Shown here in pieces: positions 1 to 64,000 of a stretch of DNA of 64,000 nt. Both the position numbers and the translations under genes were made by a program. The notes beneath the pieces were generated by a model that saw only the letters and a program-made list of their open reading frames with translations, was not told where the DNA came from and did no database searches. Within the stretch, counting starts at the first letter, position 1; each line of letters opens with the position of its first letter. The stretch is from Flammeovirga kamogawensis. Lineage in GTDB: Bacteria; Bacteroidota; Bacteroidia; Cytophagales; Flammeovirgaceae. The stretch lies in assembly GCF_018736065.1 (NCBI RefSeq), contig NZ_CP076128.1:372001-436000 (forward strand). Direction: 5' to 3'.

Positions 1-44
1 GGTTTGGGACCAGGGGATCGCAGGTTCGAATCCTGCCATCCCGA
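1..44 (+). tRNA. tRNA-Pro(UGG), 3' part
   Basis: Partial gene cut by the window edge. The sequence from the anticodon loop (TTTGGGA) through the T arm to the 3' acceptor strand CATCCCG plus discriminator A is identical to the two complete tRNA-Pro copies downstream. CCA is not encoded. It is the first visible member of an alternating Pro/Arg tRNA array. Confidence 0.93.
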
Positions 45-66
45 CTTTAAAGAACTTTTAAAGGAT

Positions 67-140
67 GGTCCGATAGCTCAACTGGATAGAGCAGCTGCCT
101 TCTAAGCAGCAGGTTCCAGGTTCGAGTCCTGGTCGGATCA
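67..140 (+). tRNA. tRNA-Arg(UCU), copy 1
   Basis: A 74-nt cloverleaf. The acceptor strand GGTCCGA pairs with TCGGATC (one G-T), and the anticodon loop CTTCTAA gives anticodon TCT, which reads AGA/AGG. The T loop is TTCGAGT. CCA is not encoded. It follows tRNA-Pro by 22 nt and is identical in its mature part to the two later Arg copies. Confidence 0.95.
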
Positions 141-177
141 CATTTTTGTTTACGCCTCCTTAATAGGAGGTTCTTAT

Positions 178-252
178 CGGGATGTAGCATAGTCCGGTTA
201 ATGTACCTGGTTTGGGACCAGGGGATCGCAGGTTCGAATCCTGCCATCCCGA
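178..252 (+). tRNA. tRNA-Pro(UGG), copy 2
   Basis: A 75-nt cloverleaf. The acceptor strand CGGGATG pairs with CATCCCG, discriminator A. The anticodon loop TTTGGGA inside the stem CCTGG/CCAGG gives anticodon TGG. CCA is not encoded. This is the second Pro gene of the array. Confidence 0.95.
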
Positions 253-275
253 CGATAAAGAACCTTTATAAGGAT

Positions 276-349
276 GGTCCGATAGCTCAACTGGATAGAG
301 CAGCTGCCTTCTAAGCAGCAGGTTCCAGGTTCGAGTCCTGGTCGGATCA
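276..349 (+). tRNA. tRNA-Arg(UCU), copy 2
   Basis: Mature region identical to the Arg gene 209 nt upstream, with the same acceptor pairing and TCT anticodon. The spacers around it differ slightly from those of the other units, so the units are duplicated but not perfect copies. Confidence 0.95.
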
Positions 350-381
350 CAATATAGAAACCTTCCTTTTTGGGAGTTCTT

Positions 382-456
382 CGGGATGTAGCATAGTCCG
401 GTTAATGTACCTGGTTTGGGACCAGGGGATCGCAGGTTCGAATCCTGCCATCCCGA
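382..456 (+). tRNA. tRNA-Pro(UGG), copy 3
   Basis: Mature region identical to the Pro gene 204 nt upstream, anticodon TGG, no encoded CCA. Confidence 0.95.
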
Positions 457-477
457 CTTAGAAGAACCTTTAAGGAT

Positions 478-551
478 GGTCCGATAGCTCAACTGGATAG
501 AGCAGCTGCCTTCTAAGCAGCAGGTTCCAGGTTCGAGTCCTGGTCGGATCA
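478..551 (+). tRNA. tRNA-Arg(UCU), copy 3
   Basis: Last tRNA of the array, with the same mature sequence and TCT anticodon as the two earlier Arg genes. A hairpin with a run of eight T follows 15 nt downstream and probably ends the polycistronic tRNA transcript. Confidence 0.95.
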
Positions 552-565
552 CTTGTGATTCGATA

Positions 566-597
566 AACCGATAGCAGAAATGTTATCGGTTTTTTTT
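566..597 (+). terminator. intrinsic terminator of the tRNA array
   Basis: Inverted repeat AACCGATA / TATCGGTT with a short loop, followed by a run of T. It sits directly after the last tRNA gene. Confidence 0.85.
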
Positions 598-614
598 ATG
601 TCTACTATTTTTTA

Positions 615-649
615 TAAAAAAAGAGACTGGCTTTCTTAAACCAATCTCT
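615..649 (-). terminator. intrinsic terminator of the DUF445/barrel operon
   Basis: On the minus strand GAGATTGG pairs with CCAGTCTC around a 10-nt loop and is followed by a run of T. It lies 26 nt past the stop of the minus-strand barrel gene. Confidence 0.75.
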
Positions 650-674
650 CTTGTTTATACGTAGTATTTTTTTA

Positions 675-1457
675 TTAAAAGGAGTACCCTACCTGTATTA
701 CAAACCTTAGACCACCAGTCCAAGTTCCGTAATCACCATTAGTATTTACTTCTTCTCCTTCTAATAAGCCATCAAGTATGGGGAACTTATTAACAAGCCC
801 ATTTCTAATTTCATTTAGAATTTCGTCATTTTCATCAATAGTTAAATCACTATCTAATTTAAGTTTACCTCCATAAAAACCATAACCAGGTCCAACCATT
901 ATTAAATCTACTGCTAAGCGTTTTTTAATAATAAATTGATAACCAAGTTCGATCCCTACATTAATAATATTTGCAGAACCCGTGAAATTAGCTTTTGAAG
1001 CTGTAATCTGTTGTCCTGTAGAATCAGCTAAAGAGACATTACTCGATAAATTATACCTATAATAGGTAATGTATGGTCCCCAATAGAGGCCATCAGGAGC
1101 GAACCCTCTATTTCTCTTTTTAAAATAACGTCTATAATCAGCTGCAATACTGAAACCATTATTATTATGGTCATTTGCAACTCCATATTGTCCCAGATTC
1201 AAGTTTACAATCTTAGGGAAAGTTAGGTAACCTGCATTCAAAGAAACCGAAGAATGGTCGTTTATTCTTCTTTCATAACCGAAAACATAGTTTCCACTAC
1301 CCCAAAGGATAAAAGGTGTAATGTTAAACCTTACAATGTTTTTTCTCATCATTGTAATTGATGAGTCATATTCTATCTCAAGTTCAGAGCTAGGTTCTTG
1401 AGCATAAATTGATAGTGATAAGAGCAAGCCTATTAATAAGCTAAATAAGTATTTCAT
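675..1457 (-). CDS. outer-membrane beta-barrel-like protein
   Basis: The 260-residue protein starts with a clear Sec signal peptide that ends near residue 19 (SIYAQ). The rest alternates hydrophobic and polar residues with many Gly, Tyr and Asn, and it ends in aromatic Phe (QVGYSF), all typical of small outer-membrane beta-barrels. Segments such as YWGPYITYYRY resemble membrane strands. No enzyme motif was seen. It lies 27 nt after the doubled DUF445 gene on the same strand and shares its terminator, so the two are probably co-transcribed. I do not recognise a named family beyond a DUF3575-like or porin-like barrel, and its function is unknown. Confidence 0.7.
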   Translation of the reverse strand: MKYLFSLLIGLLLSLSIYAQEPSSELEIEYDSSITMMRKNIVRFNITPFILWGSGNYVFGYERRINDHSSVSLNAGYLTFPKIVNLNLGQYGVANDHNNNGFSIAADYRRYFKKRNRGFAPDGLYWGPYITYYRYNLSSNVSLADSTGQQITASKANFTGSANIINVGIELGYQFIIKKRLAVDLIMVGPGYGFYGGKLKLDSDLTIDENDEILNEIRNGLVNKFPILDGLLEGEEVNTNGDYGTWTGGLRFVIQVGYSF

Positions 1458-1484
1458 AGATTGGATATTAATTATACTATGAAA

Positions 1485-4400
1485 TTACTTCTTTATAAGG
1501 AAAGTTACTAATTGTAATAGGCCAAAATCTAACATTGCACCAATTGGTAATCCTAGGAAGAATCCGTAGATGATTAACCTCTTGAAATACATACCTGCAA
1601 AACCATAAAATAGCTCTTCAATTTTAGCAGGATCCATCTGATTAATTTCTGTTACAACAATATCTTTAAAGTCAATATTTCTAATTAATGTACCGATATG
1701 TGGAGATGCAGATTTAATTAATCCATCTAGAACTTTATCCAATAAGTAATTTTTAGTCTCTTTAGTTAAACACTTGTTGAAATTGTTTAACATCTGAATA
1801 GACATGTTTTTAGTTATCTCTCTTATTACTTCTTGATTTTTATTATTCTCTAAAGTTTTTGCAATCCCTTTTTCTAAATCAAATAGAAATTGTTCTTTCT
1901 GGATAATCGATGTAATTCCTTGATTTTCAATGGTTATAGCAAGATTTGAAGCTAGAGAACTTACTGTATTTTGAGTTGACCTAGATTTTAATAAAATTTT
2001 GAATGTGTTTTCAATTCCATTCTTAAGTTCATCTGCATCAGTATTCTTAAAAATATCATTAACTTTTTTAGAAAGGATTAATTTCTTAGAGATATCCTTA
2101 ATCATTAAATTAAGGTCATCTACAATTAAGTCTTTTTTGTTTTTATCGTATAGCTGTTCTTGAATATGATTTCTAACTATCTTAATTTCAGGAGTTAAGT
2201 TAGTATTTAAGTGTTCGTAAATCTCTCCTTTACTAATCGACCCAACACTCAGAATGTTTTCAATTTTAGTATCAAAAATTTCATCAACAATTCTATTTAG
2301 TACAAACTGAATACTTGTAAGTAACCTATTGTTGTTTAATAAGTTCTTAATACCTTCCTGTAATGGGCCTTTTTTAAGTTCAATTTCTAAGTCTTTAACC
2401 TTAGTGTCTTTTGCTATTACAGATAGTTTATTTTGAATTTTTTGAGTGATTTCAGGAAGACCTCTTCTTAATAAATCAGGTATTTTGTTATTGGTTAATT
2501 CTTTAGTTGTTCTCTTAATGTTTCCTTCATAGATCATTGCCATTTTTCGTTTTTCAATCGTAGCATCATACACTTCTTGTGCAAACTTTTCGTCATTATC
2601 TCTTAAATGTTTGATGACATGGTTAATTAACTGATCAACGATTTGAATACTATTTTCTTGAAGAGCCTCATAAGGTTTACCTCCAAATAAGTCTCTTATT
2701 GGTAATTCTTTATTTGAAAGTTGTTCAATCTGACTTTCGAAAAATTCGAGCAATCGTTCTTGGAAACTATCTTCGTTTAAAGCTTCTATTAAACCGTTCC
2801 AAATACTCTCTTTTATTCTTGTTTTATTTTTTTCAAAAATCGGAATTTCATTTAAAGACTTGGTTCTGTATTCAATGAATTTATCTCTAAAAATGTTTTT
2901 TAAATGTATAAAAAGTACATCATCTTGTACCCATTGGTTAGTATTGTCTATTTGTTTTGAAAGAATTTGTTTTACAGCACCAAACATCTGATCAATAAAT
3001 TTATCAGGAATGGCGTCGTTCAACATTAAATCGTTATCAAGTATTTTAATTACTTGTCTTGATAGGAAAGAAGAAAGAGCATTATAGACAATATCTTTAT
3101 GTGCAAAATCTATAAAAGTAGTTTGAAGGGATAAATCAGAAAATTTATTTTCAGAGAATAACTCTTTTTCTATCTTTTTCGAAATTATTTCAGCGTAAGC
3201 ATATCTATTTGAAAATAATTGATGTGATGCTACTTTACTAATTTTTTTGCTAATCCCTTTCTTCTCTGTTTCTAATAAAACGTCTAATGTTTTGTAATCA
3301 CTTTCAACAAACGTAGTATATATATTTGTTCTTAATGATGTTAATTTACTAGTTAAGTCACTACCAATTGATTCTTCATTTAGTAATTGTTTTCCAACAA
3401 AATCGCCCATGTTGTCAGCAAACTTAGATTGGTTTTTAGAGATTACACTTGGAGTAAAAGGCATTTTCATTCCAAAAATCTTAACGGCTTTATAGGGTCT
3501 GAAGATCATTTTAATAGCAATCCAATTTGTTGCTAATCCAGTAACTCCATAAACTCCAGCTATAGCACCAACCATTGTATAGACATTATCACCTAGAGGA
3601 ATATAAGCTGTAAGCCCACCAGCAATAGCCCCTAAAATAGCTCCAAAATAAGTAATAGGTTTCATGTTGCTACCCATAAAGCCTTTAACCATACTTGGTA
3701 ATTCTTTATGTTTATTATGTAAATTATCAGCAACAATTCTACTTACTTGTCCTTTCATTAATCGGTTGATATTTCGATTGATGTAACCGATAATACCTTC
3801 CGTCATTTTTCTTGGAAGAGAAGTACTTTTTTCTGCAATAGCAACTAGATCGTGAATTGGACGTTTTTTCCCTTTATTAAACGCATCTCTTAAAAATGAA
3901 ATAGAGAATTTCTTGATTTTCGGAGACCATTTCTCAATCGAATTAGGTCCAATAAATTTAGAAAATCGTTTATTTGATATTTCTTCCCAAACTACTTTCT
4001 CAATACCTACAGAAATACCTACTTTTTCTTCACGTAAAGTTTTTTCTGTGTAAACTTGCGTTTTTTTAGCAAAATTATGTATAGTTTGATCAGTGAATAA
4101 TGAATAAAGAGGCTGTTCTTTTATTTTATTCAAACGATCTTTTACAATCTTTTTACCTTTTTCAGTAGATTTTCGTTTGTATAAAAACTCAGAAATTAAT
4201 TGTTCATCAATTAGAAAATTAACGAGTTTATTGAGATCATTCTTTCTTCTGTTCTTAGACCAAATATTGCCTATTTTCTTGTCTAGAAATAAAGACATTG
4301 AGTCAGCGCCTTGGCCAACTAATTTTTCATCAACTAATGAGATAATTAAACCATGAATAGTGTTTATTAATCCTTTTTGATCAAACCTATTGATAAGTGA

Positions 4401-5615
4401 GCCAATACTATTGGTTTTTAAATACTCAACCATAAAATTAGCTCCTTTTTGAGCTATTTCTATTGAGTTTTCTTCGTTCTTTTGATTATTGGCAATATTG
4501 ATGATTTCATCAACAACTTTAAATCTTTCACTCACACTGTCTACAAATAAGTTCATTACCCATTTGCCCATAAATGAAGATTGCTCCTCAAAAGATTGAT
4601 TGACAATTTGATTTATCTCTTCTCTATTTTCTTGAATCCATTCAACAACTCCATCTAAAATGATAGGAATGTTTTTGCGTAAGAATTTTTCAAAATTTTG
4701 ACCAATAGCAGGAGGGAGGAGTTCGAAAATAGTTGTTTTCTCGTTCCCTATAACTTCAATAAAGATTCTTATCAGTCGTTTAATTGGAGCATTATCAGAA
4801 GGGTCTTTAAATTCTGAAATTAAGATACGGTGTACTTCTTTTGCTATATTCTGATGATCACCAGCACCAATAAAATCAGAAATGCTTTTTTGAGAAATAC
4901 TCTCACTTAAATTGTCTATTAACTGATCGCTTTCAAAATGAAAAAGTAATTTATCAATAAATTGATTTAGAGGTAGTTTTCCATCTTTTAGGGAAGTGTG
5001 AAGTTCATCAAAAAAATCTTCAGAATAATTACTGATACTATCAAAGAGTATAGGAGCAATAATCGATTGCGTTTGCTCTCTCTTTAACTCATGCCAAATG
5101 TCATTTGTTAAGGATTCAACAAGATGATCTTTTGATAAAGTAGTTAGTACAAGTTCAAGAATACTATCGCTTATATGTGCAACTTGTTGTTTTGAAGTGA
5201 AATCGGATACAACGGTATTTTGGAGTAACCCATTGAGTCCTTTTCTTAGCGAATCTTTAAAATTCTCATCAATAATAGCAATTAAGCGATCTATAGATTT
5301 ATCAATATTAGGTATATCAGCTATTATTTCATCTTTCTTAAATTCAGCTCTAAGATGTATTTCAACAAAATCAGTAAGCATTACTAAAAGAGCATCTTTA
5401 AAGTTGTCTTTTTGTACTTCAACACTAATATTATCATGACGGATAATTTCAGACTCAACTAGCTTACTTATATTTTGTATAAAACTTTCTTTGGTTTGTT
5501 CTACGATACTCGGAATACCAAGTACTTTTTCGAATAGCATCCTCAATGCCAAATCATTAGTAGTGTAGCCAACTACAGCACCTGAAAATATTTTAAGAAT
5601 TAATTCACTGATCAT
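1485..5615 (-). CDS. giant double-DUF445 membrane protein
   Basis: About 1376 residues, several times the usual DUF445 (YheB-like) length of roughly 400. The family hallmark, a helix with GYxTNxLAxxMLF, appears twice: at about residues 12-28 (GAVVGYTTNDLALRMLF) and at about 690-705 (GLATNWIAIKMIF followed by RPY). The second copy is preceded by two hydrophobic stretches at about 655-690. A further hydrophobic helix lies at the very C-terminus. The long segments between are rich in Lys, Glu, Ile and Leu and look alpha-helical. I chose the ATG at 5615 because the only start further upstream is a TTG and the family usually begins just before this helix. DUF445 proteins have no well-defined role; an envelope-spanning or membrane-contact role is inference. 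Confidence 0.8.
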   Translation of the reverse strand: MISELILKIFSGAVVGYTTNDLALRMLFEKVLGIPSIVEQTKESFIQNISKLVESEIIRHDNISVEVQKDNFKDALLVMLTDFVEIHLRAEFKKDEIIADIPNIDKSIDRLIAIIDENFKDSLRKGLNGLLQNTVVSDFTSKQQVAHISDSILELVLTTLSKDHLVESLTNDIWHELKREQTQSIIAPILFDSISNYSEDFFDELHTSLKDGKLPLNQFIDKLLFHFESDQLIDNLSESISQKSISDFIGAGDHQNIAKEVHRILISEFKDPSDNAPIKRLIRIFIEVIGNEKTTIFELLPPAIGQNFEKFLRKNIPIILDGVVEWIQENREEINQIVNQSFEEQSSFMGKWVMNLFVDSVSERFKVVDEIINIANNQKNEENSIEIAQKGANFMVEYLKTNSIGSLINRFDQKGLINTIHGLIISLVDEKLVGQGADSMSLFLDKKIGNIWSKNRRKNDLNKLVNFLIDEQLISEFLYKRKSTEKGKKIVKDRLNKIKEQPLYSLFTDQTIHNFAKKTQVYTEKTLREEKVGISVGIEKVVWEEISNKRFSKFIGPNSIEKWSPKIKKFSISFLRDAFNKGKKRPIHDLVAIAEKSTSLPRKMTEGIIGYINRNINRLMKGQVSRIVADNLHNKHKELPSMVKGFMGSNMKPITYFGAILGAIAGGLTAYIPLGDNVYTMVGAIAGVYGVTGLATNWIAIKMIFRPYKAVKIFGMKMPFTPSVISKNQSKFADNMGDFVGKQLLNEESIGSDLTSKLTSLRTNIYTTFVESDYKTLDVLLETEKKGISKKISKVASHQLFSNRYAYAEIISKKIEKELFSENKFSDLSLQTTFIDFAHKDIVYNALSSFLSRQVIKILDNDLMLNDAIPDKFIDQMFGAVKQILSKQIDNTNQWVQDDVLFIHLKNIFRDKFIEYRTKSLNEIPIFEKNKTRIKESIWNGLIEALNEDSFQERLLEFFESQIEQLSNKELPIRDLFGGKPYEALQENSIQIVDQLINHVIKHLRDNDEKFAQEVYDATIEKRKMAMIYEGNIKRTTKELTNNKIPDLLRRGLPEITQKIQNKLSVIAKDTKVKDLEIELKKGPLQEGIKNLLNNNRLLTSIQFVLNRIVDEIFDTKIENILSVGSISKGEIYEHLNTNLTPEIKIVRNHIQEQLYDKNKKDLIVDDLNLMIKDISKKLILSKKVNDIFKNTDADELKNGIENTFKILLKSRSTQNTVSSLASNLAITIENQGITSIIQKEQFLFDLEKGIAKTLENNKNQEVIREITKNMSIQMLNNFNKCLTKETKNYLLDKVLDGLIKSASPHIGTLIRNIDFKDIVVTEINQMDPAKIEELFYGFAGMYFKRLIIYGFFLGLPIGAMLDFGLLQLVTFLIKK

Positions 5616-5926
5616 ATTTAAAGTTGCAATAAAGTCCTTTGAATACAAACATTTTTTGATTAGAAATTGAAATATTAAATAATCATTAGTAAAAATTGGG
5701 GTTAATTGTCTAAAAACGAAAGATTGTTTTTATTTGTTAAAATATGAATCTTATCTGAAACAATTATACAAAACTGATAAGTGTCATTCCTACTATCATG
5801 AGGTTTTAGTTATATTGCAACCGGTTTTTATTAGAAGTGACTTGTTAGAATTGAAGTTTTTTTTCGTCCTCTCAATTTTTTTTGATGTCTACTTAATATT
5901 TTACCGCTGTACAAATTAACATCTTG

Positions 5927-7219
5927 ATGTTATCAAAAATGAATGAAACTATAGAAAAATCGGTTGTGAAAGACACACAAACAAAACAAAAAAATCACAC
6001 TGGACCATTCTTAATAATGGTAGGTTTGATGTTCGTTGTTGGGTTCCTTACAGTAGTGAACCAACAATTCCAAGCACCTTTACAAGAAGCATTCTTAAGT
6101 AAATCAGGTGATTTAAAAAACACTCTTGCTACGTTCATTACGTTTGCATTCTTTATGGGTTATCCATCAATGGGTAACATTGCATCTAATTGGGTTGATA
6201 ACTCTGGTCACAAATCAACATTAATTAGAGGTTTGATAATGCTAATTGCTGCTTTAGGTATAGAAGCATTGTCTGCACAATTTGCAGATTTACCATCTGT
6301 AACTTTAATGGGAGGAGAAGTACCACAGGCTTTCTTTATCTTCTTATTAGGTTCTTATGTTTTAGGTTGTTCTATGGCTGTATTACAAACTGTAATTAAT
6401 CCATTTATTGCTGTATGTGAAGTACCAGGTACAAGTTCTGTTACTCGTTTAAGTATTGCAGGAACAATTAACTCTATTGGTACTACAGTGGCACCTTTCT
6501 TCGTAGCAGGTATCATCTTTGGTGGTGCAGCTCCAGAAGTAGCTCAAATTTTACTGCCTTTATCTATCTTAATGATTGTTGTTGCAGTTGTTGCAGGTGT
6601 TTTAAAGAACATTGAGCTTCCTAACCCAATGGCAAGTGATTCTGGCGAAGAAGTAGACCCAGCAACTTTAACTAAATCAATTTGGAGCTTTAAGCATTTA
6701 GCTTTAGGTGTTGTTGCTATTTTTGTTTACGTAGGTGCAGAAGTTGCAGTAGGTTCTAATATTGTAATGCACGCTAAACAAATTGGTATCGACAAAGATA
6801 CTTATGCTTTAATGGCTACTTTATATTGGGGTTCTATGTTAGTTGGTCGTTTATGTGGATCATTCTTATCTAAAATTCCAGGACATACTCAATTATTAGT
6901 AACTTCTGGAGTAGCATTACTTCTAGTGGTTGCTGCAATGGTAACACAACAATTATGGTTATTAGTTGGTGTTGGTTTAATGCATTCAATTATGTGGGGA
7001 GCAATCTTCTCTTTAGCAATTGATAAATTAGGACCTTACACTTCTAAAGGATCTGGTGCATTAATGATTGGTGTTGCTGGTGGTGCAATTTTACCATGGG
7101 TTCAAGGTGTTACTGCTGATGCTATCGGTGGATGGGACATGACTTGGATTATTGTTGCATTATGTGAAGCATTCTTATTATTCTATGCAGTAAGCGGATA
7201 TAAGCATGATTTAGACTAA
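5927..7219 (+). CDS. FucP-type sugar:H+ symporter (MFS)
   Basis: About 430 residues with some 12 hydrophobic helices and the order seen in the FHS family (fucose, glucose/galactose permeases). An early FxxGFLTVVNQQFQAPL helix is followed by FFMGYPSMGNIASNW, then a helix with QTVINPFIAVC, which in FucP lines the sugar path. It should import a hexose such as fucose, galactose or glucose across the inner membrane. The likely start is the ATG at 5927; a second ATG at 5939 is also possible, and the TTG at 5924 is less likely. It stands alone with its own terminator, and no sugar catabolic genes are adjacent, so the substrate cannot be inferred from context. Confidence 0.85.
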   Translation: MLSKMNETIEKSVVKDTQTKQKNHTGPFLIMVGLMFVVGFLTVVNQQFQAPLQEAFLSKSGDLKNTLATFITFAFFMGYPSMGNIASNWVDNSGHKSTLIRGLIMLIAALGIEALSAQFADLPSVTLMGGEVPQAFFIFLLGSYVLGCSMAVLQTVINPFIAVCEVPGTSSVTRLSIAGTINSIGTTVAPFFVAGIIFGGAAPEVAQILLPLSILMIVVAVVAGVLKNIELPNPMASDSGEEVDPATLTKSIWSFKHLALGVVAIFVYVGAEVAVGSNIVMHAKQIGIDKDTYALMATLYWGSMLVGRLCGSFLSKIPGHTQLLVTSGVALLLVVAAMVTQQLWLLVGVGLMHSIMWGAIFSLAIDKLGPYTSKGSGALMIGVAGGAILPWVQGVTADAIGGWDMTWIIVALCEAFLLFYAVSGYKHDLD

Positions 7220-7245
7220 GAAATTAGTTATAATATATAAGAAAG

Positions 7246-7282
7246 CCTTTTAGTAATACTTTTTTACTAAAAGGTTTTTTTT
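7246..7282 (+). terminator. intrinsic terminator of the MFS gene
   Basis: Perfect 11-bp stem CCTTTTAGTAA / TTACTAAAAGG with a short loop, then a run of eight T. It lies 26 nt after the transporter stop. Confidence 0.9.
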
Positions 7283-7290
7283 CGTGCAAA

Positions 7291-7320
7291 AAAAAGTCCA
7301 CTCTATTAGCTTGGACTTTT
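7291..7320. terminator. bidirectional terminator-like hairpin
   Basis: AAAAAGTCCA pairs with TGGACTTTTT around an 11-nt loop. A tract of A precedes it and T follows it, so it can stop transcripts from either side, including those from the minus-strand regulator gene. The stretch from here to 7479 shows no other feature. Confidence 0.7.
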
Positions 7321-7479
7321 TTCTCATTCTGTAACTGATGAACTATTGTGCTATCTATTATACTTTTTCTTAGGTTTAACAGGAAAGTAATTTTCTTATT
7401 TCCTATGATACAAATTTACATTTGTTGACTAAAAGATCTATTGTGGAAATACCTAAACAGTATAGGTAAAATACCTATT

Positions 7480-8142
7480 TTATAGTTTTAAGTCTTTAAA
7501 AACCTTGTTTTTAATAGCATACATCACTAGTCCAGCAACATTTCTTTGTCCTGTTTTATCAAGTAAGTTTCTTTTGTGCGCATCTACAGTTCTAAGTGAA
7601 ATGAATAATTTTTCTGAGATCTCTTTATTTGATTGTTGATCTATGATTAATCGTAAGACTTCTTTTTCTCTTGCTGTTAATGTAAAATTGGGGTCTATAG
7701 ATGAAGCCATTTTTTCTTGATCATCTTTATATCCTTTAATAATATTTTTTGTAGCAGATGAACAGTAATAACTATCACCAGCTACAACAGCTCTTGCAGC
7801 TTTTTGAATTTCTTCTTCAGTACAGTCTTTAAATAAATAGCCATCAGCACCTGCATCAATCATGTTTTTAATATATTCACTATCCATCATCATGCTTAAT
7901 GCAATAATTTTTATGTTAGGAAATAGCTCTTTGATTTTACTTGTTGCACTTATTCCGTCCATACCTTTCATGCTTATGTCCATAAAAATAAGATCAACAT
8001 CCATAGCGTTTAAAGCATTAAATGCACGTTCTCCACAGTCGGCTTCAGCAATTACTTCAAAGTCATCCAATCCTTTAAAATATGACCGAATACCATGTCT
8101 AATTACGCTATGGTCATCAACGAGTAAAATTTTAGTTTTCAT
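7480..8142 (-). CDS. NarL/FixJ-family response regulator
   Basis: 220 residues: receiver domain at 1-120 and LuxR-type helix-turn-helix at about 150-215. The acidic pair is at Asp9-Asp10, the phosphoacceptor Asp is in LIFMDISM (about residue 55), and the conserved Lys is in LFKD (about 104). The HTH begins with LTAREKEVLRLI and carries NKEISEKLFISLRTVDAHK. It follows the kinase gene by 20 nt on the same strand and is almost certainly its cognate partner. It should bind DNA after phosphorylation; its targets are unknown. Confidence 0.92.
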   Translation of the reverse strand: MKTKILLVDDHSVIRHGIRSYFKGLDDFEVIAEADCGERAFNALNAMDVDLIFMDISMKGMDGISATSKIKELFPNIKIIALSMMMDSEYIKNMIDAGADGYLFKDCTEEEIQKAARAVVAGDSYYCSSATKNIIKGYKDDQEKMASSIDPNFTLTAREKEVLRLIIDQQSNKEISEKLFISLRTVDAHKRNLLDKTGQRNVAGLVMYAIKNKVFKDLKL

Positions 8143-8162
8143 AAGGTTATAAAGTATAAATC

Positions 8163-9734
8163 TTAATTTTTAAACACAGGTAGTTCTATTATTATGCAGG
8201 TTCCAAACTTAGCAGATGATTCTATAAATAAGCTGCCGTCAATAGATTCTATTCTTTCTTGCATACTATGTAAGCCAATCCCTTTTTCTTGTTTAGCTTT
8301 CACTTTTTCGACGTCAAAACCAATACCGTCATCTTCTATCATTAATGTAATTAGATCAAGATTTTGGTTTATCGATATTGAAACATTCTTAGCTTTACCA
8401 TGTTTAAAAGCATTGTGAATTGATTCTTGGGAAACTCTTAAAAGTATAAGTTGCTTAGAGAGGGATAGGCTGTTTTGATCAATTTTATGAAAAAAGTGTA
8501 ATTCTTTATCTGATATATCCTTGTAATAATTTGCTATTTTTTCAATAGAACCGCAATAACCTGTCTTCTCAATTGCTGTAGGCATGATGTTATGAGCGAT
8601 ATTTCGACTTTCTTTGATTGCATCTCTAAGTTGTTCTCTAATACCAATCAAAATATCTTTCTCTCCAGTATCTAGTTTTTTAATTAATTTGATGGCCTCG
8701 TCAAGCTGATAGAGAGATGCTGTTAATGTTTGTCCCATGCCATCATGAATTTCTTTTGCAAAACGTTCTCTTTCTTTATCCTCCGTTTTTAATACTGCTT
8801 TTTGTATGTTATCGGATTGGTTTTTGAAAAACGTAATATCAGAATGTTTACCAATTACTCTTGTTACTTTTCCATTTATATCTTTTTGAACTGCTGCTTT
8901 TAATAATACCCAAATGGGGGTAGTGTCTGCGGATATCATTCTGAAAATCATATTAAAGCCATCTTTAATATGGATATCTCTTTGAAGTGTAAGTATTGCT
9001 GTAGGTCTATCTTCTTCCCAAATTAAATTAATAAGTGTTGTTATATCACCTTCATTTTCTTTGGTTTCGTACCCTAGCATTTTAAAGAATTGTCTAGAAT
9101 AATGAACTTTTCTAGATACATGATTCCAATCCCAAATACCTTCTTTAGAAGCTTCAAAAGCTAAACGATGTCTTTCTTCATTTGCTAAAATGGCTTGAGC
9201 ATTTGAGGTGTTATATGCATTATTGAGAGGGAGTTCTGAAAGTAAAGAAGGGTCTTTTTGTTTTGAAATTATTTTTTGATCGAATAACTCATTGATAGAA
9301 ATCTCCTGCAAGAGAGCTTGAAGTTTCTTTTCTTTTATCTTTAGTTTAGAGAGTTCATCTTTAAGTGTAATGATTTTTTCTATTTTATCAGATGAATCAT
9401 TTTGAAATGTGGGCATAGATATCCATATATACCTATCATCTATTTTACTTAAATGAATAGCGTGTTCAATATGGGTTTTTTTATGAATCAATTGTCCAAT
9501 CCATTTCTGACAATCTCCAAGTAGAGCTTTAGGGGTAATGTGCTCTAATATTGTACAGTCATAAAAGTTATGTATTGAACTATGCAATGCTTCTGGAGCA
9601 AACATTTTATTACAATAAGTGATCTTACCAATAGCGTCCGTTTCTGCAACGAATAGAATGTTATTAAAGATGATTTCGTTATAATTTTTTACCGCTGGTT
9701 GATCCTTTATCCTTTTTTTAGATTTTGGAGTCAT
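8163..9734 (-). CDS. HisKA_3 (NarX-type) sensor histidine kinase
   Basis: 523 residues. Residues 20-125 look like a PAS-like domain, 185-305 form a clear PAS/PAC unit (GIWDWN, HSDIT), then comes the dimerisation domain with ERERFAKEIHDGMGQ, phosphoacceptor His330. A HATPase with DDGIGFD and KGIGLHSMQERI follows. No transmembrane helix was seen, so it is probably cytosolic and senses through its PAS domains. It is transcribed just before its response regulator. The signal cannot be deduced. Confidence 0.9.
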   Translation of the reverse strand: MTPKSKKRIKDQPAVKNYNEIIFNNILFVAETDAIGKITYCNKMFAPEALHSSIHNFYDCTILEHITPKALLGDCQKWIGQLIHKKTHIEHAIHLSKIDDRYIWISMPTFQNDSSDKIEKIITLKDELSKLKIKEKKLQALLQEISINELFDQKIISKQKDPSLLSELPLNNAYNTSNAQAILANEERHRLAFEASKEGIWDWNHVSRKVHYSRQFFKMLGYETKENEGDITTLINLIWEEDRPTAILTLQRDIHIKDGFNMIFRMISADTTPIWVLLKAAVQKDINGKVTRVIGKHSDITFFKNQSDNIQKAVLKTEDKERERFAKEIHDGMGQTLTASLYQLDEAIKLIKKLDTGEKDILIGIREQLRDAIKESRNIAHNIMPTAIEKTGYCGSIEKIANYYKDISDKELHFFHKIDQNSLSLSKQLILLRVSQESIHNAFKHGKAKNVSISINQNLDLITLMIEDDGIGFDVEKVKAKQEKGIGLHSMQERIESIDGSLFIESSAKFGTCIIIELPVFKN

Positions 9735-9825
9735 ATAAAGTAGTACAATAAGTATTCTAAGTATTTAGGTCTACTCTAAAGTTAATTAATTTGATAGTCG
9801 AATAAAATTGGTATGTATGTTCCAA

Positions 9826-10215
9826 CTAGTTTTTGCTAAAACTAGGCATAAGAGTAAATTCAGGAATTTCCACTTCAAAAACCTTTTTATCATTTACTCT
9901 TTGCATTTTGTACGAGCCACTCATTTTCCCTATTGGTGAAACAAAATGACAACCTGAAGTGTATTCAAAATGATCTCCTGGTAAAATAACTGGATTTTTT
10001 CCAATTACTCCATTTCCATTTTTAACAGTTCTGTTATTACCTGTAATATCAATAATATCCCAATTACGAGTAAGTAGTTGAACCGTGTAAGCACTTAGAT
10101 TTTCAATGCGTATTTGATAGCTAAATACGTAATGTCGCTCAGCTGGTACTGAGTATTCTGGTAAGAAAAAAGTATTGACAGTTACTTTGATCCCGTCTGT
10201 TATTGCAATCTCCAT
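9826..10215 (-). CDS. apaG: ApaG-domain protein
   Basis: 129 residues covering a full ApaG (DUF525) domain, a fibronectin-like beta sandwich. Family landmarks are YxFSYQIRIEN near residue 30, LLTRNWDIID near 45, GVIGKNPVILPGDHFEYTSGC near 70-90 and GSYKM near 103. ApaG proteins have been linked to divalent cation efflux and Ap4A metabolism, but the molecular role is unclear. It is divergent from the MarR-hut locus; the 166-bp gap holds the MarR operators nearer the other gene. Confidence 0.92.
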   Translation of the reverse strand: MEIAITDGIKVTVNTFFLPEYSVPAERHYVFSYQIRIENLSAYTVQLLTRNWDIIDITGNNRTVKNGNGVIGKNPVILPGDHFEYTSGCHFVSPIGKMSGSYKMQRVNDKKVFEVEIPEFTLMPSFSKN

Positions 10216-10300
10216 AAGGTTAACGTTTGTTTACAATATATGATTTTTTTTATACTGATACTACTTTTTAAGGGCTAAAAAAAAGAATAATGAATAAAAC

Positions 10301-10318
10301 TATGTAAGCGCTTATATA
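10301..10318. promoter_or_regulatory. palindromic operator 1 upstream of the MarR gene
   Basis: TATGTAAGCGCTTATATA contains the perfect palindrome TAAGCGCTTA with matching flanks. It repeats the sequence of the second site 40 bp downstream except for the two central bases. The size and symmetry suit a MarR dimer. Binding is inferred. Confidence 0.7.
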
Positions 10319-10332
10319 AAAAGCATTAATAA

Positions 10333-10364
10333 TTTGTATTTATGTAAGTACTTATATACTTTTG
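10333..10364 (+). promoter_or_regulatory. promoter of marR-hut
   Basis: TTTG at 10333-10336 and TACTTTTG at 10357-10364 match the Bacteroidota -33 and -7 (TAnnTTTG) elements with a 20-bp spacer. The transcription start would fall near 10370, shortly before the MarR ATG. Confidence 0.75.
10341..10358. promoter_or_regulatory. palindromic operator 2 inside the MarR promoter
   Basis: TATGTAAGTACTTATATA has the perfect core TAAGTACTTA. It fills the space between the -33-like TTTG and the -7 box, so bound protein would block RNA polymerase. The 40-bp distance between centres of the two sites is close to four helical turns, which places them on nearly the same face of the DNA. Confidence 0.72.
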
Positions 10365-10381
10365 AGCTAAACATTATAAAC

Positions 10382-10849
10382 ATGGATTTTTATCAATCAG
10401 CAGGTACATTAGTTTTAGGAAGTAGGTTAAAAAGACTAGGAGAAAAATTCTTAGCAGAAGTATCTAAAGTTTATGCAACGCAACAAATAGATTTTGATCC
10501 ATCTTGGTTTCCAATTTTCTATTTGCTCGATAAAAATAAACGAATGTCTTTAAGAGAGATATCAGATACAATTACAGTAAGTCATTCTGCTGTTAGTCAG
10601 TTGACTACTGCATTAATTAGGAAGGGTTTATTGGAAGTTCAGAGAGATGAATCAGACGGTAGGAAAAAGTTGATGCTTTTGACTGAAGAAGGGGAGAAAC
10701 TCGTTGAAAATTCAAAGCCAATTTGGGAGGCCATTCAACAGTCAATGTTAGAAATAACAGAGGAAACAGATTTGTTGAATGAACTCACATCATTAGAAAA
10801 ATCATTACAAGAAAAAACACTATCAGAACGTGTTTTGGAAAAGATATAA
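10382..10849 (+). CDS. MarR-family regulator, probable hut regulator
   Basis: 155 residues from the ATG at 10382. A longer reading from a TTG at 10334 would start inside the promoter and is rejected. The winged helix-turn-helix is visible: MSLREISDTITVSHSAVSQLTTALIRKGLLEV then a wing with RDESDGRKKLMLLTEEG. The first helix (GTLVLGSRLKRLGEKFLAEV) is the usual dimerisation helix. It lies 32 nt before hutH on the same strand, and two operator-like palindromes sit at its promoter. It probably represses its own transcript and the hut genes, and may respond to urocanate or another pathway intermediate. The ligand is inference. Confidence 0.85.
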   Translation: MDFYQSAGTLVLGSRLKRLGEKFLAEVSKVYATQQIDFDPSWFPIFYLLDKNKRMSLREISDTITVSHSAVSQLTTALIRKGLLEVQRDESDGRKKLMLLTEEGEKLVENSKPIWEAIQQSMLEITEETDLLNELTSLEKSLQEKTLSERVLEKI

Positions 10850-10854
10850 ACACA

Positions 10855-10862
10855 TACCACAT
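10855..10862 (+). promoter_or_regulatory. TACCACAT leader motif before hutH
   Basis: The 12-mer ACATACCACATA is shared exactly with the leader of hutU. Its core TACCACAT lies 19 nt before the hutH ATG. No purine-rich Shine-Dalgarno site is present. Confidence 0.4.
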
Positions 10863-10881
10863 ACTAATCATAAATACTAGC

Positions 10882-12450
10882 ATGAACAAAATTTTTAATT
10901 ACGGTATTGACCATCTAACCGTAAATATTGCATTAGATATAGCAAGAGGCAAAGTAAAAGCAATTTTAAATACAACTGCCAAAGAAAAGGTTGTCAAGAG
11001 TCAAGCTTATGTTCAAGAAATTGTAGACAAAGGTGATGTTGTCTATGGTATTAATACTGGTTTTGGTCCATTATGTACAACAAAAATTTCTGAAAAAGAT
11101 ACCTCAACCTTACAACATAAAATTCTTCAGAGCCATAGTGTTGGTGTTGGAGAAGTGATACCAAAAGAAGTATCAAAAATTATGTTGATTACTAAGGTAC
11201 ATGCACTTGCTCAAGGCTTCTCTGGCATATCTCTTACAACATTAGAACGAATTGTTTGGCATGTTGATAAGGATATTGTGCCCACAGTGCCCAAACAGGG
11301 TTCAGTCGGAGCATCAGGAGATTTAGCACCTCTTTCACACTTGTTTTTACCATTAATTGGTTTAGGCGAGGTTTATACAGAGGATGGTTCTAAAGCAATT
11401 GCTTCTGATGTATTAAGTAGGTTAGGGATGAAGCCATTACAATTAGGACCAAAAGAAGGGTTGGCACTAATTAATGGTACTCAATTCATCTTAGCTCATG
11501 CTGTAAAAGTAGTAGAGAAATTAGCAAACGCATTAGATACCGCTGATGTCATTGGTGCAATGTCATTAGAAGGTTTAATGGGATCATCAAGACCGTTTGA
11601 GCCAGAATTACATGCAATAAGACCTTATAAAGGTTCTCAATTAGTAGCATCACGTCTAAGAAATATGTTGGCTGGTTCAGAAATATTGGCGTCTCATGTG
11701 GATTGTGATAGAGTGCAAGATCCTTATTCTTTACGCTGTATGCCACAGGTACATGGTGCTTCTAGAAATGCGTGGTTACATCTTAAAGAAATGGTAGAAA
11801 TAGAATTAAATTCTGTTACTGATAATCCAATTATTTTAGATGCTGATAATGCAATTTCTGGTGGTAATTTCCATGGTCAACCTTTGGCTATCCCGTTAGA
11901 TTATGCCGGTGTTGCTGCCTCTGAGCTTGGAAATATTGCAGATAGAAGAAACTACATGATGATTGAAGGTAGATTTGGTTTGCCTAAATTATTAATGGCA
12001 GATGTAGGTTTAAATTCTGGATTCATGATTCCTCAATACACATCTGCAGCGTTAGTTACTGAAAATAAAACACTCTGTTTCCCTGCTTCTGCAGATTCAG
12101 TCCCGACCTCATTAGGACAAGAAGATCATGTTTCTATGGGATCAATTTCAGGGCGTAAAACGCTACAAATTATTAAGAATTTAGAGCAGATTCAGGCAGT
12201 TGAATTACTGTATGCTGCACAAGCTTTAGATTTTAGAAGACCATTAAAATCGTCTCCAATTATAGAAGCAACTCATGCTTATGTTAGAGAGCGTGTTTCT
12301 CATGCTGATGAGGATAGAGTTTTAGCTTATGATATTAAAGCAATGCATGATATTGTATCAAGTGGTGCTTTAGTGAAAATTGCTAATGAAGTTGCTCAAA
12401 AAGAGCAATTAGATTTAAATGGTGAATTCAAAGCTGAATTCGAGTACTAA
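10882..12450 (+). CDS. hutH: histidine ammonia-lyase
   Basis: 522 residues, the normal HutH length. It deaminates L-histidine to trans-urocanate in the cytosol, the first step of histidine degradation. The MIO cofactor triad Ala144-Ser145-Gly146 is intact in SVGASGDLAPLSH, and the catalytic Tyr is in VYGINTGFGPL at about residue 56. GGNFHGQP and the later SADSVPTSLGQEDHVSMG segment also match. It follows the MarR gene by 32 nt and precedes hutU by 53 nt. Confidence 0.97.
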   Translation: MNKIFNYGIDHLTVNIALDIARGKVKAILNTTAKEKVVKSQAYVQEIVDKGDVVYGINTGFGPLCTTKISEKDTSTLQHKILQSHSVGVGEVIPKEVSKIMLITKVHALAQGFSGISLTTLERIVWHVDKDIVPTVPKQGSVGASGDLAPLSHLFLPLIGLGEVYTEDGSKAIASDVLSRLGMKPLQLGPKEGLALINGTQFILAHAVKVVEKLANALDTADVIGAMSLEGLMGSSRPFEPELHAIRPYKGSQLVASRLRNMLAGSEILASHVDCDRVQDPYSLRCMPQVHGASRNAWLHLKEMVEIELNSVTDNPIILDADNAISGGNFHGQPLAIPLDYAGVAASELGNIADRRNYMMIEGRFGLPKLLMADVGLNSGFMIPQYTSAALVTENKTLCFPASADSVPTSLGQEDHVSMGSISGRKTLQIIKNLEQIQAVELLYAAQALDFRRPLKSSPIIEATHAYVRERVSHADEDRVLAYDIKAMHDIVSSGALVKIANEVAQKEQLDLNGEFKAEFEY

Positions 12451-12481
12451 TCAGTACTCATCAATTAAATAAATAAAAACA

Positions 12482-12489
12482 TACCACAT
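12482..12489 (+). promoter_or_regulatory. TACCACAT leader motif before hutU
   Basis: Second copy of ACATACCACATA; the core is 14 nt before the hutU ATG, followed by an AT-rich TATATATACTATC stretch. Confidence 0.4.
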
Positions 12490-12503
12490 ATATATATACT
12501 ATC

Positions 12504-14201
12504 ATGGAAGCAAATACATCTGCTCAACAAAAATTTGAAGCATTTTTAGAAAAATATGCAAAGCACCCTCATTATATTCCTCCAACAGGTAATGAGTTAA
12601 ATGCTAAATCTTGGCAAACGGAAGCACCACTTAGAATGTTCTTAAATAATCTTTGTGATGAAGTAGCTGAAGACCCATCAAATTTAGTTGTTTATGGAGG
12701 AACAGGGCAAGCAGCAAGAGATAGAGAATCATTAGAAAAGATCATTAAGATTTTATTAGAATTAGATGAAAACCATTCTTTATTAGTACAATCTGGTAAG
12801 CCAGTAGGTGTGGTGAGAACACATCCAGAGGCTCCAAGAGTGATGATTGCTAATTCAAATTTGGTTCCTGCCTGGGCTACTTGGGAGCACTTTCAAGAAT
12901 TAAAAGAGAGAGGCCTAATGATGTATGGTCAGATGACTGCAGGCTCTTGGATTTATATAGGTACGCAAGGTATTCTACAAGGTACTTATGAGACGTTTGC
13001 ATCGTGTGCTCGTCAGCATTTTGATGGAGATTTAAAAGGAAAGTTATTAGTTACTGCTGGCATGGGCGGTATGGGTGGAGCTCAACCTTTAGCTGCTACT
13101 ATGTGTGGTGCAGCTATGTTAGGAATTGATGTTGACCCAGCGCGTATCCAAAAGCGTATTGATACAAAATATATTGATAAAATGACGTACTCGTATGAAG
13201 AAGCAATCGAGTGGGTTATGGAAGCAAAAGAGAAAGGAGAAGCTTTATCTGTAGGTCTTGTAGGTGATGCAGGAGACGTTTTAGAGCGTATGATTAAAGA
13301 TGGAATTACTCCTGATGTATTAACAGATCAGACGTCTGCTCATGATCCAGTCTATGGTTATGTTCCAAATGGAATGACATTAGAAGAGGCGGCAGAGTTA
13401 AGAGCGGCAGACCCTGTTTTATATAAAGAGAAATCTTTAAAATCTATGGCTAGACACGTACAGTTTATGCTAGATTTAGAAGAGAAAGGTGCAATTACTT
13501 TTGATTATGGCAACAACATTAGAGAGTTTGCTAAACAAGGTGGTTGTGAAAATGCGTATAATTTCCCAGGCTTTACACCTGCATATATTCGCCCATTATT
13601 CTGTGAAGGTAAAGGTCCTTTTAGATGGGCTGCATTATCTGGAGATCCTCAGGATATTAAAGTGACAGATGAAGCTTTAAAAGAAGCTTTCCCAGAAAAT
13701 GATCATTTAATTAAGTGGTTAGAAGAAGCAGATGAAAAAGTAGCTTTCCAAGGGTTGCCTTCAAGAATTTGTTGGTTAGGAATGGGTGAAAGAGAAAAAG
13801 CAGGTGTAATTTTTAATAACCTTGTAAAAGAAGGAAAGTTAAAAGCACCAATTGTAATTGGTAGAGATCACCTAGACTGTGGTTCTGTTGCTTCTCCAAA
13901 CAGAGAAACGGAATCTATGTTAGACGGTTCTGATGCAGTTTCTGATTGGCCATTATTAAACTTAATGTCAAATGCTACTGGTGGAGCAACATGGATTTCT
14001 TTCCATCATGGAGGAGGAGTTGGTATTGGTTTCTCTCAGCATGCAGGTATGGTAGTTTTGGCTGATGGTACAGAAAGAGCTGAAAATTGTATCAAAAGAG
14101 TATTGCATAACGATCCAGCAATGGGCATTTTCCGTCATCATGATGCTGGATATGATATTGCTACTAAAGTTGGAGAAGATCACGATCTAATCATCAAATA
14201 A
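12504..14201 (+). CDS. hutU: urocanate hydratase
   Basis: 565 residues. It converts urocanate to 4-imidazolone-5-propionate with NAD+ as bound cofactor. Family features are [10 protein letters not shown] near residue 64, the NAD-binding [17 protein letters not shown] near 185, DQTSAHDP near 275 and [18 protein letters not shown], which contains the active-site Cys, near 455. The end of the protein has [21 protein letters not shown]. It forms the second gene of the hut operon and is followed at once by a terminator-like hairpin. Confidence 0.97.
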
Positions 14202-14214
14202 ATAAAACATTAAT

Positions 14215-14247
14215 AAGGACGTGGCATTAGTGTTACGTCCTTTTTTT
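14215..14247 (+). terminator. hairpin with T-run between hutU and hutI
   Basis: AAGGACGTGGCA pairs with TGTTACGTCC (including G-T pairs) around a TTAG tetraloop and is followed by seven T. It has the full shape of an intrinsic terminator but lies inside the apparent hut operon, ten nt before the hutI ATG. Confidence 0.75.
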
Positions 14248-14256
14248 ATAGCGATT

Positions 14257-15480
14257 ATGAAGCATAAATTAATTGGTCCATTTACTCAAGTTGTCTCTCT
14301 AGCAAATTTGCCAATGAAAGGTGCAATAGAGGATGAGGCGTTAGAGATAATAGAAAATGCAGGAGTTGTTGTTGATGAAAATGGTAAAATTGTAGAAATA
14401 GGAGATTTTGCTTCACTACTTATTCATCAATATTCAGAAATAGAAGGAATTGAAGGTGACGCTGTTCTATTACCGGGCTTTGTGGATTGTCATACGCATA
14501 TTTGTTGGGGAGGTAATAGAGCTCGTGATTATGCTATGAGAGTGGCAGGGAAACCTTATCTAGAAATTGCAAAAGCAGGAGGAGGAATACAAGATTCTAT
14601 GCGTAAAACTAGAGAGGCATCTGAAGAGGATTTAATTGGTGTAACACAACAAAGAGCAGATCGTCATTTTTCTAGAGGAGTTACTACAATTGAAGTAAAA
14701 AGTGGTTATGCTTTAGATATTGAGAATGAATTGAAAATGCTTCGTGCAATTAAAAATGCTGATGCACTTACAAAAGCAGATTTAGTGTCTACTTGTTTGG
14801 CTGCACATATGAAACCTAAAGATTTTGAGGGTACATCAATAGAATACCTTGATAGAGCTTTAGAAAATTTGTTACCTAAAATCAAAGAAGAAGGACTTAG
14901 TAATCGTGTAGATATTTTTACAGAAGAAACGGCTTTTAATGTAGAGGAATCTTTGTATTATCTAAAAAAAGCAAAAGAATTAGGTTTCGAGATTACAGTT
15001 CATGCAGATCAATTTTCTACAGGTGGAAGTAAAGTAGCAGTGAAAGTCGGAGCATTATCAGCAGAACATTTAGAAGCTAGTGGTGATGAAGAGGTAAAAC
15101 TACTTGCGGCATCTGATACTGTAGCAACTGTTTTACCTGGTGCTTCTCTGGGTTTAGGAATGCAATATCCTCCTTGTAGAAAGTTACTTGATGCAGGAGC
15201 TTGTTTGGCAATTGCATCGGATTGGAATCCTGGATCTGCGCCTATGGGAGATATGTTAACGCAAGGTGCATTGTTAGGAGCCATGGAAAAAATGTCTACT
15301 GCAGAGGTATTTGCTGGAATGACTTTTAGGTCTGCTAAAGCTTTAGGTTTAACGGATAGAGGTAGATTACAAAAAGGAATGTTGGCAGATATGCAGATGT
15401 ATCCTTGTGCTGATTATAGAGAGATTTTATATAATCAAGGTATGTTACCTCCATCAAAAGTTTGGAAGAAAGGAGAGTAA
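14257..15480 (+). CDS. hutI: imidazolonepropionase
   Basis: 407 residues from the ATG at 14257. A GTG at 14221 is in frame but lies in the terminator stem, so I prefer the ATG. The enzyme hydrolyses imidazolonepropionate to N-formimino-L-glutamate. It is an amidohydrolase with metal-binding HTH in GFVDCHTHICWGG, EVKSGYALD in the middle, HADQ at about residue 250 and the late metal Asp in ASDWNPGSAP. It completes the visible pathway; no formiminoglutamate hydrolase or transferase gene is adjacent. Confidence 0.95.
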   Translation: MKHKLIGPFTQVVSLANLPMKGAIEDEALEIIENAGVVVDENGKIVEIGDFASLLIHQYSEIEGIEGDAVLLPGFVDCHTHICWGGNRARDYAMRVAGKPYLEIAKAGGGIQDSMRKTREASEEDLIGVTQQRADRHFSRGVTTIEVKSGYALDIENELKMLRAIKNADALTKADLVSTCLAAHMKPKDFEGTSIEYLDRALENLLPKIKEEGLSNRVDIFTEETAFNVEESLYYLKKAKELGFEITVHADQFSTGGSKVAVKVGALSAEHLEASGDEEVKLLAASDTVATVLPGASLGLGMQYPPCRKLLDAGACLAIASDWNPGSAPMGDMLTQGALLGAMEKMSTAEVFAGMTFRSAKALGLTDRGRLQKGMLADMQMYPCADYREILYNQGMLPPSKVWKKGE

Positions 15481-15501
15481 GATTTATAAATAGAATTAAA
15501 T

Positions 15502-15545
15502 AAAGAGCTAGATCAATTTAAATATAGGTCTAGCTCTTTTTATTT
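15502..15545 (+). terminator. intrinsic terminator of hutI
   Basis: AAAGAGCTAGA pairs perfectly with TCTAGCTCTTT around a 16-nt loop, followed by T. It lies 21 nt after the hutI stop and closes the hut locus. Confidence 0.9.
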
Positions 15546-15607
15546 CTTTTGATTTGTGATAATTTACGCTTTTAATCAGAAATTATCTTAATCTCATATC
15601 CCTCTTC

Positions 15608-17056
15608 ATGGAACTAACAAAGGATGTTCATTATAAACAAACGATAGACGATTTAAAAGGACCGAAAGGGTTACCCTTAGTAGGTAATTTATTTCAGTTA
15701 GATAAATCAAAGATTCATAATCAATATGAAGATTGGGCCGAAGAATTTGGGGAATTGTATTCACTTAATTTTTTAGGGAGAAAAGTAGTTGTATCTACAA
15801 GCCCAACAAATAACGATTTCATATTAAAACATCGACCAACTAAGTTTAGAAGATTTTCTAAAATGGCCGAAGTGATAGAAAATGTAGGTATTGATGGTGT
15901 TTTTTCTGCTGAAGGAGATGTTTGGAAAAAACAAAGGCAAGTCACACAGAAAGCACTTGATAGTAAGAATGTAAAATCATTTTTCCCGAATATTGTTCTT
16001 GTAGCCAATAGGTTAGAAGAATACTGGAATACATTGATAGATACCTCTCAGAATAAGAATCATGAAATAATGAATGATTTTATGAGAATAACGGTAGATA
16101 TTACTACACTACTTGCTTTTGGTTATGATATGAATACGATCAATAATAAAACAGATCCGACTCAAGAGCAGATTGCAAAGATTTTCCCTAAAATAAATGA
16201 GCGTATTAATACACCTTTACCTTTTTGGAAATATATTAAAACAACCTCTGATAAAGAATTTGATCAGGCTTTAGCACATATCAAGTCTTTCTTTGGTGAC
16301 TTTATTTCTAATACGAATCAAAAAATTGAAGATAAGCCTGAACTTTTAGAAAACCCGTCTAACTTTTTAGAAGCAATGTTGGCTTCTCAGGATAAAGAAA
16401 ATCCATATACTTGGGAGGAGATTTTCGGTAATTTATATACAATGCTTTTGGCAGGAGAAGATTCTACATCAAATACTCTTTCATGGGTGAGTTACTTCTT
16501 AGCTTCAAAAAAAGATGTTCAACTGAAAGTTCAAAAAGAAATAACTGATTTGTTAGGAGAAAATGGTGAACTTGTATCATTTGATCAGCTAAAGTTGTTT
16601 AAATATACATCTGCAGTGATTAAAGAAGCTATGAGAATGAAACCTGCTAGTCCCAATTTGTTCATGGAAGCAAATGAAGATGTGGTAATAGGAGATGTTT
16701 TATTCCCTAAAAACAGCTTAATTATTACTCAGTTAAGTAAATCGGCAAGGTCAGAAGATCATTTTGAAAATTCTCAAGACTTTTTACCCGAAAGATGGAT
16801 GCAAAAAGAAGCGGGTTGCCCTTTTACAGGTAGACATAACGAAAAAGCATTAAAAGCTTTTGGAGGAGGTACAAGAACTTGTCCAGGTAAATTATTAGCA
16901 GAGACAGAGATCCTAGTTTTTGTTATCACGATGATGAAAAGTTTTGATATTAAATTGTCTGTACCAGAGGAAGAGGTTATTGAGAAGTATGCATTTACGA
17001 TGTCTCCTAAAAACCTTTTTGTAGAAATAACTCCAAGAGAGATAACATATAAATAA
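15608..17056 (+). CDS. cytochrome P450, first of a tandem pair
   Basis: 482 residues with all P450 landmarks: the C-helix WKKQR near residue 104, the I-helix LLAGEDSTSNTLSW near 280, the ExxR motif EAMR near 340 and the haem loop FGGGTRTCPGK with the axial Cys at about 425. There is no N-terminal membrane anchor, so it is probably soluble. KGPKGLPLVGN near the start is the usual proline-rich hinge. It is 38 nt upstream of a close paralogue and likely co-transcribed. No ferredoxin or reductase is nearby. The substrate is unknown; a fatty acid or terpenoid is possible. Confidence 0.93.
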   Translation: MELTKDVHYKQTIDDLKGPKGLPLVGNLFQLDKSKIHNQYEDWAEEFGELYSLNFLGRKVVVSTSPTNNDFILKHRPTKFRRFSKMAEVIENVGIDGVFSAEGDVWKKQRQVTQKALDSKNVKSFFPNIVLVANRLEEYWNTLIDTSQNKNHEIMNDFMRITVDITTLLAFGYDMNTINNKTDPTQEQIAKIFPKINERINTPLPFWKYIKTTSDKEFDQALAHIKSFFGDFISNTNQKIEDKPELLENPSNFLEAMLASQDKENPYTWEEIFGNLYTMLLAGEDSTSNTLSWVSYFLASKKDVQLKVQKEITDLLGENGELVSFDQLKLFKYTSAVIKEAMRMKPASPNLFMEANEDVVIGDVLFPKNSLIITQLSKSARSEDHFENSQDFLPERWMQKEAGCPFTGRHNEKALKAFGGGTRTCPGKLLAETEILVFVITMMKSFDIKLSVPEEEVIEKYAFTMSPKNLFVEITPREITYK

Positions 17057-17094
17057 TCAAGTATTCGATTTCTATTAACTATTTTTTTACTACT

Positions 17095-18570
17095 ATGGCA
17101 AACCAAGATTATTCGAGAACTATTGCAGATATAAAAGGTCCTAAAGGAATTCCTGTATTCGGCAATTTATTTCAAATTGAGAGAGAACAGATTCATCAAT
17201 ATTATGAACAATGGGCTAAAGAATATGGTGAATTCTTTTTTGTGAACTTTTTGGGGAAGAAAATATTGATTTCTTCTAACCCACAGAACAATGCATACAT
17301 TCTCAAAAACCGTCCCTCAAAGTTTAGAAGACTTTCTAAAATGGGGGAGATTATTGAGGAAATAGGTTTTTATGGGGTATTTACTGCAGAAAATGAGAAA
17401 TGGGTAAAACACAGAAAAGTTACCCAGCAAGCGTTAAGTAATAAGAATGTAAAATCATTTTTCCCAAAAATTGTACAAGTAGCAGAACGATTAGAGAATT
17501 ACTGGGACAGCAATTTAAATGAAGAAGTTAAGGAATATAATATATCTAGTGATTTTACACGTGCAACAGTAGATGTAACTACAAACCTCGCTTTTGGTTA
17601 CGATATGAATACTGTAGAAAACCACGAAAACGAGATTCAAGATCATATTGCTAAAATATTTCCAAAAGTAAATCAACGTATTAATAGCCCATTACCAATT
17701 TGGAGATATTTGAAGTCATCTTCTGATAAGGATTTGGATGGATCTATGGCTGCTTTAAAAGTAACAATTGGAGAGTTTATAGCAAAAGCTGAGAATAATT
17801 TAAAAGAGGATCCATCTTTAAAAGAAAACCCTTCTAACTTTATTGAGGCATTGATTGCTTCTCAAGATAAAGAAGATCCATTTTCTTGGGATGAAATATT
17901 TGGTAATATCTACACTATGTTATTGGCAGGGGAAGATACGACAGCGAATTCACTTTCATGGCTTACGTATTTTATTGCTTCTGATAGTAAGTTGCAAAGT
18001 AAAGTATATCAAGAGATTGAGCATGTTTTAGGAAATAAAGAACAAATAACTTCATTTGAAGAAGTAGGAGAATTTAAATTCCTATCTGCTGTTTTAAAAG
18101 AAGTACTAAGGTTGAAGCCCGTTTCACCAAGTTTATATTTTCAAGCAAATGAAGATGTGGTAGTAGGAGATTTACTCATTCCTAAAGATACTTTTGTACT
18201 TACACAATTAAGAGTTGGAGCATTGTCTGAAGATAATTTTGAGAATGCTTCAGAGTTTATTCCAGAAAGATGGTTATCTGCAAAAGATACATCTGGAGGT
18301 TGCCCATTTACTGGTAAGCACAAAGCAGAAGTAGCAATGCCATTTGGAGGAGGTCCTAGATTTTGTCCTGGTAAGTTCCTTTCAGAAACTGAGATGATTT
18401 TGTTTGCTGTAACATTGTTAAAAAAGTTTGAGTTGACTTTGTCTGTTTCTAAAGAAGAGATAAAAGAGAAGTTTGCTTTTACAATGAGTCCAGAAAACCT
18501 TTCCGTTAATTTAAAGAAGAGAAATTCCGTTTCATCAACAAATTTGATGGAACAAAACGCTTCTATCTAA
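17095..18570 (+). CDS. cytochrome P450, second of a tandem pair
   Basis: 491 residues, clearly paralogous to the preceding gene along its whole length. Landmarks are WVKHRK in the C-helix, LLAGEDTTANSLSW in the I-helix, EVLR as the ExxR motif and FGGGPRFCPGK with axial Cys at about 424. It differs by a longer polar C-terminal tail. There is no membrane anchor. The intact catalytic motifs in both copies suggest that both are functional and have diverged in substrate or regulation. Confidence 0.93.
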   Translation: MANQDYSRTIADIKGPKGIPVFGNLFQIEREQIHQYYEQWAKEYGEFFFVNFLGKKILISSNPQNNAYILKNRPSKFRRLSKMGEIIEEIGFYGVFTAENEKWVKHRKVTQQALSNKNVKSFFPKIVQVAERLENYWDSNLNEEVKEYNISSDFTRATVDVTTNLAFGYDMNTVENHENEIQDHIAKIFPKVNQRINSPLPIWRYLKSSSDKDLDGSMAALKVTIGEFIAKAENNLKEDPSLKENPSNFIEALIASQDKEDPFSWDEIFGNIYTMLLAGEDTTANSLSWLTYFIASDSKLQSKVYQEIEHVLGNKEQITSFEEVGEFKFLSAVLKEVLRLKPVSPSLYFQANEDVVVGDLLIPKDTFVLTQLRVGALSEDNFENASEFIPERWLSAKDTSGGCPFTGKHKAEVAMPFGGGPRFCPGKFLSETEMILFAVTLLKKFELTLSVSKEEIKEKFAFTMSPENLSVNLKKRNSVSSTNLMEQNASI

Positions 18571-18591
18571 ATAAAAAATAGATAATAAATC

Positions 18592-18636
18592 AAAAGAGTC
18601 TCCTTTTTTTATAGTAGAAAAAGGAGACTCTTTTTT
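18592..18636 (+). terminator. intrinsic terminator of the P450 pair
   Basis: Long stem AAAAGAGTCTCCTTTTT / AAAAAGGAGACTCTTTT with a short loop, then T. It lies 21 nt past the second P450 stop. Confidence 0.92.
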
Positions 18637-18806
18637 GTTAATAGAGGATAGATCAGGACTTTAGTCATTAACATAATAAAATGTTAATATCTGTGTGTGT
18701 TTTTTTTTGATTTCTCATGCAAACATTGTAGTTTCAAAGTGTTAATATTGCAGACGTTTGTTTTTCTAGCGTAGAAAAACAGTAGAGTCTTCCCTTAAAA
18801 AATAGC

Positions 18807-19889
18807 ATGAGTAAAATAAAATCCTTCGACTTGTCTAACGCCAAGTTGACTCAGTTAGTCATTCATAAAGTAGGAAATAAGACACAAGAGGAACCTATAG
18901 AGTTGGCTGATTTTGAGATAGAACTTGAAAACTTTAGTCCATTATACAAATCTGTAATGGATTATTTCTTAAGATCTTTCAAACCGGGGCCGATGTATCA
19001 CTTCAATACACCTGAAGACAAAGAATCTTTAAGGGATAATGAAATGTTTGAAGCAGCAGAAGCAATCTTCTCAAACCCATTCGAACAGTTCATGACTCAA
19101 TCAAGAGAAATGTCAAAACTTTTATACCAAGCTTCAACTCACCCAAGAATTAAAGGTGGTGAATTCTTTGTTGCTATGTTAAAAGACTGTGTTGTAGATG
19201 GAGATCTTGTAGACGCTGTAGGCCTTTTTAAAGCTGAACACAAAGAGATGTTCCTAAAAGTTGGAGAAAAAACTGATGTAGGGAGCTTTGAACTGGAACA
19301 GAACGAAGGAGTAAGTGTCAAAAAACTAGATAAAGGTTGTTTGATATTCCAAACTGAAGAGGAAAAGGGTTTTAAGGTGATGTTAAAAGACAGCCCTACA
19401 AAATCTGTTGAAGCTTTATATTGGAAAGAATCTTACTTGCAGTTAAGACCAAGAGAAGACAACTTCTATCATACAAAAAATTACCTTGATTTATGCAAAG
19501 GTTTTGTTGAAGAAGTATTTAACGAAGAACATGCAGTTGAAAAACCAGCACAAATAGATTTATTAAATCGCTCGATGAAATTCTTTAATGATAAAGAAGA
19601 TTTCAATGTAGTAGATTTTGAAAATAATGTAATTGAAGAAGCCGAAGCAATAGAAGCATTCCAAGAATACAAGGTTGACTTTCAAGAGAAAAAAGAAATA
19701 CCATTATTCGAAGAATTTAAAGTATCTAAAGAGGCTGTTCGTAAATCGAAAAAAGAATTTAAAAGTATTATCAAATTAGATAAGAAGATAAATATCACCA
19801 TTTCGGGAAATGAGCAAAACATCGAAAAAGGATACGATACAGAGCGAAATCAGCATTATTACATGATCTACTTCAATGAAGAAGAGTGA
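18807..19889 (+). CDS. nucleoid-associated protein (NdpA/YejK-like)
   Basis: 360 residues. The protein resembles the Bacteroidota branch of the 37-kDa nucleoid-associated family: an N-terminal IHKVGNK segment, HPRIKGGEFFVAMLKDC near residue 110, then VDAVGLFKAEHKEMFLKV, which in YejK homologues reads LxIFKxExKExFLKV. The C-terminal part is acidic and contains a long helix. A DNA-binding role is known for YejK of E. coli. Here it is inferred from motif order only. It is monocistronic, with 155 nt before the next gene. Confidence 0.75.
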   Translation: MSKIKSFDLSNAKLTQLVIHKVGNKTQEEPIELADFEIELENFSPLYKSVMDYFLRSFKPGPMYHFNTPEDKESLRDNEMFEAAEAIFSNPFEQFMTQSREMSKLLYQASTHPRIKGGEFFVAMLKDCVVDGDLVDAVGLFKAEHKEMFLKVGEKTDVGSFELEQNEGVSVKKLDKGCLIFQTEEEKGFKVMLKDSPTKSVEALYWKESYLQLRPREDNFYHTKNYLDLCKGFVEEVFNEEHAVEKPAQIDLLNRSMKFFNDKEDFNVVDFENNVIEEAEAIEAFQEYKVDFQEKKEIPLFEEFKVSKEAVRKSKKEFKSIIKLDKKINITISGNEQNIEKGYDTERNQHYYMIYFNEEE

Positions 19890-20044
19890 TGAATATCATC
19901 AAGAAAAAATTGTATTATAACATTTTTTACGCAATTAACATTTGTTTAAACTTGTTTTATAAAACCTGGATAATATTATTGCGTTAGAGAATAAAAGTCA
20001 ACGAAAAAGATCATTAACGAAAACTTAATTAAAATATAAATACT

Positions 20045-20752
20045 ATGGACGCAGTTAAAATTCTTCTTGTAGAGGATGACAGAATTATAGCATCACTTGT
20101 TAAAAAATATCTTGATATCAGAGGCTATGCAGTTAATCATGCAGAAGACGGGGTAGAAGGTATGAAAGAATATGACAAGGCCGACTATGATTTGATCATA
20201 ATGGATGTCATGATGCCTCACAAGGATGGTTATACATTAGCTGAAGAAATTAGAGCAAAAGATCCATACATTCCGATTTTATTCATGTCTTCGAACAATT
20301 TGCCGAAAGACAAAATCAAAGCATTTAGAATTGGAGCTGACGATTATGTTACTAAACCAGTAAATGTTGAAGAATTATTACTTCGTATTGAGGTAATTTT
20401 AAAGAGACAAAAAAGTGAGCCTAAAGTTGAAGTAGGTAACGAAGATGATCCACATGAGATTCATATCGGAAATTACTTATTAGACTTCCCTTATCAGAAA
20501 CTAAACATTGGTGATGACACAAGAAAATTAACTACGCGTGAAGCTGAATTGTTAAGATTCTTACACCGCCACCGTAATTCATTAATCAAACGTGAGTACA
20601 TCTTACAAGAAGTTTGGGGAGATGATGATTACTATAAAGGACGTAGTTTAGACGTGTTTATGTCTCGTCTAAGAAAGTACCTTAAAGATGATCCTACTAT
20701 CGAAATATTAAATGTTCATGGTATAGGATTTAAATTCTTAGTACAAGACTAG
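20045..20752 (+). CDS. OmpR-family response regulator (RprY-like), orphan
   Basis: 235 residues. The receiver is at 1-125 with VEDD at 9-12, the phosphoacceptor in LIIMDVMMP (about residue 55) and the Lys in YVTKPV. A winged-helix Trans_reg_C domain follows at about 140-233 with LTTREAELLRFL and YYKGRSLDVFMSRLRKYL. No kinase gene is adjacent, so its partner must lie elsewhere. The sequence style matches the conserved RprY-type regulators of Bacteroidota. Confidence 0.92.
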   Translation: MDAVKILLVEDDRIIASLVKKYLDIRGYAVNHAEDGVEGMKEYDKADYDLIIMDVMMPHKDGYTLAEEIRAKDPYIPILFMSSNNLPKDKIKAFRIGADDYVTKPVNVEELLLRIEVILKRQKSEPKVEVGNEDDPHEIHIGNYLLDFPYQKLNIGDDTRKLTTREAELLRFLHRHRNSLIKREYILQEVWGDDDYYKGRSLDVFMSRLRKYLKDDPTIEILNVHGIGFKFLVQD

Positions 20753-20772
20753 TAATTAGTTTTAACTAAAAT

Positions 20773-20805
20773 AACCTGATGGTATTAATACTGTCAGGTT
20801 TTTTT
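20773..20805 (+). terminator. intrinsic terminator of the RprY-like gene
   Basis: AACCTGATGGTA pairs with TACTGTCAGGTT (two wobble pairs, TTAA loop) and is followed by T. Confidence 0.88.
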
Positions 20806-20846
20806 ATGTCTTTATTTTCTTAGTAGCTTTATGGAAAATCTAACAA

Positions 20847-21323
20847 ATGAAGATAGCAGAGTTTACAATTAATAATGACTATGTCATAGATGTCTTCTTA
20901 TTTCCTGAGGGATCTGAGATAGCTGTTACACGATTTGAAGGTCTTGTTTCTTCAAATATTTATAACAATTGGTCAATAAAATATGTTGTAGAAGGTAATT
21001 ATATGAAATTTGCTCCTGAAGTAGACTATGTGCATTTTTCAGATAGGCCTTTAACTAGAATTGATTTTGGTAAAAATATGCACAGAATGGGTGTGTTGTC
21101 TTTTATAGGATCAAATACATATCAAGTTTCAGATAGGTTGATGTTTATAATGAACAACGAAACAGGGAAATCTTACGATGGTATTTGTGCACCTATTGGA
21201 GTAGTGGCAATAGACCATCAAAAAAAGCTAGAACAATTAAAAGAAGGGATGAAAATTGAGAAAATTATAATTAAAGACCTTCCTAAAGAAGAAATATTAG
21301 CACGAATCCCTGCTTTTATTTGA
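20847..21323 (+). CDS. hypothetical protein before nuoK
   Basis: 158 residues, no signal peptide and no membrane helix. It is unrecognised. The N-terminal two thirds look like beta strands (IDVFLFPEG, IAVTRFEG, VDYVHFSDRPLTRIDF), and the end is a charged helix with KKLEQLKEGMKIEKI. A small hairpin (ACAGCA/TGCTGT) without a T-run lies between it and nuoK, 15 nt after its stop, so transcription may continue into the nuo genes. Nothing ties it functionally to Complex I. Confidence 0.6.
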   Translation: MKIAEFTINNDYVIDVFLFPEGSEIAVTRFEGLVSSNIYNNWSIKYVVEGNYMKFAPEVDYVHFSDRPLTRIDFGKNMHRMGVLSFIGSNTYQVSDRLMFIMNNETGKSYDGICAPIGVVAIDHQKKLEQLKEGMKIEKIIIKDLPKEEILARIPAFI

Positions 21324-21372
21324 ATTCTCTTAATATTAACAGCATATTTGCTGTCTGAAATAAGTCAATATT

Positions 21373-21681
21373 ATGATACCTTTCTCATATTATATGTTAG
21401 GGTCAGCATTTCTATTTAGTATAGGTCTTGCTGTTGCTCTTACCAAACGAAGTGCAATTGTAGCTCTAATGGGAGTAGAATTGATGCTAAATGCAGCAAA
21501 TATTAATCTAGTAGCTTTTGCACAAAGAGATGCAAGTCTCGGTGAAGGTAATGTGTTTGCTGTATTTGTAATAGTAATTGCGGCAGCAGAGGTTTGTGTA
21601 GCTTTAGCATTAATTATTAAGCTATTTCAATATTTTAGATCAATTGATTTACATAAGATCAATACGCTAAAAGAAGATTAA
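21373..21681 (+). CDS. nuoK: NADH-quinone oxidoreductase subunit K
   Basis: 102 residues with three transmembrane helices, the usual NuoK size. The family signatures are ALTKRSAIVALMGVELMLNAANINLVAF and VFVIVIAAAEVCVALALII, including the membrane Glu residues (VELML and AAEV) that are needed for proton transfer. It is an inner-membrane subunit of Complex I. It heads a nuoK-L-M-N cluster; nuoA to nuoJ are not in the window. Confidence 0.95.
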   Translation: MIPFSYYMLGSAFLFSIGLAVALTKRSAIVALMGVELMLNAANINLVAFAQRDASLGEGNVFAVFVIVIAAAEVCVALALIIKLFQYFRSIDLHKINTLKED

Positions 21682-21716
21682 AAAAGTAAACAAGAACTAG
21701 TCAACAAATAAACTAT

Positions 21717-23771
21717 TTGAACTTTTTACACATCATAATTTCAATTGCAGTTTGTTCCCCGTTACTAGGGGCGTTAATACTAACATTACGAAAATCTAAT
21801 CAAGCAGCAGATAAAATTGCTACTTTAATGATTGGTATTAGTGCAATTTGTAGTATCGTAACTTTTGCACTTGTGTGGTCAGGGCAAAATGTATTTATCT
21901 CAAAAGAATGGTTTTTCTTAGGAGATAACTATTTCTATGCAATTTTATCTATAGATAAGTTAAGTGCTTTACTACTTAGTATGGTAAGCATTGTTTCATT
22001 TTTAGTACATATATACTCTTCTGCTTATATGCAGGGAGATCCTCAATATAAAAGGTATTTTACACTCCTTAATGTCTTTACATTTTCAATGTATGGTGTA
22101 TTGTTGTCAGATAACTTAGTCTTAATCTACCTTTTTTGGGAGTTAGTAGGTTTCTGTTCTTACATGCTCATTGGTTTTTGGAGAGAAAAAGAGGCAGCTG
22201 TTAAAGCCGCAAAAAAAGCATTTATTGTAAATAGAGTTGGAGATGCTGGTTTTATGGTAGCTTTACTTTGTTTATATGCTCAATTTAGTACACTTAGTTT
22301 GCATGCAATTGTTGAACAATTTGATATATCAATGTTATCAAATACAACAATCTTAATAGCAGCAATAGGAGTTACTTTAGCTGCAATGGGTAAATCTGCG
22401 CAGATTCCATTTTCCGTTTGGTTACCCGATGCAATGCAAGGACCAACACCTGTATCAGCTTTAATTCACGCAGCTACTATGGTTGCGGCAGGGATTTACT
22501 TATTGGTAAGATGTTTCTTCTTTTTACCTGATGAAGTATTAGTGTTTATCGCTGGAGTAGGTGGAGTAACTGCATTTGTTGGTGCGTTTTCTGCTCTTTC
22601 TCAGTATGATATAAAAAGAATATTAGCCTATTCTACAATATCTCAATTGGGTTATATGATGCTTGCAATTGGCGTTGGAGATCCAGAGTCAGCAATATTT
22701 CATTTAACTACACATGCGTTTTTTAAAGCAGGACTATTTTTAGGAGCAGGAGCTTTAATACACAGCATGCATCAAGTTTCTTGTGATATTTGTAAAGGAT
22801 TTGATCCTCAGGATATTCGTTGGATGGGTAGTTTAAGAAATTATATGCCAAAAACGTTTATTGGCTTTTCCATTGCTTTAGCTGCATTGATAGGCTTACC
22901 TTTTACATCTGGTTTCTTATCAAAAGATGCTTTATTATCTTCAGTTCTATTAAAAGCAACTAATGATGGTATTTATTGGCAATTTCTTGCTCTTCTTGGT
23001 TTTGGTGCAGCAGCTTTAACGGCATTTTATTCAATTAGAGTATTGTATAAGGTCTTTTTTGGCGATTTAGGTATTGCTCAGCATAAAGTATGTCAGAAAT
23101 GTTTAGTACTTCCTCATGAAGTAGGTAATAGAATGTATTTACCAATTCTTTTATTAAGTACATTATCTGTATGGTTCTTCTATGTTCTATCACCTTTTAA
23201 TACATCTGGGAGTTGGATTCAAAATTCCCTTTCAATTCCAACTATTGATCATCATTCGGTACATGTTTTTACAATAATATTATCTATTAGTATGATTTGT
23301 TTAGGTGGTGGTTTGGCTTATTTGATTTATTTTAAAGGGAGATTATTAAACCTAAAGACATCTTTTAAACAAGGTGTTCTCTTTAAGGTATCCTATAACT
23401 TTTTTTATATTCAAAACTTGTATAAAAATAGTGTATTATCAGTACTATTTGTAGCAAGAAGTTTAGACCGTATTCCTCATGCAGACGAAGGCTTTGTAAA
23501 ACTTGCAATTGGAACTTCAGAATTTGTGAGAGGGTTTGATGATAAAGTTATAGACTTTCTAGTGAAATTATTTGCTGTATTTAATGTTGTTTTCGGACAC
23601 GTTTTAGCATGGTTTGATAAATATATTGTGGATGGAGTAGTACTTTATTTTACAAAGTTTTTGTGGCTATTAGGAGATCTATTCCGAAAACCTCAAGGAG
23701 AAAGGACACAAAGCATGATTGCATGGTCATTATTTTTGCTTCTTTCATTGTTCACAATTTTATGGTTTTAA
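21717..23771 (+). CDS. nuoL: NADH-quinone oxidoreductase subunit L
   Basis: 684 residues, the proton-pumping antiporter-like subunit L at the distal end of the Complex I arm. Core motifs are LFWELVGFCSYMLIGFW, the lysine region MGKSAQIPFSVWLPDAM, SALIHAATMVAAGIYL, and a later THAFFKAGLFLGAGALIH. The C-terminal part contains the lateral helix and final membrane helix. The start codon appears to be TTG at 21717, since the next in-frame Met would remove the first membrane helix. It follows nuoK by 35 nt. Confidence 0.95.
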   Translation: MNFLHIIISIAVCSPLLGALILTLRKSNQAADKIATLMIGISAICSIVTFALVWSGQNVFISKEWFFLGDNYFYAILSIDKLSALLLSMVSIVSFLVHIYSSAYMQGDPQYKRYFTLLNVFTFSMYGVLLSDNLVLIYLFWELVGFCSYMLIGFWREKEAAVKAAKKAFIVNRVGDAGFMVALLCLYAQFSTLSLHAIVEQFDISMLSNTTILIAAIGVTLAAMGKSAQIPFSVWLPDAMQGPTPVSALIHAATMVAAGIYLLVRCFFFLPDEVLVFIAGVGGVTAFVGAFSALSQYDIKRILAYSTISQLGYMMLAIGVGDPESAIFHLTTHAFFKAGLFLGAGALIHSMHQVSCDICKGFDPQDIRWMGSLRNYMPKTFIGFSIALAALIGLPFTSGFLSKDALLSSVLLKATNDGIYWQFLALLGFGAAALTAFYSIRVLYKVFFGDLGIAQHKVCQKCLVLPHEVGNRMYLPILLLSTLSVWFFYVLSPFNTSGSWIQNSLSIPTIDHHSVHVFTIILSISMICLGGGLAYLIYFKGRLLNLKTSFKQGVLFKVSYNFFYIQNLYKNSVLSVLFVARSLDRIPHADEGFVKLAIGTSEFVRGFDDKVIDFLVKLFAVFNVVFGHVLAWFDKYIVDGVVLYFTKFLWLLGDLFRKPQGERTQSMIAWSLFLLLSLFTILWF

Positions 23772-23803
23772 AGAAATAAACTAACAAAAGTTTTTATATA
23801 GAT

Positions 23804-25552
23804 ATGACGCAATTTTTGCTCACATTATTAGTTTTTATTCCGATTTGCGGAACTTTTATAATCTTATTATTACCAAATAGTCTTAAACCTATTTTTGGAA
23901 AGATTACAATCGGAATTAATTCCCTTCAATTATTAATTGCTGGGGTATTAATGTCTGGTTACCAAGGTTTATCTGAGAGTATGAATGGAATACTATCTCT
24001 AGATAAATATCAATTTATAGAAAAGTACGAATGGATTGTGTTAAACTTAGGTACATTCGGAAAACTTCGTGCTGACTATATTTTAGGAATTGATGGTTTA
24101 AGTAATACAATGGTGCTTTTAGCAGCTATTGTGATGGTTATAGGTGCTATATCATCTTTGGAAATTAAAAATAAGAGAAGAGGTTTTTATGCTCTCTATC
24201 TTTTATTAAGCGGTACAATCATGGGTTGTTTCTTAGCTTTAGATTTCTTCCTGTTTTATTTATTCTTTGAATTCATGCTATTACCAATGTATTTCTTGAT
24301 TGGTATTTGGGGTGGGAAGAATAGTGAGTATGCATCAATCAAGTTTTTCATTTATACTTTAGTTGGTTCAATTTTTATTTTAGTGATAATGATTGCACTA
24401 GCAGCTTCTGTAATTGATCCTGCAGCAACTGCAGTAGAACTTGGTTTTGCGACAAACATTGATAATGTCTCACTAGATATCATAGAAAAAGTTCACGTCT
24501 TATTAGTTTCAGGAGGTATAGATCAATCGAATTTGGTAAGGACATTCACATTATCTCACATGATGGATGCTCAGAACTTTATTCCTAACTCTATCCTTTC
24601 TTTGGATTCTGGAGCGGAGTTGTTTGGTACACACGTTAGGTATGTAGCCTTTTTAATGGTCTTCATAGGCTTTGCTATTAAATTACCTGTTGTTCCATTA
24701 CACACTTGGTTACCTGATGCTCACGTTGAAGCTCCAACTTCAATTTCTGTAGTATTAGCAGGTATCCTTCTTAAAATAGGTGGATATGGAATGCTTCGAA
24801 TTGCCTATTCAATTTTCCCTGATGGAGCACATCATTTTGCCTGGTGGATTGCCTTTGGTGGAGTAGTATCTATATTATACGGAGCTTTTGTAGCTTTAGG
24901 TACACACAATCTTAAAAGAATGATAGCCTATAGTTCTGTATCACATATGGGTTTTGTAATGCTTGGTATAGCATCGTTAACAGCTGAAGGTATTTCAGGA
25001 GCAATTTTTCAAATGTTTTCTCATGGTATAATATCAGCTGCCTTATTCTTAATTGCAGGTGTACTTTATTATAGAACAGGTAACTTAGAGATAGAAAATT
25101 ATAGTGGTTTATCATCAAAGATGCCAAGGTATACAATGCTTGCAACAATAGCATTTTTTGCATCTTTAGGTTTACCCGGTTTTTCAGGCTTTATGGCTGA
25201 ATTGTTTGTGTTTTTAGGAGCGTTCAATTCTTCTGCAGTGAACAATTTAATTCCTCGTTGGATGACAATTGTAGCCACTTTAGGTTTAGTATTAAGTGCC
25301 GCATATTATTTGTGGGCAATGCAAAGAATCTTCTTAGGTAAATTCTTTTTAAAAGATGAGTCGATGGAGTCAAAACTAAAGGATTTAACTGCAAGAGAAG
25401 TAATAATGTTAGCGCCACTAGCAGTTATAACTTTTGTTTTAGGTATTTACCCTAAGTTACTTTTGAATTTAATAGAAGGTTCTGTAACTGTTTTTGTAGA
25501 GTTTGCCAACTTTGTAGGAACAGAATATATGAATACTTTGATGGGCCTTTAA
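23804..25552 (+). CDS. nuoM: NADH-quinone oxidoreductase subunit M
   Basis: 582 residues, a proton-pumping antiporter-like membrane subunit of Complex I. It carries FEFMLLPMYFLIGIWG with the conserved Glu, the KLPVVPLHTWLPDAHVEAPTS motif of NuoM, AGILLKIGGYGMLR and a late SLGLPGFSGFMAE. Loop segments between about residues 195 and 265 are longer than in E. coli NuoM. It starts 32 nt after nuoL and ends 11 nt before nuoN. Confidence 0.96.
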   Translation: MTQFLLTLLVFIPICGTFIILLLPNSLKPIFGKITIGINSLQLLIAGVLMSGYQGLSESMNGILSLDKYQFIEKYEWIVLNLGTFGKLRADYILGIDGLSNTMVLLAAIVMVIGAISSLEIKNKRRGFYALYLLLSGTIMGCFLALDFFLFYLFFEFMLLPMYFLIGIWGGKNSEYASIKFFIYTLVGSIFILVIMIALAASVIDPAATAVELGFATNIDNVSLDIIEKVHVLLVSGGIDQSNLVRTFTLSHMMDAQNFIPNSILSLDSGAELFGTHVRYVAFLMVFIGFAIKLPVVPLHTWLPDAHVEAPTSISVVLAGILLKIGGYGMLRIAYSIFPDGAHHFAWWIAFGGVVSILYGAFVALGTHNLKRMIAYSSVSHMGFVMLGIASLTAEGISGAIFQMFSHGIISAALFLIAGVLYYRTGNLEIENYSGLSSKMPRYTMLATIAFFASLGLPGFSGFMAELFVFLGAFNSSAVNNLIPRWMTIVATLGLVLSAAYYLWAMQRIFLGKFFLKDESMESKLKDLTAREVIMLAPLAVITFVLGIYPKLLLNLIEGSVTVFVEFANFVGTEYMNTLMGL

Positions 25553-25563
25553 TTTAGATCAAT

Positions 25564-27024
25564 ATGGAAATAGATTTGTTGTCAAAATTAGCTGACATAA
25601 TTGATAGTATTCCATTTTTGGTTTCAGAGATAGGAATAATAAGTATATTGTTAGGGGTTATAATTGTTGATTTATTACCAATTAAGTTTAATAGAAACTT
25701 CCTCTACCTTTTCGCATTAATTGGTGTTATCGTAGATATAATATATTTAGGATGGTTTGCTGAAGCAACGACATCTAAACTAATGTTATTTACCGTAAAT
25801 AACGATCAGTGGAGTATAAAAATCAGAATTTTAGAAGATTTTTGTGCTGTATTATTATACCTACATTTATTCTTTAATAAGAAAAAAGAATCTGAGACTC
25901 AAAAGCATTTGAGTGGACAGAGTGAGTGGGCTGTATTAACATTAGGAATGTTATTAGGAGCACATTTTTTAGCAATGGCGAATGATTTTATCATTGCAAT
26001 TTTAGCTGTTGAATTGATATCCTTACCATCTTATTTGTTGACAGCTTTTAATAATAATAAAATAAGTTCAGAGGCGAGTATAAGATATTTTTTATACGGA
26101 GCTGTAGCTACCGCAATTACAATATATGGGGCGTCAATATTATTTGGTTTAACAACAGCTATTGACTTTCAGGGAATTGCGTTATATAATAAGTCTTATT
26201 CTTTATTATTTATCTCAGCTACTGTATTATTAACTATTGGGTTCTTATTTAAATTAGGAGCATTTCCAATGCATATATGGGTACCAGATGTTTATCAAGC
26301 AGCGCCTATTGAGGCAGTAGCTTATTTTTCTACTTTACCTAAAATTGGAGCAACTATATTTTTATATAGATTCTTTTTCGAATCTGAGATTATAATTAAT
26401 CCATACATCAATTACTTTATTTTAATGGCTGCCTTATTATCAATGTTTATTGGTAATTTATCAGGTTTATTACAAAAGAGTATGAGAAGGCTTATGGCTT
26501 ATGCATCAATAGCTGGAGCTGGTTTTATCTTAATAGCTACACTTAACATTCAAGATATTTCAACAAATGCATTGTATTATTACTTAGTTACTTATGTAAT
26601 TGGTATTTATACAATATTCTTATTTATTGGAGAAGTTGAAAAACAATATAATTCTGATAAACTTGATACTATTATTGGTATTGGGTGGACCTCAAATGCA
26701 CGTTTTTGGGGAATTGGAATTGTGTTAGCAGTAATGTCGTTAATTGGATTGCCACCTTTAGCTGGTTTTACAGCTAAATTATTGATATTTAGTTCTCTTT
26801 GGGAATTATATATTATGAATTCAGATAGTCTATATTTAATTGCTATGGGGTTAGGTTTATTGAATACAGCCATAGCTTTAGCCTATTATATTAAGTTTCC
26901 TTTTAACATGTATAAAAGAAATAGTAAGAAGGAATTACAAATGTCATTGCCAATTGCAATAATGATCTCTATTTTAGGGTTATCATTATTTATTTTATTT
27001 ATTGTGCCTTCTATACTAATATAA
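25564..27024 (+). CDS. nuoN: NADH-quinone oxidoreductase subunit N
   Basis: 486 residues with about 14 hydrophobic helices. NuoN motifs include VELISLPSYLLTAF, FLFKLGAFPMHIWVPDVYQAAPIEAVAYFSTLPK and SLIGLPPLAGFTAK. It is the antiporter-like subunit next to K in the membrane arm. It is the last gene of the nuo cluster; the hybrid kinase gene starts 24 nt downstream without a terminator. Confidence 0.95.
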   Translation: MEIDLLSKLADIIDSIPFLVSEIGIISILLGVIIVDLLPIKFNRNFLYLFALIGVIVDIIYLGWFAEATTSKLMLFTVNNDQWSIKIRILEDFCAVLLYLHLFFNKKKESETQKHLSGQSEWAVLTLGMLLGAHFLAMANDFIIAILAVELISLPSYLLTAFNNNKISSEASIRYFLYGAVATAITIYGASILFGLTTAIDFQGIALYNKSYSLLFISATVLLTIGFLFKLGAFPMHIWVPDVYQAAPIEAVAYFSTLPKIGATIFLYRFFFESEIIINPYINYFILMAALLSMFIGNLSGLLQKSMRRLMAYASIAGAGFILIATLNIQDISTNALYYYLVTYVIGIYTIFLFIGEVEKQYNSDKLDTIIGIGWTSNARFWGIGIVLAVMSLIGLPPLAGFTAKLLIFSSLWELYIMNSDSLYLIAMGLGLLNTAIALAYYIKFPFNMYKRNSKKELQMSLPIAIMISILGLSLFILFIVPSILI

Positions 27025-27048
27025 GAAGTCTGTTTAATTTTTTTTAAC

Positions 27049-30048
27049 GTGTACATTAACTCTTGGTTATTATTAGGATTCTTTTTGATTCTAGTAATAT
27101 TAATTGTTGTGGTTTTTATTCAATTTATTCGATTAAAAAACCAAGCGCAGAAGACATATGTTAAGAGTGTTAGAAATTTTAAGATGTTAAGTCTTTTAAT
27201 GGAGAACTCTCATGATGTGATTTTTTCTGTTGATACAAATTTCAACTATTTAGCATTTAATAATGCTCATGTCGATACAATGAAATCCGTTTATGGATGC
27301 CAGATTGAACTTGGGAATAACATTCTTAAATACATGAAGGTAAATAACGACGATGAAATAGCGAAAGATGATATTACAAGAGCAATTAATGGTGAAGTTT
27401 ATTCGGTAATCCGTTCATATGGCGATGAAGAAAAACACCAAAGAGCACATTTTGAGGCAACTTATACACCAATTAGATCAGAGAATAATATTATAACAGG
27501 CGTTTCTGTAGTTGTAAGAGATGTTACAGAGCAATATAATTCCCAAGAGAACCTTAAAAGAAGTGAGAGAAAGTATAAAATGCTTTTTCATTATAATTAT
27601 TTAGGAGCACTTATTATTTTAAACGGACGAATTGTTGATGCAAATGACACAGCAATGAGTTTATTAGGGTTAGAGATGCATGAACTCCTGGGAATGTCAT
27701 TAGACGAAGTTTTTATTAACCTTACTGATAACCCATTAAAGGAAAAACGTATAATTCATTATTATAATAATGGAAAGAAAATCTTTATTCTTAGAGAAGA
27801 AGTTATTGGCGATCAGAAAGATCCTCAAAACATTCTTTTTATAGAAGATGTAACCGAAAAAAATAAAGCCGAAAAAGAATTAATTCGAGTTAATAACCAA
27901 GCAAAAGTATTACTTGAAAGTGCTAAAAGTTACATTTTTTCAGTTGATGTAAATTACGGAATTGTATTTTTTAATACTAGATTTTCATCACTTATGGAAA
28001 GTGAATATGGGATTTCTGTTAAAGTAGGTGATAAAATAAACGGTCCAAAATATCATGAATTTTTCTATAAGTTCAGAGAGAATTTTGAACGAGCATTTAC
28101 AAATAGAAGAATGTTTGAGCTTGAATTTAAATTAAATCAAGAAATTTATCTTCAATCTGTATTTTCACCATTATTAAATGAAAAAAATGAGATTTATGGC
28201 CTTGCGATTTACAATATTGACATCACAAAAAATAAAAAACACGAAACACAGATTTATCAATTAAACTCTTCATTAGAGCAAAAAGTACAAGAAAGAACAC
28301 AAGAATTACAACAGCAAAGAGTAAAACTTGATTTAGCATTAAGTGCAGCTGATGTTGGTACATGGTCGTATTTATTGAACGATATATTTTTATGTGATTC
28401 TAGATTTCTTGAAATCTTTGGTCTCAATTCAATTACTTATACAATTCATGATTTCCTGAAATTTGTTGATGCATCAGATGTTAAGAAAGTAAATGATGTT
28501 GTCAAAAAGGTAAGTGCAGGAAAGGTGACAGATATTGATTTATCTTTTAAGATTAATCATCCATCGAAGAATATTCAATATCTGCAGATTTTCGGTAAAT
28601 CACGTTTGAATTCGGGAGTTTATGAAATGAATGGTGTATGTTGGAACTTAACATCTCAAAAAAATATTGAACAAGAACTTGAGTTTGCTAAAAATGAAGC
28701 TGTCAAATCAAGTGCTGCAAAGAGTTTATTTTTAGCAAATATATCACATGAAATTCGCTCCCCATTGAATGCCATTATTGGTCTAAGTAACATTTTATAT
28801 AAAAAGTTCGAAGACACCAATCAATCTGCTGAATTTATTGAACAACTAAAATATATTTATTTCAATGGTGAATATTTATCAGAATTGATCAATAACATTC
28901 TAGATTTCTCAAGAATTGATGCTGGGAAGATGTCTATTTCAATGGAAAAAGTTGAAATTATCAACTTGATCAGAATGATTGTTAAAGTACATGAGTTTTC
29001 ATCTGTAGAAAGAGGTATTTATATTAACCTCGAATTTGATAAAAGTGTTCCAGAAGTATTTCTAACTGATAAAACCAAGTTTAGACAAATTTTGACTAAC
29101 CTTTTGACTAACGCAATCAAGTTTACAAAAGATAAAACAGATATTGTTGTAAAGGTGAAATCTGAAAATAATAATTTCATTTTTTCTGTAGAAGATCACG
29201 GTATTGGTATCCCAAAAGACAAACTAAATGTAATTTTTGATTCTTTTGAACAGGCAGATAAGTCAGTTACAAGGAAATTTGGTGGTACTGGTTTAGGATT
29301 AGCAATTTCTAAAAGAATGACAGAAATGCTAAATGGAACTATATCAGTAGAGAGTAAAGAGGGTAGAGGTACTATTTTTACTATTGAATTACCTGTTAAA
29401 GAATCAAAGTTAAAACCAACGGGAAAGGAACATATATTAGATGTAGAGCCTGTATTCCAAACAGAGGACATTGTTTTAGTTGTGGAGGATAATAAAATGA
29501 ATCAGTTTATGATGAAAGCATTATTTAAACAATTAAACCTATCTATAGAAATTGCAGAAAATGGAGAAGATGCTATTCAAAAAATTAAATCAAAAAAATA
29601 TAATTTGATATTAATGGATATTCATATGCCAATAATGGGAGGAATTTCTGCAGCTAAGATAATACGTCAAGAGTTAAAAGAAACAGAAGTTCCTATTGTA
29701 GCTTTAACTGCAGATGCATATTGGGATAAAAGATTTAAAGCTTTTGCTGTAGGAATGAACGATTATCTCACTAAGCCTATAAATAGAGCTGAGTTATTGA
29801 ATATTTTATCTAAATATTTAATTAAGGATAAAGATTTACCTAAAAATTATTTAGATCCAAATGTACATTCTGATCTAATAGATGAAATTAGAGCGGTGAC
29901 TGTAGATCAGAATATGACATCTGAAGCCAAGTTAAAACGACTGAAAAATATAAGTAATTTGCTTCAAGATTATGATACAGGTTTTGTGAAATATATTGAC
30001 CATTTATCAGAAGCTATTGCAAGTGAGAAAAAGGTCGATCTATTTTAA
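27049..30048 (+). CDS. hybrid sensor histidine kinase/response regulator
   Basis: 999 residues from a GTG start. One membrane helix near the N-terminus (residues 5-25) is followed by several PAS domains (about 45-165, 175-280, 285-395 and, after a coiled coil with EQKVQERTQELQQQ, 425-540). Then come HisKA with FLANISHEIRSPLNAI (His567), a HATPase with DHGIGIP and GTGLGLAISKRM, and a C-terminal receiver (about 815-935) with phosphoacceptor Asp857 in LILMDIHMP. It ends with a short helical tail. It lies 24 nt after nuoN and its stop overlaps that of the convergent ABC1 gene. The signal is unknown; intracellular PAS sensing, perhaps redox, is inference. Confidence 0.92.
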   Translation: MYINSWLLLGFFLILVILIVVVFIQFIRLKNQAQKTYVKSVRNFKMLSLLMENSHDVIFSVDTNFNYLAFNNAHVDTMKSVYGCQIELGNNILKYMKVNNDDEIAKDDITRAINGEVYSVIRSYGDEEKHQRAHFEATYTPIRSENNIITGVSVVVRDVTEQYNSQENLKRSERKYKMLFHYNYLGALIILNGRIVDANDTAMSLLGLEMHELLGMSLDEVFINLTDNPLKEKRIIHYYNNGKKIFILREEVIGDQKDPQNILFIEDVTEKNKAEKELIRVNNQAKVLLESAKSYIFSVDVNYGIVFFNTRFSSLMESEYGISVKVGDKINGPKYHEFFYKFRENFERAFTNRRMFELEFKLNQEIYLQSVFSPLLNEKNEIYGLAIYNIDITKNKKHETQIYQLNSSLEQKVQERTQELQQQRVKLDLALSAADVGTWSYLLNDIFLCDSRFLEIFGLNSITYTIHDFLKFVDASDVKKVNDVVKKVSAGKVTDIDLSFKINHPSKNIQYLQIFGKSRLNSGVYEMNGVCWNLTSQKNIEQELEFAKNEAVKSSAAKSLFLANISHEIRSPLNAIIGLSNILYKKFEDTNQSAEFIEQLKYIYFNGEYLSELINNILDFSRIDAGKMSISMEKVEIINLIRMIVKVHEFSSVERGIYINLEFDKSVPEVFLTDKTKFRQILTNLLTNAIKFTKDKTDIVVKVKSENNNFIFSVEDHGIGIPKDKLNVIFDSFEQADKSVTRKFGGTGLGLAISKRMTEMLNGTISVESKEGRGTIFTIELPVKESKLKPTGKEHILDVEPVFQTEDIVLVVEDNKMNQFMMKALFKQLNLSIEIAENGEDAIQKIKSKKYNLILMDIHMPIMGGISAAKIIRQELKETEVPIVALTADAYWDKRFKAFAVGMNDYLTKPINRAELLNILSKYLIKDKDLPKNYLDPNVHSDLIDEIRAVTVDQNMTSEAKLKRLKNISNLLQDYDTGFVKYIDHLSEAIASEKKVDLF

Positions 30049-30063
30049 GAAAAATAGACCGAC
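30034..30063. terminator. bidirectional hairpin over two overlapping stop codons
   Basis: A 13-position stem with 12 pairs and an AAGA tetraloop. GTCGATCTATTTT pairs with AAAATAGACCGAC. The stop codons of the hybrid kinase (+) and the ABC1 kinase (-) overlap in the TTAA at 30045-30048, at the base of the loop. On the minus strand the stem is followed by CCTTTTTC, a good T-run; on the plus strand by TTTGTTT, a weaker one. Confidence 0.7.
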
Positions 30064-31367
30064 TTTGTTTCAATTGTAGCTTCTAATTGGTGTAATATTG
30101 AATACAAGCCAAAATAAGTTCTATTTAAATATAAACCATCTCTTTGTCCTCTAGGTTTCTTAGAAGATTTCATTAAGTTTTGGTTATCCTGGTTATCAGC
30201 AATAGCTGTTATTTCATTGAAATAACTTTCTTGACTAAAATCAAAAGGGGAACTATGAAATGGTCTTGATAAAATTTCAATCATTGAGCTAAACAAAGCG
30301 TCTAGTTTATTTTTATCTTCTTCAGTATCTGTGTCATAAATAAACCTCATATTAGAAAAAACCTGTTTTCTTTTCTCATCATTATTAAGGTTTTCTGGAA
30401 CCATCAAGTCAAAATAATTCTCATAGAAAGGCGAAGGAATCTCTTTAACACATCCAAAATCAATAATCCCGAGTAAGCCTTCTTTATTAATAATAAAATT
30501 ACCAGGGTGTGGGTCCGCATGAACTTCTTTTAAAGTATGAATTTGATGATCATAAAAATCCCAAAGAGCCTGCCCAACTTTATTTCTAATTTCTTGTGAA
30601 GGGTTTGTCTCTAAAAAATCTGGCAAGTGCATTCCGTCTAACCAATCCATTGTAAGGATTTTTTTAGAAGATAAATCTGGGTAGTAGTTTGGGAAAGTAA
30701 CGTTTTTGATATCTTTACAAGCACTTGTTATTTCTTGTGAGCGTTTAAGTTCCAAGTTATAATCAGTTTCAGAAAGTAGCATATTTTCTACTTCTTCCAT
30801 GTAATGTTCTACATCTTGTTCATTCAACCCCATCATTCTAACTGCAATGGGTTTTACCATTTTGAGGTCTGAACTTACGCTTTCAGCAACACCAGGGTAT
30901 TGTACTTTAACTGCATATTTTTGTCCATCTTTAACGGCTAAATGTACTTGTCCAATACTTGCAGCGTTAACAGCCTCTTTAGAAAACTCGTCAAAAATTT
31001 GATAAGGGGCTTTACCAAAAGCTTTCATAAATGTTTTATTAACTAAAGGTAAAGACAACGGAGGGGCTGAATATTGTGACATTTGAAATTTGTCTGTGTA
31101 TGCCTGAGGTAGCATATTTTTATCCATACTCATCATCTGAGCCACTTTCAATGCACTACCTTTAAGTTCGCTTAATGCGTCGTAAACATCTGCTGCATTT
31201 TCTTTATGTAACTCTTCCTTACCTTTATAATCAGCATCAACAACAGTTTTGGCGTAATGCTTTATGTAATTTGTTGACACCTTGGCACCAACTTTTACAA
31301 ATCTAGATACACGTTGAACACGGCTAGATGGTATACTTTTTTGAACTTTTTTGTTGATGTTTTCCAT
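30045..31367 (-). CDS. ABC1/UbiB (ADCK)-family atypical kinase
   Basis: 440 residues. Family landmarks are LKGSALKVAQMMSMDKNMLP (the KxGQ motif, here KVAQ with Ala for Gly), EAVNAASIGQVH (the Ala-rich loop), VKVQYPG with the nucleotide Lys, EVHADPHPGNFII and IDFGCVKE, which carries the metal-binding Asp. UbiB/COQ8 proteins bind nucleotide and support quinone lipid synthesis. Here the role is inferred to be in the membrane lipid or menaquinone pathway. The TetR-like gene ends 4 nt upstream, so the pair forms an operon. No transmembrane anchor is apparent. Confidence 0.88.
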   Translation of the reverse strand: MENINKKVQKSIPSSRVQRVSRFVKVGAKVSTNYIKHYAKTVVDADYKGKEELHKENAADVYDALSELKGSALKVAQMMSMDKNMLPQAYTDKFQMSQYSAPPLSLPLVNKTFMKAFGKAPYQIFDEFSKEAVNAASIGQVHLAVKDGQKYAVKVQYPGVAESVSSDLKMVKPIAVRMMGLNEQDVEHYMEEVENMLLSETDYNLELKRSQEITSACKDIKNVTFPNYYPDLSSKKILTMDWLDGMHLPDFLETNPSQEIRNKVGQALWDFYDHQIHTLKEVHADPHPGNFIINKEGLLGIIDFGCVKEIPSPFYENYFDLMVPENLNNDEKRKQVFSNMRFIYDTDTEEDKNKLDALFSSMIEILSRPFHSSPFDFSQESYFNEITAIADNQDNQNLMKSSKKPRGQRDGLYLNRTYFGLYSILHQLEATIETKSVYFS

Positions 31368-31371
31368 TGGG

Positions 31372-32010
31372 TTATTTTTGAAATAAAAACTTGACTAATG
31401 ATACTGCAGAATCAGCAAAATTAGGAGCCATGAGATCCATTATTAAATTTACACTTTTCTCGATAATTTCGTCGGTATTTTCTGCTTCATCTGATGTATC
31501 ATTAGCCCAATACTTTATTACTAACACCGCTTGTGCAAATATTAAGTTGCCATAATAATCAGAAATAAACATTCTAGACTCAATTTCTCCTGTTTCAATA
31601 GCTTCGTTTATGATTGTATTGAAGTGAGATAGAAAAACATTTTTTATTGCTGTTGATCTATCATCTACCATTTTTAACTCGAAAGGGGAGTGAATGTTTG
31701 AAGAAAAAACAAAGAATTCTTTTTGAGACTTTAAGATTTCTATCAAATTATAGAAGAAAGAAAGTGTTTTTTCCCTAGCTCCGTATTCTAAGTAATTAGG
31801 GTCTGATGCGGCATTGTTAAAAGCTATTTCAATACTATTAATCCATATAGAAGTCTCAAGCGCATTTAGCTCCTTTTCTGAATTATAAGTGATTGATTCT
31901 TCATTTATTAGCTCTTTGTCTATAAACTCAGAAAGTTCATTTGGACGCCTCTTATGTGAAGAAATAAAGTTGATATAAGATATTTCTATTTTTTTTGAAA
32001 AATTCTCCAT
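31372..32010 (-). CDS. TetR-like regulator upstream of the ABC1 kinase
   Basis: 212 residues, all alpha-helical. The layout follows a TetR protein: a short N-terminal bundle (residues 1-60) and a larger ligand/dimer domain with FFYNLIEILKSQKEFFVF and FISDYYGNLIFAQAVLVIKYW, as in the TetR_C domains found in Bacteroidota. The N-terminal helix-turn-helix is weak, since the expected recognition-helix pattern is replaced by RPNELSEFIDKELINEESITY. DNA binding is therefore uncertain. It overlaps no other gene and is followed after 4 nt by the kinase gene, a pairing I believe recurs in this phylum. Confidence 0.65.
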   Translation of the reverse strand: MENFSKKIEISYINFISSHKRRPNELSEFIDKELINEESITYNSEKELNALETSIWINSIEIAFNNAASDPNYLEYGAREKTLSFFYNLIEILKSQKEFFVFSSNIHSPFELKMVDDRSTAIKNVFLSHFNTIINEAIETGEIESRMFISDYYGNLIFAQAVLVIKYWANDTSDEAENTDEIIEKSVNLIMDLMAPNFADSAVSLVKFLFQK

Positions 32011-32090
32011 GAAGGTTAGGTATTTTAATTAATGTATGTTAATTTCATTCTTGAAGTTTGTTTGTTAGTTTAGTTTATTAAAGTGGAAGG

Positions 32091-32120
32091 AACCTCTGAT
32101 TTTCGGGGGTTTCTTTTTTT
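32091..32120 (+). terminator. orphan terminator-like hairpin in a divergent gap
   Basis: AACCTC pairs with GGGGTT (one wobble), after an 8-nt loop, and is followed by TTCTTTTTTT. The T-run exists only in the plus direction. The gap has no plus-strand gene before it: the TetR gene starts at 32010 on the minus strand and hemL at 32223 on the plus strand. Confidence 0.55.
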
Positions 32121-32163
32121 ATGTTTTAATAACAGTCATAAACAAACAGTATTCATCTATAAA

Positions 32164-32193
32164 TTGAGTATTTAAATTGATCTGTTAACTTTG
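32164..32193 (+). promoter_or_regulatory. promoter of hemL
   Basis: TAACTTTG at 32186-32193 matches the Bacteroidota -7 element TAnnTTTG exactly. TTG (ATTG) lies 19-20 bp upstream at 32164-32166 as a partial -33 box. Confidence 0.6.
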
Positions 32194-32222
32194 TAATCAT
32201 CGAAAACATTAATATTGATATC

Positions 32223-33515
32223 GTGAATAACAAACGAAGTGCTGATTTGTTCAGCAAAGCTCAAAATACAATTCCTGGTGGAGTAAACTCTCCTGTTAGA
32301 GCATTTAAGTCTGTAGGAGGAACACCATTATTTATAAAAAGTGCTAAAGGCGCGTATATCACAGACGAAGATAATAAGAGTTACTTAGAATTAATCAATT
32401 CTTGGGGCCCAATGATTCTTGGTCACGCACATCCAGCAATATTAGAGGCTGTTCAAGGTGCTGTAAATAATTCATTATCGTTTGGAGCTCCAACTTCAAA
32501 AGAAATTGATATTGCAGAGTTGATCTGTAGCATGGTGCCATCGATCGAAAAAGTTAGAATGGTAAACTCTGGTACAGAGGCAACAATGTCTGCAATACGT
32601 GTAGCAAGAGGTTATACTGGCAGGGATAAATTTATTAAAATAGAAGGATGCTATCATGGTCATGGCGATTCATTTTTAATTGCTGCAGGTAGTGGAGCAG
32701 TTACAATGGGTGTTCCAAATAGCCCAGGTGTCACGGAAGGTACAGCTAAAGATACTTTATTAGCTCCATATAATGATGTAGATAAAATTGAGCAATTAAT
32801 TGCTGAAAATAAAAATGAAATAGCTGCATTAATTATAGAACCTGTCCCTGGTAATATGGGATTAGTACTACCAACGAACGATTACTTAAAAAAGCTTAGA
32901 GAAATTTGCACTCGTGAAGGCATCATTTTGATATTTGATGAAGTTATGACAGGTTTCCGTTTAGCAAAGGGTGGTGCTCAGGAAGTATTTGATGTAACTC
33001 CAGATATGACTACTTTAGGAAAAATTATTGGAGGAGGAATGCCTGTTGGTGCTTACGGAGGTAAAGCAGAATTGATGGATTATGTAGCTCCTGCAGGCCC
33101 TGTTTATCAAGCAGGAACTTTATCAGGTAACCCAGTGGCAATGGCTGCAGGTTTAGCTATGCTTAATCATTTAAACGACAACCCTGCTGTTTATTCAGAT
33201 TTAGCTGCAAAAGGCAAAAAGTTAGCAGATGGAATTCAAGCTGCTTTAGATAGAAAGAATTTACCTTATAAAGTGACTCTTTTAGGTTCTATGGTATGCC
33301 TTTTCTTTACTGATAAAGAAGTAAATAATTTTGCTGATGCTCAAACTACTGATACTGAAAAGTTCGGTAAGTTTTTCCATGCAATGTTAGAAAATGGAGT
33401 ATACCTTCCACCATCACAATATGAAAGTTGGTTTATGTCTCAAGCATTAACTGATGAAAATTTAGATGAAATTATTGCTGCAGTTAATGCATCATTAGAT
33501 ACTGTAGAAGCTTAA
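32223..33515 (+). CDS. hemL: glutamate-1-semialdehyde 2,1-aminomutase
   Basis: 430 residues from a GTG start. It is a PLP enzyme that makes 5-aminolevulinate from glutamate-1-semialdehyde in the C5 route to haem. Motifs are [16 protein letters not shown] at the start, [37 protein letters not shown] and the PLP Lys in [18 protein letters not shown]. The length and motif order are normal. No other haem gene is adjacent. Confidence 0.96.
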
Positions 33516-33539
33516 TAGCTAAAGATTAAGTAATTGAGT

Positions 33540-33866
33540 ATGTCTAAAAAGAAAAAAAGACAATCTATAAAAAAAGAAGTTGCTGTTTGTGATACATTTA
33601 AATGGCAACATCTTTTTTTATATGGATTTCGATTAGAAAAATCTAAATGCCCTCAATGTAAAACACAACCAAATTTTTCGGATAGACAAAAGATGTTTAT
33701 TGATTTAGGTTTTGGTTTTATTTTCGCAGCCTTATTTGTTACATTGCCTAATATTTTGTTAATTTTTGGGTTTGACTTAGGGCAATTAGGTGCGTTCTTA
33801 ATAGTCGTTATTATTGTTCTTATTATCCGAGAATCTCTCATAAAATTATGGCCAACAAAAAAGTAG
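33540..33866 (+). CDS. small membrane protein with CPxC motif
   Basis: About 108 residues from the ATG at 33540 (the TTG at 33534 is an alternative). A lysine-rich N-terminus is followed by a Cys near residue 17 and a CPQC pair near 37, a possible zinc knuckle, then two hydrophobic helices at about 54-75 and 80-100 and a basic end. It is 24 nt after hemL and 20 nt before the subtilase ATG, so it is probably in the same transcript. I do not recognise the family; the two-helix layout could suit a membrane adaptor. Confidence 0.65.
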   Translation: MSKKKKRQSIKKEVAVCDTFKWQHLFLYGFRLEKSKCPQCKTQPNFSDRQKMFIDLGFGFIFAALFVTLPNILLIFGFDLGQLGAFLIVVIIVLIIRESLIKLWPTKK

Positions 33867-33886
33867 TTGGTAAATCACATACTATC

Positions 33887-35521
33887 ATGACAAATACATT
33901 AAAAACAATTTTACTTGCTGGTGCATTAGTCAGTCAAGTGTCATTAAGCGTAAACGCACAAGAAGATCCTTTAAAAGGAGCTCCAGAAAATTGGTTCAAC
34001 CTAAGCTATTCTCAAGATAATGTTTACGGAGTTGGAACAGAACAGGCTTACAATGAAGTCTTAAAAGGCAAAAAAAGTAAAAAAGTTGTCGTTGCTGTAA
34101 TTGACAGCGGAATAGATATCGACCATGAAGATTTAAAATCTGTAATTTGGGTTAACCCAAAGGAAATAGCAGGTAATGGTATCGATGATGATAAAAATGG
34201 CTATATCGACGATGTGAACGGGTGGAATTTTATTGGGGGTGAAGGAGGAACCTTTGTCAATGAAGAAAACCTAGAAGTTGCGCGTATGTATGGTACGTTG
34301 AGTAAAAAATATGAAGGTAAAGACGAGTCTGATATTTCAAAATCTGATAAAAAAGAATACAAGCTCTGGCTTGAAGTAAAAGAATCTTTTGAAACTGGAT
34401 TTGCTGAAGCACAAGAGAATCTAGAAAGATATGATTTTTTACTGCATCAATTTAAAAGAGGTAAAGCTTTATTTATGGCTTATTTTGATTTAGAATCAGA
34501 AGAAGAATTATTGGGAGCTTTAGAGACTCTAAAAACAGAAGATGAGACGCTTTCTGGATTGTCAGGTATGGTTACAGGCATGTTAAGTAGAGGTGTTACA
34601 GCAGAACGTATTCAAGAAGGAGTAGATTATTTTACAGATCAAGTAGAGTATAATTATAATCCAGATTTAAATACAAGAGAAATTGTTGGGGATGATATCA
34701 ATGACAAAAAACAAAAAATATACGGTAATAATAGCGTGACTGGTCCAGATGCAATGCATGGAACTCACGTTGCGGGTATTATTGGAGCTTCTAGAGGTAA
34801 CAACTTAGGTATTGAAGGAGTAGCTGATAATGTTGAAATTATGGTGATTAGAGCAGTGCCTAATGGAGACGAAAGAGATAAAGATGTTGCAAATGCAATT
34901 CGTTATGCCGTAGATAATGGTGCTAAAGTAATTAATATGAGCTTTGGCAAGCCTTTTTCTCCTTATAAATCAGATGTAGATGCGGCTGTAAAATATGCCG
35001 ATTCGAAAGGTGTTTTATTGATACATGCAGCAGGTAATGATAATAAAAATACTGACGTTGAAAGAAATTTCCCGAAGGATAAATATTTAAAAGGTGGAAC
35101 TGCTCGTAATTGGATTGAAGTAGGAGCATCAACTTGGCATATTGATGAAACATTACCAGCAACTTTTTCAAATTATGCTAAGAAAAATGTTGATTTGTTT
35201 GCTCCTGGTTATAATATTTATTCAACTGTTCCAGGTTCAGAATATCAGTCTTTAAATGGAACAAGTATGGCCTCTCCAGTAGTTGCAGGTTGTGCAGCTG
35301 TTTTAATGTCATATTACCCACATTTATCAGGAGCAACAGTTAAGAAGATCTTAATGAAAACTGTTACACCTTTAAAGAGTAAAGAGGTATTTAAGCCAGG
35401 GTATGAAAGTTTAGAGGAAGGAGAAGAACCAGAAACTGTAAAGTTTGGTACTCTATCAATAACAGGGGGTGTTATTAATTTATATGAAGCATGTAAATAT
35501 GCTGAGAAGATATCTAAGTAA
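33887..35521 (+). CDS. secreted subtilase (peptidase S8) with long D-H insertion
   Basis: 544 residues from the ATG at 33887, which gives a proper signal peptide ending near VNAQ; an ATG at 33848 would add 13 polar residues. The catalytic triad is Asp73 (AVIDSGIDIDH), His294 (MHGTHVAGI) and Ser460 (NGTSMASPVVAG). The Asp-His distance of about 220 residues is far larger than in subtilisin (about 30). The insert is helical and charged, with a Ca-site-like GNGIDDDKNGYIDD just after the Asp. No type IX sorting domain was seen at the C-terminus. It probably acts in the periplasm or outside the cell; substrates are unknown. Confidence 0.9.
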   Translation: MTNTLKTILLAGALVSQVSLSVNAQEDPLKGAPENWFNLSYSQDNVYGVGTEQAYNEVLKGKKSKKVVVAVIDSGIDIDHEDLKSVIWVNPKEIAGNGIDDDKNGYIDDVNGWNFIGGEGGTFVNEENLEVARMYGTLSKKYEGKDESDISKSDKKEYKLWLEVKESFETGFAEAQENLERYDFLLHQFKRGKALFMAYFDLESEEELLGALETLKTEDETLSGLSGMVTGMLSRGVTAERIQEGVDYFTDQVEYNYNPDLNTREIVGDDINDKKQKIYGNNSVTGPDAMHGTHVAGIIGASRGNNLGIEGVADNVEIMVIRAVPNGDERDKDVANAIRYAVDNGAKVINMSFGKPFSPYKSDVDAAVKYADSKGVLLIHAAGNDNKNTDVERNFPKDKYLKGGTARNWIEVGASTWHIDETLPATFSNYAKKNVDLFAPGYNIYSTVPGSEYQSLNGTSMASPVVAGCAAVLMSYYPHLSGATVKKILMKTVTPLKSKEVFKPGYESLEEGEEPETVKFGTLSITGGVINLYEACKYAEKISK

Positions 35522-35540
35522 TTATTCTTAAAAGATATTT

Positions 35541-35576
35541 AAAGCCCATTGCTGAAAAGTGATGGGCTTTATTTTT
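35541..35576. terminator. terminator between the subtilase and panC
   Basis: AAAGCCCAT pairs with ATGGGCTTT around a 12-nt loop, followed by ATTTTTA. It sits between the convergent subtilase and panC genes, with the better T-run in the plus direction. Confidence 0.8.
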
Positions 35577-35584
35577 ATATTAAC

Positions 35585-36442
35585 TTATTCAACTAATAAA
35601 TTATCTATCAATCTAACTTTTCCTAAATGAGCTGCTATAACAATTGCATACGATTTAGGAGTGCAATTTTCATTAACAGGTTTTAAATCAGAAGAATTTA
35701 CTATGTCCAGGTACTCTAAATGGAAAGAATGGTTTTTATGGAAATTTGAAATACCCCATTCCAACACTTCTTTTGGTGTTTCTAGATTTGAAATTTTTTC
35801 TTTCATCTCTGAAATTATAGAAAATATAAATGGTGCAATTGCTCTTTCTTCTTTCGTTAACCTAAGGTTTCTAGAAGACATTGCTAATCCATCGTTTTCT
35901 CTTACGGTAGGAACACCTATAATTTCAATACCAAAAGAAAGATCAGTTGCCATTTTTCTGATAATTAGAAACTGTTGTAAATCTTTCAAACCAAAATAGG
36001 CCTTCATTGGACTTACCATATGAAAAAGTTTACTAACAACTATACCAACACCATTAAAATGTCCAGGCCTAAAAGCTCCTTCTAATTGATTTTCAATTTC
36101 TCCAAAATTAAATCCACAAATGTCATTTTGTTTAACGCCTTTCGGATACATTTCTTCAACTGAAGGTAAAAAGACAACGTGACATCCTGCACTCTCTAAT
36201 AATGCAAAATCTTCTTCATGTTTAACAGGATAATGTTTTAAGTCTATTGCATTATTGAATTGTGTTGGATTAACAAAAATACTGCAAATTGTGATGTCGT
36301 TTTCTTTGTTTGATTGTCGGATTAATGTTAAGTGTCCCTCATGTAAAGCACCCATTGTCGGAACAAAACCGATCGTTTTTTTTGAAAATTTGCAATTATT
36401 GACAAATTTTTTCAAAGTACTAACTGTGTTAAAAACGTCCAT
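35585..36442 (-). CDS. panC: pantothenate synthetase
   Basis: 285 residues. It joins pantoate and beta-alanine with ATP to form pantothenate for CoA synthesis. Motifs are GFVPTMGALHEGHLTLIRQS with the HxGH nucleotide site, SIFVNPTQF, FRPGHFNGVGIVVSKLFH and the KMSKS-like MSSRN. The gene is divergent from the glycogen synthase-like gene, an arrangement I recall as common in Bacteroidota. panB and panD are not in the window. Confidence 0.96.
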   Translation of the reverse strand: MDVFNTVSTLKKFVNNCKFSKKTIGFVPTMGALHEGHLTLIRQSNKENDITICSIFVNPTQFNNAIDLKHYPVKHEEDFALLESAGCHVVFLPSVEEMYPKGVKQNDICGFNFGEIENQLEGAFRPGHFNGVGIVVSKLFHMVSPMKAYFGLKDLQQFLIIRKMATDLSFGIEIIGVPTVRENDGLAMSSRNLRLTKEERAIAPFIFSIISEMKEKISNLETPKEVLEWGISNFHKNHSFHLEYLDIVNSSDLKPVNENCTPKSYAIVIAAHLGKVRLIDNLLVE

Positions 36443-36505
36443 TATAGGGGTTGTTTTTTAAAAAATAAATTATTAAGTAAATATGTAAATTTAAGTTAGT
36501 TTGCT

Positions 36506-36525
36506 ACTTAAAGTTGAATTTAAGT
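36506..36525. promoter_or_regulatory. inverted repeat over the -33 region
   Basis: ACTTAAA and TTTAAGT form a perfect 7-bp inverted repeat with a 6-bp spacer that includes the GTTG -33-like box. Two direct copies of AATTTAAGTTAG/AATTTAAGTAAG, 30 bp apart, also fall here. It could be an operator for the glycogen synthase-like gene or for the divergent panC gene; no regulator is known. Confidence 0.35.
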
Positions 36526-36544
36526 AAGTTCTTCCGTACTTTTG
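36513..36544 (+). promoter_or_regulatory. promoter of the glycogen synthase-like gene
   Basis: TACTTTTG at 36537-36544 is a full match to TAnnTTTG. A -33-like GTTG at 36513-36516 is 20 bp upstream. The gene start is 28 nt further on. Confidence 0.65.
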
Positions 36545-36572
36545 CGTAGAAAAGGTGTAAATACGGTAGAAT

Positions 36573-37388
36573 ATGTCGAAATTAAAAATTCTCTACGTTT
36601 CAAGTGAGATAAATCCATTTTTAAAAACTTCTGAAGTTGCAGATTATGTTAGGAAGCTTCCACAGTCGATGCAAGAAAGAGGTATGGAAATCAGAATTAT
36701 GGTTCCTAGATTTGGTTTAATCAACGAGCGTAAGAACAGGTTGCATGAGGTAGTAAGACTTTCGGGGATGAATATTGCCGTAGGTGAAGATGAAAAACCA
36801 CTAACAATAAAGGTGGCTTCTATTCAGAGTGCTAAATTGCAAGTATACTTTATTGATAACGAAGATTATTTCCATAGAAAATCTGTTTTCAGAGATAAGA
36901 AAAGCGATGAGTTTTTCGAAGATAATGATGATAGATCAGTATTTTTCTGTAAAGGGGTAATCGAAACTGTAAAGAAATTGGGCTGGGCTCCAGATGTTGT
37001 TCATTGTAACGATTGGTTCACAAGTTTCATTCCTTTATATTTAAAAACTTCATATAAAAATGATCCTATGTTCAAAAATGCAAAAACTGTATTTACAGTT
37101 TATGATACGCAGTTTGATCATAAATTCGATCATGATGAATTGACTAAGAAAGTGAAAATGCTTGATATCGATGATTCAATGCTTCAAGATCTTTCAACAG
37201 CAGATTACAACAGTTTTATAAAAATTGGTTCAGAATATGCCGATAAAGTAACTAAAGGATCTCAATCAATTAATGATTCAGTTGCTGAAGTTTTATCTGG
37301 ATATGGTGAAAAAGTTGCTGAAGATATTCAAGAAGGAGATGAATATGCAGAGTCATATTATGATATATATACTGGATTAGCAGAGTAA
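36573..37388 (+). CDS. glycogen/starch synthase N-terminal domain protein
   Basis: 271 residues corresponding only to the N-terminal GT5 half of glycogen synthase; the C-terminal GT-B half is absent. It begins with KILYVSSEINPFLKTSEVADYVRKLP, where active enzymes have a KTGGLAD loop. Here GG is replaced by Ser20-Glu21. VVHCNDWFTSFIPLYLK matches the usual HxHDWxT region. An acidic tail follows. The loss of the C-terminal half and the glycine loop argues against glycogen synthesis, so it may be a regulatory or structural relative. It is followed by DUF4270 and glmS, a conserved-looking envelope neighbourhood. Confidence 0.8.
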   Translation: MSKLKILYVSSEINPFLKTSEVADYVRKLPQSMQERGMEIRIMVPRFGLINERKNRLHEVVRLSGMNIAVGEDEKPLTIKVASIQSAKLQVYFIDNEDYFHRKSVFRDKKSDEFFEDNDDRSVFFCKGVIETVKKLGWAPDVVHCNDWFTSFIPLYLKTSYKNDPMFKNAKTVFTVYDTQFDHKFDHDELTKKVKMLDIDDSMLQDLSTADYNSFIKIGSEYADKVTKGSQSINDSVAEVLSGYGEKVAEDIQEGDEYAESYYDIYTGLAE

Positions 37389-37419
37389 TTTTTGCTTTTT
37401 AAGTATTTTTATAAAAAAA

Positions 37420-37451
37420 AGGCTGTCGAAATACGATCGATAGCCTTTTTT
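37420..37451 (+). terminator. intrinsic terminator of the glycogen synthase-like gene
   Basis: AGGCTGTCG pairs with CGATAGCCT (one wobble), with A before and a run of T after. It lies 31 nt past the stop codon. Confidence 0.88.
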
Positions 37452-37585
37452 GTTTGTGTACTTCTATATAATTTGCAATTTTTGTCGAACCGTATTTATA
37501 CTTTGCTTTCAACCATTTTACCGAATCCATTGTCATTCCAATGAAAGGTTATATAAGTGAACCTTTTTAAATGATATTTTCCGAG

Positions 37586-39028
37586 ATGAATATAAAAACA
37601 GTTTTTACCAGAGCGATTTTATTTTTTGCAATTATTTTTTGTTTTGCATGTGAGCGAACAGACTTACAAACTATCGTTATTGGTGGTGATCTAATAGATG
37701 ACCAGACTCAAATGTGTTACGCAGATACTTTTGAAATAGATGTGGAAACACATTATATGGATTCTTTATATACAAAGAATGGAGCTTACTTCTTAGCTGG
37801 TTATGTAGATAATGGAGCAGAGATAGGCCAAACAAAAACGTCTGCTTTTACTCAATTAAGTATTGGGTCTGAAGAAGCATTAAACTTTGATGACAGGGAA
37901 CTTGATTCATTATCACTTTCATTGGCATTAGACAAGACTTCTATTTATGGTGATACTTCACAAACTATCACATTGGAAGTTTATGAACTAAGTGAAACTA
38001 TTAAAGGTGATTCTGCAGAATATTTCTCTACAGATTCTGTAAAATATTATACTGAAGTTTTAGGCTCGAGAACTTTTAAAGTTTCAGATATTGAAACAGA
38101 TACTGTTAATATTGTGTTATCTAACACATTTGGTCAAAAAATAATTGATGGAGCTGAATATGCTGATCAAGATGATTTTGCTAGTAAAATTAAAGGTTTG
38201 GCTATTCGTGTAAAAGATGGACAAACTGCAGCTTGGGCTGGAAAGTATAGTTTGGAAAATTATGGTACTGTAATGAATTTACATATGCATTACTTCGGTG
38301 ACACGAATGAAGATACTATTCGTACAACATACTATTTTGGTTTTAAAGAAAGATTTAATCAGATTGATTATACACCTGGAACATTAACTCAAAACATTAA
38401 AATTGGGGATGTTGTTAATTCTGAAAATTCAAGTAATTATGGTTTTGTATTCGAAGGTACAGGTATGGTAGCAAGAATTAAATTTCCTTCTTTAGTGAAT
38501 CTATTTAGAAAAACAGGGCAAGCAATTACAAGTGAATCAGATACAATACGTGAAGTTCATATCAATCAAGCACAGTTAGCAATATCAGCTATCGGTGTTG
38601 ATGATCCAGAATTTAAAATTTATCCAGCAACAAATACTCCTCCACCAAGTGGATTATATTTTGGTTTTATGAATTCAGATGGTACAATTCAAACTGTATC
38701 TCCAGATTCTAAACAATATAAATTATTACAAGCACAGTATCCTTCTTCAGGAGATTATCAAATTCCATATAGTTCTTCTACTCAAGTTTACGGTTGGGCA
38801 AAACTAGCCGAATACTTACAAGAGAGAACATTTAGAGAAATTGAAGGATTACCTTTGGAAGATGATGGCCTAGTAATTTTACCCAATCAACAATCAACTT
38901 CAATAAGAAAACTTATTTTCGCAGATGATAAGAATCCGTTAAATCATCCGCTAAATGGTCAAGCAATGAAACTTAAGCTAATTGTTTATTATGCTGTTTT
39001 CAACGACCCAACTTACATTTGTAATTAA
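37586..39028 (+). CDS. DUF4270 lipoprotein
   Basis: About 480 residues from the ATG at 37586 (an ATG at 37571 is also possible). A hydrophobic signal ends in CFAC, so Cys22 is a likely lipidation site, although the lipobox is loose. The remainder matches the DUF4270 layout: DLIDDQTQMCYADTFEIDVETHYMDSLYT near the start, repeated beta strands, an AWAGKYSLENYG-type middle region and RKLIFADDKNPLNHPLNG near the end. Its role is unknown; surface or periplasmic beta-sandwich proteins of this kind recur upstream of glmS in Bacteroidota. It precedes glmS by 29 nt. Confidence 0.8.
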   Translation: MNIKTVFTRAILFFAIIFCFACERTDLQTIVIGGDLIDDQTQMCYADTFEIDVETHYMDSLYTKNGAYFLAGYVDNGAEIGQTKTSAFTQLSIGSEEALNFDDRELDSLSLSLALDKTSIYGDTSQTITLEVYELSETIKGDSAEYFSTDSVKYYTEVLGSRTFKVSDIETDTVNIVLSNTFGQKIIDGAEYADQDDFASKIKGLAIRVKDGQTAAWAGKYSLENYGTVMNLHMHYFGDTNEDTIRTTYYFGFKERFNQIDYTPGTLTQNIKIGDVVNSENSSNYGFVFEGTGMVARIKFPSLVNLFRKTGQAITSESDTIREVHINQAQLAISAIGVDDPEFKIYPATNTPPPSGLYFGFMNSDGTIQTVSPDSKQYKLLQAQYPSSGDYQIPYSSSTQVYGWAKLAEYLQERTFREIEGLPLEDDGLVILPNQQSTSIRKLIFADDKNPLNHPLNGQAMKLKLIVYYAVFNDPTYICN

Positions 39029-39057
39029 ATTATTATTCATCACAAACAAATAAACTT

Positions 39058-40896
39058 ATGTGCGGAATTGTCGGTTACGTAGGACATAGACAAGCACTTG
39101 ACATTCTTATCAAAGGCTTAGAGCGCTTAGAATATCGCGGTTACGATAGTGCCGGTGTATCATTAATAGAAAATAAAGACGTTAAAGTTTTTAAGTGTAA
39201 AGGCAAAGTTGCAGATTTAAAAAAGCAATTAAAAGGTCAAGACACTAAAGGCTCTACAGGAATAGGACATACACGTTGGGCTACTCATGGTGCACCTAAC
39301 GATGCAAATGCACATCCTCATTACTCTTCAGATTCAAAATTAGCAATGGTTCATAATGGAATTATTGAAAATTATGGTGCATTAAAAGAAACATTAATTG
39401 AAAGAGGACATGTTTTTCATAGTGATACTGATACAGAAGTATTTATTCACTTTATTGAGCAGGTTCAAAAAGATAATAACTGTCCTTTAGACGAAGCAGT
39501 ACGTATAGCTTTAAATGAAGTTATTGGAGCATACGCTATTGTTATAACAAGTGAGGATAATCCAGGTCAATTAGTTGCTGCTCGTAAAGGAAGTCCACTA
39601 GTTATTGGCGTTGGAGAAAATGAATTTTTCTTAGCATCTGATGCTACACCTATCATTGAGTACACAAAAGATGTTGTGTATATTAAAGATGAGGAAGTAG
39701 TTTTATTAAAGGATGGTGAGATGATAATTACTGATGTTAAGAATGAAGTGCAAACTCCATATCTTCAAACATTAGAATTAGAACTAGAAGCAATTGAAAA
39801 AGGTGGGTATGATCATTTCATGATGAAAGAAATCATGGAACAGCCTAAGTCTGTTGCTGACTGTCTTCGAGGTAGAGTGATTGCTAAAGACAACCATGTT
39901 AAATTGGGTGGTATTTTTAATCATTTTGAAGATTTATTAAATGCAAATAGAATAATAATTGTTGCTTGTGGTACTTCATGGCATGCAGGTTTAGTTGCTG
40001 AATATATCATTGAAGAATTAGTACGTATTCCTGTTGAGGTGGAGTATGCGTCTGAATTTAGGTATAGAAATCCAATTATTGGAAAAGGTGATGTTATGAT
40101 TGCTATTTCTCAATCAGGAGAAACGGCAGATACCTTGGCAGCAATGTCTTTGGCAGAATCTAAAGGAGCAACTGTTATTGGTGTTTGTAATGTGGTTGGG
40201 TCATCAATTGCAAGAAACTCTCATGAAGGTGCTTATACACACGCTGGACCAGAGATTGGTGTTGCAAGTACAAAAGCATTTACTGCTCAGTTGACTGTTT
40301 TGACAACAATGGCATTAATGTTAGCAAAGGAAAAAGGATCTTTAACGGAGGCTCAATTACATGATCTTTTGGTTGAATTTGAAAATATCCCTGCGAAGAT
40401 TGAAGCTGTTTTAAAAACAGATGCTAAAATAAAAGAAATGTCAGCATTGTATAAAGATGCTAAAAACTTCTTATATTTAGGTAGAGGATTTAATTTCCCT
40501 GTTGCACTAGAAGGTGCTCTGAAACTAAAAGAGATATCATATATACATGCAGAAGGTTACCCAGCTGCAGAAATGAAACATGGTCCTATTGCTTTGATTG
40601 ATGAAGAAATGCCTGTAGTTGTTATTGCAACTAGAGATAGTTCTTATGATAAAGTAGTTTCAAATCTTCAAGAAGTAAAAGCTCGTAGTGGTCGAGTAAT
40701 AGCTATCGTAACAGAAGGAGATGCTTTAATTCCGAACATGGTAGACCATGTAATTGAAGTTCCTGATACTCATGAAGTATTGATGCCTATGATTTCTTGT
40801 GTACCATTACAGTTACTTTCATATCACATTGCTGTTATGAGAGGTTGTAATGTAGATCAACCAAGAAACTTGGCAAAATCAGTTACAGTAGAATAA
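39058..40896 (+). CDS. glmS: glucosamine-6-phosphate synthase (isomerising)
   Basis: 612 residues. It makes glucosamine-6-phosphate from fructose-6-phosphate and glutamine, the entry to UDP-GlcNAc for peptidoglycan and LPS. The N-terminal nucleophile Cys2 starts a GATase domain (MCGIVGYVG, HTRWATHG), followed by two SIS domains with CGTSWHAG, SQSGETADT and AEGYPAAEMKHGPIALID. The C-terminus PRNLAKSVTVE carries the conserved lid. No glmS ribozyme is seen in the short leader. Confidence 0.97.
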   Translation: MCGIVGYVGHRQALDILIKGLERLEYRGYDSAGVSLIENKDVKVFKCKGKVADLKKQLKGQDTKGSTGIGHTRWATHGAPNDANAHPHYSSDSKLAMVHNGIIENYGALKETLIERGHVFHSDTDTEVFIHFIEQVQKDNNCPLDEAVRIALNEVIGAYAIVITSEDNPGQLVAARKGSPLVIGVGENEFFLASDATPIIEYTKDVVYIKDEEVVLLKDGEMIITDVKNEVQTPYLQTLELELEAIEKGGYDHFMMKEIMEQPKSVADCLRGRVIAKDNHVKLGGIFNHFEDLLNANRIIIVACGTSWHAGLVAEYIIEELVRIPVEVEYASEFRYRNPIIGKGDVMIAISQSGETADTLAAMSLAESKGATVIGVCNVVGSSIARNSHEGAYTHAGPEIGVASTKAFTAQLTVLTTMALMLAKEKGSLTEAQLHDLLVEFENIPAKIEAVLKTDAKIKEMSALYKDAKNFLYLGRGFNFPVALEGALKLKEISYIHAEGYPAAEMKHGPIALIDEEMPVVVIATRDSSYDKVVSNLQEVKARSGRVIAIVTEGDALIPNMVDHVIEVPDTHEVLMPMISCVPLQLLSYHIAVMRGCNVDQPRNLAKSVTVE

Positions 40897-40906
40897 TAAT
40901 ATACAG

Positions 40907-40952
40907 CAGTAGTTATTAGTAATAACATTAATAACTACTGTGTTTTGATTTT
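40907..40952 (+). terminator. hairpin after glmS
   Basis: CAGTAGTTATTA pairs with TAATAACTACTG around a 10-nt loop and is followed by TGTTTTGATTTT. It lies just before the DUF4290 ATG at 40957 and may partially terminate glmS transcripts. Confidence 0.65.
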
Positions 40953-40956
40953 AAAT

Positions 40957-41655
40957 ATGCGCGACGAATATACGTACAATACAGGTAGAACAGATATCAT
41001 CCTAAAAGAGTATGGTAGAAATATTGAACAACTTGTAAAGTTTATATCATCTTTAGATGACAAAGCTTTAAGAACTCAATATGCTTATACTTTAATTGCA
41101 TTAATGAAGCAATTGCATCCAATTCAAAAACAACTAGATGATAGTCAACAAAGAATATGGGATCACTTGCAAGTAATGTCGGATTTTGAATTAGATATTG
41201 ATTCTCCTTATCCAACACCCACTGAGAATATGATGTTTAAAAAACCTCGTAAAGTGGAGTATAATTAAACACATATTCGTTTTAAGCATTTTGGTAAGAA
41301 CTTAGAGTTAATGGTAAAAAGTGCTTTAGAGCAGGAAGACCAAACTGCTAAGGAAATCGCTTTTACTAAAATTGTCCATTTAATGAAGTCATTCTATTCT
41401 GCTCAAGTTAATGATCAGATTGAGGATGAGGTTATTATTAATACGTTGAACTCTTTGGCTAAAGGCCAAATCAACATGAGGGAGATTAAAGAGAAGTATC
41501 CTGAATGTTTTAAAAATGTGAAATTACCACCATCTTCTGGAAATAATAAAGGAAACATGCAAGGTAATAATAGCAATCATTCAAATCGTTCAAACAATTC
41601 AAATCGCTCTAATAATAACAATAATAAAAACAGGAGGAAAAAGAGGAGAAAGTAA
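40957..41655 (+). pseudogene. DUF4290 gene split by an in-frame TAA
   Basis: The first part (40957-41268) encodes the N-terminal DUF4290 half: YNTGRTDIILKEYGRNIEQLV, ALMKQLHP, FELDIDSPYPTP and KPRKVEYN. A TAA at 41266-41268 ends it. The same reading frame then continues without interruption as THIRFKHFGKNLELMVKSALEQED and on to a second stop at 41655. This is exactly the expected continuation of the family, where a single polypeptide of similar total length is normal. The second half has an ATG at 41311 and ends in an Asn/Ser-rich and Arg/Lys-rich tail. A single CAA-to-TAA or AAA-to-TAA change, a sequencing error, reinitiation or readthrough would each explain it. Confidence 0.8.
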
Positions 41656-42630
41656 TTACCCTCTTAAGTAAGTTGTTATGTAATAAACAACTCCTAAGAA
41701 TAACATCATTATAGCTGTTGCTTTATTTAATCTCAAATATCTACTTGAGAATGATAGAACACCTGCTAAAAGACATATAAGTATCGCAAAGATCAAATCA
41801 TAATTAAGGGTATAATCGTATAAGGTTGTACCCTTAATTGTTAATAAAGAAGGAGCAATTAAAAAGTTTATAATGTAAGAACCCATAATATTTCCAATAG
41901 CAATATCATGTCTTTTACTTTTTAATGCTGATAAGGTGGTTGTGATTTCAGGCAATGAAGTACACACAGCCATTATACTAACACCAATGAACCTTGGGTT
42001 AAGACTAGTATATTCACTAAGTAATAGAGCTTCTACAACAGATATATAAGCCCCACCAGCAATAATTAAAAAGCCAATTATAATATCTCTAACAATAAAA
42101 TGATGTGAAAGAATACCTTTAGGAATTCTTTTAATCATTAAAATTTCTTTTTTGTTTTTAGAGCTACCAAAAATTATCAAGTAATAGGTAATAAATAAGC
42201 CAATTAAAAAGATACTATCAAGAGATGATAACGTATTTTCAGTAGCGTTAAAAAATAGTTTTTTATTGAGCAACAAGAATAATAAAGAGCCACTTAAAAC
42301 GGCAAAAAATGTATCTCTATAAATATTTTTTGCAATTACTCTAATATTTACAAAAAGAGCTGATATACCTAAGCCAAAAACAATATTGAAAGTATTACTA
42401 CCTATGATCGTCCCAAAGGCTAATGTTTCTGCACCTTTATAACTAGAGATAAGTGCTACAGAAATTTCTGGAATAGAAGTACCCAAAGCGACTAAAGTTA
42501 AACCTATATGTACACCAGAGAAGTTTGTTTTAGCAGATAGTACAGTAGCTCCTTTAGTTAACATTAAAGCTCCTTGCCTCATAAGGAGAATACCTGTTAA
42601 ACTTATTAGAATATGAATAAATATATCCAT
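41656..42630 (-). CDS. CaCA-family Na+/Ca2+ exchanger (YrbG-like)
   Basis: 324 residues with about 10 hydrophobic helices in two related halves. The first alpha repeat has LVALGTSIPEISVAL (residues 47-60) and GSNTFNIVFGLG (about 77-88), as expected. The second has CTSLPEITTTL (about 223) and GSYIIN where most members have GSNIFN. It should exchange cations across the inner membrane; ion choice is uncertain because of the second-repeat changes. Its stop abuts the end of the convergent DUF4290 gene, and it is last in an operon with the omega-amidase and lipoprotein. Confidence 0.88.
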   Translation of the reverse strand: MDIFIHILISLTGILLMRQGALMLTKGATVLSAKTNFSGVHIGLTLVALGTSIPEISVALISSYKGAETLAFGTIIGSNTFNIVFGLGISALFVNIRVIAKNIYRDTFFAVLSGSLLFLLLNKKLFFNATENTLSSLDSIFLIGLFITYYLIIFGSSKNKKEILMIKRIPKGILSHHFIVRDIIIGFLIIAGGAYISVVEALLLSEYTSLNPRFIGVSIMAVCTSLPEITTTLSALKSKRHDIAIGNIMGSYIINFLIAPSLLTIKGTTLYDYTLNYDLIFAILICLLAGVLSFSSRYLRLNKATAIMMLFLGVVYYITTYLRG

Positions 42631-42636
42631 CGAATA

Positions 42637-43428
42637 CTATAAATGAAGATTGAAGTGATCAGCATCTAAATGAGCAGGGAATTTTTCTCGAATACTCTGA
42701 ACTTCATTATAATCGAGCGTTACAATTTTGATTTCATCTTCTTCATTCGGAACGTTTAGTAATTCACCTTTTGGTGTGTAAGCAACAGAAAATCCATTGT
42801 AATCAATCCCATTTTGATCTGCACCAACTCGGTTAACACCAATACTAAAGCTTAAATTCTCGAGCCCTCTTGCGTTTAATAAGGTCTGCCAAGCAGAGAT
42901 TCTAGCTTTAGGCCAATTACCTATGCATAATAAAATATCATAATCGTTATTTGTATTTCTACACCAAAGGGGAAACCTTAAATCATAACAAATAATAGGA
43001 TTAATTCTCCATCCTTTCCATTCTTCAATTAATTGGAAATTACCAGGACTAAAAGTCATATGCTCCGAACCCATTTTAAAAAGGTGTCTTTTATCATAAT
43101 GGGAGAGTGTGCCGTCAGGTTTTACAAAAAGAAGACGATTAAAAATTTGACGATCTTGTCTAACTGGGTAACTACCAATAATAGCAGCATCAAGTCGCTT
43201 TGCTTGTTGTAGCATCCATTTAGTCGTCGTTAGACCAATTGGTTCTGATAGTTCAGCTGCAGAAGGATGAAAGCCTGTAGTGAATAATTCTGGAAAAACT
43301 ACGAGATCAACATTTTCATCTTCAATCTCAGATAACTTTTCCTCTAACTCGGCCATATTTGCCGTAGGATTCATCCAGTGTATAGATGTTTGTACCAGTG
43401 CGATTTTTAATTGTTCCTGATGTCTCAT
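42637..43428 (-). CDS. nitrilase-family omega-amidase (YafV-like)
   Basis: 263 residues. The Glu-Lys-Cys triad is visible in VFPELFTTGF (Glu near residue 44), YDKRHLFKMG (Lys near 110) and NPIICYDLRFPLWCRN (Cys near 145). The alternating motifs and length match YafV/Nit2-type omega-amidases, which hydrolyse alpha-ketoglutaramate or similar amides in metabolite repair. It is 6 nt after the lipoprotein gene and 6 nt before the exchanger gene. Confidence 0.9.
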   Translation of the reverse strand: MRHQEQLKIALVQTSIHWMNPTANMAELEEKLSEIEDENVDLVVFPELFTTGFHPSAAELSEPIGLTTTKWMLQQAKRLDAAIIGSYPVRQDRQIFNRLLFVKPDGTLSHYDKRHLFKMGSEHMTFSPGNFQLIEEWKGWRINPIICYDLRFPLWCRNTNNDYDILLCIGNWPKARISAWQTLLNARGLENLSFSIGVNRVGADQNGIDYNGFSVAYTPKGELLNVPNEEDEIKIVTLDYNEVQSIREKFPAHLDADHFNLHL

Positions 43429-43434
43429 ATCTAA

Positions 43435-43917
43435 TTAATCTATCTTTCCTATAAAAGTTACGTAAAAGTAATCTCCATTATTAGCGTTCTGAAAAACAGC
43501 TCCACCAATAGCATTTGCATTTCTATCGTCTATGGTTGATCGACAAGTTTGTGTCATAATTTTGACAACTTCATTAGGGTCTAAATTACTAGATGCACTG
43601 AAACCCGTGCAACCTTTTGCATTTGCTCCAGTTTGAGCTTTGATTACGCTAGTGTACCTACTTATTATTTGATCATCTTTAGATATTTGTTCGCGTAAAC
43701 CAGGGTTATCTGCTAATTCAGATGCAAATCTTTTAGCTTGCTCAAAAAATATTGGATTAAATTCTAATTCCGTTAAATTTATTTCTTCTCTATGATCATT
43801 AATTCTATTCATAAAATCTTGGTCTAAACTTGTAGGTGAAGCCCAGTTGATTTCGTTGTTAGAATTGCAACTTATAAATAAAATTAAAGGTAGTATTATG
43901 TGGATTAATCTTCTCAT
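43435..43917 (-). CDS. CAP/SCP-like lipoprotein
   Basis: 160 residues with a lipoprotein signal (LILFISC, Cys17). The mature part resembles a small CAP/SCP domain: FMNRINDHREEINLTELEFN at the start, an Ala-rich helix (FFEQAKRFASELADN), a paired Cys (GCTGFS and QTCRS) and the ending DYFYVTFIG. The usual catalytic-looking His and Glu of CAP domains are not obvious, so the assignment is tentative. It would be anchored in the outer or inner membrane. Confidence 0.6.
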   Translation of the reverse strand: MRRLIHIILPLILFISCNSNNEINWASPTSLDQDFMNRINDHREEINLTELEFNPIFFEQAKRFASELADNPGLREQISKDDQIISRYTSVIKAQTGANAKGCTGFSASSNLDPNEVVKIMTQTCRSTIDDRNANAIGGAVFQNANNGDYFYVTFIGKID

Positions 43918-43944
43918 CTAAAAAATACTATTTAAGAATAGTGA

Positions 43945-43972
43945 TAAAAAAAGCCATCTTTTCAGATGGCTT
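43945..43972 (-). terminator. intrinsic terminator of def
   Basis: On the minus strand AAGCCATC pairs with GATGGCTT around a 6-nt loop and is followed by seven T. It separates def from the downstream lipoprotein gene. Confidence 0.9.
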
Positions 43973-43981
43973 GAAATATAA

Positions 43982-44542
43982 CTATTTTTTTGGAAATCTC
44001 ATTCGATATGAATGATTTGCTTTCCCTTTAGTGATATTATTTAATTTACTTTTGATTAATCTTTTCTTTATTGGAGAAAGATAATCTGTAAATAATTTAC
44101 CTTCAATATGATCGTATTCATGTTGAATAACACGTGCAGTCATTCCTGAGTAGACTTCTTCTTTTTCGTTTAATTCTTCGTCTAAGTATTTGATTTTAAT
44201 ACTTTCTTTACGAACAACTTCACCGTTAATTCCAGGTATACTTAAACATCCTTCGTCAAAACCACACTCTTCACCAAATTCCTCGATGACCTCAGCGTTA
44301 ATAAATGCAGATCTTAACCCTTGTTCTTTACTTTCCTCATCGATCATTAAGTTAGAGTCGATGACAAAAATTCTTTTAGCTATGCCAATCTGAGGACCAG
44401 CTAATCCTACTCCGCTAGCACCTTCCATTGTTTCAAACATATCGGCAGCAAGAGTTTTTACATCTTTAAGCTCTTCTTCAGAGAAGTCTTTTGCGACTTT
44501 TCTAAGAATAGGGTCGCCATATGCTACAACTGGATAAATCAT
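43982..44542 (-). CDS. def: peptide deformylase
   Basis: 186 residues. It removes the formyl group from nascent N-termini. All three motifs are intact: GVGLAGPQIG near residue 45, EGCLSIPG near 100 and QHEYDHIEGKLF near 140 with the two metal His and catalytic Glu. It follows ruvX on the same strand by 32 nt. Confidence 0.97.
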   Translation of the reverse strand: MIYPVVAYGDPILRKVAKDFSEEELKDVKTLAADMFETMEGASGVGLAGPQIGIAKRIFVIDSNLMIDEESKEQGLRSAFINAEVIEEFGEECGFDEGCLSIPGINGEVVRKESIKIKYLDEELNEKEEVYSGMTARVIQHEYDHIEGKLFTDYLSPIKKRLIKSKLNNITKGKANHSYRMRFPKK

Positions 44543-44574
44543 TTATTTTTTATTTTAAAAGTATATAAATCGGT

Positions 44575-44988
44575 CTAAAAGTTTTGATCAAGATAAGATT
44601 GTAAAATAATTGCAGCACTTATTTTGTCTACATTACCTTTAACTCTTCTATCTTTTTTCTTCATTCCACCTGCAATCATAGAGGCCTCAGCCATTTTAGA
44701 AGTGAAACGTTCGTCAATAAAAGTAATTGGAATTGATGGAAAGTTTTTCTCTAATTTCTTAGCAAAAGATTTAGTTGGCTTTGTGTTGTCTGTTTCCAAA
44801 CCATCTAAACCAACAGGTAAACCAATTACAAAACGCTCAACTTCTTCCTTAGCAATATAATCTTTAACAAATTGCATTGCTACATTTGTTTGAGCAGTAT
44901 CTAAAGAAGATGCGATAATCTTTAGAGGATCAGTTACTGCGAAACCTGTTCTTTTAGTGCCAAAATCTATGGCTAAAATTCTTCCCAT
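44575..44988 (-). CDS. ruvX: RuvX/YqgF pre-16S rRNA nuclease family
   Basis: 137 residues with RNase H-like motifs: MGRILAIDFGTKRTGFAVTD with Asp8, FVIGLPVGLDG, FIDERFTSKMAE and the final DKISAAIILQSYL. The family is described as a Holliday junction resolvase-like enzyme and, in E. coli, acts on 16S rRNA maturation. It is transcribed before def. Confidence 0.93.
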   Translation of the reverse strand: MGRILAIDFGTKRTGFAVTDPLKIIASSLDTAQTNVAMQFVKDYIAKEEVERFVIGLPVGLDGLETDNTKPTKSFAKKLEKNFPSIPITFIDERFTSKMAEASMIAGGMKKKDRRVKGNVDKISAAIILQSYLDQNF

Positions 44989-44993
44989 GTTTT

Positions 44994-45341
44994 TTATAGT
45001 GCAGCTTTTGCACGTTCAATTTCCTTTTTACTATTACCGACAAAAATATTATCATTTGCTAAAATAACAGGTCTTTTTAGAAAAGAGTACTCTTTTAGTA
45101 TTAACGATTTATAATCCTCTTCAGATAATTGCTTTTCATGCAATCCCATCGGACGAAATTGTCTAGATCTTCTGCTAAATAACGCTTCATAAGAACCCGT
45201 TAAAGCTTTCATCTCTTCTATTTGATCTTCAGTAATAGGTACCGTTTTAATATCTTGAAATTCATCGAATTTATCTTTTCCGATTTCTTCAATTATTCTT
45301 TTACAAGTACTACAGGTTGATAAATAATATATTTTAGACAT
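44994..45341 (-). CDS. ArsC/Spx-family thioredoxin-fold protein
   Basis: 115 residues, one ArsC domain. The N-terminal CSTC motif (Cys9 and Cys12 region) is followed by a helix, and the fold-conserved LKRPVILANDNIFVGN lies near the end with the cis-Pro. Glutaredoxin-dependent arsenate reductases have a similar Cys12, but the second Cys and the RPV segment fit a YffB-like or Spx-like protein equally. It overlaps the bestrophin gene by 8 bp and is 5 nt before ruvX. No ars operon genes are present, so arsenic resistance is not supported. Confidence 0.82.
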   Translation of the reverse strand: MSKIYYLSTCSTCKRIIEEIGKDKFDEFQDIKTVPITEDQIEEMKALTGSYEALFSRRSRQFRPMGLHEKQLSEEDYKSLILKEYSFLKRPVILANDNIFVGNSKKEIERAKAAL

Positions 45342-46230
45342 TATTATATTTAGAAAAAGGAGTTGATTTAGTCTGAACTTCCTGGATATTATTATAAATT
45401 GTGTTGCAAATTTTGTCTACAGGTAAATCATTAGGATCTGTTCCAAATGGTTCTTCAATTTCTTCAGAGATTGTTACAATACTCATAGCAACATAATAAA
45501 CTATAATAACTGCTAAAATTGTCCACCAACCTAAAGTGTCAATTAAACCAAAAGGAATTATTATAGCATAAATCCAAATGTAAACTTTTAAAAGGTAGGT
45601 ATGTGATTCAGGCATTGGTGTATTTTTAATACGTTCACACTTACCCATAATATCAATTAATTCATCAGAATTTTCGACTAATTTTAGAAATTGAAAATCG
45701 GTTATACCTCCTGAATTAAGAACTAATTTTAATCTTTCCTGAATGTAACTGTTTATTGCTACTGGAATATGATCCCACTTTTTTAGTTTTTCTGTAAGTA
45801 CATCTCCAATAAAAGTAAAGTCACTGAATACAACACCATCTCTTAAGTGTTCTTTTAATGCATAAGGAAAAGCTCCAATTAAATTTTGAAGTTCATCTTT
45901 TGTTTTACCATCAGGTACCATTGCATTAACTTGTAGAGCAAAATTTCTTGATGTGTTTACTAAGCCTCCAAGTACTTTTCTAGCTTCCCACCAACGGTCA
46001 TAAGCTGTATTATTCCTAAAAACAAGAAGAATACCTAAGATAGCACCCATAAGGCCTGGTAGTGAGAAGTTCATTCCTATATCTAAGTGATTGTATTCAT
46101 GAATACCACAAAGAATTGTTGTAGGAATTGTGATCCATAGTAAGTCAGATGATAACTTACGAATCAAGTAACCTTTATATGAGAACATCATAAAAAGAGT
46201 TGAGTTTGTCAAGTTATTTTTTTTCGGCAT
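45334..46230 (-). CDS. bestrophin-family anion channel
   Basis: 298 residues. The bacterial bestrophin signature is complete: SSDLLWITIPTT with helices at about 30-50, then LGILLVFRNNTAYDRWWEARKVLGGLVN, where RNNTAYDRWWEGR-like text defines the family, and late helices YLLKVYIWIYAIIIPFGLIDTLGWW and IEEPFGTDPNDLPVD. It probably forms a pentameric inner-membrane channel. It overlaps the arsC-like gene by 8 bp, which points to translational coupling. Confidence 0.92.
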   Translation of the reverse strand: MPKKNNLTNSTLFMMFSYKGYLIRKLSSDLLWITIPTTILCGIHEYNHLDIGMNFSLPGLMGAILGILLVFRNNTAYDRWWEARKVLGGLVNTSRNFALQVNAMVPDGKTKDELQNLIGAFPYALKEHLRDGVVFSDFTFIGDVLTEKLKKWDHIPVAINSYIQERLKLVLNSGGITDFQFLKLVENSDELIDIMGKCERIKNTPMPESHTYLLKVYIWIYAIIIPFGLIDTLGWWTILAVIIVYYVAMSIVTISEEIEEPFGTDPNDLPVDKICNTIYNNIQEVQTKSTPFSKYNNV

Positions 46231-46292
46231 AAGTAGAAGTAATAGTTATATTAAATTTTGAATTATATCGATATTATAATCGTAATATTTTA

Positions 46293-46700
46293 TTAATCAA
46301 TTAATGTTTTATGCATTAATTTAGCTTCACCTTTAACAGTGATTTTTTTATTGGATAAAGCAAGAATTTCGGTTTTGATTATTGCCGTTTTTCTTTTAGA
46401 ATCAATATCTGTAACGGTAAAAGTTGCTTGGTATTCTTCGTCTACAAACATTGGTCTTAAAAAATTCATTGTTTGTGATAAATATACAGACCCATTACCA
46501 GGAAATTCAGTGCCCAAAACTCTAGAAAATATTGATGCAGATAAAAAACCATGCATGATTGGTTTTTTAAATGGAGTTTTAGAAGCAAACTCTTTATCTA
46601 TGTGAATTGGGTTTGTGTCTCCTGTAAGTTCGGCAAATGCATTTACTTGATCTTGAGTAAAGCTGAAATTTGTTTGATAATTATCTCCTAATGAAATCAT
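46293..46700 (-). CDS. MaoC-family (R)-specific enoyl-CoA hydratase
   Basis: 135 residues, a single hot-dog domain. It has AELTGDTNPIHIDKEFA with the catalytic Asp-His pair, then KPIMHGFLSASIFSRVLGTEFPG and YLSQTMNFLRPMFVDEEY. This matches PhaJ-type (R)-hydratases that connect beta-oxidation and acyl synthesis, although MaoC proteins vary widely in substrate. It appears monocistronic on the minus strand and is divergent from the small RNA and suf genes. Confidence 0.9.
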   Translation of the reverse strand: MISLGDNYQTNFSFTQDQVNAFAELTGDTNPIHIDKEFASKTPFKKPIMHGFLSASIFSRVLGTEFPGNGSVYLSQTMNFLRPMFVDEEYQATFTVTDIDSKRKTAIIKTEILALSNKKITVKGEAKLMHKTLID

Positions 46701-46792
46701 TACTGACTTGAATTTTTTATGTTTTGGAATAGTATTTATTAAAAAAGATGATTTATATCTCCAAAATTAATGAAATCTATTAACTTTACGAC

Positions 46793-46909
46793 AAGTAATA
46801 AGATAAAAAATGATGTTGATCATCTACTTATTACCTCAAATAAAGAATTATCTTTTTTCATTTTCATATTTACTGGACTAAAGGTATTGTCAATGACAAT
46901 GCCTTTTTT
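46793..46909 (+). ncRNA. candidate small RNA with terminator
   Basis: A weak -7 box, TAACTTTA, lies at 46781-46788. Two nested stems follow: GTAATAAG (46795-46802) with CTTATTAC (46827-46834), enclosing ATGAT/ATCAT at 46810-46823. A strong terminator ends it (46881-46909). The predicted transcript is about 115 nt. No promoter -33 box matches well, so expression is unproven. Confidence 0.4.
46881..46909 (+). terminator. strong intrinsic terminator before sufC
   Basis: AAGGTATTGTC pairs with GACAATGCCTT (11 positions, one wobble) around a 3-nt loop, followed by T. There is no plus-strand gene in front of it, which suggests either a small RNA or an attenuated leader. Confidence 0.8.
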
Positions 46910-47079
46910 CATATCTTTTTCACAAAGAAACAAGGATATTTTGAAAATATGTTCCTATTTAAAAAAATTCTAAATAAATTCGCGGTTGATTAGAGTGTGT
47001 GATTTTTGTCTGTTTTAGCAATATTATCAACGAGACTAATCTTAATAAACGAATTTTCTTAAAATAAATCATAGATAAA

Positions 47080-47838
47080 ATGCTTAAGATCAAAGATCTA
47101 AAGGCTTCAATTGAAGACAAAGAGATTCTTAAAGGAATCAATTTAGAGATTAAAGAAGGTGAAGTTCATGCTATCATGGGTCCGAACGGATCTGGAAAAA
47201 GTACATTAGCTTCTGTTCTTGCTGGAAAAGAAGATTATGAAGTAGAAGGTGGAGAGGTAGACTTTGACGGTGTTGACTTATTGGAATTATCTCCAGAGGC
47301 AAGAGCTCAAAAAGGTTTATTTTTAGCATTTCAGTATCCTGTAGAAATTCCAGGTGTTAGTAATACTAACTTCTTGAGAACAGCAGTGAACGAAGTTCGT
47401 AAAGCAAGAGGTATGGAGCCTTACAATGCAGCGAACTTTATGAAAGAAATGAAAGAAAAAATGAAAATCGTTTCTATCGATAAATCATTAATGAGCAGAT
47501 CTTTGAATGAAGGTTTTTCAGGTGGTGAAAAGAAAAGAAATGAGATTTTCCACATGGCAATGCTTGATCCAAAATTAGCTATCCTTGATGAAACAGATTC
47601 AGGATTAGATATTGATGCATTAAGAATTGTTGCTAATGGTGTAAATTCATTACGTGACGGTAAAAGATCTTTTGTTGTAGTAACTCACTACCAAAGACTT
47701 TTAGATTATATCGTTCCTGATTTTGTACATGTTCTTTACAAAGGTAAGATTGTAAAATCTGGTACTAAGGAATTAGCTTTAGAACTTGAAGAAAAAGGAT
47801 ACGATTGGATCATTCAAGAAGTTGAAGGTCAAAACTAA
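47080..47838 (+). CDS. sufC: Fe-S cluster assembly ATPase SufC
   Basis: 252 residues. It is the ABC-type ATPase of the SufBCD scaffold. Walker A is GPNGSGKSTLASVLAG near residue 33, the signature is NEGFSGGEKKRNEI near 145 and Walker B is LAILDETDSGLDIDAL near 170. FQYPVEIPGVSN is typical of SufC. It is directly followed by sufD after 15 nt. sufB, the usual upstream partner, is not next to it. Confidence 0.97.
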   Translation: MLKIKDLKASIEDKEILKGINLEIKEGEVHAIMGPNGSGKSTLASVLAGKEDYEVEGGEVDFDGVDLLELSPEARAQKGLFLAFQYPVEIPGVSNTNFLRTAVNEVRKARGMEPYNAANFMKEMKEKMKIVSIDKSLMSRSLNEGFSGGEKKRNEIFHMAMLDPKLAILDETDSGLDIDALRIVANGVNSLRDGKRSFVVVTHYQRLLDYIVPDFVHVLYKGKIVKSGTKELALELEEKGYDWIIQEVEGQN

Positions 47839-47853
47839 ACCCAACTTTTAGAT

Positions 47854-49149
47854 ATGAGTATAGTAATCGAAAATGCAGCATTAAAAAATAATGCTTTAGC
47901 ATATATAGAAGATACAATAGAAGCTGTACCTGCATTAGTTGAATTAAGAACAGCTGCTGCAGAAAAATTTGCTTCTACAGATTTTCCTTCAATTAATCAT
48001 GAAGAATGGAAGTATACTAATTTGAAAAAATTAGTTTCTTCTACTTTTAACTTCAACGCAAGTGCATCTGTAACTGCGGAAGATTTAGAAAAATATCTGA
48101 TTGATGGAACTGATGTTTTAGTTTTTGTAAACGGTATTTTCAATAACAATTTATCTAAGTATACTTCTACAGATAAAGTTATTGTAGCACCTCTAGCAAA
48201 AGCTATAAATGAACACACTGATTTGGTGACTGCTCATTTAGGAAAATATGCAGACTCAGATTTACCTTTTGTAGGTGTAAATACTGCTGCTATTACTGAT
48301 GGTGTGTTTGTTTATGCAAAAAGAAATGCATTATCAGAAACACCTGTTACTATTTTAAATGTAATAATAGGAGAGAATACAGTTGTTCAGCCTAGATTAT
48401 TAGCTGTTTTAGAAGAAGGTGCTCAAGTTAGTATTATTGAACGAAATGCTGTTATCGGAAATCAAAATGTTTTGATTAACAGTGTTTCTGAAATTAATGT
48501 TGCTGAGCGTGCTATTCTTAATCATGTAAAACTACAAGATGAAGAAGATAACACAAATCTTGTAACTTTAACAGAAGCAAAACAAGCTGACAATAGTGTT
48601 TATCACAATATTACAATCACTACAGGTGGTCAATTGGTTAGAAATAACTTAAATATTGCACTTGGAGAGCATTGTGAAGGTTTAATGACAGGTTTATATC
48701 TTTTAAAAGGGAAAACACTTGTTGATAACCATACGGTAGTAGATCATAGAATGCCGAATTCATATAGTAATGAATTATACAAAGGTATTCTAAGTGAAAA
48801 ATCAAAAGCTGTTTTTAATGGTAAAATATTTGTTAGAGAGGATGCTCAAAAAACAAATGCTTTTCAATCTAATAAAAACATCTTATTGTCGCCTGATGCT
48901 GTTGTAAATACAAAACCTCAGTTAGAAATTTGGGCAGACGATGTTAGCTGTTCTCACGGTTGTACTGTTGGTGCTTTAGACGAGGAGCCTATGTTCTATT
49001 TAAGAGCACGTGGTATCTCTGAAGACAAAGCAAGAGCATTGTTGACTTACGCATTTGCTGGAGATGTAATTGAAAAAATCTCTAATGAAAGTGTTCGTTC
49101 TATAGTTGAAAGAATTGTAGCAAATGAGATGGGTTATCCTTTGGATTAA
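47854..49149 (+). CDS. sufD: Fe-S cluster assembly protein SufD
   Basis: 431 residues with the right-handed beta-helix core of SufB/SufD. Early text DFPSINHEEWKYTNLKKL is the N-terminal signature. The conserved C-terminal part includes DNHTVVDHRMPNSYSNELYKGIL, AVFNGKIFVREDAQKTNAFQSNKNILLS and ADDVSCSHGCTVGALDEEPMFYLRARGI. It forms the SufBC2D scaffold with SufC. It is followed by a terminator, so sufS and sufE are not in this operon. Confidence 0.96.
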   Translation: MSIVIENAALKNNALAYIEDTIEAVPALVELRTAAAEKFASTDFPSINHEEWKYTNLKKLVSSTFNFNASASVTAEDLEKYLIDGTDVLVFVNGIFNNNLSKYTSTDKVIVAPLAKAINEHTDLVTAHLGKYADSDLPFVGVNTAAITDGVFVYAKRNALSETPVTILNVIIGENTVVQPRLLAVLEEGAQVSIIERNAVIGNQNVLINSVSEINVAERAILNHVKLQDEEDNTNLVTLTEAKQADNSVYHNITITTGGQLVRNNLNIALGEHCEGLMTGLYLLKGKTLVDNHTVVDHRMPNSYSNELYKGILSEKSKAVFNGKIFVREDAQKTNAFQSNKNILLSPDAVVNTKPQLEIWADDVSCSHGCTVGALDEEPMFYLRARGISEDKARALLTYAFAGDVIEKISNESVRSIVERIVANEMGYPLD

Positions 49150-49168
49150 TCTATTTAATTTAAATAGG

Positions 49169-49205
49169 AAAAGCCTTTGGATAAATTTTATTCAAAGGCT
49201 TTTTT
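49169..49205. terminator. terminator between sufD and the REC-DHp gene
   Basis: AAAAGCCTTTGNATAAA pairs with TTTATTCAAAGGCTTTT, flanked by T on the plus side. It serves sufD and may also serve the convergent regulator, whose stop overlaps it. Confidence 0.85.
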
Positions 49206-49917
49206 ATGCACTCATAGAAGAAATTGCATAGGTAATCTCTTTAGTTATTTGATCTAAATCTTTTGCACTTGTTTTTAAATGGGAGAGAATCTCTTTGTTC
49301 ATTTCCTCATTTGCATCATTAAAAAGTTCTAATAAACCCATTATTCGACATAACGGGCCTCTTACTTTGTGACTATTTAAGTAACAGTACTTTTCAATAG
49401 CTTTGTTCTGTGTTTGTAAAAGAGAACGAAGCGCTTCCATTTCATTATTAGCTTCTTGCGCTTCGCTGTAAGAGTCTAATCCACTTTTTACTAAATTAAT
49501 ATTGATGTTTTTCATAAACATCATTATTTCACTTTTAAGAACTTCAATTCTATTTATTCTTGCTCGAATACTTTCTAAAAGTTCAGCTTGTGTAAAAGGT
49601 TTTGTTAGGTAATCATCAGCAGAAAGATTCATCCCTTTGCGGATATCTTTTTTATCACTTTTTGCTGATAAAAATATGAAAGGTATTCCTACTGCAAGTG
49701 GATTTTTTCTTAATTCTTTTAGAAATAAATACCCATTCATAGTAGGCATCATGATATCACATAAAATAATATCAGGTAGCTTATTGTCTATTATTTCTAA
49801 TGCTTTTTTCCCGCTATCAGCAGCTAATACAGTAAAGTCATTTATTTCTAAAAGGTCAACAATACTATCTAGAAGATTTTTTTCGTCATCAATAACTAAA
49901 ATGGTAGTTTTTTTCAT
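49204..49917 (-). CDS. response regulator with kinase-like DHp domain but no ATPase domain
   Basis: 237 residues from the ATG at 49917 (a TTG 21 nt upstream is less likely). The receiver covers about 1-120: VIDDEKN, phosphoacceptor Asp54 in LCDIMMP, YLTKPF. A long helical region then carries YLNSHKVRGPLCRIMGLLEL (His183), which resembles the dimerisation/His helix of Bacteroidota kinases with NSHxVRxPLxRI. There is no HATPase domain after it. It might act as a phosphotransfer intermediate or as a dominant DHp partner. No kinase gene is adjacent. Confidence 0.78.
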   Translation of the reverse strand: MKKTTILVIDDEKNLLDSIVDLLEINDFTVLAADSGKKALEIIDNKLPDIILCDIMMPTMNGYLFLKELRKNPLAVGIPFIFLSAKSDKKDIRKGMNLSADDYLTKPFTQAELLESIRARINRIEVLKSEIMMFMKNININLVKSGLDSYSEAQEANNEMEALRSLLQTQNKAIEKYCYLNSHKVRGPLCRIMGLLELFNDANEEMNKEILSHLKTSAKDLDQITKEITYAISSMSA

Positions 49918-49997
49918 ATTGTTATAGATCTTTCTCAAAGAATTTGGGTAAAAGAATGGTCTATTACAAAAACAGAAAAAATACTATTCGAGTTCAG

Positions 49998-52694
49998 TTA
50001 ACGTCCTATTAATGAAAATGATGACCAATAATATGGACTTGTGTATAAACCTTCTTTGATTAATCTAATTTTAGCTTTTTGTAAAGCCATTGGCAAGTTG
50101 TATTCTATGGTTAACTCTTTGTAAAAATATTGCATTAGAAGTGCTGTAGATATATCATCTACGGTCCATAAAGAAACAATAGTATTGTCTACACCTGCAT
50201 ATTTTAAAGACCTTGATAAGCCTATAAGACCTTCTCCTTTTGTGAGTTTCCCTAAACCAGTTTCACAAGCAGAAAGAGTAACAAGATCGGCATTGAATTC
50301 CAAATTGTAAATTTCAGAAGCATATAGTAATCCCTCAGATTTGTTCTCATTCACTAAATAAATAAATGACTGATTAGGGTGTTCTTCATCAACTAAGCCG
50401 TGAGTAGCGAAGTGTAGATGAGTGTAGTCTTTTATTTTTTCAGATTTAAGAATAGATTTTTTTGCTTTATCATATAAATATGCTGACGAAAGCCAATTTT
50501 TCTCTTTAAACACTTTATCAATTTCTCTTACTTCTGATAAAGTTCCATCTAACTGATTAAAATTATCAGTACCTGTAGAATCTCTAAAAAATATAGGAGC
50601 AAAACATGCAATATTCATTGTTTCGTTTTTATCAATAGACTTGGTGTTTAAAGCTAATGTAGACGAATAGTTATATGAAATTGCGTATTTCTTTGTTAAA
50701 AAAGGGTAGTCTACAGGCTTTAACATCTCATCTCCAACAACTTCAGTAAATAGAACATCCATTGGTATATTATTAATTCTACCATCAAGTAAGAAAATTA
50801 GATGATTGATTTTATTTGGCAAGATGAAAGGGAATAAAATATCAGAAAGATATTTAGAAGACATGAAAACAATTTCATCAAAATTAAATTTTAAACCTGT
50901 TTCTAGACTAATAATTTCATCTTGTAATTCTTGGGTAAATTCTTCTTTGTAGATTTTTAAATTAGAAGAAGTAGCAACAAAAATATATAATTTTTCATCT
51001 TTTTCTGAAATGAAATAGCTAATAATTGCTTCATTTTCAGTTAGTTTTTCTTTTACATCTTTATAGCTAAAAGATGTATGATTGTATTTTAAATCAAAGT
51101 AATTAGGGTATTCATTTTCTAATAATTTGATGTGGTTCTCAAGTTCTTTCTCCTTCTCAAATAGCTTACTTTCCAAGATATCTCTCTCTTCAATTTTATC
51201 ACTTTTAATAAGTGCTTGTTCTATAGAATGAATTTCTTCTTGAATATGCTCTTCTTTAACAATCAATTTATCTGGAATGCCTGCAAAAGATTTGGCATTT
51301 GTTTCTTGAATAGCTTCTAATAAGGATGCAGATTTACTCCATTCTACAAATTGGAAGGCATTTTCAATCCATATTTGTGATGAAATAGATGCTTCAGAAA
51401 GTGCTATACATATCTGAATACCATCAGAATATACATCATTCGTAATTGCACTTAATTGAATTTTATCTTCTTTATTTTTTTGTCCAGCTCTAACATTTTC
51501 TATAATATTATGTGCTAAATAGAGGCTGTTGTACCCACAAATAAGATCTTGCCTTTTTAGCGTTTTTTGGTAGTGCCTCTTTTTTAGCGCGAATGCTTTT
51601 TTCTGTAAAGCAACAATATTAGTGAAGGGGTTTAGGTAGTTATTAACCTCTGGTGTAGCATAGATATTAGAGTCATTAAAATCTTTATTATTAGCAATTA
51701 GTGCTTTCTGATAAAAATCTATTGCCTTTTGAGTTTCACCAGTTTTAAAAGCGATCTCACCTAATTTAATATAAATATTTGCTATTTCTGGGTGTTTTTC
51801 GCCAAAAACATTTTGGTATTGTGTAAGAGCAAAATCATAGAATTCATTCGCTAAATCTCCTTGGTTCTTTTTTAAATAAGCTTCAGCGATATAGGTATAA
51901 GCAAAAGCTACATTAGGGTGGTCTCCACCATACGTTTTTTCCCAAATAGAGGCTGCTTTTTCAAATGAGGATATTGCTTTGTCTGTAAAATAATTTTTCT
52001 CGAAAGTAATACCTAGATTAATATAAATAGAAGCAATAGCTGGATGATTCTCAGTAGGATATACTTTAATGTATTCTTCTAGTGCCTTTTCGTAATAATA
52101 TTGAGCTTTGTAAGTGTCTGTTTTGCTGTATAATAAACCTAAGTTGATGTTACAATTAGCAATGTCAATATCATCATTTATTTTATTGCTTATGTTGAGT
52201 GCTTCTTTTCCATAATCAATTGCATCTTCTTGTGCTCCAAGTTGCCAATTAGAAATAGCAATTAAAGATAGGGTTTCAATAGAAATTTTTGATTTATACA
52301 ATGATTTTTCAGATGCTTCCGTAATTTTAAATGCATCATTTAAATAATTTAAGGCTGCAGTAGGATACCCTTGTTGTTGTGCTAGATATCCTTTCGTATT
52401 TAATATTTCAGCGTAGCTTAACAGTGAATTATCAAGACTATTTTTATTTAAATATTCGTTGGCTTTAGTGTATAGACCTTTTTGGCCATATACCTTTCCA
52501 ATTAATGCTGAACTTTTATTTAAAATATTTTTATCGTCAATATTCTGTATCAAAAATACTAACTGTTTTTCTGCAATATCTAATTCTCCAAATTCATATG
52601 CAGTCTCAGCACTATCGAAGGAGACGTTTTGAGCGTTACTATATAAAGAGAAGAAGAAATAAAGTAATACTATTGTGATATAGTTTTTATACAT
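49998..52694 (-). CDS. secreted TPR-CHAT domain protein
   Basis: 898 residues. A signal peptide (VLLYFFFSLYSNAQ) is followed by roughly eight to ten TPR-like helices between about 25 and 370, for example YINLGITFEKNYFTDKAISSFEKA and YIKLGEIAFKTGETQKAIDFYQKA. A coiled coil lies near 460-530. The C-terminal CHAT peptidase-like domain has the His in LHFATHGLVDEEHP and the Cys in LVTLSACETGLGKLTKGEGL, so both catalytic residues appear intact. It starts 10 nt after the barrel gene and shares its strand. CHAT domains are caspase-like; an exported one may process envelope proteins. The substrate is unknown. Confidence 0.88.
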   Translation of the reverse strand: MYKNYITIVLLYFFFSLYSNAQNVSFDSAETAYEFGELDIAEKQLVFLIQNIDDKNILNKSSALIGKVYGQKGLYTKANEYLNKNSLDNSLLSYAEILNTKGYLAQQQGYPTAALNYLNDAFKITEASEKSLYKSKISIETLSLIAISNWQLGAQEDAIDYGKEALNISNKINDDIDIANCNINLGLLYSKTDTYKAQYYYEKALEEYIKVYPTENHPAIASIYINLGITFEKNYFTDKAISSFEKAASIWEKTYGGDHPNVAFAYTYIAEAYLKKNQGDLANEFYDFALTQYQNVFGEKHPEIANIYIKLGEIAFKTGETQKAIDFYQKALIANNKDFNDSNIYATPEVNNYLNPFTNIVALQKKAFALKKRHYQKTLKRQDLICGYNSLYLAHNIIENVRAGQKNKEDKIQLSAITNDVYSDGIQICIALSEASISSQIWIENAFQFVEWSKSASLLEAIQETNAKSFAGIPDKLIVKEEHIQEEIHSIEQALIKSDKIEERDILESKLFEKEKELENHIKLLENEYPNYFDLKYNHTSFSYKDVKEKLTENEAIISYFISEKDEKLYIFVATSSNLKIYKEEFTQELQDEIISLETGLKFNFDEIVFMSSKYLSDILFPFILPNKINHLIFLLDGRINNIPMDVLFTEVVGDEMLKPVDYPFLTKKYAISYNYSSTLALNTKSIDKNETMNIACFAPIFFRDSTGTDNFNQLDGTLSEVREIDKVFKEKNWLSSAYLYDKAKKSILKSEKIKDYTHLHFATHGLVDEEHPNQSFIYLVNENKSEGLLYASEIYNLEFNADLVTLSACETGLGKLTKGEGLIGLSRSLKYAGVDNTIVSLWTVDDISTALLMQYFYKELTIEYNLPMALQKAKIRLIKEGLYTSPYYWSSFSLIGR

Positions 52695-52704
52695 AGTAGT
52701 GTCT

Positions 52705-53649
52705 CTAGAATTGGTGTTTAATAATTAGGTTAACAACATAGTCCCTAGCTAATCCATCAGGATTAAAGGCTCGTTGTTTGGCTGCATATGCCGCAATTGC
52801 TGATAATGATAAGTGCGGAGAAAAATTGTATGACCCTTCTAGAATTGAGTTTATAACTAAACCTTGAGATCCTTCTAGTAAATAGTCTCCATTTTCAAGG
52901 CTTTCAATATATGTTCTATCGTGTTTGTAAATAGCTAAAACACTTGGTGCAAAAGACCATTTAGAAGTTCGTAGGGTGTATTTGATTCTCCCAGATACAT
53001 CGTATTTTCGATCAAGATGTCTTGATGAGGTATACCATTTTTTCATTAACTCATAGTTGGGCTCATTTTTATAATATTCAGGATCATACTCATGGTTTTC
53101 AAGAGTTGTTAGAGGTTGCTGAATACCAAAAGAAAGGTGCCAAGCTTTAGAATTGAGGGCAATACCAAAAAGTCCATCATAAGTACCAAGAGAAGGTTCA
53201 TAAAACATAGGTATGGGTTTTCCCTCAAAAGTAGATGAAGCATCTGAAGTAGGTATTTTTGTGCCAAATACAGCAGATAGATTCCAATTGTCCCATTGTT
53301 TTACCAAATAAGAATAAGAAAGTGTAATATCACTTATTCCTTGAGTAGTTGTTAAAGGTCCTTCTCTAAAAGCATATAATGATTTAAGTTGTAAAGAACT
53401 TCTACTATTAATTTTATAATCTACACTAAAGCCAATTCCATAATCAAAAGCTTTCTCTTTATAGTTTTGCCAATAGGTTTGATAGCTCAAAGTGAATTTA
53501 TTATCAACTTTATTGAATTTTAATCGATCTGAATCTGGATTTAAAGCTCCAGTAGTACAAATACCTGCATCACTACATCCTTGTGCATGAATGAAACTAT
53601 TTGAAGAAGTAATTAAAAAAAGCAGTATTAGTAGTTTTTTTACTGTCAT
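52705..53649 (-). CDS. outer-membrane beta-barrel protein in the CHAT operon
   Basis: 314 residues from the ATG at 53649. This start gives a good signal peptide (VKKLLILLFLITSSNSFIHAQ); a longer reading frame upstream is unlikely because it overlaps the divergent gene's start. The mature part begins with CSDAGIC, a possible disulphide, and continues as alternating beta strands ending in LIIKHQF with the C-terminal Phe of a barrel. Large aromatic-rich strands (FKVDYKIN, WNLSAVFGTKIP) suggest about 12-14 strands. I recognise no named family. It is co-transcribed with the CHAT gene. Confidence 0.72.
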   Translation of the reverse strand: MTVKKLLILLFLITSSNSFIHAQGCSDAGICTTGALNPDSDRLKFNKVDNKFTLSYQTYWQNYKEKAFDYGIGFSVDYKINSRSSLQLKSLYAFREGPLTTTQGISDITLSYSYLVKQWDNWNLSAVFGTKIPTSDASSTFEGKPIPMFYEPSLGTYDGLFGIALNSKAWHLSFGIQQPLTTLENHEYDPEYYKNEPNYELMKKWYTSSRHLDRKYDVSGRIKYTLRTSKWSFAPSVLAIYKHDRTYIESLENGDYLLEGSQGLVINSILEGSYNFSPHLSLSAIAAYAAKQRAFNPDGLARDYVVNLIIKHQF

Positions 53650-53743
53650 AAATAAAAAAGATTCTAAAGAATAGATTGATTTGAAGAATGAGTTAGTATT
53701 TTCGATTTTTAAACTAACAAAAATCGACCACAATTTTATAAGC

Positions 53744-55594
53744 ATGTGCAAATTCCTTAAAAGAATTACCTTTTTATTTATATTGATCCATTTTTTCACT
53801 AGTGTGAATGCTCAACATAAGGTATACCCTAAATACTTTGATGCATCAAAGGAAGACCTTGTTTGGGTTGATTCTGTTTGGAATTCTCTATCTGATAACG
53901 AAAAAATTGCTCAATTATTTGTTGTTCCATTTTATTCTCCAAAAAGTTACAACGAAGTAAGTATGTTAGTCAGAAAATATAACGTTGGAGGAGTAATCTT
54001 TTTTAAGGGTAGAGCAGAAGACCAAGTAAATGCAATAAATAGATTAAATGGAATTGCTAAAACACCATTAATATATACTTTAGATGCAGAATGGGGCTTA
54101 GGTATGAGATTGCCAAAAGATGGCATATCTTACCCATATGCAATGACATTAGGAGCGATTGAAAATGACGAGTTAATATATAGAATGACTGAACAAATTT
54201 CTACTCAGTTAAAAAGAGTTGGAGTTAAAGTTAGCTATGGACCAGTTGCAGATTTAAATAATAATCCTCTTAACCCAGTTATTAATTATCGTTCTTTTGG
54301 AGAAAATAAGGAAAGGGTAGCAAAAAAGTCGATTCAGTATATGAGAGGGCTTCAAGATAATAATGTTGTTGCTGTAGCCAAACATTTTCCTGGTCATGGT
54401 GATACAAATATTGATTCTCATAAAGATCTACCAATAATACCTCATTCAGTAAAAAGGTTAGATTCATTAGAACTATATCCTTTTTCAAAATTAATAGAAG
54501 CAGGGGTAGGTGGAGTAATGTCGGCACATTTACAAGTACCCGTTTGGGACGATAAAACCTCCTCTTTATCGCATAAAATTATACAAGAAGTATTAAGAGA
54601 CTCATTGGGTTTTAATGGACTTATTTTTACTGATGGTATCTTGATGGATGCAGTAACAAAGCAATACAAAGGGTATGGAAAAGCTGATGCACAGGCATTA
54701 GTAGCAGGTAATGATGTAATTGAATTTACAAATCATATTGATAAAGCTATAAAAGAAGTGAAAATTCAGATTAATAAAGGAAACTTAACTTGGCATCAGA
54801 TAGATGAAAAAGGTTACCGTATGTTATTAATGAAAAGATGGGTTGGTGCTCATAAGCAAGAAATGTTATCAATATCTCATCTAAACGAAGATTTACATCC
54901 ACTAGAAGCAAACCAATTGATTCAAGAAATTTCTGATGAAGCTGTAACTGTATTAGAGAATAAAAAACAAATTTTACCGTTGAGTGTAAATAGTGGCAAA
55001 ATTGCAATTGTAAATATAGGAGCAAATTATAAAGAAATGTCGAAAGACTTTCGTTCTAAAGGACTAGATGTTTCTAATTTTTTCTTGTCGAAATATGCGA
55101 CTGAAAGTGAGGTTGTTCAATTTACAAAAACATTACAGAAGTACGATGTTATTGTAACACAAGTAGGTGGGCTTTACATGAGTCAGAAAGTAAAAGATAT
55201 TGCTGTTGAACTAACAAATCATAAACCAACGGCAACCATGAAATTCCCCTATGGTATTACTTATTCAACGCTAAAGTATTTTGATATCACAAATAAGTGG
55301 CAGAATCAAATCGTAGTCTTTTTAGGGAATGCTTATACTTTAAGAACCTTTAAAGGAATTGAAAATAGTTCAGGTTTACTTCTTACTTATCAGAATAATC
55401 AAGCATTAAGAAAAGCTGTTTCAAAAGTAATTTTAGGAGAAATACAACCCAAAGGGACATTGCCTGTGACTATTGATAAAAGATTTAAAGAAGGATTAGG
55501 CTTAAAATCTTTTGATGATCATCATGTTAAAAGAGTAAATTCTGAAGAGTTAAACGTACAAGAAGTACCAAAAATTAATAAACAAAATGATTAA
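53744..55594 (+). CDS. GH3 beta-N-acetylhexosaminidase (NagZ-like)
   Basis: 616 residues from the ATG at 53744, which has a proper signal peptide (ITFLFILIHFFTSVNAQ). The GH3 catalytic domain has LDAEWGLGMRL, the NagZ-defining KHFPGHGDT with its catalytic His at about 213-221, and the nucleophile Asp in FTDGILMDAV at about 297. A GH3 C-terminal domain follows. The beta-lactamase domain sometimes fused in Bacteroidota homologues is absent. It should release GlcNAc from peptidoglycan fragments in the periplasm. Its stop overlaps the NamZ-like start by 8 bp. Confidence 0.9.
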   Translation: MCKFLKRITFLFILIHFFTSVNAQHKVYPKYFDASKEDLVWVDSVWNSLSDNEKIAQLFVVPFYSPKSYNEVSMLVRKYNVGGVIFFKGRAEDQVNAINRLNGIAKTPLIYTLDAEWGLGMRLPKDGISYPYAMTLGAIENDELIYRMTEQISTQLKRVGVKVSYGPVADLNNNPLNPVINYRSFGENKERVAKKSIQYMRGLQDNNVVAVAKHFPGHGDTNIDSHKDLPIIPHSVKRLDSLELYPFSKLIEAGVGGVMSAHLQVPVWDDKTSSLSHKIIQEVLRDSLGFNGLIFTDGILMDAVTKQYKGYGKADAQALVAGNDVIEFTNHIDKAIKEVKIQINKGNLTWHQIDEKGYRMLLMKRWVGAHKQEMLSISHLNEDLHPLEANQLIQEISDEAVTVLENKKQILPLSVNSGKIAIVNIGANYKEMSKDFRSKGLDVSNFFLSKYATESEVVQFTKTLQKYDVIVTQVGGLYMSQKVKDIAVELTNHKPTATMKFPYGITYSTLKYFDITNKWQNQIVVFLGNAYTLRTFKGIENSSGLLLTYQNNQALRKAVSKVILGEIQPKGTLPVTIDKRFKEGLGLKSFDDHHVKRVNSEELNVQEVPKINKQND

Positions 55595-56783
55595 AACTAT
55601 AATGCTTTGTATTGCGTGGACATTACTATCATGTACATTAACTGATAAACCCAAAAAGAGTAAGGAATTACCAGAAAGTGCACCAAAAGAAATAATTGTT
55701 GGAGCGGCTCAAACAGAAGCTTATTTGACTTTATTGAAAGATAAAAAAGTGGGTGTACTTGTTAATCAAACATCAACAATAGGCTCTACATATTTGGTTG
55801 ACTCTCTTGTAAATCTAGGTGTAAATATAAAAATGATTTTTGCTCCCGAACATGGTTTTAGAGGTAAGGCAGATGCAGGTGCGCATGTTAAAGATGGTTT
55901 TGATGAAAAAACGGGGATAAAGATCTATTCGATATATGGTAAGAATAAGCGCCCATCTCCAGAGTTATTAAATCAAGTAGATGTTGTGCTATTTGATATT
56001 CAGGATGTTGGTTGTCGTTTTTATACTTACATAAGTTCTATGCACTACATGATGGAAGCCTGTGCAGAGGCAAATAAAAAGCTCATAATCTTAGATAGAC
56101 CAAACCCTAACGGGATGTATATTGATGGACCAGTTTTAAAAAAAGAATTTTCTTCTTTTGTTGGTATGCATGCTATACCAATTCTTCATGGTTTAACAGT
56201 AGGAGAACTCGCTCATATGATTAATGGTGAAAAATGGTTAAGAAACGGAAATGTTTGCGATATAGAAGTGGTAAAAGTAGAGAATTATAACCATAAAATG
56301 ACCTATAGCTTACCTATCAAGCCATCTCCAAATTTGCCTAATGACCAATCGATTAAACTATACCCATCTTTATGCTTTTTTGAAGCAACTCCAGTTAGTA
56401 TTGGTAGAGGAACAGATTTCCCATTCCAAGTAATTGGGTACCCTAACAAAAATTTTGGAGAGTTTACTTTTACTCCTCGATCAATTGAAGGGGCTGCTAC
56501 TAATCCTGTTTTAAAAGGAAAATTATGTTATGGTGAAGATTTAAGAACAGAAGAAGAAGGAGGATTACAGTTAAATTATATTGTTGAGTGGTACAATTTA
56601 TATAAAAAATTTGAAGGTAAATCTGTAATAACAAAAAAGAAGTGGATGGATTTATTATCGGGTACAGATGCTTTACGTTTAGCAATTGAAGAAGGACAAA
56701 CTGAAGATCAGATTAAAAAATCTTGGGAATTAGAGCTTCAAAAGTATAAAGAAATGAGAGCAAAATACCTTATTTACGATTGA
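55587..56783 (+). CDS. namZ: NamZ-like exo-beta-N-acetylmuramidase (DUF1343)
   Basis: 398 residues with a lipoprotein signal (WTLLSC, Cys16). The DUF1343/GH171 pattern is clear: VGVLVNQTSTIG, FAPEHGFRGKADAG, VVLFDIQDVGCRFYTYISSM, DRPNPNGMYIDGPV and ATPVSIGRGTDFPFQVIGYP. NamZ of Bacillus subtilis is an exo-N-acetylmuramidase that works with NagZ. The 8-bp overlap with a GH3 gene supports the same pairing here: NagZ removes GlcNAc and NamZ removes MurNAc from the same chain end. Confidence 0.93.
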   Translation: MIKTIMLCIAWTLLSCTLTDKPKKSKELPESAPKEIIVGAAQTEAYLTLLKDKKVGVLVNQTSTIGSTYLVDSLVNLGVNIKMIFAPEHGFRGKADAGAHVKDGFDEKTGIKIYSIYGKNKRPSPELLNQVDVVLFDIQDVGCRFYTYISSMHYMMEACAEANKKLIILDRPNPNGMYIDGPVLKKEFSSFVGMHAIPILHGLTVGELAHMINGEKWLRNGNVCDIEVVKVENYNHKMTYSLPIKPSPNLPNDQSIKLYPSLCFFEATPVSIGRGTDFPFQVIGYPNKNFGEFTFTPRSIEGAATNPVLKGKLCYGEDLRTEEEGGLQLNYIVEWYNLYKKFEGKSVITKKKWMDLLSGTDALRLAIEEGQTEDQIKKSWELELQKYKEMRAKYLIYD

Positions 56784-56899
56784 TATTTGTTGAAATGTTA
56801 GATTTAATCAAACAACTGATTTATATTTAAGTGAGCTATTGTTATGGCCAACTATGACTCTCTTATATTATTGCTAAACATATTACTAACTTTTTTACT

Positions 56900-58126
56900 A
56901 TGAATAATGTTGATATGGATCTTAGACTCCAAAAAGACCCGTTAGCAGATGAAACAATACGACTAATTATTGAAGAAGAAGGGATTGACAGAGTGAATCA
57001 GATCCTTGTAGAATTAATTAGTAGCAAAGAAATTCCCGAAATAAAGAACATTTCTTTACAAAACTATTTCATGGAGTCTCAAAAATTCATTCACGACTTA
57101 GATGAAGACCTTATAAAACAAGGACAAGATTTTTTTGAGAAACATGGCCCAGGTTTATCTGCTATGCTATTATGTAAATCATTACCTGCAACTTATGCTT
57201 GTGCTAATGGTGCAGAAGTGGTGTATAGAACAGGGCAGTTTATGGCATCAAAAAACCAAGGGTTAGCTCCATTTACTAAGAGGTTAATGGAAACGGCACA
57301 GTTTGTAATTAATGTAATGTCGGAGGGTGGTTTAAATAAATCCTCAAAAGGAATTATCAGTGCCCAAAAAGTGCGTTTAATGCATGCTGCAATACGTTAC
57401 TATTTACAGAAGAATCATAAAAAAGGGCACCATCATCATGTTTGGGATACGGAGAAATTAGGAGAACCAATTAATCAAGAAGATATGTTGGGAACCCTCC
57501 TTTCATTTTCAGTTTTTCCAATTCAAGGTTTAGAAAAATTGGGAGTAACCGTATCACCTCAAGAGAAAAAAGCTTACTTATATACATGGACTGTTGTTGG
57601 TAAGATTTTAGGTGTTCATCCTGATATAATCCCTGCTACATTTGAAGAAGGAGAAATATTAGGTCAGAAGATCTTAGATGAACAAAAAGCCCCTTCAGAA
57701 GCTGGACATAAACTTACTGAAGCTTGTGTGGAATTTTTAAAAGCTGTAATACCAGGCGAAGAATTTGATGGTTTCCCAGAAGCCTTTATGAGATTTTTAT
57801 TAGGAGATGACCTAGCTGATATTGTAGGATTAGATAAACATAGCTCTACAAAATCAACTTTAGTGATAAAAGCAGTGTGTAAAGTATTTCAAATTGCAGA
57901 TCATCAAAAAGATGAATCAAAACTTATTTGTGCTATATCGGAAAGATTTAATATGCTTATTCTCCAAGGTGTACTTAATTATTTCTATAAAGGACAATCT
58001 GTTGAATTTACAATACCACCATCTTTAAGAAAGAAATGGAAAATTGATAATCAACCTACTTGGAAAGAGATCATATCATCTCCGTCACTTTTTAACTTCA
58101 GACTTAGCTTACAAAAACATAACTAA
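56900..58126 (+). CDS. MpaB/latex-clearing (DUF2236) family oxygenase
   Basis: 408 residues, mostly helical, no signal peptide. It matches the family of fungal MpaB and bacterial rubber oxygenases: SLPATYACANGAEVVYRTGQF near residue 95, the haem-region RLMHAAIRYYL (His162), NQEDMLGTLLSFS near 192 and a Trp-rich helix YTWTVVGKILGVHPD. A run of four His at 177-180 is probably incidental. MpaB cleaves a polyprenyl chain and Lcp cleaves polyisoprene; the substrate here is unknown. It lies 14 nt before a putative terpene cyclase, with which it is surely co-transcribed. Confidence 0.82.
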   Translation: MNNVDMDLRLQKDPLADETIRLIIEEEGIDRVNQILVELISSKEIPEIKNISLQNYFMESQKFIHDLDEDLIKQGQDFFEKHGPGLSAMLLCKSLPATYACANGAEVVYRTGQFMASKNQGLAPFTKRLMETAQFVINVMSEGGLNKSSKGIISAQKVRLMHAAIRYYLQKNHKKGHHHHVWDTEKLGEPINQEDMLGTLLSFSVFPIQGLEKLGVTVSPQEKKAYLYTWTVVGKILGVHPDIIPATFEEGEILGQKILDEQKAPSEAGHKLTEACVEFLKAVIPGEEFDGFPEAFMRFLLGDDLADIVGLDKHSSTKSTLVIKAVCKVFQIADHQKDESKLICAISERFNMLILQGVLNYFYKGQSVEFTIPPSLRKKWKIDNQPTWKEIISSPSLFNFRLSLQKHN

Positions 58127-58140
58127 AAACTATTCAGAAA

Positions 58141-58860
58141 ATGGACTTTATTAAGGAATATATTAATCTTTCAGACTATACAGTTACACAGCAAGTTTTA
58201 TTTTTTCTAGATGCAATATTTTGGGCAGTAACTTACATTCTAGTTATTTATAACGCTATTAAATACAAATTTTTTGGTATTCCAATAGAAGCAGCTGTAG
58301 CAAATGTTGCTTGGGAATTACTATTCAGTACTGTGTTTACAACTAATTTAGGAGTACTCTTTGTATGGGGTATTCGCTTATGGTTAATTACAGATGCTGT
58401 TATGCTTTTTTACCTTCATAAATATGGTAGAAAACAAGTTAGAGTTCCTTTTATCTTTAAGAATTTTAATTGGGTAACAAGTGTAGGTTTTGTATTGTGG
58501 GGACTTGTAATATATGGTTTTGTAATGCAATACGGCGACCCAATTGGTGCAGGTACAGGGTATATATTGAATATTATCATGTCTACATTATTTATCTTTT
58601 TAATACTTGCTCATCCAGAAGAAAAAGCATTAAGTTTTTCGATTGCAATGTGGAAAGGTTTCGGGACTGTATTTGTAGGCGTTGGGATTTTCTTAGGAGA
58701 AGAATCTTCTCAGTTTGTTGTGATTATAGCTGCTATTACTTTTGCTCTTGATATGTTTTATGGTTGGTTAACCTTAAATAAGGAAAAGATTATAGAATGG
58801 AAAAAAGAAGAGATTAAAAGTAAGGTAAAAATCGAAGTTGAAGAAGAAGTAGGAGTATGA
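58141..58860 (+). CDS. putative transmembrane terpene cyclase (Pyr4/PaxB-like)
   Basis: 239 residues with seven predicted membrane helices (about 19-40, 49-70, 72-93, 110-131, 138-158, 164-185 and 190-212) and a charged C-terminal tail. The helix-2 text NVAWEL has Glu59, helix 3 has RLWLITD and helix 7 has ALDMFYGW with Asp204. In Pyr4-type fungal cyclases a Glu in an NxAWE segment and an Asp in the last helix are the catalytic acids (E63 and D218 in Pyr4). The size and topology match. I inferred this from memory of the family, with no alignment. A bacterial protein of the same shape but another function is possible. Confidence 0.5.
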   Translation: MDFIKEYINLSDYTVTQQVLFFLDAIFWAVTYILVIYNAIKYKFFGIPIEAAVANVAWELLFSTVFTTNLGVLFVWGIRLWLITDAVMLFYLHKYGRKQVRVPFIFKNFNWVTSVGFVLWGLVIYGFVMQYGDPIGAGTGYILNIIMSTLFIFLILAHPEEKALSFSIAMWKGFGTVFVGVGIFLGEESSQFVVIIAAITFALDMFYGWLTLNKEKIIEWKKEEIKSKVKIEVEEEVGV

Positions 58861-60950
58861 GAAATACATTGAATTATTCAATTTACTTAATTATTATTTT
58901 CCTTTTTATTTCATTTGAGAGGGTTGAGGATTCTATAGCTAAAAATAATGATACACCATTGTATAGTTATAGTAATTTCTTGATTTATGAATCAGAAGAA
59001 GATCATTTAATAGATGTTGTACAGCATACTTCATCTTTCGAACTATACTCTTTTAATAAAGTAAAACCTGGAAGATCACAATATTGGATAAAATTTGATG
59101 TAGAAAAATATTCAGCTGATCCTTTACAACTTCAATTGGTTTACAGTCGATTTGATCATTTAGAACTTTACAGGTCATTCGATAATAAGACTTTTGAGAA
59201 GGTTGGAGAAGGAGGGATTCTATTTGATAATGATTTAAAGAAAAAGATTTATAGAGGGTATTCTTATTTTCCTATCTCATTAGGTGATAAAAATATTGCT
59301 CATTACTATTTGAAATGTAATAATGATGATAAACCATTTTTTGAATTTCAAGCAGTACCAAAAGATCTTGTCTTAGAAGAAACTGCCAAAATAGATCAGA
59401 AAATCGATTCTTTAGATTTAATTCTCTATTTATTTATAGGTGCAGTTTCTTTAATGATTCTCTATAACTTTTGTCTTTACTTTATGGTGAAAGATAAAGG
59501 GTATATCTATTATGCTTTGCATGCTTCAGCAGTGTTAATTTTTAATTATTGTTTCTCAGGTAAAATTATTTTTCACTTAGAGAATGCAGAATATTTTCAA
59601 CAAATAATTCATTGGTCAGGATTTACTGCTGCTGCATTATTTTTGATTTTTGGGCAGTATATTTTAAATGTTAGGAGCAAGTACAGTAATTTATATACAA
59701 TTTTAAATATTGTGATTGTTGGACTAATGATCTTAAATGTTTTCGTTTACTTTGAATGGTATTTTGTTGTTACCCCTCTAGGGACAGTTCTAATAAATGC
59801 AACATATTTACCTTTGATTTACATAGCTAAAAGAGAAAAATCATTTAGTATAACAGCAAAGTTCTTTTATTATGGAATTCTTATAAATTTTGTATTTATA
59901 ACATTACACATCTTTCAAACTTTTGATCTACTTCCTGTACTTTTTGGGTACAAAAATGTATCGGCTTTGCTGATAGGTTCTGGTTTAGAACAAATGATAT
60001 TTTCTTTAAGTTTAGGTGCTAAAATTACAGATTCTCAAGCAAAAGTGAGAAAGTTAATGATGGAGCAAAATGTAATGCTAGAGAATGAAGTATCAAAAAG
60101 AACTAAGGATTTATTAGAAGCTAAAGAAGAGGTGGAAATACAAAATGAGACTTTGTCAGAGATGAATTCTCGTTTAGGTAAACAGCATGATAATATTAAA
60201 TCAAGTATTAATTATGCAAAGAAAATTCAAGATGCTTCATTACCTACAATAAAGAATATCGGAAAATACGTCAATGATTTTTCAGTATTACATATCCCAC
60301 GAGATACGGTTTCTGGAGATTTTTATTGGTTTAAACAAGTCCGTAATAAAACTATTGTTATTGTTGGTGATTGTACTGGTCATGGGGTTCCAGGTGCTTT
60401 AATGAGTATTCTAGCTATTCAGAAGATTGAAACGATTGTTTCTACTTTAGAAGATATTAAGCCCTCCGTTATATTAGAACAGTTAGATCAAGAGATAAGG
60501 TACGCCTTAAATCAAAAATCATCTCATTTGAATGATGGTATGGATGCTGTGGTCTGTGTAATTGATGATCAGAAAAAAGAAATAGAATATGCAGGAGCAA
60601 AAAATCCTCTTGTTATTATTCAAGAAGATGAAATGAAAGTATTCAAAGGATCAAGAAACTCTATAGGAGGGAATCTTAACTTTTTAGAAGACCCGTTTAA
60701 AGATCAGACGATTTCATATAAAGAATGTCCAATTACTATGTATATGTATTCTGATGGGTATCAAGATCAATTTGGTGCTAATGGTAAGAAATTTATGCCC
60801 AAACGATTTAAGAAATTATTACTAGATATTTCGAAATACAATCATATCCAACAAGAAAAGATATTATACAGCGAATTGAATAAATGGACTAATAATGGAA
60901 AGATTGAGCAGATTGACGATATTTTAGTTTTTGGAATGAGTTTGGAATAA
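58857..60950 (+). CDS. 7TMR-DISM sensor with SpoIIE-type PP2C phosphatase
   Basis: 697 residues. A signal-like N-terminal helix is followed by a periplasmic 7TMR-DISMED2-like beta domain (about 35-165), seven transmembrane helices (about 185-400), a coiled coil (MLENEVSKRTKDLLEAKEEVEIQ) and a SpoIIE/PP2C domain (about 470-695) with TVSGDFYWF, VGDCTGHGVPGALMS and NDGMDAVVC. It should sense an extracellular ligand and dephosphorylate a protein, probably an anti-sigma antagonist. Its ATG overlaps the preceding stop (ATGA), so it is translationally coupled to the cyclase-like gene. Confidence 0.9.
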   Translation: MRNTLNYSIYLIIIFLFISFERVEDSIAKNNDTPLYSYSNFLIYESEEDHLIDVVQHTSSFELYSFNKVKPGRSQYWIKFDVEKYSADPLQLQLVYSRFDHLELYRSFDNKTFEKVGEGGILFDNDLKKKIYRGYSYFPISLGDKNIAHYYLKCNNDDKPFFEFQAVPKDLVLEETAKIDQKIDSLDLILYLFIGAVSLMILYNFCLYFMVKDKGYIYYALHASAVLIFNYCFSGKIIFHLENAEYFQQIIHWSGFTAAALFLIFGQYILNVRSKYSNLYTILNIVIVGLMILNVFVYFEWYFVVTPLGTVLINATYLPLIYIAKREKSFSITAKFFYYGILINFVFITLHIFQTFDLLPVLFGYKNVSALLIGSGLEQMIFSLSLGAKITDSQAKVRKLMMEQNVMLENEVSKRTKDLLEAKEEVEIQNETLSEMNSRLGKQHDNIKSSINYAKKIQDASLPTIKNIGKYVNDFSVLHIPRDTVSGDFYWFKQVRNKTIVIVGDCTGHGVPGALMSILAIQKIETIVSTLEDIKPSVILEQLDQEIRYALNQKSSHLNDGMDAVVCVIDDQKKEIEYAGAKNPLVIIQEDEMKVFKGSRNSIGGNLNFLEDPFKDQTISYKECPITMYMYSDGYQDQFGANGKKFMPKRFKKLLLDISKYNHIQQEKILYSELNKWTNNGKIEQIDDILVFGMSLE

Positions 60951-61110
60951 TTTTTTTCATTGAAAAATCTTATTTTAACCTTTTTTTAGTCCGTATTAAA
61001 ATAAGACAATTTATTTGATTGTTGTTAACAAAAAAGGATAGATCTATTTTTATGATGACCGTATAATTTACCATACAAAGAAAATTATAACATTATAAAA
61101 ATACATCATC

Positions 61111-61809
61111 ATGAATTATACAGCAGAAATTCAAGGCATGTGTCCATTGGCTCAAATGGGGGGTAATGCACATAGAAATGCACCAATTCCAGTCGAAGGT
61201 AGAATGGTTCACGCAAAAGACGTTTACGATATTTCTGGTTTATCTCATGGTGTTGGAACTTGTGCTCCTCAGCAAGGGGCATCTAAGTTAACTATAAATG
61301 TTAAAAATGGAATTATAGAAGAAGCATTAATTGAAACAGTAGGATGTTCAGGAATGACGCATTCAGCTGCGATGGCATCAGAAATTTTGCCAGGAAAAAC
61401 AATTATGGAAGCTTTAAATACTGACCTTGTTTGTGATGCTATTAATGTAGCAATGAAAGAAATTTTCTCGCAATTTGTTTATGGTAGAACACAATCTGCA
61501 TTTTCAGAAGATGGATTACCAATAGGAGCGGGTCTTGAAGATTTAGGTAAAGGATTAAGAAGCCAAGTTGGTACTACTTATGGTACTAGAGCTAAAGGTG
61601 TAAGATATTTAGAAGTAGCTGAGGGTTATGTTACAAGATTAGCTATTGATGAAAATGATGAAGTGATCGGGTATGAATTTGTTCACTTAGGTAAAATGAT
61701 GGAAATGGTCCAAAAAGGATTAGATGCTAATGAAGCTATGGAAAAAGCGAAAGGCAATTATGGACGTTTTGATGAGGCAGAAAGGTACATCGATCCACGT
61801 CACCAATAA
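61111..61809 (+). CDS. IscU-like iron-sulphur scaffold protein (GGGtGRT partner)
   Basis: 232 residues. The middle region resembles IscU/NifU-N: GVGTCAPQQGASKLTINVKNGIIEEALIETVGCSGMTHSAAMASEILPGKTIMEAL. Cys51, Cys79 and Cys108 fall roughly where IscU has its three cluster ligands. The C-terminal half (from about residue 125) is specific to this family and contains GTTYGTRAKGVRYLEVAEGYV. The gene precedes a GGGtGRT protein gene by 47 nt. The pairing recurs in Clostridia and Bacteroidota as far as I recall. Cluster binding is not proven. Confidence 0.78.
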   Translation: MNYTAEIQGMCPLAQMGGNAHRNAPIPVEGRMVHAKDVYDISGLSHGVGTCAPQQGASKLTINVKNGIIEEALIETVGCSGMTHSAAMASEILPGKTIMEALNTDLVCDAINVAMKEIFSQFVYGRTQSAFSEDGLPIGAGLEDLGKGLRSQVGTTYGTRAKGVRYLEVAEGYVTRLAIDENDEVIGYEFVHLGKMMEMVQKGLDANEAMEKAKGNYGRFDEAERYIDPRHQ

Positions 61810-61832
61810 AAATTCCATTATCAAAAATATTT

Positions 61833-61840
61833 TACCACAT
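61833..61840 (+). promoter_or_regulatory. TACCACAT leader motif before the GGGtGRT gene
   Basis: Same core as in the hutH and hutU leaders, 16 nt before the ATG at 61857, again without a Shine-Dalgarno site. Confidence 0.3.
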
Positions 61841-61856
61841 TAAAAAAATTACAATC

Positions 61857-62867
61857 ATGGCTTTATTTGAAGGATACGAAAGAAGAATAGACAAAATTGA
61901 AGAAGTTCTTAAAGAATATAATTTTGAGTCTTTAGAAGCAGCAAGAAAATATGTTGAAGAGCATGGTGTTGATGTTTACAATATTGTTACTGAAACTCAA
62001 CCTATTGCTTTTGAAAATGCAAAATGGGCTTATATATTGGGTGCTGCAATAGCAATTAGAAAGGGCTTAACTAAAGCTACTGATATTGCGGCTGTTTTAG
62101 GTGAAGGTATTCAAGCTTTTTGTATACCAGGGTCTGTTGCAGACCAAAGAAAAGTAGGAATTGGACATGGTAATCTTGCAGCAAGATTATTACATGAAGA
62201 AACAAACTGTTTTGCATTCTTAGCAGGACATGAATCTTTTGCTGCTGCAGAAGGAGCAATTAAAATTGCATTATCTGCAAATAAAGTAAGAACAAACCCT
62301 CTAAGAGTTATTTTAAATGGTTTAGGAAAAGATGCAGCTTATTTAATCTCAAGAATTAATGGTTTTACGTATGTGAAAACTCAATATGATTACCAAACAG
62401 GAGATTTAAATATTGTAGAAGAACGTCGTTTTTCTAAAGGACCAAGAGGAACAGTTAAATGTTATGGTGCAGATGATGTACGTGAAGGTGTATCAATTAT
62501 GCATTTAGAAGATGTTGATGTTTCTATTACTGGTAATTCAACAAACCCTACTCGTTTTCAACATCCTGTAGCTGGTACATATAAAAAAGAGAGATTAGAA
62601 GAGGGTAAAAAGTACTTCTCTGTAGCATCTGGCGGAGGTACAGGGCGTACTCTTCACCCAGACAATGTTGGAGCAGGACCTGCTTCTTACGGAATGACAG
62701 ATACAATGGGTAGAATGCACTCGGATGCACAATTTGCTGGTTCATCTTCTGTTCCTGCACACGTAGAAATGATGGGACTTATTGGTATGGGTAATAATCC
62801 AATGGTTGGAGCATCTGTTGCAGTAGCTGTAGCTTTACAAGAAGCCTTATCAGCTGAATTAGTTTAG
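61857..62867 (+). CDS. GGGtGRT family protein
   Basis: 336 residues. The name-giving motif ASGGGTGRTLHPD lies near residue 260, followed by GPASYGMTDTMGRMHSDAQFAGSSSVPAHVEMMGLIGMGNNPMVGASVAVAVALQ in the family's conserved end. A long N-terminal helical domain comes first (YERRIDKIEEVLKEYNF). The function is unknown; no catalytic motif of a known enzyme is visible, but the Gly-rich and His/Ser-rich segments suggest a binding site. It follows an IscU-like gene, so an iron-sulphur link is possible. Confidence 0.88.
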   Translation: MALFEGYERRIDKIEEVLKEYNFESLEAARKYVEEHGVDVYNIVTETQPIAFENAKWAYILGAAIAIRKGLTKATDIAAVLGEGIQAFCIPGSVADQRKVGIGHGNLAARLLHEETNCFAFLAGHESFAAAEGAIKIALSANKVRTNPLRVILNGLGKDAAYLISRINGFTYVKTQYDYQTGDLNIVEERRFSKGPRGTVKCYGADDVREGVSIMHLEDVDVSITGNSTNPTRFQHPVAGTYKKERLEEGKKYFSVASGGGTGRTLHPDNVGAGPASYGMTDTMGRMHSDAQFAGSSSVPAHVEMMGLIGMGNNPMVGASVAVAVALQEALSAELV

Positions 62868-62889
62868 TTGATTATCATATAGTTTAACA

Positions 62890-62928
62890 AAAAAGCCACT
62901 TTTAACATTGAGTTAAGAGTGGCTTTTT
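62890..62928. terminator. bidirectional terminator after the GGGtGRT gene
   Basis: AAAAAGCCACTTTTAAC pairs with GTTAAGAGTGGCTTTTT (one mismatch), with A and T tracts on either side. It sits between convergent genes and can serve both. Confidence 0.9.
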
Positions 62929-62932
62929 AATT

Positions 62933-63631
62933 TTATAATGTTCTATAGAAAGCGAATATTTCTTCTAAATCACTTTTATTTTTTGTTTTGAGTTTGTTTG
63001 ATTTCGCAAACTTATGTACTTCAGATTTTTTATCACCAAAAATAGAATAGAACTCTTTTTCTTTAGTAGATATCTCTTTTAATTTCCCATCAGAAAGAAG
63101 GAATAATTGAGGTTTTTTCCATGCGAATTCATCTTTTGCTTCAGAGTAAGAGTTACTAGCGCTGTCATCTTTTTTATTGAACTTTTTCTTTCTTACTTTA
63201 TAAAGGTGAAACTTATCGTCTGTGAATATTACCTCAGCATATTGTTTTTTATTTTCAATTTTTATTTGTTCAAAAAGTAACTCACCTTCTTCATCACTTT
63301 TCCAACCAAAAGAACGTACTTCTTTTTTGTTAACAACTATTATATTTTTTTCGTCTTTCATAGACCAAAGTTCATCAGAATAGGCATTAAACTTAATGAG
63401 TACATTCTGAAAACTACTTCCATCAATTAAAGTGACATGTCCCACTTCCCATTCGTTTGTATAAAATGGTGTTCCTTTAAATGTTTGAGCTTTTTTACCA
63501 TACAAAAGGTCAACATTTTGTTGATTAGGGTCTACTAATTCGTATAAATTTGTATTTGTTGTAATTTGAGCTGTTGCTATTTTAGGTGCTGTAAGAAGAA
63601 CAGCAAACGTTAAAATATAAAGAGATTTCAT
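62933..63631 (-). CDS. secreted hypothetical protein
   Basis: 232 residues with a signal peptide (YILTFAVLLTAPKIATAQ). The mature part is mostly beta: FKGTPFYTNEWEVGHVTLIDGSSFQNVLIKFNAYSDELW resembles the proteins of Bacteroidota that carry such a VTLIDG..F..V.. strand pair. The C-terminal third is lysine-rich and helical with KKSEVHKFAKSNKLK. No known motif was found. It is probably periplasmic or surface-attached. It is 48 nt downstream of the partial membrane protein gene on the same strand. Confidence 0.65.
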   Translation of the reverse strand: MKSLYILTFAVLLTAPKIATAQITTNTNLYELVDPNQQNVDLLYGKKAQTFKGTPFYTNEWEVGHVTLIDGSSFQNVLIKFNAYSDELWSMKDEKNIIVVNKKEVRSFGWKSDEEGELLFEQIKIENKKQYAEVIFTDDKFHLYKVRKKKFNKKDDSASNSYSEAKDEFAWKKPQLFLLSDGKLKEISTKEKEFYSIFGDKKSEVHKFAKSNKLKTKNKSDLEEIFAFYRTL

Positions 63632-63679
63632 TAGTTATATGTTTTAATTATTGGGATAATAATAGCTCAATTTAAAAAA

Positions 63680-64000
63680 TTATTCTTCATTTCTTAACTC
63701 TTCCATTTCTGAAATTAATTCTTCTAATTTTTTAAATTGAGATTTATAAACTAAATCCATATCTATTTTATATAGTTTTTTAGCTGATAAAGAGATAATT
63801 ATAGCACCAATACCTACAAATAGCATCCCTTTTATTGGTAAACCCATAAATAATTCAGAGGCATCAAAATTAGCTATAACTTCTTGTTTAAAAATAGTTT
63901 CCCAAACAATAATTGTAGATAGAATGAATATCAGAGGGTACATAAATCTATAAATATTGGTGTAGCCTTTAATAGTGTTTTTTAGCCATTCATCAAACTG
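63680..64000 (-). CDS. membrane protein, N-terminus beyond the window
   Basis: At least 106 residues. From the first Met (63943) it has two hydrophobic helices (about 3-18 and 35-50) and a charged C-terminal helix (LEELISEMEELRNEE). The reading frame stays open from that Met to the window edge: QFDEWLKNTIKGYTNIYRF precedes it. The true start is thus upstream, and the protein probably has a cytoplasmic N-terminal part. The family was not recognised. Confidence 0.6.
   Translation of the reverse strand, partial: QFDEWLKNTIKGYTNIYRFMYPLIFILSTIIVWETIFKQEVIANFDASELFMGLPIKGMLFVGIGAIIISLSAKKLYKIDMDLVYKSQFKKLEELISEMEELRNEE

Follow-up and report, generated by a model that had tools for sequence, protein, structure and literature searches.

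We propose, at a probability of about one half, that three adjacent genes of Flammeovirga kamogawensis form a signalling module, in which a protein of the MpaB/Lcp oxygenase family and a Pyr4-like membrane protein make an isoprenoid-type ligand, or present it, to the receptor encoded next to them (Table 1). The genes lie in the window, by which we mean the whole stretch of 64,000 nucleotides that was analysed. The proposal builds on the gene order, the protein families and their conserved residues, on the recurrence of the arrangement and the variety of its outputs, and on the co-variation of the Pyr4-like protein with the type of receptor, all of which were observed in the genomes. The linkage of MpaB and its membrane partner to signalling was shown by genomic comparison, uncorrected for kinship.

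Table 1. Coordinates of the three genes and of the residues discussed (positions in the window).
Feature	Position	Strand	Details and basis
MpaB/Lcp (DUF2236) heme-oxygenase-family protein	56900..58126	+	408 aa; Pfam PF09995
Codon of His162, predicted proximal heme ligand	57383..57385	+	alignment with 5o1m and residue check
Pyr4-like 7-TM protein	58141..58860	+	239 aa; Pfam PF25129, AlphaFold2
Codon of Glu59 (helix 2)	58315..58317	+	conservation counts; helices from AlphaFold2
Codon of Asp85 (helix 3)	58393..58395	+	conservation counts; absent from the catalytic acids of the sequence-only reading
Codon of Asp204 (helix 7)	58750..58752	+	conservation counts
7TMR-DISMED2, 7TMR-DISM_7TM and SpoIIE (PP2C-type) protein	58857..60950	+	697 aa; Pfam

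The gene group in the window

The sequence-only reading had described the first two open reading frames as an MpaB-type oxygenase gene and a Pyr4/PaxB-like cyclase gene separated by 14 nt. Both are present with this spacing, and profile search bore out both family assignments: the first product matches MPAB_Lcp_cat (PF09995) with an E-value of 6e-19 and 69.4 bits (curated cut-off 23), the second Pyr4-TMTC (PF25129) with 7.6e-16 and 58.9 bits (curated cut-off 27). Each is the only match to its Pfam family in the whole genome.

The rubber oxygenase chain 5o1m, which is LcpK30, matches the window MpaB at 2e-17 (phmmer) and at 2.1e-33 if MpaB is searched as a profile of seven rows. According to the available text of PMC6311187, the heme residues of the DUF2236 family are R164, T168 and H198 in LcpK30; these align with R128, T132 and H162 of the window protein (numbering taken by hand from the alignment), which are invariant in all seven aligned pair-linked MpaB proteins. 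The window protein thus shares PF09995 and the R/T/H heme residues with Lcp and the bacterial MpaB-type oxygenases, which are covered in the available parts of PMC6311187 and PMC12724181. It differs from LcpK30 in carrying Glu131 at the position of the distal ligand Lys167 and in having genes for a membrane protein and a receptor alongside its own. We infer that it binds heme and oxidises a membrane isoprenoid.

In the Pyr4-like protein, the motifs NVAWEL (with Glu59), RLWLITD (which holds Asp85) and ALDMFYGW (with Asp204) were confirmed. The catalytic acids of fungal Pyr4 are Glu63 and Asp218; among the open-access papers listed by a search, none gives Pyr4 with these two residues. The conservation of Glu59 and Asp204 was read in an alignment of bacterial members. 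It comprised 82 distinct sequences above 120 bits (84 before identical ones were dropped), of which 45 are MpaB-linked, near-copies included, and 37 are other family members, among which three loci with MpaB in the same cluster (L084, L104 and L132) were tallied. Both acids that had been named earlier are conserved among the MpaB-linked relatives: Glu59 is present in 45/45 of these rows and in 32/37 of the others, and position 204 is Asp in 39/45 (Asn in 6/45) and in 34/37, respectively. Moreover, Asp85 is found in 45/45 MpaB-linked rows and in 35/37 of the others.

The AlphaFold2 model of this protein (mean pLDDT 96.1) shows seven membrane-length helices (residues 15-42, 49-65, 72-99, 109-131, 137-157, 166-185 and 191-212), followed by a charged C-terminal helix (214-237). 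The seven helices expected of the Pyr4 fold are therefore predicted. The model matches solved chains of the KDEL receptor, cystinosin and SWEET proteins; this match does not separate Pyr4 from other 7-TM families, because a sequence search of the PDB found no Pyr4-family chain. The predicted fold, similar to KDEL receptor and SWEET proteins, would suit ligand binding as well as catalysis.

The third gene, which the sequence-only reading had not included, overlaps the 3' end of the Pyr4-like gene by 4 nt. Its product carries PF07696 (7e-06), PF07695 (4.7e-20) and PF07228 (1e-14; all Pfam), so that an extracellular DISMED2 domain, a 7-TM domain and a SpoIIE domain are combined in one chain. These domains place it with the 7TMR-DISM receptors, whose output may be SpoIIE, a histidine kinase or another domain. 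We know of no 7TMR-DISM receptor described with a dedicated oxygenase and a Pyr4-like gene. The cassette of two genes proposed earlier is accordingly part of a larger group, the third member of which is a signal receptor and output gene.

The 11 open reading frames scanned between 49998 and 63943 (about 14 kb, module genes included, three small overlapping frames excluded) comprise neither a prenyltransferase or polyprenyl synthase nor a P450 or flavin monooxygenase. The Pyr4-like gene thus lies in this interval without the neighbouring prenyltransferase or terpenoid biosynthesis gene that marks a meroterpenoid cluster, the MpaB gene itself not being counted as one. Upstream, genes for a glycosyl hydrolase of family 3 and a NamZ exo-muramidase (53681-56783) end 116 nt short of the MpaB gene. 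Two relatives (G002 and G003; L158, L162) likewise have a NamZ-like gene upstream of the pair, whereas in a third (L210) it is not directly upstream. Downstream, a NifU_N-like gene is followed by a GGGtGRT-family gene (61111-62867).

Recurrence of the pair and its signalling neighbours

The arrangement recurs in relatives. In G003 (L211) the pair is followed by 7TMR-DISM and SpoIIE in one ORF of 671 aa, in G012 (L210), which belongs to a different genus of the family, the order is the same with the SpoIIE part as a separate overlapping ORF, and in G002 (L005) a close homologue of the third gene begins at the same place and is cut by the end of the locus. Among nine genomes of the genus, MpaB occurs in exactly the three with an MpaB-linked Pyr4-like gene, and two further genomes hold only a different Pyr4-like gene, which adjoins a Rossmann-fold oxidoreductase gene; G003 holds two additional Pyr4-like genes. 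In three loci of genus members (L007, L008 and L010), this second kind of Pyr4-like gene overlaps the oxidoreductase gene, whose NAD-binding Rossmann domain was called by Pfam for L007 and by eye for L008 and L010.

For a wider survey, the seven pair-linked MpaB proteins were aligned and genome contigs were scanned. The scan gave 513 relatives and the survey was made on the best 80 of them; this sample is biased toward the window MpaB and many of its loci are MAGs. A partner was a Pyr4-like or DUF6989 gene downstream of MpaB in the same gene run, within 400 nt and four genes in the main survey. Signalling tallies took in same-strand downstream genes only, and some contigs end soon after MpaB (e.g., L044). 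Open reading frames were called mechanically by longest-ORF choice, which is unreliable in GC-rich loci, and domain calls, here and in the Myxococcota loci below, were made with small models built from Pfam-annotated proteins.

A partner membrane protein was found in 49 of these best 80 of 513 loci. A signalling gene follows downstream in the same run in 41/49 loci with a partner and in 0/31 without (Fisher p = 4e-15, kinship uncorrected). In an independent-pairs test on the same best 80 of 513, six pairs were available, on average 3.1 of them pointed in the same direction and none in the opposite one (median p 0.25). Of 490 control ORFs (150 aa or longer) from other parts of these loci, 42 are signalling genes. 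If the best 80 of 513 are counted with a gap of 250 nt, signalling genes follow in 24/30 loci after Pyr4, in 15/17 after DUF6989 and in 2/33 without a partner; the latter two (L084, L104) have a Pyr4-like gene farther on and fall into the partner class under the 400-nt rule. Furthermore, the spacing among the best 80 of 513 is operon-like, with a median of 5 nt from MpaB to the partner (45/45 within 50 nt) and of 8.5 nt from the partner to the signalling gene (34/38 within 50 nt).

Eight loci with a partner show no downstream signalling gene. The contig end truncates two of them (L035, L039), in L097 and L112 a convergent kinase-AAA or cyclase-AAA gene lies alongside, and the remaining four (L041, L052, L077, L086) lack a directly adjacent signalling gene. 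In one locus, MpaB and DUF6989 form a natural fusion, which is followed by a gene for a Ser/Thr kinase-AAA-GAF-histidine kinase protein (L062:6956-8842).

A different, possibly isoprenoid-related context was seen in four gammaproteobacterial loci, in which the MpaB gene lies beside a TonB-dependent receptor gene (called by Pfam for L042 and L096, by our own model for L058 and L067); L067 and L096 additionally hold a squalene-hopene-cyclase-family gene.

The outputs are of many kinds. By Pfam, the signalling genes encode histidine kinases in L037 and L087, a histidine kinase of the 7TMR-DISM type in L068, a SpoIIE protein in L030 and an AAA protein in L036. Pfam also showed Ser/Thr kinase-AAA-GAF proteins in four further loci, with a histidine kinase (L040, L062), SpoIIE (L075) or an adenylate cyclase (L102) at the end of the chain. 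A membrane adenylate cyclase was called by our own model (L065); another membrane adenylate cyclase (L031, Pfam) lies at a Pyr4-like gene without adjacent MpaB. Ten output classes were distinguished, for which the MpaB tree of 119 rows requires no fewer than 11 changes, the minimum possible being 9, so that the outputs are diverse and yet largely clustered by MpaB clade (duplicate loci were left out in tree building). In L214 (2-9482), MpaB and Pyr4-like genes stand amid four consecutive SpoIIE-domain genes (own model).

Adjacency of MpaB and a partner was found in loci of Bacteroidota, Acidobacteriota, Spirochaetota, Myxococcota, Chloroflexota and Actinomycetota, several of them MAGs. In Myxococcota, the phylum of Hyalangium, 13 places were found by the Pyr4 family alone and 12 of them (L125-L136) were read with wide flanks, the one in the seed genome (L116) being left out. 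MpaB directly adjoins the Pyr4-like gene in 7/12, and in an eighth locus (L132) the Pyr4-like gene is set apart from MpaB, which is divergent, by a cyclase-AAA gene. A cyclase-AAA or kinase-AAA gene is adjacent in 6/8 of these MpaB loci, in four of the six upstream and not downstream (own models), and the pairs in L130 and L134 have no adjacent signalling gene. In Actinomycetota, the phylum of Streptomyces albospinus, a Pyr4-like match was obtained in 8/296 genomes, six of them over the cut-off, with MpaB at one locus (L142).

The pairing is more than chance, since the two genes lie side by side again in relatives and in further phyla. That the genes are mere neighbours or an operon of convenience is highly improbable: inertia could explain the conservation within the genus, where the upstream NamZ-like gene is also kept (L158, L162), but not readily the same adjacency across six phyla, the different gene order in Myxococcota and the fusion of MpaB with DUF6989.

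Among 395 Bacteroidota genomes sampled, 24 hold the Pyr4-like family, with one locus each; MpaB adjoins five of these loci (the window, L025, L030, L032 and L034) and is not adjacent in 19/24, 14 of which belong to one family (f37). Conversely, of 30 PF09995 loci in 58 relatives, read with flanks of 1.5 kb, 4 have a Pyr4-like partner and 26 do not, two of the latter being flanked by histidine kinase genes (L163, L168), and the partner is absent even beside close kin of the window MpaB (L150, L050, L060). Two other Pyr4-like genes have enzymes as neighbours: one lies between flavin amine-oxidase-family and cytochrome P450 genes and is likely biosynthetic (L009:62-3527), the other is directly followed by a gene for a thiamine-pyrophosphate (TPP) enzyme, an arrangement reminiscent of the published zigralone cluster with its TPP enzyme (L004:1423-3510).

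Co-variation of the Pyr4-like protein and the receptor

Within one MpaB clade, we chose 14 loci, nine of which are from Algoriphagus, Emticicia or Jiulongibacter and the others from Catalimonadaceae, Saprospiraceae and unclassified Bacteroidetes records. Two receptor types occur in them, a 6-TM receptor domain with a kinase or cyclase and a 7TMR-DISM with a kinase. In pairs of loci with different receptor types (n = 33), the Pyr4-like proteins are 27-32% identical despite an MpaB identity of 41-72%, whereas in same-type pairs with MpaB at or below 72% (n = 53) the Pyr4 identity is at least 66.5% (mean 75.6%); over all 14 loci it ranges from 66.5 to 98% within a receptor type. The split runs even through Algoriphagus, in which A. 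chordae and A. antarcticus compared with A. formosus, A. vanfongensis and A. marincola show 70-72% identity in MpaB and 30-32% in Pyr4.

A wider test used the 30 loci that have both proteins and whose receptor was assigned to a class. After removal of the MpaB trend, loci of the same type exceeded the others by 19.8 points of Pyr4 identity, a value reached in 0/5000 shuffles (kinship uncorrected). The 6-TM receptor type forms one clade on the Pyr4 tree (200/200 bootstrap trees) and needs three changes on the MpaB tree, whereas the Ser/Thr-kinase type needs five changes on either tree and shows no pattern of co-variation; the 6-TM and 7TMR types account for the effect. Where MpaB is less than 40% identical, pairs of one type and pairs of two types are little apart (34.7 and 37.5 compared with 30.9 and 32.6). 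Two genomes (G326, G334; among loci L181, L182, L197, L198, L202-L209) hold about ten matches each to the 6-TM receptor domain of the linked kinases.

At least in the clade of 14 loci, the Pyr4-like gene and the receptor gene therefore move together while MpaB stays. Such a pattern would be expected of a Pyr4-like protein that determines what its receptor responds to, be it by completing the ligand as the last enzyme or as a subunit of the receptor. Linkage alone could also lead to co-inheritance of the two genes, without a function.

Proposed mechanism, alternatives and meaning

In the proposed module, the enzymatic activity, the isoprenoid nature of the ligand, its reading by the receptor and the target of the phosphatase are inferred. 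The MpaB-type heme protein would act with O2 on a membrane isoprenoid, which might be a quinone tail, a carotenoid or a polyprenyl lipid. The Pyr4-like protein might then cyclise, otherwise process or present the product by use of Glu59, Asp85 and Asp204, and the adjacent receptor would bind the resulting ligand through its transmembrane or DISM region. SpoIIE-type phosphatases are known from partner-switching circuits, and in the window the SpoIIE domain would dephosphorylate a target, probably in such a circuit. In relatives, this front end comes with histidine kinases, Ser/Thr kinase-AAA proteins or adenylate cyclases instead. Points that weigh against the module are the kinship of the loci, the partner loci and Myxococcota pairs with no adjacent signalling gene, the close kin of the window MpaB that lack a partner, the 19/24 Pyr4-like loci of the Bacteroidota sample without adjacent MpaB, Asn at position 204 in 6/45 rows, Glu131 in place of the distal lysine, and the predicted KDEL-receptor-like fold.

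The main rival is a pair of sensor proteins that makes no product. MpaB would be a heme sensor for O2, NO or the redox state, and the Pyr4-like protein a membrane receptor subunit with a fold like that of the KDEL receptor, which would have a lipid as its ligand or connect the heme protein with the kinase. We regard this as the less probable explanation, since Glu59 and Asp85 are invariant in all MpaB-linked Pyr4-like rows, MpaB retains the heme triad of active oxygenases and the characterised members of both families are enzymes; a match to Insig is weak and lacks sequence support.

A biosynthetic cassette, with a tailored quinone, carotenoid or meroterpenoid as the product of the pair and the signalling gene as its regulator or a bystander, appears unlikely. 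It draws on the membership of both proteins in the MpaB/Lcp and Pyr4-like families, on the Pyr4-like genes in the same order that adjoin P450, flavin or TPP enzymes (L009, L004) and on published bacterial Pyr4-like cyclases that make meroterpenoids (PMC13307353, available part). However, the enzymes searched for were absent from the 11 ORFs around the module, a signalling gene is the usual companion in the best 80 of 513 (downstream in 41/49 partner loci) and the Pyr4-like protein changes along with the receptor. The lack of a biosynthetic neighbour together with the receptor or kinase as usual companion makes a purely biosynthetic function less likely, and with a receptor and output gene as third member a cassette is not the best reading. 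The earlier interpretation holds for the families and the conserved acids, its idea that the pair cyclises and cuts an isoprenoid is possible, and it gives way on the function of the group.

Fungal MpaB, Pyr4 and PaxB act in the biosynthetic clusters of mycophenolic acid, pyripyropene and paxilline, respectively. The window proteins belong to the same two families by Pfam name, not by sequence comparison. In bacteria, the Pyr4-like cyclases XiaH, TylF, GroF and ZigF have been published, and of 1107 bacterial candidates the 264 with terpenoid-biosynthesis neighbours were kept (PMC13307353, available part). They share the Pyr4-like family and the compact membrane protein with the window, a likeness that rests on PF25129 and not on direct sequence comparison. 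They differ in their neighbours, which are terpenoid genes in that study and MpaB and a signal receptor, with no prenyltransferase among the 11 ORFs, in the window. Judged from the available text, receptor-linked members were probably filtered out of that set. Of the other sources, as far as available, PMC11109268 deals with fungi, and PMC10882540 and PMC11002830 have no bearing on the relation to published work. In the part of the open-access literature that was searched, no paper was found that treats MpaB or Pyr4-like proteins together with signalling genes. The sequence-only reading knew of no bacterial operon of this kind, which agrees with this literature, although bacterial Pyr4-like cyclases as such are already published (PMC13307353, available part).

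The signalling module might be one case of a widespread pathway, a broader view which we hold only tentatively. MpaB would make an oxidised isoprenoid ligand from a membrane isoprenoid, an exchangeable Pyr4-like or Insig-like DUF6989 protein would process or bind it and so fix its identity, and a matched receptor would read it, as a bacterial counterpart of oxysterol sensing. The receptor outputs would be of the histidine-kinase, Ser/Thr-kinase, cyclic-nucleotide or PP2C type and the Pyr4-like cyclases non-biosynthetic; this, too, is a tentative view. The comparison with Insig/SCAP oxysterol sensing is an analogy without sequence support, and the window holds a Pyr4-like and not a DUF6989 protein.

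As a summary, the receptor-linked arrangement of MpaB and Pyr4 suggests a hitherto undescribed signalling system and not a natural-product pathway. If this is true, membrane cyclases that were characterised in natural-product pathways have a second role in signal transduction, and orphan receptors such as 7TMR-DISM proteins, 6-TM MASE-like kinases and cyclases and Ser/Thr kinase-AAA proteins would have the source of their ligand encoded next door. Since the Pyr4-like type goes with the receptor type, this would also open a route toward the ligands. For genome mining, it would advise caution, as a Pyr4-like gene need not signal a biosynthetic cluster.
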